Positions 1-64,000 of a DNA stretch of 64,000 bases are shown here, piece after piece. The stretch is from Salvelinus alpinus (lineage: Eukaryota; Chordata; Actinopteri; Salmoniformes; Salmonidae): the NCBI RefSeq assembly GCF_045679555.1, contig NC_092120.1, positions 10,032,305 through 10,096,304 on the forward strand, read 5' to 3'. The notes under the pieces are model-generated. The model ran no database searches. It saw nothing but the letters and a program-made list of their open reading frames with translations, and had not been told where the DNA came from. Each line of letters begins with the position of its first letter. The first letter of the stretch is position 1. Made by a program: the position numbers and the translations under genes.

Positions 1-756
1 ATTTGAACAAAAGTTAAGCCCAGACTAACAAAAAGGTCAAGCCTCTTAGGTTAGAGGTCAAAGGTTGAACCACAAGGCTCAACCACATCTCAGCTGACAG
101 AAGCCTAGCTAATGGAATCACCCTCATTGCAATATCATCTGTCTTTACAGTCAAATACACAAATTCCTTAGTGTGGCCAGAACTGTCAGTAACCTACACA
201 TCAGGGAGACAATAAGCCATAATCATAGGAAGTCATGTGGAAAACTGTAGTGTTTCTATTTAAACACAAAACCATCCATAATGTATGAGAAGTTGCTCAG
301 TGATTTTTTGAAAAGGGAGAAAGGTGGCGAAATCAGCCGGCTGAAAATACGATTAGGATACAGTCGTATAACAATGGATTAAGTAAATGATAACAGATGA
401 AGCCGTTCGTACAGATAGCGCCACTAGAGATAAAAACATATTGTATGTAAATACGGTTGCACATCCTTTTTGATTAAAATCCCTTAAAGTAAAGCTGCTC
501 TAATATTTTCAAGATAAAAGAAAACAAAATGTAAATCTGGGAGGATGAGATTAATACAAATTGAGGCATACTATAGCCCTGTCATCACTACAAGCAAAAT
601 GAGGAACATCGCTAATGGAAAATAGTTGGGCAGCAGATAACCTCAAGGTTAGTGTTGGGCCCTATTGTCTCAGGTCAGATTGCACGACGGCATTCTGCAC
701 TGATTTGAGGGACAAACGTTGCATAAGAGTGACATGATCTGACGTAAGACAATGGT
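1..756. other. No gene seen: 3' flank of iqgap3 pseudogene
   Basis: AT-rich unique-looking sequence beyond the iqgap3 stop codon. I found no exon, RNA gene or clear repeat in it. Confidence 0.5.
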
Positions 757-955
757 GTTGGATCAAATCCCGCAGTTGACAAGGTGAAAAATCTGTCTAA
801 TGCCCTTTGGCAAGAACCTTAACCCAATTGCTCCAGGTAGGCCATTAATAATGTCTGACCCTGGCTGGCTCTGACCAACTCTCTGAGGGTGTCTCAGAAG
901 GAGTTGGGATATGCAAAAACACATTTCCAATTCACATAAGTAAAAAAACATTACG
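757..955 (+). repeat. tRNA-derived SINE fragment
   Basis: The start resembles the B-box side of a tRNA-derived head (GGATCAAATCC near 770). A body follows that resembles the SINE at 56318-56465: both have a 'caaggcacttaaccc'-like stretch leading to 'aattgctcc'. The 5' part of the tRNA-like head is missing, so the copy is truncated. The family name was not assigned. Confidence 0.55.
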
Positions 956-1795
956 TGAGCAACCTTCATCCTTACTGACCACGTTCTGTGAATTTCCTGT
1001 TTGAATAAGATCACTAAATTAACTGATTTGATAAATGTAGTTAGATAAACTAAATCTGTCCATTAGTGCATTTACAAAAAGTAGCCAAAGTACAAAAATA
1101 GTAAAGTGTATGAGTTAATAATAGCATTTGGCCCGTGTTGTTGTGGGTGATCTGGCAGTATCCTAACCCCCTCACTTCTTGAAGAACTTCTTGTTGAGAA
1201 GGAAGATTAGCAGGTTGACGTTGACTTTGGCCTTGTCGAACATCTTCATCACCGCCACTCCCTCGTACTGGAGCAGGTCCTACACACACATACATGTGTG
1301 AATACAGTTCTGAAATCCAAGATCTTTCAAAATAGGAACAGTAAATAATTTACCATTGCAGCACATACAATATAGAGCACTGATTTCAGTGAGAGATTGG
1401 GATTTGCATCAATCACAGACCATAGGTTTGTATTGAAATGTCTGTTCTAGTTTCATTATACTACTACCCAGACTCACCTGGTATTTGAGGGGGAACTTCT
1501 CCATGTCCACACCCATAAAGCGAGCCTTTACCTGGAACGTGCCGCCCTCATCACCGGGCACAATGTCAAAGATGACATTCTTAAACCCGAGGAGAGATAA
1601 TAATCAAATACATTTAATTTCTTGATGCCCTAGGTAACCATCCATGGTTCCTGCATACTCACTGTGTGACTGGCAGGTCCTTGATCTCCAACAGGACTCC
1701 TTTGTCATGTAAACGGGCAGCAGTGTAGGTCAGAGTGGGCTGCTTGCTCTTCTTCCCTTTGCTCTCTGCTGCCTTCTTTCCACTCTCCTTACTGA

Positions 1796-3331
<1,536 letters not shown>

Positions 3332-3616
3332 CTCAGCACAGTAGCAGTGAGCAGCAGTCTTCCTACTGAACCTCAAGCAGTGTGGTCACACTCCCACATG
3401 TGTTTGTGTCTACCTGTGTTTGGCGGTGAGGTTATCCATGCAGGTGGTGATGTACTTGCTGTAGAAGTCCACCTGTTCGCTGTGGAAGGAGCTCTTGCAG
3501 TGCAGGCTGCCCATGGTCAGTCTCAGCTTGACCAGCTCAGCCTGACGACGCTGCCGGTACAGACGCTGGTGGCGGATGTCCTGGGAGGGATGGTTTGGAA
3601 AGAGAGAGTTACATTT

Positions 3617-3633
3617 GGGGGGGGGGGGGGGGG
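3617..3633. repeat. Poly(G) run
   Basis: Homopolymer of 17 G in an iqgap3 intron, 37 bases upstream (in gene direction) of the exon at 3414-3580. Confidence 0.9.
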
Positions 3634-4984
3634 CAAATACAAATGGCGATCAATTGTGACGAGCTATATCATCTTGGTTTATCTGTAGTTGATTTGGTAT
3701 GATAACTTTACAATTAAAATGTCATTGTGGTGTGTAGTGTATGTCTCCATCCACCTTGGCTATGAGCTGTAGTATCTGTGTCTCAGAGTCAGGTGGGGTC
3801 AGGACCCACAGGCTCTCCAGCCTCCTCAGGCTACGCTGGATCTTCCGCTTCTTCTCCTCCAGAGACAGGTTGCCGTCGGCAACGATCGACTGGTTCCTCT
3901 TCATCTTCTCAGGGGTGCGGGCGTTCCTTTGGGCACGGCAGTGCATCATCCACCCGTGCTGCACCTCCTGAGAGGAGAGGAATACACCAGCGGTTAACTA
4001 CTACCAACTCCCTACGGAGAGATGAGAGTGTGAGGAAGAGGGTGTGTGGGAGCCCAGTGAAGAGCTGTGGAATATACCTGATCCTGAGAGGAGGAAGTTT
4101 CTATGCTTCTTTAGCTGATATGCCATCCATACCTTGTGTGTGTTAAGGAGCTCACTGATGGAGATATAGATGACAGGCTTGTTGAGGATGACCATCTCAG
4201 AGTACTCAATGTTAAAATGCTCCTCTGACGCGTCACACACAGCATGCAGGAACTTACTGCGGAAGATATATGAACAATGCTTAAGAACCATTTAGCATGT
4301 ATAGCCTAATTATAGTAATAAAGCTCTCCTCTGAAAAGGGGGTGGAGGATGCGCTAAAATGACAGGACGACTCACAGGAACTTGGAGTGCGTCAGGGTAA
4401 TGTCGTCGTTGAGGGCGCGCAGGTGAGGGCTGTCACCGTGGAAGTGTTTGTGTGCGGCGGCATGCTGCAGGATGTGTGCGATGGAACCCAGGATGCGGCG
4501 CTGCTCAGGGAGCAGGGAGGAGCCGGCCGAGAACTCTACCACGTCAAAACCATCCGGAGCCACAACAGCTGGGTTCATGTAGCGGTAGTACACCAGGTTC
4601 CCCACAATCTGACCACAACACAACCATCATAACACCAGGTTCATAACACCAGGTTCCCCACAATCTGACAATAACAGCCTGAAAATGTAAAATGGCTACC
4701 TACTAGGTTAACTTGATCTTAGCCTGTTCTAGTGAATAAATACGGGACTTCTCTGCCAATAAGATTGTTCATCACTATGGCTTGTCCCTTGACATTTGAG
4801 AAAATCCACTTGACATTGGAGCCTGCGTTGTTGGCAGTGCTGTACAAAAGAGAACGAATTATTGGAATATATCCTTTAGATCATGCAGAAGAACGTGCAG
4901 AAAAACAATAACGTTCAAAAATACAATCACTCATATCTGGTCAATTTACTCAACCCATACTGTATAGCATATCTAAACCAGCAT

Positions 4985-5640
4985 GGTTTCGCTTTGACTG
5001 CTATACAAACTGTATTGCTTTGCGATGTCTTGCCATTGGAAGTTTCCTGTACAATATGGGCAATGCTGAACTATTTGGCAAGGCAACTGTGTGTAGAGCC
5101 ATAAGAAGTGCCTCGCATTGAAGAGGTATTTTATGTCTTTGTTTCATTTGCTGGCTATCAAGTTTTCCATTTAATCATGGAGGACTTCTACAAAACTGCA
5201 GGTAGAGTAGGCGGAGGTCAGTTGACTGTCAGCGATGCTTTGCTAATCTCAAATGAATAAACCTAGGCAATATTATAAAAATAGCCTAATTCATCTTGCA
5301 GATTTTCCAAACGTCATTGGTGCTATAGATGGACACATATTCCCAATTCAAAAGACCCTCTGGACCAAATGAAGGAGACTAAGTGAATAGAAAATATTTT
5401 CACAGCATAAACAGGCAGCTATTAAATATTGTAGCCAACACTTCCACCAAACCAAATCATTTTCAGAAACAGTCATTAAATTCAATGATTTTCCTTACTT
5501 CTTTGGTCAGATGATCTGTGACTCCCATGGGGTTACAACTAAAACAGAATACATTGCTGCCCGTGTTGTCATGAAAAGCACTATGAATTCAATGAATTAT
5601 GGAAGGCCATGGAATGTCCCTAGCATTGCAATTGTGACAT
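4985..5640 (+). pseudogene. PIF/Harbinger transposase remnant (HARBI1-like)
   Basis: Shifting frames give pieces typical of Harbinger DDE transposases: FLYNMGNAELFGKATVCRAI (about 5040-5105), then FPNVIGAIDG with the first catalytic Asp region (about 5303-5335), then NRKYFHSINRQ (about 5376-5415). Many frameshifts and stops separate them, so this copy is dead. It sits in the iqgap3 intron between exons 4376-4608 and 6946-7030. Terminal repeats were not located. Confidence 0.75.
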
Positions 5641-5872
5641 AGGCTACTACAACTTACATATTAGGCCATAGCCTTAACACTTAATATCACCAGCGTTACA
5701 ATAAAAGCGCTTATAAAGTGAAAACATTACTAGTCACCCATGTGTGTAAGCTAGGCCTATTAAACATTGGAATCATGCCACTTCACTTGCGCATTTACTC
5801 TGTCTGCAATTTTCTGCCAGGCTCCCTCTCTGGCTTTTGCAGTGGTGGATGTATAACTTTTTTTGGTAAATA

Positions 5873-6785
5873 CACTACATATACACAAAAGTACAGTACC
5901 AATGTATAAAATCGAGCACACAGCCATGCAATCTCCATAAACAAACATTGGCAGTAGAATGGCCTTACTGAAGAGCTCAGACTTTCAAAGTGGCACCGTC
6001 ATAAGATGCCACCTTTCCAACAAGTCACTTCGTCAAATTTCTCCCCTGCTAGAGCTACCCCAGTCAACTGTAAGTGCTGTTATTGTGAAGTTTAAGCGTC
6101 TAGGAGCAACAACGGCTAAGTCAAGAAGTGGTATGCCACACAATGGTATGCCACCTCACAGAACAGGACCCCCCCCCCCAATTTAAAAAAAAATATTTAA
6201 ATATTCGGAAAATGCATCCTGCCCAAATGCATAGCGCCAGCTTTAAAGTTCGGTGGAGGAGGAATAATGGTCTGGGGCGGTTTTTCATGTTTCGGGCTAG
6301 GACCCTTAGTTCCAGTGAATTGAAATTTTTAACGCTACAGCGTACAATGACATTCTAGACGATTCTGTGCTTCCAACTTTGTGGTAACAGTTCGGAGAAG
6401 GCTCTTTCCTGTTTCAGAGTGACAATGTATGCCCCCGTGCACAAAGCAAGGTCCATGCAGAAAAGGTTTGTTGAGATCGGTGTGGAAGAACTTGACTGGC
6501 CTGCACAGAGCCCTGACCTCAACCCCATTGAACGCCTTTAGGATGAATTGGAACGCCGACTGCAAGCCAAGCCCAATCGCCCAACATCAGTGCCCAACCT
6601 CACTAAGGCTCGTGGCTGAAATGGAAGCAAGTCCCAGCAGCAATGTTCCAACATCTAGTAGAAAGCCTTCCCAGAAGAGTGGAGGCTGTTATAGCAGCAA
6701 AGGGGACCAACTCCATATTAATGCCCATGATTTTGTAATGAGATGTTTGACGAGCAGGTGTCCACATACTTTTGGTCATGTAGTG
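5873..6785 (+). mobile_element. Tc1-like DNA transposon, decayed
   Basis: Inverted ends (CACTACATATACACAAAAGT on the left; the reverse of CACTACATGACCAAAAGT on the right) are each flanked by TA, the Tc1/mariner target site. From 5959 the plus strand encodes a transposase N-terminus with a paired-like helix-turn-helix (LRQISPLLELPQSTVSAVI). Later pieces in broken frames include the region normally carrying the second Asp and third acidic residue. Internal deletions make it shorter (913 bp) than an intact Tc1 of about 1.6 kb. Confidence 0.85.
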
Positions 6786-9700
6786 TATGTGGAGATAGTC
6801 ATTGTGTTCCAATTGTTTCTTGTTTTAAACTATTCAAATATTGGGCTCGGTCTTTTGACTCCATATCTATCGTTTGTCTGTCATTGACACGAGGACCTTT
6901 TTGAATGTTGCGTGATTTATTCATTGAGTCTGGTCAGTAGTGTACCTTGTAAAGCTCGTCCTCGCTGGCCTGAGGAAACTTCTCATGTAGAGAATCTCTC
7001 AGGACCTCGGCTGTGTAGCGCATCCCATATCTGTGGGAGGAAGGAGAACGCCTGAGTGTTGAACTCCCATCACAGAACATAAAGTACCAGAGAAACAAAT
7101 CAAACTAAATCAATTAGTAGCCAAATCTGGTGAGAGGAAGACGTGAACGCCCAACAGCTGTTTGATTAAGTTGCTGGTGATTCAAATGAATTGCACTGAG
7201 AATGAAAAGGCAGCTCTGCAGAGTGCATATGAAGGGGCTCTTACGGTAATTTATGCAGGTTGCTGGTGATTGCGTTGAGCAGGCGGTCTGTGAGGTTCTT
7301 GAGGTTGACGATAGAGATGTCCAGGCGACGCTGCACTTCGGGGTGGGCCAGGGCCTGCTCTGCACTCACTTCATAGGGCAGGGAGCTGGGGAGAGGACAC
7401 CGGTGTTGCGGTGTGTGTATGCATTTATGTTTCTCAATGGACCTCTTGAAGCCAGTCTGAGAGTGTGAGCGTACATATCTTTAAATACTAGTCATGAGCA
7501 AATCAAAATCAGTGCATTCAACTAAAGTAAGTAAATCAGTCTGCATAGTATATGTATTTCTTGCTTTATGCTAAACTCTAGTGGCCAAGCTAAAACTGTC
7601 TAGGCTCTCTATAGGAGAACCGCTATGACACTACATTTGCTCCTGGCTTGGTGCTGACCTCGTGGCCGGTCTGGGTCTCGGTCTGGTTGACCCAGGTCTT
7701 GTAGATCTCGCAGGGGTCCGTGCAGATGCTGAGGGTGCGGTCCTGCAGCACCTCTCTAATGGCCGGCCCCAGGATCTCCTTCAACGCGGTCTGACCGCGG
7801 GCATGGCGGTAGAAACTCACCAACATCTTAATGACTGTGGGGTTCCCAGTCACCACCTCCTGGGGCTGGTCCACCTTCCACCCGAGAGAGAGGGAGGGAG
7901 TGAGTGAGTGAGTGAGTAAGAGAGAGAAAGAGAAGTTGAGTTTAGTGCAACTTGATCCCCCTGACAGCCCTGTGTGTGTGTGTGTGTATATATAGTGTGT
8001 GTACACTGACTTGATCTCGTGGCGCAGCGGTGAAGAGCTGCAGCAGCAGGTAGGCCTCCTTGCAGTCGGAGCCGTAGTTGAATAGGGTGAAGATGACCAT
8101 CTCCATGAAGAGAGTTGTTTTATTCTGGGGCATCAGGAAGATCAGCTGGGCCAGGTACAGAGGCTGAGTCTGGAGATCACACACTTAAATTAAGCAAGCC
8201 ATTGCAGAAAACTCAGCACAGGCCACATACGAGGGGGCAGATAAAATAGTCGACCCTGTATCGAAAATACCTATTTAAAAAAAGAGGTGCTGGTAAGCCT
8301 CCACTTTCTCCCTCTTGTCTTTGCTCAGGGCCTTGAGGCCCTTGCTCTTGTCCAGAGCCATCATGTCTGACAGCTGCTCCTTGTTCTTCTTGGTCAGCTT
8401 CTTGCAGTGGAAAACCACCTCCTGTAGTGACGTTAGTTGATCAAATAAATGGGTGAGAAGTGTGATGGACTACGGACACTTCTAGGCACCTTCCAAAACA
8501 AAAATTAATAGAACGTCTGAAACAGGTGTAGTAATAACGGAATGAAATAGGCTCCGACCTGCAGCTTGACACGGTTGCGGACCAGCAGTCCTATCTTGAG
8601 GTCCATTAGGTCCAGGTCAGTCTCTAGCTGGCGGTTGGAGCGAATGGTCCTCACCACCTCCCTCATACGCAGCAGCTCCCCCTCCTGGCGGATGTCGTTG
8701 TCATCCATCTCCAGCAGGTGGGCAAACTTCCTCACTACTGACAGAGGAAGGGTAGTGGAGTGGACTGGGAGATAAAGATCAAGGTGTTAATATGGGGATG
8801 TCAATGCAAGTGAGACTGGTGTTATACAAAAGACTTGGTATTTACATTGGATTTTAGTTATGATCATTGTAAAAAAATAAAAAATAATAATAAAGTGTGG
8901 GAAACCTGGCACAGACTTGTGAGTGAAGCTGTGGCCACCTACTGTATTCCTCACGGGCCTTGTTGGCTCGGAAGAATGCCTGGATCTTTATAATGGCGTC
9001 CACCTGTAGAAGGACAAAGGTCAGGCTACATTTCAAGGTAAGTAGCAATTTTTTTCTTCAAAATTAGAGCTGAGAGTTTGTGTACAGGGGTGATGGTTGG
9101 TTGCACTCACTTGACGTCTGAAGAAGCACCAACGAGAAAGGATGGATCTAACTGGATCTAACAGACACACACATAAGAAACAGTAAGAACAACCAATGTC
9201 AACTCCAACACAGGGTTTGTCATCTAATTTACAAAGAGATGATTTGGTCAGTCTTACCCTGACCACAGCCCTCCAGTTCTGGTAGAGATACTGTAGCCTC
9301 TTTTTGTAGGCTCTCTGCTGTACGAACCTCCTCCAGTGGGACTGGAAACAAACACACACTGAGCACCTTTCAGTTTGGAAAAATGTATTTGGGTATGTAA
9401 CGTTAGTCTGCACTGTAGTTCTATGGTTCTTAGATAGCTGACCTGGATGGTGATGATGGCTGGTAGCTGGGTGTTGAGAGAAGTGCAGACGGGCGCCCAG
9501 CCTCTTTCTGAGGAATCCCTGGGCCCTGGCCTGCAGTTGCACCACCAGGCCCTCGCTGGCCTTCCAATGCACCTCCGGGCTGTGGGCCACAGTCACACTG
9601 CTCAGCACCGCCTGTAGAGTGAGACAGACCACAGAGACAGTCAGCCATAATAACTGTTGGCTTATCTAATCAATACAAACTCTAGCTCTACAACCATACT

Positions 9701-10335
9701 TGTTTGTACTGAATTTACAGGTCATTTTGTATGTTGACCTGTAATTCTTCACAGTCCAGGAACACTGTGCTCTGGACAAAGCCCTGCGGTCTCTCCCAGG
9801 TGCCCTCCAGCTTGTGCAGGTGGAAGTAGTAGGGGCTGTCCTCAGTCTTGGTCTTCAGCCATGGGCTCCAGTTGTCTCCTGAGTCCCAGTACATAGAGAT
9901 TAGGGCTTGACACTACCTAGAAGCTTAAAGGTAGATTCAGTGTTATTAGGCTGCCAGGAGCAGCACCGCAGATACTGAGATGAGCGCGATGCAACACAGT
10001 ATCTGCGGATGAGCACGGGTACACTTCAGTCTGCTACAATGTGGCGGCTACGGGACCAAAACAGTGGAGAAGTTTAGCCTCATTCTTCAACGCTCTTAGT
10101 TGTTGCTGAAATTGACCTGATATGACGTTTACTTTGTGCGTTGCTGAGTCTACGGTTAATCCTGACCAATTATGAGCAGCTAATATGCTACTAAAGTGCA
10201 TAGATCACAACCAGCATGAACACAAGTGAATCACGGTAGTGGGTACTGACCTCCCACAGATTTGGCTCCGAGTAGGGCGGTGAGTTCAGCCTGGTAAGCT
10301 CCAGAACATTCTGCCACCACGCTCCGCAGCGCCAC

Positions 10336-11560
10336 CTGACTTTAGTAAGCCGTGGGTAGACAGAGGCCTTGTTCTTCCACCAGCTCAGAGGTTCTGCAGA
10401 TCTTTGGAGGAGTGGCTACTCCAAAGAGCCACTCCAAATTTTGGAGTGGTTCCTCCAAATAGGATCGGACCTGCATTATGGCATCTGCTGAGAGATTCCT
10501 TCGTGCTGCATCCTCAGTTGCTCTCTCGTCAAACAGCATCCAAACAGTAGACGTTTGTGGCACTACTGCTGGTGCTTCTGCTCCATCTGATCCCTCTTCT
10601 TCCTGTTGCCCTGGTGCCTGAGCCAGCTGACTGCTGGGGCTGTCCCTCCCTGCTGCTGAGGTTATTCTTTGAAGAGCCTCATCAATCGCTCTGGCATCAC
10701 TGAAGGCTAACTTCTTAAACCTGGGGTCAAGTGCAGCGGTTTCTGATAGCACGTGATTATATTCCATTCTGTGGAACTTTCTGTCCATTGATGAACATAG
10801 GGTGTCCACATGTCTGTCACATGTCCTGTGGTTACATTTGCTTCTCTCTGGCGGCTGGCTGTGATTCGCTGCAGACCCTTACACAGGAGTATTATTTTTG
10901 AGGCTGTCACATAGCTGAAAGAGAGAACATTAACTTATTAGTTCAGGATCATGTTTTGTCTACTGATACTACATTCTCATCTACTGCTCATATACATATA
11001 TAATACTGGATTAAATAATGATCTAGTAATAACTGCTTACCCCTCTCCACTGATCTCCACAGTGACCTGCTCAAAGGGTTCCAGGACTGCACACCTCCTC
11101 CACCTCTCATTCCTCTTGGGTCAGAGCATCAACAGGTGCATTGACAATGGCCAGGTTAGAGATGATGGCATCCTTTGACTCAAGAAACCGCTTCAACATA
11201 TAAAATGTTGAATTCCACCTTGTAGTGCAGTCTTATTTAGGCCTCACCTCAGGCATCCCCATCTGGCATTGTGTCTACTTTAGTTTTTCAACACCTACTG
11301 TGCTCCTGTGGAAGTATTCCACAGCTGCTTTCACTTTGTTCACAGTGGGCTTCATCACCTTCAGAGCATCTCTGAAGTTGATTGTGTGGACAAGACATGG
11401 ACGATGGGTTCCATTTAACATTTTCATGGCTTTGGTTATGTTAGACAGACCACTTTTCCATCTACTTGCCATTCTCTGGCCACTCTCAACTGGCTTTATA
11501 TGAGATTTTGTTTTGGCAAATTCTACAAATTCTACACTATCTAACATTGTCTACATTATT
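10336..11560 (-). pseudogene. hAT-family transposase fragment (ZBED-like)
   Basis: Minus-strand frames match the C-terminal half of vertebrate hAT transposases: HRPCLVHTINFRDALKVMKP (about 11410-11350), TTRWNSTFYMLKRFLESKDA (about 11220-11165), VTASKIILLCKGLQRI (about 10907-10860), ETAALDPRFKKLAF (about 10745-10700), and a dimerisation-domain end reading WWKNKASVYPRLTKV in a shifted frame near 10335-10380. Stops and frameshifts interrupt it. It stops at the position where iqgap3 exon sequence begins, so both appear cut at one breakpoint. Confidence 0.8.
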
Positions 11561-11834
11561 AAAATGCTTCCAAATGCTGTGCTTCTGCCTCATTTTCCAG
11601 CTGCTCTCCTCAGCTGCTAAGTGTGTGACTGAGTGAGTTGGCTCGGCCCTCCCTTAGGCATCTTTGGTTGACACTGCGTGTCTGATTGACAGGAACAACA
11701 GGTGAGGCTGTTAGTCTGAGCAGACAGTCAGAACGAATGTGTGTGCTTGAGCATTTAGGCCTATATTATTATTCTTTGAATTAGTTAATTCTATTCATTT
11801 AAATGTTTTGATTATTCATATCTTAATTGTTTTT

Positions 11835-11884
11835 ATAGATTCGGCTCTTCTGATATGCGAGCCGGCTCCCAACGTTCATTTACA
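11835..11884. repeat. Probable hAT end fragment
   Basis: GC-rich palindromic stretch with GGCTC and GAGCC words, the kind found near the ends of vertebrate hAT elements. It may be the 5' end of the hAT copy whose transposase lies at 10336-11560. The gap 11560-11835 shows nothing else recognisable. Confidence 0.4.
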
Positions 11885-12023
11885 ATGACGGCCTAGGAAC
11901 AGTTCAGGAACAGGAACAGTTCAGGGTCAGAACGACAGATTTTTACCTTGTCAGCTCGGGGATTCGATCTAGCAACATTTCAGTTACTAGCCCAACGCTC
12001 TAACCACTAGGCTACCTGCCACC
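11885..12023 (-). repeat. tRNA-derived SINE (HpaI-type)
   Basis: Read on the minus strand, a tRNA-like head (TAGCCTAGTGGTTAGAGCG as A box, GATCGAATCCCC as B box) is followed by the body 'gagctgacaaggtaaaaatc' and a truncated tail ending at 'ggccgtcattgtaaat'. This matches my recollection of the salmonid HpaI SINE. The tRNA-like head is SINE promoter, not a functional tRNA gene. Confidence 0.8.
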
Positions 12024-12978
12024 CATAAATAACTTTCGGGGAGATGTTTCCTTTTTTTATTTTTATTTTTATTATTATTCTTTTATTTATTATATATACT
12101 GTATATATATTTTTTATAAAACCTTTTTTTTAAATAAAAAAAAAAATATATATATAAAAAATATATATATATATATATATATATACATTTGTAAATAGTC
12201 ATAACTAGCAATACGATATTTAAGTTGCTTCTTCAGTCCTTGTTAATTGTGCCTAAAATCATTTATATGGCCAACTACGCCTCACTTCCCATTTAATATT
12301 GCCATAGCAACAGACCTTCTACTTAATAGCTTTCCCTGGCTCCACAAAACAGTAACTCCATGACGTTAGCTAGCTAGCAAGCTAACAAGAAAAGCCAGCT
12401 AAAACGTGTGATATAGACTAACTAGGGTTTACGGCTGTACGGATAATTTACCAATGTATTTGTCAAGTTAACTAACTAATTGCGACTGCTCTGTCTTGGA
12501 TGGCTGTTCATCTTGAAAATGTGAGTGAAATAGCTAACAAACTAGCTACGTTAGCCATGTTACCAAGACTCGAGAAGCTAATGCGTTAACTAGTCATGTG
12601 GTTTCAACTTCGGTGCACACCAGATGAGAGGAAAGTAGCTAAGTTAGCTAGCAAACAAGATAGACATCGGTCCATGCTACTTCTCAAAAATATTTATTTG
12701 AATGCGACAATTCTGGCTATATATGCCTAAAAGAAATGCTTTCAGTGATCACGTAATAGACTTAATAAAACATTTATTTGAAGAGGACAGGCACCGAGTG
12801 AGTCCTCATGTTGTTTGCCACATAGCTAGTACTCATTGTCACCAAAGGAGGGCAGTACTATCAGTGTCATGACCTGAGTGAGTGTGACTATAATCTGGAC
12901 TTCATAATTATTTTGCTCTCCTCTTTCCATCAGTCTCCTCATAATGCTATACTGTAGCCACCCCCTGGCAAAATCAAT
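12024..12978. other. Intergenic, AT-rich; ttc24 upstream region
   Basis: From 12050 to 12190 the sequence is almost pure A/T, including an alternating AT run near 12160-12185. The rest, with several GCTAGC words, precedes ttc24 and should hold its promoter and perhaps a noncoding first exon. A pyrimidine-rich stretch before CAG at about 12932-12933 could be an acceptor upstream of the start codon. No promoter element can be named with confidence. Confidence 0.5.
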
Positions 12979-19679
<6,701 letters not shown>

Positions 19680-22179
19680 CTAGATGCAAGTCCAGGCTAA
19701 TGTGGTTGGTTAATTGCAAGTATTCATAGTAATGACTCTATTGAGTGTATTTCTATGGGTAAAATCTGCTCTTTGCAAATTGGTATAAAAAATACTAATG
19801 CACATGTAAGTAAGTGCTACTCTATAATATTGTCTGTCTCATCTCCTGCACGTACAAGTGTTGCCTTGTCATTGCATTTGTCTTCCAAACAATCTCTGTG
19901 TGTATGCTGGTCATTGTCCCCCACAATGAAATCGGGGAAGGCACTGTGGATCTGTTTCCGTCCGTTAGTAGGTTCATATGTTAGTCACAAGCGATATCTC
20001 AGACAGCACCCGGTTTTGACTAAACTTGGGTGAATGATGCGTCTTGCCATAGCGTTACGGCATTTAGAAAATTACACTGATTGGCCAGATGGTGGCTCTG
20101 TAACGAGATTGAAAATGCAAACTTTGAAAGGTCACGTCCCTCACCCCTTAAGTCATGAAATTTAGTCGATCGGTCCCTGTCTTCACAAGGAACAAGTTTG
20201 TCTCGGGACCCATAAGTTCCGCCATGATGGATTTTATGCTATTTTGAATTGTGTGAAGAACAGTTAACGCTACTCTTCTGTTACCTGAATGACCGATCTG
20301 CACAAAACTTGATATGTGGCATTTATGGAAAACGATCTCTCTATGTAAAATTTTCCAGACTGGTAGCTAAAACAACATGGCCGCTATTGACCAATAAACA
20401 TTCACGTGGGTGTGGTCTGGCACAACTGCATATAAATCAGTCAAGGATATTCATATTGTAACAGAATTTGGTACACATGTTGCAAACACTGTCAAGACTC
20501 AACATATGCAAGAACATTCATATCGACCTTGCGGTGGCGCTATAACGGGTGTATATCTGTTGATCTGTTTGACTTAGTGATGAAATTTGGCACACATGTT
20601 TAGGGATATGAGCTAACCCACACGATATCTCAGACACCACTGGCCCAATTTTGATGAAATTTGGGTGAATGATTAGTCATGCCATAGAGATCTGGCATTG
20701 ACAAAATTACACTTATTGGGCCTGGGGGAAGGGGGCTATAGTAATCAACTTCTACATACGTTAGTCATTTGTGGGGGATGACATGTTTACTGTTGCCTTA
20801 TTTCAAGGTATCTTGGTAGTCAATATTCTAAGATTGTCATATTGTGTATCATTTATTTGATCATGCTAACTTAATTCTGCTCTTCTCTTGAATCATGGTT
20901 GTACAATTTGAAATAAATGTAATCTGTTTTTGAAGTATTTAACTCTGATCCTTTGTAAATTATGAGTCACCCCAAGTCTTAACAAAGCCATCGTCGTTGA
21001 TCATTGCTACAAGAGAACACACAAAAGAACAAGCACACAATCTGTTTTGAATTGGTTTTCCTAAAGGGCACACTTTGAGAAAATAGGCCTAACCTTTAAT
21101 TAAATGCAAATGGAGGGTAAATTAAACTTGGCCGCTTCAATCGACTTGTTAAACATGTTAATGAAACATTTTCATTATGCCTCAGCTATGGCAGAGGTCA
21201 CGTTCACAGTTTTCACAAGTCAAATTGGGGATGGCAAGAGTCAATCTATTGTAAAGAAAACACATTCCATGCATTTGTTTATGGTAAAGAGTGTTCTAAC
21301 TAAAGTGTAAGCTTTACCCATCACATGGATTGATAATAGGTCTACAATTGAAGCTACATGAATGAAAGGGTTTGATGGAGATCTTAATGACACTTTCAAA
21401 CAGATTGTTCACTAAACAATTGTATTCTATTTTTTAACTATACGCATAATCACATCCTTTGCCGCTTTTGAGTGGCAATGTAGAAATGATGCCAACAACG
21501 CGCAGGGAAACATGCGTCACTCATGATGTAGGCTCAAGTTTACTTTGCCCAACTAGTCAATAAAATCCTGCCTTTTATTGACAAAGTGCTGTCGTAACTT
21601 CTGACTCTTCGGAGTCGGTCTCTATCGAATCTCATCCTAATATATCTCATGATCTTTGATTAACTGGTTAATAAACTGGTTTGATTTAAATGGTTAATAA
21701 AACGTGGTCGGATCATTTTCAATCTGAACGCGAGTAAACATTCCTTTCTTTTTTTTTGACTTCACAGACCTTTCAGAGGGCAGATACTCAACATGGAAAA
21801 GGGCACCCCCTGCTCAACTCAATTTAAACAAAAAATATATATATTTATATTATTATTTCATTTCTTACTGAACAGACAGTAGTTCTCTAACTTTTGCAAA
21901 TGTATTTCAATGTAGGGAGATGTGTAAATGTACCATTGTTACCCAGAGGAGGGTCATGCTTTTTCAATTTCAGTCAGTGGGAGGGTTTAGTCTTTTTTAT
22001 TTACTTATTTTTTTATTTTTTTTGTCCAGGGGAGGGTCATGTAATTTGTAATCGATTAAATGTCATATTGCTCAGTGTTTTAGAATTAGTATGATGCCCC
22101 TCATCCCTGATTATCTGCTGGGTGTGCAATATCAAGTGTGCCTAGTGTGGTCTCAATAAAATGATCCATAGCCTATACT
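19680..22179. other. Intergenic, ttc24 3' flank
   Basis: Includes the ttc24 3' UTR; AATAAA-like words occur, none decisive. A diverged direct repeat lies at 19985-20728 and is listed separately. No coding exon recognised. Confidence 0.5.
19985..20728. repeat. Diverged direct repeat of about 100 bp, 630 bp apart
   Basis: Positions 19990-20085 and 20622-20720 share 'gatatctcagaca', 'tttgggtgaatgat' (one base different in the first copy), 'tgccatag' and 'aaaattacac' in the same order. This suggests an old element with internal tandem structure. Family unknown. Confidence 0.65.
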
Positions 22180-22184
22180 ATAGG

Positions 22185-22290
22185 CCAAGGGTGGGCAAAC
22201 TTTTTGGCTCGAGGGCCACATCGGGATTTCGAAATTCAATGGAGGGCCGCATTTTTGGGGGGACCAATTGTTTGTTAAAATCAATTTGCG
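22185..22290. repeat. hAT-type element end fragment
   Basis: The stretch 'gggtgggcaaactttttggc' followed by 'gagggccacatcgggatttc' resembles termini of vertebrate hAT non-autonomous elements. The SINE at 22291 follows at once, so the copy was probably interrupted by the SINE insertion. Confidence 0.5.
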
Positions 22291-22530
22291 GGGGCCTCTC
22301 GAGTGGTGCAGTGGTCTAAGGCACTGCATCGCCATGCTTGAGGCGTCACTACAGACCCGGTTTCGATCCCAGGCTGTGTCACAGCTGGCTGTGACTGGGA
22401 GACCCACGAGGCAGCGCACAATTGGCCCAGCGTTGTCCGGGTTAGGAGAGGGTTTGGCAGGCCGAGATTTCCTTGTCCCATTGTGCTCTAGCGACTCCTG
22501 TGGTGGGCCGGGCGCATGCACGCCAGGTTC
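22291..22530 (+). repeat. tRNA-derived SINE
   Basis: A head with A box (GTGGTGCAGTGGTCTAAGG) and B box (GGTTTCGATCCC) is followed by the same body seen reversed at 48465-48942 ('cacaattggcccagcgttgtccgggtta', split here by several substitutions). The 3' part is truncated. Confidence 0.8.
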
Positions 22531-22742
22531 CCGCTGCTATGATTGTATAAGGAAATGCATGATGAAGTGCTGCTGCACATAGGCTATCAGCCATCCAGAT
22601 CGAAAATTGATGTGTGAATCAAATGTTATGCTGCTCTGGCATTACTGTTTATATTTAAACTAGTTAGCTTGCTACAGACGCTCCACCAGTGACTGCATTT
22701 CAAGCCATGCATGTTTGGATACTGGGCAAGCGCAATCTCCAT

Positions 22743-23469
22743 GAGTGCTGAGCAATTAACCGAAATGTCGGTTATTTTTTGGTTTTTAAACAACTAATTG
22801 ACCAATGTACGTTTAAATGATTTGAATTCCATTTTGTTCGTTTTTTTTTTTTGTGAGCTCAATGCGCAGTTTATGTAGGGATAAATCGGATCAAGCCTGA
22901 ACTATGCAATGTAGTAGGTTTAGTTTCCAACAGACCAATATTCTACATACATTAGCACAGAAAACATGGTAATTAACTACAATGACAATAATCCATTGCG
23001 CACCTGCATACTTGTCCGGTCTGTGTGAAGCACTGAGCTATAATAAGAACGGTGTGGAGCAGACACGGGGTGATTGATACTTGGCATTCAGCAGTCAATA
23101 AAGTATGTCTTATTTACTTTGAAGAACTACTAAAATGTTGATTTTTGTCAGACTGCATAGGCAGCAGGTCTATAGAGATGAGATGATGACTTGGAATTAA
23201 ATAATAAAGTAATCAAATAAAACAATTTATTCACATTACTTTACTTTAATAAAATGTGGTTAGTAAGTGATAAGCAGTAATGGGCATCACTAACATGATA
23301 TATATACAGAACATGTCGGTTTTTTTAGTTTTTTTTATATGTATTTATTTTACTTTTAATTGTTTTATTCTGTGTTGTTATAACATTCGACCCACACAAT
23401 GCATAGTGAATTTAATGTCTAAAAAAAGAAACCGAACCTACCTCAGAAAGCCCTAATCGCTCAGCACTA
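22743..23469. mobile_element. Non-autonomous hAT element with 8-bp target duplication
   Basis: Short inverted ends (GAGTGCTGAGC left, GCTCAGCACTA right) are flanked by the identical 8-mer ATCTCCAT at 22735-22742 and 23470-23477. An 8-bp duplication and short inverted ends are hAT hallmarks. The 727-bp interior has no coding frame and is A/T rich. Confidence 0.88.
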
Positions 23470-23477
23470 ATCTCCAT

Positions 23478-24699
23478 ACAGGGCAGACTGGGAAAAAGTC
23501 ACAACCGGGCTCACATGAGCTCCATACAAGGCAGACCAACGGTTGGGGTGGGGGTGGGGGTGTGGGGTGGCGAATTTGACGTCATCACGACGACTAGGTG
23601 GAAGTGGGTTCAGAACAACAATGACAAAAACTGTATACAAAAAATATAAAATTATACCACCACACAAAAGAACATTTGGCAAGTAGGAGGGAAAAGGGAC
23701 AGGTGTTCTGACACAGGTAGACCCATATTTGTGCACGCGCCTGCAAACCAAATAATCTGTAGTCTATGCTTTTGATGCACCAGGTTTATTTTCAGCACTT
23801 CAGCACCTGCGTGTATGGACAGCTCCCCTCCCCATGTCTATTTTTGAGGAACGCAAGTAGTGGGATAGAGTGGTCTGTTGAACTGCACTGTAGCTGCAGA
23901 ACCTATTTCACCAACATCAGAGCCCGACAAGGATTGGACATTGGACAATTTGGGAAACTCCCATGGATATTGACATATACAAAAAGAAAACTGAAAGATG
24001 GATCAACCGAAACGCTGAAATTGTTGTAGGCCTACTTTGGAGACGAATACGTAATTTTGGTTTTCAAATATTTTTGATGCTGCGGTAACTGAAGATAATA
24101 CATATATTTCATTGCATGACGGCTTAGCTGATCAATTGGAATAGACGACATTGTATCAGAGAGAAAGTGTGCTTTGTGGCATATTGTGAGGAATGCGCGC
24201 ATTCCAAGTGAGTTGAGCGTTAAACAAGGTAAGAGTGAACATAGTCCTGTAATATATCTCACTGCATGTTGTCATTATGTGGACAGATGACTAGCCTACA
24301 TAAACGTGTTATAGGATTAATTGGACTAATTGGACTAACTGTTGTATAGCCTACATTATAGTGGCATAACAATCAATAAATATCCTAATTTGTTAAAGGA
24401 CTATATTGTACGAAACAATCAATAGAATAAAATATGCAATATCCCTGCATATCTACGCTTCTTGTCCAGTTACTCCATGAAAACAAACACATTTCCAAAA
24501 TATAAAGGCAAAACGTTACAAATATATAGGTCTTATACTTTCATTTTTTTACCTTTCATTTTCAAAGGTTAGGTTAAAAGGTTTTTCCCTCCACTTAAAG
24601 TTTATAATCCCATTGACCCATCCATCAGATTGCTGCAGTTTCTGAATCGACCGCGACGTTTTACCTTGCACACACACCAATATAGCAAAAGCAGTGACG
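23478..24699. other. Intergenic, nothing recognised
   Basis: A G/T-rich GGGTGGGG run sits at 23540-23570. Two near copies of a 20-base phrase (CTCCATACAGGGCAGAC and CTCCATACAAGGCAGAC) lie at 23473 and 23520. No gene found. Confidence 0.5.
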
Positions 24700-24880
24700 C
24701 CAACCGAAATATGTCTTCCGCATTTAACCCAACCCCTCTGAATCAGATAGGTGCGGGGAGCTGCCTTACAACGTTCACGGCGTACGGGGAGTAGTTGTTG
24801 GGGGTTAACTGCCTTGCTCAAGAGTAGAACGGCTCGGGGTTTCGATATAGGACTTATATTACCACCGCTTTGCAGTGACG
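24700..24880 (-). repeat. tRNA-derived SINE fragment
   Basis: Contains the phrases 'acccctctgaatcaga' and 'ggttaactgccttgctca' in the order of a reversed salmonid-type SINE body, with 'cggctcggggtttcgat' where the B box would be. It is diverged and lacks the A-box end. Confidence 0.6.
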
Positions 24881-27164
24881 CCAAAAAATTATTCATGAAT
24901 GTACACTGTAAACACTGCCCTAGTCCCTAGTAGGCTACTGGTGCATGCTGGGATGATCGATTTACTGCGTGGAACTTGATCCCAATGTCCTTCAGACACC
25001 TTCGCGTGCCGGTGTCAGTGATTCTTCAGTGGATGGGAGAACAGACACTAAAAATAACTAATTCTATTACATGATTAACACCCATTCAAGACTTCATTTT
25101 GAATATGTTAACATATTGAGAGGAGACAGAGTGAGGATCAGCGTTGAAAGACTTAGTTAATGAGAGTGAGATGGTGAGAAAGTGTGTGTGTGTGGCATAG
25201 GAAAGGCATAATTAATGTTGAATTAATTAAAGTGAGATGGTGAGAGAGACAAAGTGATAGAGGGAGTGTGTGTGTGGCATAGGACACACACACTTGGTCC
25301 AAGGTCATCTAAACTGAAAGGGGGATATGGTTGGGTATTCTATATCAGGGAGACAACGAGAAAGGTTGTCTTTGTGCTGCTACTTTAAGTGCAGTGCTGT
25401 GTCAATGTTCTCAGCATCAGTACTGGGGCCATCGGGGATCTGACGGGGCCGAATAGAAACAAGTCATGGTCAGAAGAGGCTGAAAATGACCAGTATATCA
25501 ATCTAATGTGCCTTTCCCTGTGTTACAAACCAAGAACGAACACCATCTCTGCATATGAGTCATTACACATGACAATGCCCTTTGTAAAAGATTTATAAAC
25601 TCCATTCATTCCCAGGGTAGGCTGACAAACTAAATGAGCTAATGAGGAATCCGTTGCACCAGTTTACTTTTTCGGCACATTCTGGTGTGACATTTCTCTC
25701 TGGCGGATAGCAGAAGTCTCCCTGTCCCAATGTCCCTGCTGTAGAAACACATGATCTTCTTCTTCTTTAGTATTCACAGGGCAATGTGTTTGGAGAGGGT
25801 GTTGACAGCTCTGGAGTGGGGGAGGTCAGGCTCTGCAGTCCTCTACATCGACTTTCAAGCCAATAGTCAGCAGGCAGACGGCACATGTAGCCTAAACAAC
25901 ACTGGCTTTTTGTGTTTCCAGGTTCAGTGTCATTCCATCTTACTCTAGGTGAACAGTTCATGTGTTTGAGTACTCGTTAATAATGTTTTGACGATTGTTG
26001 ATTGGTGGTGTTTAAATCTATTGCACTTGCTAAGAGAAGATGTATAGTCACTGTGACATACTGTCTGATCATCTTATCTCATTTGATATTATGCTGTAAG
26101 ATCAAATGAATGATGATGAATACAGATCATTTATCTGATCATTCTATCATAATCCTATTTCCAACCTTATTACCTCTGATATGTGTGTGATATACATGAA
26201 GTCCTCCTGGATCAGCCTCTCACTTTGAGGCTTTGTCATTACACTTTTATGTGCAAAGACATCTCGCTCCCCCACTATGGTCCATTGTGTACGTCACTGT
26301 GCCATTATGAATCACAGTCCACAAACAGTGCACACAATGATGCTATAGGGCACTGATTGCAGTCCTCTGGGGCTAGGACACAACACAGGCCAGGTTATTG
26401 TGCTCTGTGTGTGCGCTGATTGCATTGGCCATAAAGTGGTATAAAAACAGATCCATCATGGTCAGAGTCAACGTGGTTATTTACTGGTAGGTAGGCCTCT
26501 ATTACAACCCAATTGGGGTCACAGAATCGGATCAGGTTGGATCACTGTTTTCCAAAGTAATGATTGCAATGCTTCTCACCAACACTACAGCCTATTTGAA
26601 ACACTAGGTCCGGTATTGCTTATTAAGCATAGGATTTAATGTCTGTTTTTTCAATACAGAGCATTTATCCCAAGTCCAATTCCACACAGAGCCTTCCATT
26701 CAAGCATACATCCTATGTACATTTCCTCCCAAACATCTGTTATGAAAAGTACAGTAGCATCAATATGGCCATTTTCCTAGTGTTCAAGACTTCAGATAAA
26801 TATGTTACACTGGGCAAGAGTTTAGCTGACATGCCAAACCTGTGTCTAGCTAACAGAATAGAGGGATATTTGGGAGGCCAACTAGAGCCATAAAAACAGC
26901 AGTTATGAGTAGGGAAGATGCAACGCTGGTGCGATTACTGTGTGAGTTATACCGCAGAGGTTTGTTATTAGCAGGGGAGGCTGCCTCATGTCTCATTAGT
27001 GACAAAACAGTGTGTTGAATACCCATACATCTCCACTGGCCTTCTGTGTATAGTTGAGCAATAACAGGCAGCGTCATATTCTGATTACCAGGAGATTACA
27101 ATATGTCACCGTGCGATTCTGTCATTCGGATAATTGTTTATCATCTTGATGCCATTACGCACCA
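24881..27164. other. Intergenic, nothing recognised
   Basis: At 25160-25290 the phrase 'agtgagatggtgaga' and a following 'gtgtgtgtgtggcatagga' occur twice about 80 bases apart, a small degenerate tandem. No exon, RNA gene or named repeat seen in the rest. Confidence 0.45.
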
Positions 27165-29036
27165 TGCACAAACTGGCTGAATCAACGTTGTTTCAACTTA
27201 ATTTGTCAACGTATTGTGATGTGGAATCTGCGTGTAAAATACATTGGATTTTTAAAAAGTCATCAATTGTGGTTTTGAGGGTGAAATTTCAGCCTCAGGA
27301 TTATGTCATTATGGTAACCAAATTTAAACATAGACAAACCGTGTGTAAAATATGTTGAATTTGTACCTTTAAAACGACGTCAGATCTTCAACATTAAAAA
27401 ATCCACTGTCAGAAAACAACAATAGGCTGGGCAGTACCTCCTACTGGAGAATCTACCCTTTGGTCTCCCATCCAGGGTTTTAAGCTTTTAACCAATCCCA
27501 GCCCTGTTTAGCTATGCTATTTGTCACTGACTATTACTAATGTGCAGTCATGAGAAATATTGTTGGGAAGTCTCCACTTAAAACTAAATAGATTCAGTGT
27601 TGCTATCAAAGTCATTCCACAGGGTAGGTTTAACAGAGCAAATGAAATGTGACCATACTTTATCACTCATATAACATCAGTGATGCTATTGAGGCCTGTA
27701 TAGCATTTGGGAAGTCATCAACCGCTATTGTTTCAATTAAACCCAGAATTCAACAAAGAATAGACAATACCAACTTAATTTAAGGTGCATTTAAAGTATG
27801 AAGACATGAATCCAACATATCAATTATTAATTTGTAGACAAACTGGAATTAAAGCCAAACTAAATCAGTGGCACAGATGGAACTATCCAAGCAGAATATA
27901 CATCTTCTTCAAATGTTGATATTTGGTTGCATTTACAACCAAAAACAATTCAATATCACTTTTGAAATACAATAAATAGCCTATTAACTTGTCCACAAGT
28001 TAACAAATTAGATGTTGGATTCACGTCTCCAACTCAACCAAAAATATAAGTTAAAGAAATGGATTAAGACAGTGGCTTAGCTCTAACTATCCAAGCAGTA
28101 TATACATCTCCTTTAAATGTTGATATTTGGTTGAGTTGTCAACCAAACAGAATTAAATATTACTTTTGTAATACAGTAAATAGTCTAAAGTTAAGGCTAT
28201 CTTCCAAACTAATGTAACATTCAACCTTAAAATTAGTAATACATCCATTGGCACATTTTTAGGTTACTGTAGCTATACAATTCTTCTTATGTAATCATAT
28301 AAAACATGCATGTTCAAGATAGTATGCATAGGACGTTGCAGGTCAATGGAGATCTTCATTATTGCTGTAACAATCTGCACAGAATTTCGAACGGCATTAA
28401 TGTAATCTCAACTGCAATACAGGTCATTTGGTTCTGCTATTAGATGAATTAAACACAGGGATAACACATTTTTAGATTACTGTAGCTATACATTTCTTCT
28501 TGGGTAATATTTCTTCTTCCTTTTCTTCTTACAGTCCCTGGTTCGATTCCAGGCTGTATCACATCCAGCTGTGATTGGGAGTTCCATAGAGCGGTGCAAT
28601 ATTGGCCCAGCATCGTCCGGGTTTGGCCGGGGTAGGCCGTCATTGTAAATAAGAATTTGTTCTTAACTGACTTGCCTAGTTAAATAAAGGCTAAAAAAGT
28701 TTTTTTTTTTTTTTTATTATTTAAAAAACAAAATATCTGACATTGTATTCCCATTTTAACTTTACTGTGCTTTTAGATGGTTGAAAGTGCAGTGATACAC
28801 ATTTGGGTGAAAATGAAACCAAATGAAAATTAAACCAAAAATCAGACATTGTTTTTCCATTGGAATTTGGTTGTGCTTTTAGATGGTTGAAAGCATAGTG
28901 ATAACACATTGGCAATTCAACTAACTTTTGGCTGTCTTTTTGAGTGGGTGAATATATATTGTAATCTCACTGATCAACTTCTCAACCAAATATTACCCAA
29001 TTATCCACGTTGAAATGATGTGGTGTGCCCAGTGGG
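27165..29036. mobile_element. Long copy of a CCCACTGGGC-ended DNA repeat, SINE inserted
   Basis: The left end (AACTGGCTGAATCAACGTTG) is weak; the right end (ACGTTGAAATGATGTGGTGT then GCCCAGTGGG) is clear and matches the family of the 280-bp copy at 39164-39443. The interior holds near-duplicate segments (27920-27980 with 28115-28185; 28735-28800 with 28840-28910). A SINE lies at 28520-28697. The extent is inferred and the left boundary is uncertain. Confidence 0.5.
28520..28697 (+). repeat. tRNA-derived SINE fragment
   Basis: Begins at the B box (GGTTCGATTCCAGG) and runs through 'aagaatttgttcttaactga' and 'cttgcctagttaaataaagg', the usual salmonid SINE 3' end, into a poly(T)-containing tail. 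The A-box part is missing. Confidence 0.8.
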
Positions 29037-29247
29037 TACGCTTCTCTCTGATGAGTTGGTTGGTGGACTAAGTGATGAAATGAAAAACAACCATATTAAT
29101 GTAGTGTATGCTGTTTATCAGTCGCATGAGGTCTTATTTTACATTAATAATCACTTATCCTATCCAGAGCAATGTAGAATAACTGACGGCGCATAAAAAC
29201 TTTGATGTGTATATGATAATAATGTATGTAATCACGATAAGGATATA

Positions 29248-30853
<1,606 letters not shown>

Positions 30854-30910
30854 TACATGTTTTACTTTATCTACAGTCATTCATATAAACCTTGTCTTTT
30901 CCAACCCAGG

Positions 30911-33900
30911 ATGTCTGGCAATCTGTCCCTCCTGAGGCCTCCATTAGTGGGTGCCACCGGGTCAATGCAACCCGCCCTCTCAAACATGTCCCAGTTTCCC
31001 CCTCTGGTTGACTGGGAGACACCCACCTTCACCCGCGCTGCCCAATTCCGTGTCGGCGCCACCTTAATCCTCTTCCTATTTGCTGCCTGCAGCAACCTTG
31101 CATTATTGGTCAGTGTGTGCCGGGGGCGTGGCCGGCGCCTGGCTTCTCACCTGCGACCACTCATCATGAGCCTGGCCGCCGCCGACCTGATGATGACCTT
31201 TGTGGTGATGCCACTGGACGCCATTTGGAACATCACGGTGCAGTGGTATGGCGGAGACGCCATGTGTAAGATGCTATGCTTCCTCAAGCTGTTTGCCATG
31301 CACTCGTCAGCCTTCATCCTGGTGGTGGTCAGTCTGGACAGGCACCACGCCATCCTGCACCCGCTGGACTCACTCAACTCCCACCACCGGAACAAGAGGA
31401 TGCTGGGTCTGGCATGGGGCCTCAGCGTGCTTCTGGCCTTACCACAGGTGAGTTAAAACCCCGGTAGGCTTATTTACTATAAATAGCGTGGCACTCCAAG
31501 AAATTCAAGGTAAATTCCTTAAAGTGAAAGTGATTTTGTTCATTCCTGGTATGTTGTTGAGATGTCGTGTTCATGCCAAGTGCAGCTCTAGCTGTGGGTT
31601 AGTCAAGGCACTTAGAAATTTATATTTACATTTTAGCAATTTAGCAGATGCTTTTATCCAAAGCTACTTAGAGTAAGTGCATTCATCTTAAGATAGCTAG
31701 GTGAGAACCACATATCACAGTTGTCGTAAGTACATTTTGCCTCAATACAGAAGTTTGTTTTTTTTGGGTGGGGGGCGAGGGGGGAAGACTAAGATGTCTT
31801 ATTTAAGATATTCTTTGAAGAGGAATGGTTTCAGTTGTTTTTGGAAGATGGGCAGAGACTCTGCTGTCCTACCTTCAGGGGGAAGATGGGCAGAGACTCT
31901 GCTGTCCTAGCTTCAGGGGGAAGCTCGTTCCACAATTGGGGTGCCAGGACAGGGTGGAGCTTTGACTGGCTGAGCGGGAGTGTACACATTATCAATCAGT
32001 TTGCACAGATGTTTCAAGTGCCAGTTAACACTCTTGACCCAGTGGCTGATGGGAGATGACAGGTGAAAGGATGGCTGAGGTCACCAATTGTGACAGATAC
32101 TGAATTAATCTGGTCAAGGTCAAGCGTACATCTAATACACACACATACACACACAGTGACGAACGAGGAGGCATTACCTACGATTCTGTTCCTGCATGGT
32201 GTGCTGTACTCAACTGTCATCTCAACTGTCATCTGTGCACACATACTGATGGACCTAGATGGGGATTTAATGAATATAGGCTGGGGATCTCCCTGGCTCT
32301 TTGGCAATGTGTTCCTTGAATCAAAAACACAATCCTGTCTGCTGTGTCATTGAAAAATGCTTTCCTGAAAACCCCTTGACAAAAACAGTGCATTAAGGAT
32401 TATGTGAAAGCGATAGTTAATGGTGCACTGGGCTGTGAGGACAGCCAGTGTAGAGTGAAATGTGGATGGATGCTTTCATTGATTTGCTTTGACAGTGAAG
32501 TCAAATATTTCCTCTGAACTTGACGGAGTGGTTTATGCCTTGTAATATATTATTATTATAAACAAATATAAAAAAGATGCCCCACAGTGTGATCTTGAAT
32601 TTGTTTTGGGCTACAACCTATTCAAATTCACACTGCAGGGCATATTTTTTCCCCCTGTAGAAAATACATAAATAAATATATTACAAGTCATCTGATATAG
32701 AATGTAGCCTAAGGAAATATAAAATGTACAGTACATAACTTACCGTAGTTAGGATTGTTCTTGGGTATATTCTTGCGCAGTATGTCAAATGGTTTCAAAG
32801 AGTAATGGCATACTACTGCACCACAACTTCAAAGTAGTGCAGGCTTCTCTACATTGTTTGGATGACTTACTTCAATCGGCAGGAGAGTGACTGTTTGCTT
32901 GAATGGGGGAGAGTGTCAGGGTGTGGGACGGGAGGTTCAAAGGGGGGGGGGGGGGAACGGCATGCGTCCCTCATGAGAATAGATTTATTAATCTGAGTAG
33001 ACAAATAAGCCTAATTTGCTGTCAGAGTGGCGCCGGAGCTGCTGGGAGTTTTATCAGTGCACCTTGAACGTCTCGCCTCAGGCTCTTCCCCTGTAATTAA
33101 ATTTTCAGGGCTGCAGAGTGCAGAGGGGCATAACAGGATTTACGTATCAGTGCCACACTGTCAGAGATCCCACGTAATCACCACCCATATGCAGCAGAGG
33201 GGCAAGGACAAGGGGGTAGATAGACAGATAGGGATATGCCTTCTGGAGTCTTCCTGGAAATGAGGAGGCATTTCAGCGAGAAATCTTTAAATTCCTGGCA
33301 TGCTGGTATTAGTTAGTTAATTGTGCCCCCCAGAGTGTGAAATGTGATTATATTCCTGAGAATTAGGAAAGTGCAACATCAGCAGCGGGAGGAGGGAGAT
33401 GTTGTAAAAGCAAGTATTTAAACACTGAAAACAATCTAATGTTGGGGGATTGGAAAACAAGTAAAATTGCATTGTTGCAAAAAGCGAACAACTCTGCCCC
33501 CAACTCAGATTAGATACAATTAGTATAAAATCAATTCAGTATTAATAATGTCTGTCATAGTGATTTATGTCCCCAAATAATTTTGAAAGCCATTGCAGAG
33601 TATGGATCCACCTTGAAAGTTACTGTGATGCTACTGACCACTGCATTCCTTAATCAGAAAATACTGCAGACATGACTCAGCCACTGCATTTTCTCATTAA
33701 ACCACCCATTTCTGGCTAGTGCTCTAGCACAAAATAGCAGCCAAGACCTCAACTGAGTTTTATACTTTGAAGGTAGATTAAATGATCCTCAACAGAACCT
33801 AAATTAGTACTGTAGTAGCCCAGTGTATACCTGTGTGAAAGGTGCTGCTGTATTTACAGTAGGTGGATTGTCATACATCTTAGATGTTGTGGTTGTTGTT

Positions 33901-34719
33901 ACTCAGTGACTTCCTGTTCCCCAGCTGTTCATCTTCCGGGCCATCAAGGCCGAGGGCGTAGACTTCACCCAGTGTGTGACCCATGGCAGCTTCAAAGAGC
34001 GATGGCAGGAGACAGTCTACAACATGTTCTACTTCGTCACTCTCTACGTGTTCCCCCTGCTGGTCATGAGCTTCTGCTACACACGCATCCTCATTGAGAT
34101 CAATCAGCAACTCCACAGGAACAAAGGTACAAGCTAGCTATTCCAATCTGGCAACCATAATACTTGCATGGCCAAAATGGCAACCTCAGTAGGCCTATAT
34201 GCTGTTCCAACATTAATTATACATTGACAATGTTTAGGAGAGATATGATAGCTACATTAGCTTTAGGAAGCTACTAACCAGTGCCATACTTTTCCAGCTG
34301 GTGAGTCCTGCCTGAGACGCAGTGGCACAGACATGATCCCCAAAGCACGAATGAAGACTCTAAAGATGACCATCATCATTGTGATGTCCTTTGTGGTCTG
34401 CTGGACGCCCTACTACCTCCTGGGTATCTGGTACTGGTTCCAGCCGGAGATGCTGCAGGTCACGCCTGAATACATCCACCACGCCCTGTTTGTCTTCGGC
34501 AACCTGAACACATGTTTTGACCCGGTCATCTATGGCTTCTACATGCCCTCGTTCCGGGCCGACCTGGCCATGTGCTGGTGCTATAGAAGAAGGGACATTA
34601 ATATGTCGCCCAGGTCTCTGGACCGCCTGTCCGCCCACCAGGGCCCCCACAGCGGAGAGCAGGACTCTGACGCCCCCGGTGTGGAACAGACCAAAGAGAC
34701 TGGAGGTGACGGTAGATGA
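30911..34719 (+). CDS. gnrhr2: Gonadotropin-releasing hormone receptor (tailed, non-mammalian type)
   Basis: A class A G-protein-coupled receptor for GnRH, expected in the plasma membrane of pituitary or brain cells and coupled mainly to Gq. Exons: 30911-31447, 33925-34126 and 34298-34719, joining in phase to 386 codons; the three-exon layout is that of GnRH receptors. Visible features: N-glycosylation sites near the N-terminus (NLS, NMS); TM1 about residues 50-70; LAAADLMM with Asp in TM2; MCKMLCFLK with the TM3 disulphide Cys; SLDRHHAI as the DRY-type motif; CVTHG in loop 2; VCWTPYYLLGIWYWF in TM6; and DPVIYGF in TM7, where Asp replaces the usual Asn, the known GnRH receptor signature. A cytoplasmic tail of about 60 residues separates it from tailless mammalian type I receptors. 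An acceptor-like CCAACCCAG precedes the ATG, suggesting a noncoding first exon. Which fish paralogue this is cannot be settled here. Confidence 0.93.
31448..33924 (+). other. GnRH receptor intron 1
   Basis: GT-AG intron of 2.5 kb. It holds an old interspersed repeat at about 31625-31990, including a 39-base tandem duplicate at 31843-31922 (the phrase 'gatgggcagagactctgctg' twice), a CACACA run near 32140 and poly(G) at 32942-32955. No exon seen. Confidence 0.6.
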
Positions 34720-35703
34720 CTGGCGCTGACAGTAAGTACATCTGTAAGGTTGGAGGGCTGAGAGAGAGCAGACCTGGAAATGAGCGCTACTAAGGAGTAT
34801 GTAGACCGACCTACTTATTCTGTGAGGTGAAGACAGTGACATGCTAAACAGCACCACCAAAATGTCTCCCCTCTGATTGTACGCCCATCTTTGACATTTT
34901 GAGGACATTGTTGAAGCATGGGAGGAGGCACTTGAGTTAGGGGTCAAGCCCAACCTGAGATGAAAGGGATAGATGGATAAAGAGACAAAACTATCTTGGA
35001 AGCCAAGGGTTGAAGGGTTCAAATCCTTCAGGATTACCTTACCCAGAAAATACATGTTTTCTGGGCCTAATCTTCAGCGTTAAGCACCATGGCTAAGGCA
35101 GTTCAGAGGTAGACTTGGGAGCCACCCTGATCTTGTGAGCTTACATAAATGGTTCGTTGTATCCAAGAGGTCCAGAGGGAGGCAGAACAGAACCAACTGG
35201 GCTGCAACACGTTTCTGCCAACGTTGGATATCCAGATATACAGCAACAGTTAAGCACATGCCATTCTATTTCAATTACTATAAAATGGAAAGGCAAACTC
35301 ATGTTAAGCGCCGTTCCACAACCCTCTACGAACCATTCAAACCCTTTCTGTCCCCTGATATATACACCATGCTGCTTACAGTATGTCACACACTGCCTGC
35401 TGTCTGCCTACAGGTTGCTTTTCCATGCAACACTGTGTCCTTACAATGCCAGGCTGCATGAGATCATCTCCATAGCCACACATCACTATACAGAACTGTC
35501 AAATTACAAAACAAATTACAAATGCAGTAGGTGGTACAATAAAATGGTTGGCCGTTTCCCTCAGAAGACAAACAGTCCAGAGAACTGTCACATTCAGTGC
35601 ATGTCATGGAGAACAACATAATCTGTACTGTACTTATTATTCATGCATTCACTTCAGCCATTCAGGCTTGAAAACCAAAGCACAACTACAGTATACTATA
35701 ATA
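34720..35703 (+). other. 3' flank of GnRH receptor
   Basis: Should include the receptor 3' UTR. No decisive polyadenylation site and no further gene recognised. Confidence 0.45.
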
Positions 35704-36497
35704 CACTGAGTGTACAAAATATTAGGAACACCTTCCTAATATTGAGTTGCCCACCCTTTTGTTCTCAGAACAGCCTCAATTCGTTGGGGCATAAACTCTA
35801 CAAGGTTTCAAAAGTGTTCCACAGGGATGCTGGCCAATGTTGACTCCAATGCTTCCCACAGTTGTGTTAAGTTGGCTGATGGTGGATCTCTACTCCGAAG
35901 AGAAAAAATCCACTCGCAGATGGATACCCTGCTGTCATGAAGGGATGCACCGGATTGGCAATGATGTTCAGATATCCTGTGGCATTCAAAAGTCACTCCA
36001 GTTTTATCAAGGGACCCAATGTGTGCCATGAAAACATGACTAACTGTAGCCTGTCTGTTGCTGCTCTACACAATTTGTGTCAGCCTCCTCTGTCCTCTTT
36101 CATCAATGACCCTGTTTCAACCACTGGCCTGCCGATGGCTGGATGTCCTTTGGGTGGTGGACCATTCTTGATACACAGAGAGAAACTGTTGAGCGTGAAA
36201 AACCCAGCAGTGTTGCAGTTCTTGACACACTCAAACTGGTGCTCCCGGCACCTACTACCACGTTCAAAGGCACTTAAATATTTTCCCTTGCCCATTCACC
36301 GTCTGAATGGCACACATACACAATCCATGTCTCAGTTGTCTTAAGGCTTAAAAATCATTATTTAACCTATCTCTTCCCCTTCATTGACACTGGTTGAAGT
36401 AGATTTAACAGGTGACATCAATAAGGGATCATATCTTTCACCTTGATTCACCTGGTCAGTCTATGTCATGGAAAGAGCAGTGTTTGTACACTCGGTG
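35704..36497. mobile_element. Tc1/mariner-type element with decayed interior
   Basis: Ends CACTGAGTGTACAAAATATT and, complemented on the right, CACCGAGTGTACAAAC, each with TA outside. Both strands contain only short frames. The element is typical in size (794 bp) of internally deleted Tc1-like repeats. Confidence 0.82.
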
Positions 36498-36885
36498 TAT
36501 ATGGCAGCAGAGTGCAGACATGTGGAATCCATAATGCATCAAGCCCATTAATCTTACCATTGTGCTAAAGGGCCAAGAAGATACTTGTTAGTAGGGTCAC
36601 AAGTAGTGGGCTAAACTATAGTCATTACGCTATACAAATCAATTCTCCTGATCATTCTCCTGTAGCTACAGTATGCTCTGAGGCTTGAGGCAGCCAGATT
36701 GATAGTCATGTAAGAAGAATATCATGGGATGTCTGTCCTGGGGGTATACACTATACACATACTGTATGCTCACCTTCTTATGGAATGTTCCGAATATCAT
36801 ATACTCAGAGTTATGAATTCACTTGGGGGTTGTTCCATCCCAACCAAAATCGGTATGTTCCTAAGCCGGTAAGAGTTCTCATAAA
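36498..36885. other. Intergenic, nothing recognised
   Basis: Short gap between a Tc1-like element and a LINE. No feature seen. Confidence 0.5.
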
Positions 36886-37853
36886 GGGAGAGTATGCAAC
36901 AACCTCTCCCTCAATGTGAGCAAGACAAAAGAGCTGATCGTGGACTACAGGAAAAGGAGGGGCGAACACACCCCCATTCACATTGACTGGGCTCTAGTGG
37001 AACAGGTCGAGAGTTTCAAGTTCCTTGGTGTCCACATCACCAACAAACTATCATGGTCCAAACACACCAAGACAGTCGTGAAGAGGGCACAACTAAATGT
37101 TTTCCCACTCAGGAGACTGAAAAGATTTGGCATGGGTCCCAAGATCCTCAAAAAGTTCTACAGCTGCACCATCGAGAGCATCCTGACCAGTTGCATCACC
37201 GCCTAGTATGGAAACTGCTCGGCATCCGACCGTAAGGCGCTACAGAGGGTAGTGCATACGGCCCAGTACATCACTGGGGCCAAGTTTCCTGCCATCCAGG
37301 ACCTATATACTAGGCGCTGTCAGAGGAAGGCCCTTAAAATTGTCAAAGACTCCAGTCACCCAAGTCATAGACTGTTCTCTCTGCTACCGCACGGCAAGTG
37401 GTACCAGAGTGCCAAGTCTAGGTCCAAATGGCTCCTTAACAGCTTCTACCCCCAAGCTATAAGACAACTGAACAATTAATCACATGGCCACCCGGACTAT
37501 TAACATTGACCCCCCCCCCCCCCCCCCCCCCTCCCATTGGCACACTGCTGCTACTCGCTGTTAACTATTTATGCATTGTCACTTTACCCCTATCTACATG
37601 AACAAATTACCTCGACTAACCTGTACCCCCACACATTGACTCGGTACCCCCTGTCTATAGCCCCGTTATTGTTATTTTGTGTTACTTTTTATTCGATTTT
37701 TTACTTTAGTTTATTTAGTATATATTTTCTTAACTCTGTTTCTTGAACTGCATTGTTGGTTAAGGGCTTGTAAGTAAGCATTTCACGGTAAGGTCTACAC
37801 CTGTATTCGGCGCATGTAACAAAGGAAATTAGATTTGATTTGACTTGAACCTT
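36886..37853 (+). mobile_element. LINE 3' end (RT C-terminal region)
   Basis: Encodes the end of a reverse-transcriptase protein: LSLNVSKTKELIVDYRKRRG, then ESFKFLGVHIT, then CTIESILTSCITA followed by a stop codon (TAG at about 37204 where a Trp codon is expected), then LQRVVHTAQYITGAKFPAIQ, ending at 37479. The 3' UTR includes a 22-base poly(C) run and ends in 'gatttgatttga'. It is 5'-truncated. The copy at 46890-48098 is the same family with an intact frame. Confidence 0.85.
37510..37531. repeat. Poly(C) run
   Basis: Homopolymer of 22 C in the LINE 3' UTR just after the stop codon. Confidence 0.9.
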
Positions 37854-39163
37854 GTGGGGGAAAACAGACATTTGCCAAATTATTCAAAAAAAGACAATTA
37901 TGCATAATTGTTTTTACCCACTTCAAGTACCAGACGTTGTTTATGAAGCAGGGTAGCAAGATAAAGCAAGATAACAAGGTATGGAAATGAATTTAGAATC
38001 AATACACACTGTAAAGCATTGGAATTATTGGACTGTTCAGTGTACAATATTTGCTGTTTACTGTTGTTCGGAATTCACAGGGTTATAAAGTAACAGGGTT
38101 GACAATAACAGGGTTGACAATAACAGGGTTGATGAGTTCATCTTAAAATCAGCCACAAATCCCCTTGGGAATGGAAGCTTGTTCTGTGTGTTCAACAGGG
38201 AGTGGCAACTGAATGCAAGCAAACAATTAAATAAAAACATTTGTTTAAACATTTCTAGCCTTTCTGTCCATGGGTAACAGAGTTGACGTGTTATACTCGA
38301 CCCACTCAGTTTCCCACCACAGAACACCAGAAAATGCCCACCAGCTCACCTTCCTTTACGCCGATTTGACTATTAATGTACAATGTTTATTAATTTTTAT
38401 ATTGAAAAAGGAATCGTTTCACTATATTAAAACGAGAATTCAGTTCACGTAACAGGATTGACCTTAAAATGAGGGACATACATAAATAATCATCTTCAGG
38501 AATGACTTTGTCAAAGCAACAAAATAACTAGGGCTTTACTATGATGGTGAAAACATGGAGAAGTTAGGTGTTAAGTGGGTTTAAATCTTCCATAAGTCAC
38601 AGAAGTTGCACATCTATTGAATGCTCCATATGGTCTATATTAATGAATCGTATCATGAATAATCACTGTGAAAATAGAGTTTGAGAGAGATAAAGGAAGA
38701 GATGGAGGAGGAGGAAACCAGTGTCAATTAGAAATCAATGAATCTATCATAGCTGCCAGTGTTAGTGACATGTGGGGGTAACAACCATCCTGTGGTCCAT
38801 GGAGGCAGAATAGGTGTGCTGAGCTGACAGGGTTTAGTTAAACAGGAACAGAACAGCCCTCTTATCTACTGGTAGGTCTCTATAATGGCTCCCCATGCAG
38901 TTCAAAGAGCCATACTTATCCTGCTTCATTCACACGCATACACGTTCACACAGTGCTGACATCAGGATGAGGCTGCTCATTAAAAAGGGCAGGTGGTGAG
39001 TGGGTGCATGTGCTTTTTGTTGTCTCTTGATTATTATATTCCAAGAAGGGAAGAGAGCACCAGGCTCAAGGGATGTGTTGAGGAATTCTCCCAGAGGCTT
39101 GGAAGACTGTCCTGGAAGACCGGAATATGAAATGCCTCCTTCCCAGCTAGTTATGGTTAAAAA
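37854..39163. other. Intergenic; short tandem near 38088-38133
   Basis: Three copies of a unit of about 16 bases (AACAGGGTTGACAAT) stand at 38092-38133, with related words near 38275. No gene seen. Confidence 0.5.
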
Positions 39164-39443
39164 CCCACTGGGCACAGACATCATTTCAACGTCCAGTTTT
39201 GATTTGTAACGTGAATTCAATGTGAAACGTGTTGTAACGTGAATTCAATGTGAAATCAACAAAAAATGTCACAATATCATTGGATTTAGGTTCAAAGTTT
39301 GGTGAAAAAAATACAAATTTCCCTTTTGTTGATGACTTTTTGCAAATCTAGTTTTCCACGTTGATTCAACGTCATCACATTGAATGTTTTTGATGAAATG
39401 ACGTGGAAACAACGTTGATTCAACACGTTTTTTGCCCGGTGGG
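39164..39443. mobile_element. MITE-like inverted-repeat element, 280 bp
   Basis: Ends CCCACTGGGC and GCCCGGTGGG are complementary with one mismatch. Inside, 'caacgtcca'/'acgttgattcaac' words recur in both orientations, so much of the element folds back. No coding frame. Same family as 27165-29036. Confidence 0.8.
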
Positions 39444-40337
39444 AAGTGAGAACATGAATGTGTGAACATGGAGATGAAAGGAATCATTACTGCATGCGTG
39501 AGAAGGATTCATCATACCGTCTGACATACATAAAAAATATGTGCTAAGATCTTTCATAGGAAGAATACTATCTCATTTCATAATTTCCATACTACTATCT
39601 AAAACAAAATGGTAACAAAAAGTGTAGGTGTGAGTGCAGACTATATCCCAATCATGCACTGTGCATACAGTAAGGAAGAGATTGACAGCAGTCTTGCACT
39701 TACAAACTAGAAAAGTGCACTGTCTGCCATTGGAGGAGGTTGTAGGAACAACATGTACATTCAGAATACTTGCTGTTGTGTTTGATTGATACTCGGTGTC
39801 AGCTGAAGAAGGCAGAGTGTGGAAGGCCAAGCTGTGCTTTAGAAGAAACAGACTCTCACAACACCCTGCCGAGTGATTAGATGCAAGGATTCACATTAGG
39901 AAAATAACAATGATGCATTACATTAGTGCACGCACGCACGCACACACACACACTCCTCCTTGATAATTAAGCTGTCACCAGTACCATCAAAGTTTCTCCC
40001 CAGCCGAGTGCTGAAGCGCATAGCACGTAAACATAGTCAGTCCAACAGTCCTTCTTCAAATGTTTTGAACACTTGAATGCTTTCATTCCTTTTAAATTAG
40101 CTACACAGGGAATATCCTGGAGAGTGGAAGTGGATAAACAATGTTTGACGCTAACAAGGACACTCCAAAGGTGAGTGTTTTGTCAGTGTGCAATCTTCCT
40201 GGTTGAAAGGTAGATGAGAGATATGAATCTCTGGCAGTTTAAGAGGGCTATTTTGAGGCAAGGCATGACAATGGGCAGAGCACACACATACACAGACACA
40301 CAGAGGGAACTGTCCTTCAGCACGTGGTGTGGAAAAC
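39444..40337. other. Intergenic, nothing recognised
   Basis: A CGCA/CA run lies at 39930-39952. No gene found. Confidence 0.45.
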
Positions 40338-40655
40338 AGAGAACACTGAAGGTAAATCATTGGCATAATGATTTGAGTGTGTGGAATAGATTTGTAGTTG
40401 TAAACACAATTTACGAGTGTGTAACTGATGAGTTGTGAACATTAAATAATCATCTGTAGTTGTAAGCACATTCTCAAACGTGTAACTGATGAGTTTGTAG
40501 TTCTAGTTCTAATATTTGCGAGCATTAATTGCCTTGGATTAATTGCATCTGTACACCTGCGCATGTCAATTTCCCGCACTCAGACTTTTGGCAGTGCTTT
40601 AGCGCCCTACCAAAGACAGTGGTTTTGAAACTCTGTGGCCCTACCGGGACAGATG

Positions 40656-42971
40656 CGTGCGTGCTTCTAGGCAGAGTTGCAAAGAAAAAGCCATATCTCA
40701 GACTGACCAATAAAAAGAAAAAGATTAAGATGGGCAGAAGAACACAGACACTCGACAGAGGAACTCTGCCTAGAAGGCCAGCATCACGGAGTCACCTCTT
40801 CACTGTTGACATTGAGACTGGTGTTTTGCAGGTACTATTTAATGAAGCTGCCAGTTGAGGACTTGTGAGGCGTCTGTTTCTCAAACTAGACACTCTAATG
40901 TACTTGTCCTCTTGCTCAGTTGTGCCCCAGGGCCTCCCACTCCTCTTTCTATTCTGGTTAGAGACAGTTTGCGCTGTTCTGTGAAGGAAGTAGTACACAG
41001 CGTTGTACCAGATCTTCAGTTTCTTGGCAATTTCTCGCATGGAATAGCCTTTATTTCTCAGAACAAGAATAGACTGATGAGTTTCAGAGCAAAGTTATTT
41101 GTTTTTGGCCATTTTGAGCCTGTAATCAAACCCACAAATGCTGATGCTCCAGATACTCAACTAGTCTAAAGAAAGCCAGGTTTATTTCTTTTTAATCAGA
41201 ACAACAGTTTTCAGCTGTGCTAACATAATTGCAAAAGGGTTTTCCAATGATCAATTAGCCTTTTAAAATGATAAACTTGGACTAGCTAACACAACGTGCC
41301 ATTGGAACACAGGAGTGCTCTACTTTCCGGCTACCGGGATAAATCAAATAAATAAACTTCAGTTAGTGCTAAATACGGCTGCTAGAATCCTGACTAGAAC
41401 CAAAAAATGTGATCATATTACTCCAGTGCTAGCCTCCCTACACTGGCTTCCTGTTAAGGCAAGGGCTGATTTCAAGGTTTTACTGCTAACCTACAAAGCA
41501 TTACATGGGCTTGCTCCTACCTATCTTTCCGATTTGGTCCTGCCGTACATACCTACATGTACGCTACGGTCACAAGACGCAGGCCTCCTAATTTTCCCTA
41601 GAATTTCGAAGCAAACAGCTGGAGGCAGGGCTTTCTCCTATAGATCTCCACTTTTATGGAATGGTCTGCCTACCCATGTGAGAGACGCAGACTCGGTCTC
41701 AGCCTTTAAGTCTTTATTGAAGACGAATCTCTTCAGTAGGTCCTATGATTGAGTGTAGTCTGGCCCAGGAGTGTGAAGGTGAACGGAAAGGCTCTGGAGC
41801 AACAAACCGCCCTTGCTGTCTCTGCCTGGCCAGTTCCCCTCTCTCCACTGGGATTCTCTGCCTCTAACCCTATTACAGTGGCTGACTCACTGGCTTACTG
41901 GTGCTCTTCCATGCCGTCCCTAGGAGGGGTGCGTCACTTGAGTGGATTGAGTCACTGACGTGGTCTTCCTGTCTGGTTTGGCGCCCCCCTTTGGGTTGTG
42001 CCGTGGCGGAGATCTTGTGGGCTATACTCGGCCTTGTCTCAGGATGGTAAGTTGGTGGTTGAAGATATCCCTCTAGTGGTGTGGGGGCTGTGCTTTGGCA
42101 AAGTGGGTGGGGTTATATCCTGCCTGTTTGGCCCTGTCCGGGGGTATCATCGGACAGGGCCACAGTGTCTCCTGACCCCTCCTGTCTCAGCCACCAGCAT
42201 TTATGCTGCAGTAGTTTATGTGTCGGGGGGCTAGGGTCAGTCTGTTATATCTGGAGTATTTCTCCTGTCTTATCCGGGGTCCTGTGTGAATTTAAGTATG
42301 CTCTCCCTAATTCTCTCTTTCTTTCTTTCTTTCTCTCTCTCGGAGGACCTGAGCCCTAGGACCATGCCTCAGGACTACCTGGCATGATGACTCCTTGTTG
42401 TCCCCAGTCCACCTGGCCGTGCTGCATCTCCAGTTTCAACTGTTCTGCCTGCGGCTATGGAACCCTGACCTGTTCACTGTGATTACTATTATTTGACCAT
42501 GCTGGTCATTTATGAACATTTGAACATCTTGGCCATGTTCTGTTATAATCTCCACCCGGCACAGCCAGAAGAGAACTGGCCACCCCTCATAGCCTGGTTC
42601 CTCTCTAGGTTTCTTCCTAGGTTTTGGCCTTTCTAGGGAGTTTTTCCTAGCCACCGTGCTTCTACACCTGCATTGCTTGCTGTTTGGGGTTTTAGGCTGG
42701 GTTTCTGTACAGCACTTTGATATATCAGCTGATGTAAGAAGGGCTATATAAATACATTTGATTTGATGGTTGCTGATAATGGGCCTCTGTACGCCTATGT
42801 AGATATTCCATAAAAAATCAGTCGTTTCCAGCTACAAAGGTCATCTACAACATTAACAATGTCTACACTGTTTTTCTGATCAATTTGATGTTATTTTAAT
42901 GGACAGAAAATGTGCTTTTCTTTCAAAATCAAGGACATTTCTAAGTGAGCCCAAACCTTTGAATGGTGGTG
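40656..42971 (-). mobile_element. Tc1-like transposon, left end lost, split by a LINE
   Basis: The minus strand encodes a Tc1 transposase N-terminal half in broken frames (MREIAKKLKIWYNAVYYFLH at about 41040; SSLRNRRLTSPQLAASLN near 40880). The right terminus ends at 42971 next to TA and matches the termini of the element at 17850-18470. The left terminus is missing. Positions 41318-42765 are a LINE inserted into it. Confidence 0.82.
41318..42765 (+). mobile_element. LINE 3' end (L2-type), nested in Tc1
   Basis: Encodes the RT C-terminal region typical of L2-like LINEs: LVLNTAARILTRTKK, then LHWLPVKARADFKVLLLTYK, ALHGLAPTYLSDLV and FSYRSPLLWNGLP, stopping at about 41750. A 1-kb 3' UTR ends in 'aatacatttgatttgatg'. 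Comparison with the related Tc1 copy at 17850-18470 shows where Tc1 sequence stops (after GGAGTG) and resumes (ATGGTTGCTG), so the boundaries are precise. Confidence 0.87.
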
Positions 42972-43077
42972 TATGTTCAGCTTCACACATGCCACTTGAT
43001 TGGGAACTATTATTGTTGGCTTGCATAGCATTTTATGTGTATTTGTGTAGTAATATTTATCCTACCTTCCTGTGCAG

Positions 43078-43439
43078 TGGCTGAGGTTAATGATAGGCTA
43101 CTGGAGGGCCACCACAAGCTGATGAACCTGGAGTGCTCATGGAATGACCTCATGTATGATCAGTACCACATGGGCAGCAAGAACACGCACAACATGAACC
43201 TCATTCCAAACTACTTTGGCAAGATGGAGGGCCTGTCGGACGACCTGGTCAAGCAACTGTGGATAGTGCTGCAGTGCGCCATGGGCAAGGCTTCCCAAAC
43301 CATTACAACACCTTGACAGGGTCTTCAAGCCCTACCACAAAACTGTGTCCGTGAGGGTGCAGGAACTGACTACAGAGGACCTGACGGCCAAAAAGGTTGT
43401 GTACCGCCTCACCTGGGTCCTCAATTCATATTTACAAAA
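43078..43439 (+). pseudogene. exoc3: Exocyst complex component 3 gene fragment, fused exons
   Basis: EXOC3 (Sec6) is a subunit of the exocyst, which tethers secretory vesicles at the plasma membrane. The fragment starts after an acceptor-like CCTGTGCAG, reads HHKLMNLECSWNDLMYDQY, then GLSDDLVKQLWIVLQCAM (about 43215-43285), and then changes frame to FPNHYNTL and VRVQELTTEDLTAKKV with LTWVLNSY, ending at a donor-like GTAAGT at 43440. In human EXOC3, as I recall it, these two blocks are about 100 residues apart; here they are joined with a frameshift. It is therefore a broken genomic piece with intron borders, not a full gene or a simple retrocopy. It lies inside the TIR element. An exoc3-like paralogue as source is possible. 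Confidence 0.75.
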
Positions 43440-43959
43440 GTAAGTCTGTACTGCGCTCTCTGTGACTCTTGTAGCATCAGTGATATCTAGGCACCAATCC
43501 AATCATACCTTTCTATTCTAATGTTTCTGACAGTGGCTGGAACTACATGCACAATAACACAATAATAACATTTGGTTTGGTGCCCAGATAAAAAAAGAAA
43601 AAAAAGATGATACATATCGTAATATTATTTTTGCGCTAGTTGGCTGTACCTACACCGAAACTTTTATATTTTCTCCCATATTTTTGTAAAATAGGGAGCA
43701 ACACTTGTTTTCAGAACTTTTATTTCCGTGACTGATCAAAACTCATTTTCTCATGGCTCTCTGCAGAAAACAATATGGTGAGCATTATGTTTGGAACGCA
43801 ATAAAATCCCAGTATCGAATTGCAATAAATATAGAATAGGAGAGTGGGGACACACAATTGTAAATGGTTTAGATAGGGTTTTACATTAATTAAAGGGCAG
43901 TACAGATTCACAAAATGCAGTTAATGTCAAAGCTGAACAAATAGATTTCTATCTTCAGT

Positions 43960-45880
43960 CGTGCTTCTACTAAGACTCCAGATCTAACTGGATGGCATTC
44001 TGTCAGTTGTTCGTTCTTAGCAGAACTCCTTTTCTAATGATTATGCTAGCTACTGTAGCTAACTATGGCTCCATAACTTTACCTAGTCAATTTCAGTCGC
44101 TAGCATCAGACTCCAACTCTAGTTACAAACTCTTAATAACAATGACTTGGACAATAGCTTCCAAAAACATTAAAAGGCATAAAAAAAGAATGCTACCTAG
44201 CCATAAAAGAAAGACATTTAAACTTAACAGCTGGGCTTCTTTGGTGGACATTGCGCAATCAGTCTCATCGTGGTTGGGGAAAAAGGAAACTGACCCCACC
44301 ACCTATTAGCCCTCTCTAAAATAAACACCACACATTCCACTATGTAACCCCACATAGTCCTACTCCAGACAAACAGTCTGAGAGGACATAACACTACCAC
44401 TCAACACCCCGTGCAACTGTCCTGCAGTAAATCCTTGCAATCCCAAGTACTTCTCTGCCGCTGCCACTACAACCTCTATTTTATGTGACTTTTGCCACAC
44501 AGTTAACAACCATGGCTATAAATGCTAAAAAGCCCACCTTACTGAAGCACATATTTTTCACTCTCTCTTGATCTCTGCCTACTCACAGGAATCCTCTCAG
44601 GTTCCCTCACCCTGTACCTATCTTCCTCTACTATTCTCTTCACTGCTTTGCCATATGATACTTTTTGTACTTCTCTAACCCTGGCAACCTCAAGCTGCCT
44701 TTCTCTCTCTGGACACCTCTGATCTATAAAACACCTGATCACTCCCACAACTTTCTCCACCGATACCACACATTCGTTTGTCTCATGCCCTCCTACACAC
44801 TGCTGCAATATGGCCATAACCTTGACACCTTAAACACCGTAATATATTCAGAACATAAACTCCCACGGGATAACTGACACTTCTTACCTTGACCTTATCT
44901 GGTAATGATTCTGCATCAAAACTCAGCATGACAGATAATGTCTTCTCAGTTTCCTCACCGGATCTACGTCTCATCAAGCGGCGGGCGTCAGACACCGGAA
45001 TCTTCAATTTCAACTGCTCCTCCTCAACACCTAACGCCACACCCGTTATCACTCCCCTCAATGGCGCCCTGCTCCGTAGAGCAAAGCATGTCACAACTCT
45101 TGTCCCTAATCTCGTAATCCAGAGCGCCCTCTCCCTCTGGGTGGAGGAAACACAGTAAATCATCACGAGTCCACTCAGAAGTTACCTTCACCATCTCAAC
45201 AATCCCCAACCTCTCCTCCACCCAACCTGACACCACATATGGATCAACCAAACAGCAACGATCCATTCTCTACAAATCTCACTCCAACTGGGCCAAAATC
45301 ATCTATATCATCCTTGGGATGAGGCCAGAACGCCACAGGTACTTCACCCTCACGCTCAACAAGTTCCATCTCTGAACTACTAGAGCACATTTCCTTGTTT
45401 TTGCACATGACGCCCACCGTCCTCACCTTACTACTTCCCTCTACACTCAAATTTTTCTCAGCAATCATCACTGCACCTGCCACCACCTTTAATTCATCTT
45501 CACTCTCGTCATGTTCCATTTCCTCCTCAAGCTCTTCCAAAAGTTGTGCGATCCTCCATTCCATATTCACTCAAAAAATATTCTGTCTCTTTTTTTCTTG
45601 TCCATCTTCTCCTTCACCAGATCTCTCAGAAGGCCTTTGCAATCCCCCACTCCATGTTTATTCATAAATGACTTCCTTCCTTATTTCCTTTTCCGCCATC
45701 TTCCACTAGCCTACTCACATCCAAGCGGCCTTGGCAGGTGGTTGCGTCAGACAACAAGGCCGATGCATGTGAGCTGTCACCAAACAACCAGTGTACTGGT
45801 CTATGAAAATCTCATCTGATTGGTTAGAAGAAACAGGTCCCCCCCTCCCAGAGCTCTAGCTCTATCTCTCCTTGCTTGCA
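43960..45880 (-). mobile_element. LINE 5' part with gag-like ORF1, decayed
   Basis: Minus-strand frames carry a LINE ORF1: an acidic leader (MNMEWRIAQLLEELEEEMEH at 45570), a middle region (MVKVTSEWTRDDLLCFLHPE near 45200), and CCHC-type knuckles (LRCLRCQGYGHIAAVCRR at about 44840; QQCVGGHETNECVV at about 44800). Several frameshifts break it. Sequence upstream to 45880 looks like the 5' UTR (it contains an 'aagatggcgg' start region). Reverse transcriptase is absent, so the copy is truncated at its 3' side. Confidence 0.75.
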
Positions 45881-46151
45881 AATTCCTGTTCGGACATCTA
45901 CAAATCTTTTTGTCATGGTAGGGCGCTAAAACACTGCCAACAGTCTGAGCGTGCGAATGAAATGTGTAGCTGTACTGATGCAATTATTGCTCGTAAGTAT
46001 TAAGTTGGAAGTTTGCAAATGCGATTACAACTACAGATTTGTTTTTGTCATATTCACAACTCAGTTACACACTTGCAAATTGTGTTTACTACTACAAATC
46101 TATTCTACACGCTCAAATCATTACATAAATGATTTACCTTCATAGAGAACA

Positions 46152-46889
46152 ACTGACAGGGGTCCAGGGAAAGGGGCATTGCCTGTTAGCGGAACATGCT
46201 GAGAAGAATGTCCAGAGATCCAGTCACCAATTCATTAAAAGGGCAGAATCACTGAGGGTTTGACAGTCTTGACAGAGCACACCAAGAAGAAGTCCTTCCA
46301 ATCCTGGACTGTATTGTGTGTTATCTGCAGGTTGTTTCCATGGTTATGGTTAGGCCTGTATAACATAATGACCCTCTAGAGATGAGACTGATTTTTTAAA
46401 ATCAATACCATGTCACAGCAGACTCCCAAAATGTTCCATACATGTCAAGTCAACAAAAGGTAAACTTCCTAACAGGAAAGGAGGATGAAATTGCTCTTTA
46501 CTGTCTTTAAAAAAATATATTGTTACCACCACCTACATAGGGTGAACCGGAGTCAGATTACATAAGTCAGAAATGTTAAATATTGTGCATGCTTTGCTGA
46601 CAAAAGAGCGGGGGATTTGTCATCAGTTTTGTCTGAAAGGTTGAGGGATAGCAATTAGGACATAAATACCAGCAATAACGGATTGACATTTCCCTGGGGA
46701 GGCATCGTATTGATTAGGCATGGATATGGGGGAGATGAACGAGAGGAGGCTGTGGCACCTGATATGGGTGAAGCAGGAATGGCTTGTATAAGGAGGTCGC
46801 AGCGTTCATCGATTCGTTCCTTCTGTCGGTCCAGACGTAGCTGCAGCTCCGCTGAATCCATCTGTCGTTTTGGGTGAGGTATTCTGTAA
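46152..46889. other. Intergenic; possible small retroelement remnant
   Basis: A 69-codon minus-strand frame at 46861-46655 starts MDSAELQLRLDRQKERIDER. It could be the start of a retroelement gag-like gene, but nothing follows to support this. No host exon seen. Confidence 0.35.
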
Positions 46890-48098
46890 TGAGCACGAAG
46901 GGAGACAGAGAGCTGGTTTCAAGCAGCCTACAGGGAGGAGGTGAGGGCCCTCGGAGTGTGGTGTCAGGAAAATAACCTCATACTCAACGTCAACAAAACA
47001 AAGGAGATGATTGTGGACTTCAGGAAACAGCAGAGGGAGCACCCCCCTATCCACATCGACGGGTCAGTAGTGGAGAAGGTGGAAAGTTTTAAGTTCCTCG
47101 GTGTACACATCACGGACAAACTGAATTGGTCCACCCACACAGACAGCGTTGTGAAGAAGGCGCAGCAGCGCCTCTTCAACCTCAGGAGGCTGAAGAAATT
47201 CGGCTTGTCACCAAAAGCACTCACAAACTTCTACAGATGCACAATCGAGAGCATCCTGTCGGGCTGTATCACCGCCTGGTACGGCAACTGCTCCGCCCAC
47301 AACCGTAAGGCTCTCCAGAGGGTAGTGAGGTCTGCAGAACGCACCACCGGGGGCAAACTACCTGCCCTCCAGGACACCTACACCACCCGATGTCACAGGA
47401 AGGCCATAAAGATCATCAAGGACAACAACCACCCAAGCCACTGCCTGTTCACCCCGCTATCATCCAGAAGGCGAGGTCAGTACAGGTGCATCAAAGCAGG
47501 GACCGAGAGACTGAAAAACAGCTTCTATCTCAAGGCCATCAGACTGTTAAACAGCCACCACTAACATTTAGCGGCCGCTGCCAACATACTGACTCAACTC
47601 CAGCCACTTTAAAAATGGGAATTGATGGAAATTATGTAAAAATGTACCACTAGCCACTTTAAACAATGCCACTTAATATAATGTTTACATACCCTACATT
47701 ACCCATCTCATATGTATATACTGTACTCTATATCATCTACTGCACCTTGCCATCTTTATGTAATACATGTACCACTAGCCACTTTAAACTATGCCACTTT
47801 ATGTTTACATACCCTACAGTACTCATCTCATATGTATATACCGTACTCTATACCATCTACTGCATCTTGCCATGCCGTTCTGTACCACCACTCATTCATA
47901 TATCTTTATGTACATATTCTTTATCCCTTTACACTTGTGTGTGTGTATAAGGTAGTAGTTGTGGAATTGTTAGGTTAGATTACTTGTTGGTTATTACTGC
48001 ATTGTCGGAACTAGAAGCACAAGCATTTCGCTACACTCGCATTAACATCTGCTAACCATGTGTATGTGACTAATAAAATTTGATTTGATTTGATTTGA
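46890..48098 (+). mobile_element. LINE 3' end, intact terminal frame
   Basis: An uninterrupted frame to the stop at 47564 encodes the RT C-terminal region (LGVWCQENNLILNVNKTKEM, ESFKFLGVHITDKLNWSTHT, CTIESILSGCITAWYGNCSA). The 3' UTR has two similar blocks of about 110 bases (47640-47760 and 47770-47885) and ends in 'gatttgatttgatttga'. It is the same family as 36886-37853 but undamaged here, so a younger copy, 5'-truncated. Confidence 0.87.
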
Positions 48099-48464
48099 AG
48101 CACAGGGCGCAGCAGGTGTTTGTTGCAAAGGACCACAGGAGGAAGCAGGTAGCTGGGTCCAGGGGCAGGCAGAAGGTCATACACAGGGGGTCCAAAAGGG
48201 CAACAGTACAGGCAGGGAAAAGGCTAGTAACGTAGTCCAGGAGATCAGGCAATAGGTAGATAACAGTACAGGCAGGGAAAAGGCAAAAAGTCAGCATTAG
48301 TGAGGCAGGCAAAAACTATCATACACGGGAGGAGTAAATCACGGGAAAAACAGAGCTCTGAAAGACGTGTGTCACAAAACAAACAATACCTCACAGTGAT
48401 GGGGTGCAAAGAACTGAACTAAATAGTGTGTGATAATGACATACAGATGTGTGAACAGGTTTTT
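48099..48464 (-). repeat. Unclassified interspersed repeat fragment
   Basis: Contains a duplicated phrase 'acagtacaggcagggaaaaggc' (48204 and 48265, split by one base) and other low-complexity purine-rich text that looks repetitive. No coding content. Confidence 0.45.
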
Positions 48465-48942
48465 TTTTTCTATCCCCTTTTCTCCCCAATTTTCGTGGTA
48501 TCCAATCGCTAGTAATTACTATCTTGTCTCATCGCTACAACTCCCGTACGGGCTCGGGAGAGACGAAGGTCGAAAGCCACGCGTCCTCCGAAGCACAACC
48601 CAACCAAGCCGCACTGCTTCTTAACACAGCGCCCCTCCAACCCGGAAGCCAGCCGCACCAATGTGTCGGAGGAAACACCGTGCACCTGGCCCCCTTGGTT
48701 AGCGCGCACTGCGCCCGGCCCGCCACAGGAGTCGCTGGAGCGCGATGAGACAAGGATATCCCTACCGGCCAAACCCTCCCTAACCCGGACGACGCTAGCC
48801 CAATTGTGCGTCGCCCCACGGACCTCCCGGTCGCGGCCGGCTGTGACAGAGCCTGGGTGCGAACCCACAGACTCTGGTGGCGCAGCTAGCACTGCGACGC
48901 AGTGCCCTAGACCACTGCGCCACCCGGGAGGCTATTTGTGAT
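48465..48942 (-). repeat. tRNA-derived SINE, near full length
   Basis: On the minus strand: head CCCGGGTGGCGCAGTGGTCT (A box), GGGTTCGCACCC (B box), a long body, and a 3' tail after 'ttggggagaaaaggggat' ending in a T/A run. About 470 bases, the longest SINE here. The B box is tRNA-like but the head does not fold as a complete working tRNA. Confidence 0.83.
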
Positions 48943-48974
48943 GCTTGATGCGCTGCAAGTCCCGCCTCTCCCAT

Positions 48975-49055
48975 CTCTTCATTGGTTTTTAGGAGCATAT
49001 ACCCACGTGCCATCTCCTCATTGGTTTTTAGGAGCATATACCCATGTTGTTGATT
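48975..49055. repeat. 40-bp tandem duplication
   Basis: Two copies of a unit containing 'attggtttttaggagcatat' and 'accca', differing at a few positions. Confidence 0.85.
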
Positions 49056-49141
49056 GAAAGAGGAACTGAGGTTCAAACTCCACGCCAGTTGGTAGTGGTA
49101 TTGCACCTTAAAGTTGGTTGCCAACCGCCATATAAAGTCTA

Positions 49142-49171
49142 AAGAAGAAGAAGAAGAAGAAGAAGAAGAAG
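49142..49171. repeat. (GAA)n microsatellite
   Basis: Nine to ten GAA units within a block following the SINE. Confidence 0.9.
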
Positions 49172-52100
49172 CCTGAAGGAGGAGAGATTACTAGAAACAC
49201 ACTTTTACCCTTTTATCTGTGGATTAATTGTCAGAGTAGAGGACCTTGTGCATTTCAGGTAAAATAACAACCCAATGTTTATATCCCAGGACAAATCAGC
49301 TAGCAACAGCAAGCTAGCTAGCTAAATTGCCATAAATGGTTAATACTTTTCGACCTGTCCCCAAATTAATATAGTTGGTTCAGAGTGATATTTCAACCTG
49401 CGTGTCCTGATCGCATCTGGTGAGTGTGGACAAAATAAACATCAGATTATATCAGTAGATGCTGCTAACAATACTTTAGCATCTTATTTTCATGAACCAT
49501 AGGACCTAAAGACACCACCTTTGTAATGTAGGCCCATGGTACATGTCTTTACTTAGTTTGAGAAAGCTATGGGATTGGTCAAAATATGTCTGGGTTATTG
49601 ACAAATCAAAAATCTGATTTTATGTGTCCATTTAAACCACTTTAAATCCACTCCACAGTGGCCTATCAACTTTAAACTAGGCATCTCTATCATGGATGTC
49701 ACTAAGATGAACCACACTGAATTTGGTGTTGATATCTCAAAAAATAGGGAAACTATTAATGACTCATTCTTTGCATATTGTAATGCTAATGCTCAAAATC
49801 ATCTTTTCCTCATAAACCATATGTCAGATTCACTCCAGATGTTGTATCTTGGCTCATGATTGCACATAAAAGAAGATAGTTCCAACATGATAGACTGCTT
49901 GCTTTGTTATCCAACTCATCTGGTGTCCTTTCTGTCATCCTGTGAACTCCCTGCTCACTGCTATATTTGACATGACTTTTTTAACTACATGTTGAACTGT
50001 TGTATTTCGTAGAGTAGATCTACAGTCACTGGGGCTGGAATTCAATCAACCCCACACTCTGAATAACCTTGCATTAGGGAAGTCACTGCCTCTGAAAAAA
50101 GGCATGCTTTATGGTGTAATTAATTCAACAGGGTTGACTGGTTGAAACCAGGCAATACATATTTTAAATTAAATCAGTTTTAACATGAACCATTTCATTA
50201 TAATATTCACATTTTAGCTGGTTCATGTCTGGGGTATAGCTTTTTGACAAAAGTCTACAATACACATCTTTGAATCACCAATAAAGGTACTTGGAAGCTA
50301 TGAACATTTGAATCGTGTTAATACATTTCAACTTTCATTCATTTGAAGGGTATCAGCAGCATTATAAATGAACTCTCCAGGAAGACTGATGTCTACATAA
50401 TGATCCTAGTTTTATTTGGTTTACAGGTGTCATTTCATTTGAAAGAAGGAGAAACTTAAAGAAACAGTTGACATATTCAAACAGTCATATCAACCAGAGA
50501 CCTATGGTATAAAAGTCTGGGACAAAAACAACTACAATGTGATCTTAGATCAATTCAATTATTAACCAAACAATGATCCATTTGTAGTTGTCTAGTTGTG
50601 CTATAATGGTACACATACACGTCTTCCTCTCTTTCATCTGGTCTGTAACTAGTTTAAAAGCAGTTTAAAGCTTTGGGGGGGGGGGGTTCTTATGAAACAC
50701 AAAAATATTTTTTTTTTAGAGAAAAGAAAAGTATGAACATTAAAGCATTTATTTTTTCATTGGTTCTAGCATTCATTCACTACTTCTCTACATTTCAGGT
50801 GTTTTCTAGTATGTGTAAATGTTTAGCAACAGGTAGGTTGTGCGTCTGGCATCAAGAAATACTGTACTCAGTTGATAGGTTACAATTCAGTGACCTGATA
50901 TCAAAGTATGGACTGTAATACACAACAGTAGTGTAAATTATGGCTTAGGAAAACTCCTATATGGCTTACTTTAGTATGGCAAGTGTCCATCTTTGCAAAT
51001 TAACTTAACATGGTTGTTGCTGAGCTGCTGCTAAAGTAGTTAAGAGAGGAAATATCCATTTGGAGAATACAAGACAGTTTGAGGTATCCTTCCTTCAATG
51101 TCAAAATACCGTTTTTTACACTACCTTTTGCTGACAACACACCGTTCTATTTAGAATTCTCACATTTCTAGCAAACATTTTCACATCATTCAACTACAAA
51201 TAAAACAGAAACAAAAAGAGCCAACCAATATGAAAATCAAAATGAAAGGGAGTGAATCCAAAAACGGCAATAATTATAATATTAATAACAATAATAACAT
51301 TTTAAAAAGGAACGTCTTCATTTTGGCAAGATTTCCCATACACAGCAGGACAACCTTGAGAGGGAACATATATAAAATGAATGAAGAAGAAATGTTCTAT
51401 AAAAAGAAAAGCATATCATTTTTTGTTTTGTTCAAAGAAATATTGGGTCAACTTATGTCTTGTTATTCAAATAATAAAAGACCATAATGTTTTTCATTTT
51501 CCTTTTGGTATCACACTTATCATACTGTCCCCAAAAAATGGTAGATACGTTATTCCCAGTAAAAAGAAAAGGATGGTATCAGTGATACAGTTGAACTAAA
51601 ACCTTGAGGACAGTGGCACTATGTGACTTTGTTAGGGTATGTAGCTAGTCCAATTCTGCACAGAATACTAGATTCAGAAACTGGCAATGAAAGATGGACC
51701 TCCACACACAACAGAGACATAAACTTGTAGTGAGGCTAAGTTTTTCACAGCCATTCAAACAGTTACAACACATGGAATCCTCTTATGCTTGATGGACACT
51801 TGCCCGAGTATCTCCAGCAAATTGACTGGAATTTTATTCAGTAGTTACAAAAAGGGGAAAGGCGGTGCTCTATCACAACACGGATATTCCTGTGGTTAGG
51901 TCATTAATAAATGGAACAGAAGTTATTTAAAATGTTAGAATATGGTCATAGTATTGGTCATAGTATTTCTATAATTCAAAGGACAGTTATTTGGCAATTT
52001 CAACTCCATCCTTCTTGTAACAATATATGAAAATATATATCCCATTTTCGGTTTTCAAAGTAAAATGTTATGTTGAAAAGAAACTGAAAATATGTGGAAT

Positions 52101-54591
52101 TCCATGCCTCAAGTGGTCTGCCAGTGAGACACATGAAAAACTATCTGTGAACATTTTACAGTGTTACAGGTGGTTTCTTGAATTATCATTGTAATTTGTT
52201 TTTTGGTTTATGTAAGCTGTTTATGTAAGTTGCTTGTGTTTCTTAGTTTGTCTCGTCATTGACGAATGGCAGCCCCTTAAAACAGGAACCCAACTGAAAA
52301 CAACTTTTAAAAAAAAGGTTAATCGAGGAAAGACTGAAAACCGTAACAATCATTCATCTTTGGATATCGTTCGACTTGGTTTTCATAGAATATTTGGAAA
52401 TATTTGTTGAAACAGCGGTCTACAGTAAAAGCTAGTGTCATTCGTGCGGTAAGTGTGAGGTAAGAATTGAATATGAATAGACATGAAGACAAAATACAAG
52501 ACAAATTAGTCACTCAAGAAAGTTAACCATGGTCTGCTGAACAGAATTTTCCCATGACAACAAAGGTATTTGAGGCACTGCAAACCAATCACCTTTAGTA
52601 GGTGACAGAAAGCTTCCTGAAAATGGCCGTCTCAGCAACAATATACATTTCTAACTAATTACATTTTGGAATTCTGCAGGAAAGGGCAAAATAGTCAGCA
52701 AATTCATCCATAACAGAATGGTGAAACTTGGGTTTTATATTCCTTAATGTCCATACTTTCATGCAATGTTCAAAGTTGAAAAAATGCTGTGCGTTCATAT
52801 TTATCGCTCACTTTCTGTCAGGCTTCCAACTTTGTTTCCTGTTGCACGTTTCTGAGTCATGTCTTCCTCCAGTGAGACGAGATGGTGTTGGCAGCAGCAG
52901 GTGGTGCCTTAATAAAGAGACATTCATCTTGCTTTCCCTGTTTGACTGAGGAGACATGTCTGTTGTTCTTCTAGTGCTCCACCGCTGGGCTCCGAGACAG
53001 CTTGTTGTGACATCATCAATGATGGTTGTCTCTCCATCACCCGTTTGTGAAGCTGCTGAGTCTGAGGTAGAATATGTACTTGAATCATATCCATGTGCTT
53101 CCGTATTGCATGTCAGTAGCTGAAGTGACCCAACTTTGAATGAACCGCTTTAAATTAAGGCAGACGTTCAGGGTTTGGACAAGGTGTTGAGTCCCAATTG
53201 CAGGGTTAGAAGCAGGCAGGCAATTAAAGCAGAAAATCGGTGATCAGGAATTATACAATGTCAAACAACATAAGAGAACTGGCAAACCCACAGATCCAAC
53301 CAGTTACATTCTGGGTAGAAGAGGGGCCAAGTGACATCCAATCACAATCCAAGGTCCCCTGCTTTTCTTGACAGGAAGGAATAGAAAGAGTGTACCACCC
53401 TCTGAACACAAGGAGTGGCAGCTGGCACAGGACTGGCATTGGCACCCAAAAAGAAAAGGAAAAGGGGGCACAGAAGTACCCTTTTGGTTGAGGTAGGTAT
53501 GCTTGACCAGCAGCACGACAGGCAAAATGGTTACCTTGATAGCTCTGACGTTCTCGTCAGGCTGAGGTAGCTATCTTTGGAGGTAAAACGTTTTGGTGGG
53601 GGAGCAGAAAGTTAACAAAGAGTTTGGGATAGGGGGTTGAACAAAAATGGCTGAATCTGTGATCCCTCGACACCGGACCGCCTCAAGGCTAACACGGTGA
53701 GACAAACAATCAACTCAGTCAGGTTCGGCAAGGCTAAAGCTGACCACGTTACGTAGCCCTGAGGTACAATCTTGTGGAGCTAACCAGAGAACACCTATCG
53801 ACTGAAAACATTCACTATATCTACTGTATCACAAGCTGAACAGAGAAATCACTTTGGTACTGGCCTCAATATAAGACTAATAGACTTTCTATCTCATCCA
53901 TTGACTCAAACTCAACATCTAATCATCTGAGAGCCACGTTCACTGTTCAAACTGGTAAAAGGCCTCAGTATATCTATCAGAACCTGAAAATGGCACCATT
54001 GGCCATTAACTTAAAATTACATAAAATTAAGTTATTTATGGGTTTTGGTTTTAAGAAGATGCACAATGTCCAATACCACATAGAAAATATAAGGAATATA
54101 GTAATATTGCAGTTATCTTCAGAGATGAGCCAGCAGCATTTTACCTAATGAGTCATTTTGAATAATAAATGGTCTGTGCCCATTTCCTCTATGGCTATCA
54201 ATACATTTCCATGGAACTAAAAATAAAATGTTAAAATAAGGCTTTCAGCTTTGGTGTAAAAGACACAAGACAGAAATGGGGTTAACATCTCAATAGTAAC
54301 TCATGACTACATTGGTACTACTTTTACTTGAAGCTATTATAAAATACCTTTTTTCCTTTGTGGTATTGCACATTCAACAGAAGTTCTCAACACATCATCT
54401 CTTACTCTCAGTTTCATTCTCAATCTCTCTCTCTCATTCACTGCTAGAACTACGGCTGGACGCTGCAATAGGCAGACTATGGCTAAGGCGTTGGTGGGCA
54501 GGTGAGGTGGAGGAACCATAAACCAGCCATTCATTTCTCAGGCTAAGGGAACTGGGGTTGGGGGAGGTAAGTGGAGTGGAGTTTGGGTGCT
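49172..54591 (-). other. igdcc3 3' flank and probable long 3' UTR
   Basis: 5.4 kb downstream of the igdcc3 stop codon (reading minus). A/T-rich, nearly free of recognisable repeats, poly(G) at 50675-50686. The lack of mobile elements, against their density elsewhere, fits a long 3' UTR or conserved regulatory sequence, but no polyadenylation site can be fixed and no second gene was found. Confidence 0.4.

Positions 54592-64000
<9,409 letters not shown>

What the first reader, a model, noticed from the sequence alone, without database searches (positions are those of the whole stretch)
40338..46151. A 5.8-kb gene-capturing transposon with perfect 8-bp target duplication
Long imperfect inverted arms (about 240 bases) flanked by AGAGAACA on both sides enclose an exon-intron fragment of exoc3 and other elements, with no transposase of the outer element. 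Elements that carry host gene pieces between inverted repeats are well known in plants (Pack-MULEs) but little described in fish. This may be a family that spreads exocyst exons.
Basis: partly seen in the sequence, partly recalled or inferred. Interest (0 to 1): 0.8.

Follow-up and report, generated by a model that had tools for sequence, protein, structure and literature searches.

The report
Ancient exoc3-carrying fish transposon family
This is one old, battered copy of a mobile DNA family that once picked up a large piece of the host's exocyst gene exoc3 and spread it to many places in a fish genome, before part of that genome was duplicated.

Summary
Window 40346-46143 is a transposon copy with an exact 8-bp target duplication (AGAGAACA) and long inverted arms. 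The arms recur across the genome (40 and 60 scored match pieces), and 14 of 19 arm-bearing loci read carry exoc3 sequence. The same breakpoint between transposon arm and exoc3 exon 1 occurs in 14 arms of 12 loci (of 19 scanned), so one capture was followed by spread. The 8-bp duplication recurs, decayed, at three more sites (6, 5, 5 of 8 bases; cross-pairs mean 1.8); three eroded copies show none. The capture is genomic DNA with introns: pieces of exons 1-5, 8 and 10 of 12. In two copies exoc3 exons lie inside both inverted arms. Copies evolve neutrally, but a coding-constrained branch separates their ancestor from the functional gene. Two insertions, this one included, are shared with a duplicated chromosome region, so they predate that duplication. 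No transposase of the element was found; its superfamily is unassigned. It works like a multicopy Pack-TIR, closest to Drosophila Ssk-FB4, but is older, more numerous, and carries host exons within the arms.

The parts
40338..40345 (.). left target-site duplication AGAGAACA
   Evidence: tested against controls
46144..46151 (.). right target-site duplication AGAGAACA
40346..40620 (+). surviving left arm (outer terminal inverted repeat); inner part lost
   Evidence: recurs in genome
45731..46143 (-). outer right arm
43839..44275 (-). inner right arm, including exoc3 intron-1 sequence and the junction to exon 1
43946..43971 (-). end of exoc3 exon 1; the transposon/exoc3 breakpoint lies at its upstream side
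   Evidence: (26 nt, 92% to host exon 1, E 0.005) and junction list
42971..43560 (+). captured exoc3 stretch: end of intron 2, exon 3 (43078-43439, internally deleted), start of intron 3
40640..42986 (.). later insertions: Tc1-like element (helix-turn-helix ORF 40792-41094 minus, matches below Pfam's cut-offs) with another repeat nested in it; they replace the left inner arm and exoc3 exon 2
   Evidence: boundaries approximate, seen by comparison with the C4 copy; the name Tc1-like is partly recalled
43614..43838 (.). repeat of other origin, also in the C4 copy; many genomic matches
44276..45730 (-). inserted piece with open frames 45570-45244 and 45181-44783 minus (CCHC-like stretch) in the right arm; shared with the C4 copy
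   Evidence: no Pfam match, naming it a non-LTR retroelement ORF1 is recalled

Best explanation
A non-autonomous DNA transposon with long, foldback-like arms and 8-bp target duplications once captured a large genomic piece of an exoc3 gene, from the last 19-25 bases of exon 1 to at least the start of exon 10 of 12, introns included. Exoc3 exons 1-3 came to lie in both inverted arms in some copies. Transposase acting in trans (not found; inferred) then moved it to about eleven or more sites, probably in a burst, before the duplication of the chromosome segment that holds two of the insertions. Since then the copies tested have decayed as neutral sequence and were filled with younger insertions. 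Shown: arms, 8-bp duplications, single shared breakpoint, DNA-level capture, neutral decay, age relative to the duplication. Inferred: cut-and-paste transposition in trans, a burst, and how the capture happened (template switching or gap repair).
For: Ends recur as 40 and 60 scored match pieces, eight of the places as inverted pairs 4-18.5 kb apart. Four copies with both ends clear have 8-bp flank matches 8, 6, 5, 5; twelve cross-pairs average 1.8 (0-4); lengths 7 and 9 give no signal. Fourteen of 19 arm-bearing loci carry exoc3 sequence. Same arm/exon-1 junction in 14 arms of 12 of 19 loci scanned, plus C9 and C15:46368k by alignment. Among the flanks of 20 loci compared, only two pairs of loci match at the insertion point, so the other sites differ. 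The copies form one group apart from both functional genes (support 100). Introns and splice sites are collinear with the host gene. Both flanks of the window copy match the C4 copy at 89-91%, and C4:43178k and C35:9975k share flank and body at 86-96%. The host gene is Sec6 family PF06046, E 1e-46.
Against: Only the window copy has a perfect duplication. Three further copies with eroded right ends show none (L016 1, L015 2, L012 1 of 8). No transposase was found in the fetched copies, and an empty site could not be tested because the genome search did not complete. Of 37 exoc3 places listed, 16 have no listed arm within 20 kb (one of them, C9, has inner arm sequence), and 4 of the 21 with an arm are not in the usual same-strand order. 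Five of 19 arm-bearing loci showed no counted exoc3, though each was read for 10 kb from one end only. In L012 only the last few arm bases before the junction agree with the others. Support inside the copy group is mostly weak. For loci with only one known end, a shared insertion cannot be wholly excluded. Copy counts come from capped searches.
Confidence: 0.87

Rival explanations
1. Dispersal by segmental duplication of an exoc3 pseudogene that happened to lie beside an inverted repeat, without transposition.
For: Two pairs of loci really are duplicated segments with shared flanks. Many exoc3 places lack a listed arm (16 of 37).
Against: No other pair among the flanks compared matches at the element boundary, and three other sites carry their own degraded 8-bp duplications exactly at the arm ends. 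The junction is shared but the outside sequence is not. No arm sequence was found beside the functional genes in the stretches read.
Confidence: 0.05
2. The exoc3 gene was a maintained cargo: the transposon carried a functional exoc3-like gene for a long time before it decayed.
For: The branch between the functional gene and the copies' consensus is strongly codon-constrained (13, 6, 51 differences at positions 1, 2, 3 of 149, 151, 147 sites; no stop; p 3e-14), longer than the split of the two functional genes (1, 1, 22). Large part of the gene, with splice sites.
Against: The constrained changes may all have happened in the functional-gene branch and in a host donor gene before capture. Exon 3 has the same internal deletion in all 11 loci where both of its sides were found (12 names, L037 lies in the L025 locus). 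The 18 copies tested look neutral since (181, 141, 177 of 1889, 1910, 1850).
Confidence: 0.08
3. The copy is an isolated composite of nested transposons in which the arms and the exoc3 piece met by chance in this window.
For: The window copy is indeed heavily nested.
Against: The same arm plus exoc3 order and breakpoint recur in 12 of 19 loci scanned.
Confidence: 0.01

Closest known systems
Ssk-FB4 of Drosophila (multicopy Pack-TIR on the foldback element FB4; Tan et al. 2021, PMC8277862: abstract, passages and sections 7, 8 and 9 read)
   Same: non-autonomous element with long (~700 bp) repetitive inverted arms; nearly whole host gene captured as DNA; one chimeric structure at several sites with different target duplications; transposase unknown
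   Different: FB4 duplications are 9-10 bp, here 8; Ssk-FB4 is polymorphic and possibly functional at 3 loci, here about eleven or more sites, old and decayed; here host exons lie inside both arms in two copies
Pack-TIRs of vertebrates (mostly hAT and Tc1/mariner based; same paper)
   Same: host sequence between inverted repeats of DNA transposons; three multicopy cases in frog, one in alligator
   Different: nearly all are single copy; the frog example is 291 bp; here a multi-exon gene piece on an unassigned long-armed element
Pack-MULEs and MULEs with multiple long inverted repeats in plants (Ferguson and Jiang 2012, PMC3310237, abstract and outline seen)
   Same: long arms, gene fragments carried and amplified
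   Different: no Mutator transposase link shown here; of seven MULE-domain places in this genome, three 3.3-kb loci were compared with these arms and show no similarity, but the ends of those elements may lie outside the stretches held

Membership tests
Pack-TIR (Tan et al. 2021) | non-transposon sequence flanked by terminal inverted repeats of a DNA transposon | tested here: met
Pack-TIR (Tan et al. 2021) | parental copy identified and not itself beside the transposon | tested here: inconclusive
   no arm sequence in the stretches read at functional C30 and C23, but the copies' ancestor diverged from both by a long constrained branch, so the direct donor is not identified
Pack-TIR (Tan et al. 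2021) | target-site duplications differing between sites (transposed, multicopy) | tested here: met
   8, 6, 5, 5 of 8 at four sites; three eroded copies show none
Mutator-like (MULE) | Mutator transposase in an element with the same ends | tested here: inconclusive
   PF10551 found at 7 places; 3 loci of 3.3 kb compared with the arms, no similarity, ends possibly outside
Mutator-like (MULE) | long inverted repeats and 8-11 bp duplications (range recalled) | tested here: met
   not specific to MULEs
Kyakuja-Dileera-Zisupton | KDZ transposase in an element with the same ends | not tested
   the search with PF18758 did not complete
hAT | 8-bp duplication with short inverted repeats and hAT transposase (recalled) | tested here: inconclusive
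   8 bp met, arms far longer than usual; transposase not searched genome-wide
Foldback elements | long, internally repetitive inverted arms | tested here: inconclusive
   arms long: matching segments add up to about 1.2 kb in L010_11 and 1.5 kb in L013_14; internal direct repeats weak (36 nt at 81%, 25 nt at 84% in one arm; next to none in the window's left arm)

The most novel reading that the evidence does not exclude
The element was a gene-bearing transposon: it carried a working, selectively maintained exoc3 paralogue (perhaps a lost duplicate of the gene, or one acquired from another fish) and later collapsed into foldback-like copies whose arms hold exoc3 exons in inverted orientation, able to give double-stranded RNA against the host gene.
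Probability: 0.08. Interest if true: 0.85.

Novelty: new variant of a known kind. Interest (0 to 1): 0.6.

Why it matters
Multicopy capture of a host gene by a DNA transposon is rarely reported in animals: the survey of 100 genomes gives four such cases plus one fly family. This one is in a fish, spread to about eleven or more sites, is old enough to be dated against a segment duplication, and put host exons inside the inverted arms. It gives a datable natural record of what happens to a gene spread this way (neutral decay in the copies tested), and it warns that exoc3-like exons in such a genome are mostly transposon cargo, not genes.

Tried and rejected
Pfam and PDB searches with the window exon alone gave nothing, nor did the C4 exon 2; the gene was identified through the functional C30 locus (PF06046; PDB matches TNFAIP2 and SEC6). 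The C37 locus was first taken as the host gene and rejected because its exons carry stops and frameshifts. The surveys of open frames for a transposase (at least 90 aa, 75 aa; both outputs show only part of the lists; ten frames sent to Pfam) showed Tc1-like and retroelement frames and one OGFr-like exon; a transposase in short exons would be missed. MULE transposase loci showed no shared ends in the stretches held. The termini scan was too loose to use and was replaced. Paper searches; for exoc3 with transposon and salmon and for gene pieces in salmonid transposons the listings gave nothing relevant. Only the two papers named were opened.

Rows dropped: one search left out the two functional genes, the matches to query 615-781 (a common repeat), secondary rows of the same places, and some weak rows. 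One search used 20 sequences with at least 180 aligned sites (18 copies, 2 functional genes); C9 and C4:83038k were left out as too short. One search used the same 18 copies. One search scanned 19 loci for the junction; L024, L026 and L027 were not in that scan. A 36-nt intron-3 match in L027 (86%) was not counted as exoc3.
Full report
What is there. The window is C35:10032305-10096304 of a 2.37-Gb genome in 928 contigs. That it is a salmonid is my inference from its size, its Tc1-like content and two nearly equal exoc3 genes; no tool named the species. At 40346-46143 lies an element flanked by AGAGAACA on both sides. Its ends read CTGAAGGTAAATCATTGGCATAATGATTTGAG and, inverted, ATGAAGGTAAATCATTTATGTAATGATTTGAG; the inverted pairs run on inward in register.

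The family. The left arm gives 40 match pieces and a better preserved arm (C6) 60. Several pieces belong to one arm, and both searches are capped. Eight places, the window included, pair up as inverted ends 4-18.5 kb apart. I read the window copy and 18 further arm-bearing loci. Common termini are ATGGAGGTAAATCATTGACATAATGATTTGAG.

Target duplications. Four copies have both ends clear. Their 8-bp flanks match at 8 (window), 6 (C6), 5 (C20) and 5 (C8) of 8 positions. Twelve cross-pairs of left and right flanks from different copies give 0-4, mean 1.8, and comparing 7 or 9 bases loses the signal. Random 8-mers reach 5 or more in about 3% of draws. Three copies with eroded right ends gave 1, 2 and 1 (all).

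Different sites. I compared the outward flanks of 20 loci with each other. At the element boundary only the window and C4:43302k copies match, and C4:43178k with C35:9975k; one other match, 309 nt at 82%, lies 630-1190 bases away from the ends. For loci with one known end, the other side could not be compared, and the end position of L044 is a guess.

exoc3 cargo. The functional genes are at C30 and C23. C30 has twelve exon-like open stretches in order and a Sec6 domain, PF06046, E 1e-46 for exon 3; C23 was read for exons 1-3 and is 98-100% identical there in protein. Of the 19 arm-bearing loci, 14 hold exoc3 sequence (L020 only the end of exon 1); for the other five (L018, L019, L024, L026, L027) 10 kb from one end were read. 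Across copies I find the end of exon 1, exons 2 and 3, the start of 4 and exon 5, and in one copy only (C20) the starts of 8 and 10, in host order with intron sequence. Exons 6, 7, 9 and 12 were not found, exon 11 only weakly in two copies. The capture was therefore of genomic DNA. In all 11 loci where both sides were found, about 285 bp of host exon 3 are missing; only C37 and C31:14243k keep part of that stretch.

One capture. The transition from transposon arm to exoc3 exon 1 has the same breakpoint in 14 arms of 12 loci out of 19 scanned, and by alignment also at C9 and C15:46368k. In L012 only the last few arm bases agree. Counting the window and C4 copies as one insertion, that is eleven sites among the 12. 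No arm sequence was found in the stretches read at either functional gene. In a tree of 20 sequences all copies group apart from both functional genes with support 100; branching inside is mostly unresolved, as expected of a burst.

Exons in the arms. In C6 (L010_11) and C20 (L013_14) the junction and exons 2-3 occur in both arms in inverted orientation: 75% over 469 nt in C6; 81% over 646 nt and 83% over 381 nt in C20. Of 37 exoc3 places listed, 21 have a listed arm within 20 kb, and in 17 of these the exons run inward from an arm on the same strand. Three of the four exceptions belong to the C4:43178k/C35:9975k insertion, whose right outer end was not found in the stretches read; the fourth is C5.

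Age. The C4 copy shares both flanks with the window copy at 89-91% and also its inserted right-arm piece; its right end is deleted. A second insertion is shared by C4:43178k and C35:9975k (96% over 131 nt of flank, 86-90% over the body). Both insertions predate the duplication of this segment, probably the salmonid genome duplication (recalled as roughly 80-100 million years ago). Arms of different loci are 77% identical at the median of 136 comparisons, against 86% and 91% for the two duplicated pairs, so the spread is older than the duplication.

Selection. Against their own consensus, 18 copies differ at 181, 141 and 177 of 1889, 1910 and 1850 sites at codon positions 1, 2, 3: close to neutral, with a slight deficit at position 2 (p 0.02). 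The consensus differs from the C30 gene at 13, 6 and 51 of 149, 151 and 147 sites without a stop (p 3e-14), whereas C30 and C23 differ at 1, 1 and 22. So copies decayed freely after the spread, but a long constrained coding history separates their ancestor from the present genes. The donor was thus probably a diverged exoc3 gene not seen here (an old paralogue or one from another fish), or a gene kept working inside the element. The data do not decide.

Mechanism. The anatomy is that of a non-autonomous transposon mobilised in trans. No transposase of its own was found (partial surveys). Long arms and 8-bp duplications fit several superfamilies; seven MULE-domain places exist, and the three compared with the arms over 3.3 kb showed no similarity. 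I leave the superfamily open.

The window copy. The left inner arm and exon 2 are replaced by a Tc1-like element with a nested repeat; exon 3 with splice sites survives at 43078-43439; the right arm holds the exon 1 scrap at 43946-43971 and is split by an inserted piece that looks like part of a retroelement.

Comparison. The nearest described case is Ssk-FB4 (PMC8277862, sections 7, 8, 9 read): long repetitive arms, near-whole gene, shared chimeric structure, different target duplications. That survey found four multicopy cases in reference genomes. The present family is larger, older, in a fish, and has host exons in its arms; I rate it a new variant of a known kind.

Noticed in passing
G000:C37:3934737 and C37:3973106 (L041): two inverted degenerate exoc3 stretches about 38 kb apart with equal scores, without listed arms; L041 keeps exon 3 sequence that the other copies lost and branches at the base of the copies with weak support
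   Followed up: partly
L024:8008-8478 (minus), C2:23112350-23122250: an OGFr_N-like open exon (E 2e-31) within 10 kb of one transposon end; possibly another gene piece or a host gene
   Followed up: no
G000:C25:15911125, C36:532976, C36:16936958, C4:55947332, C18:126562, C39:8597592: places with 703-758 aa open frames holding a MULE transposase domain (three compared: 99.8% identical): a young Mutator-like family or a multicopy gene
   Followed up: partly
L015:791-2408 and L028:4425-5753: long coding-like minisatellites in two of the loci, open in several frames
   Followed up: no
window 43614-43762: common repeat with more than twenty genomic matches, apparently unrelated to exoc3
   Followed up: no
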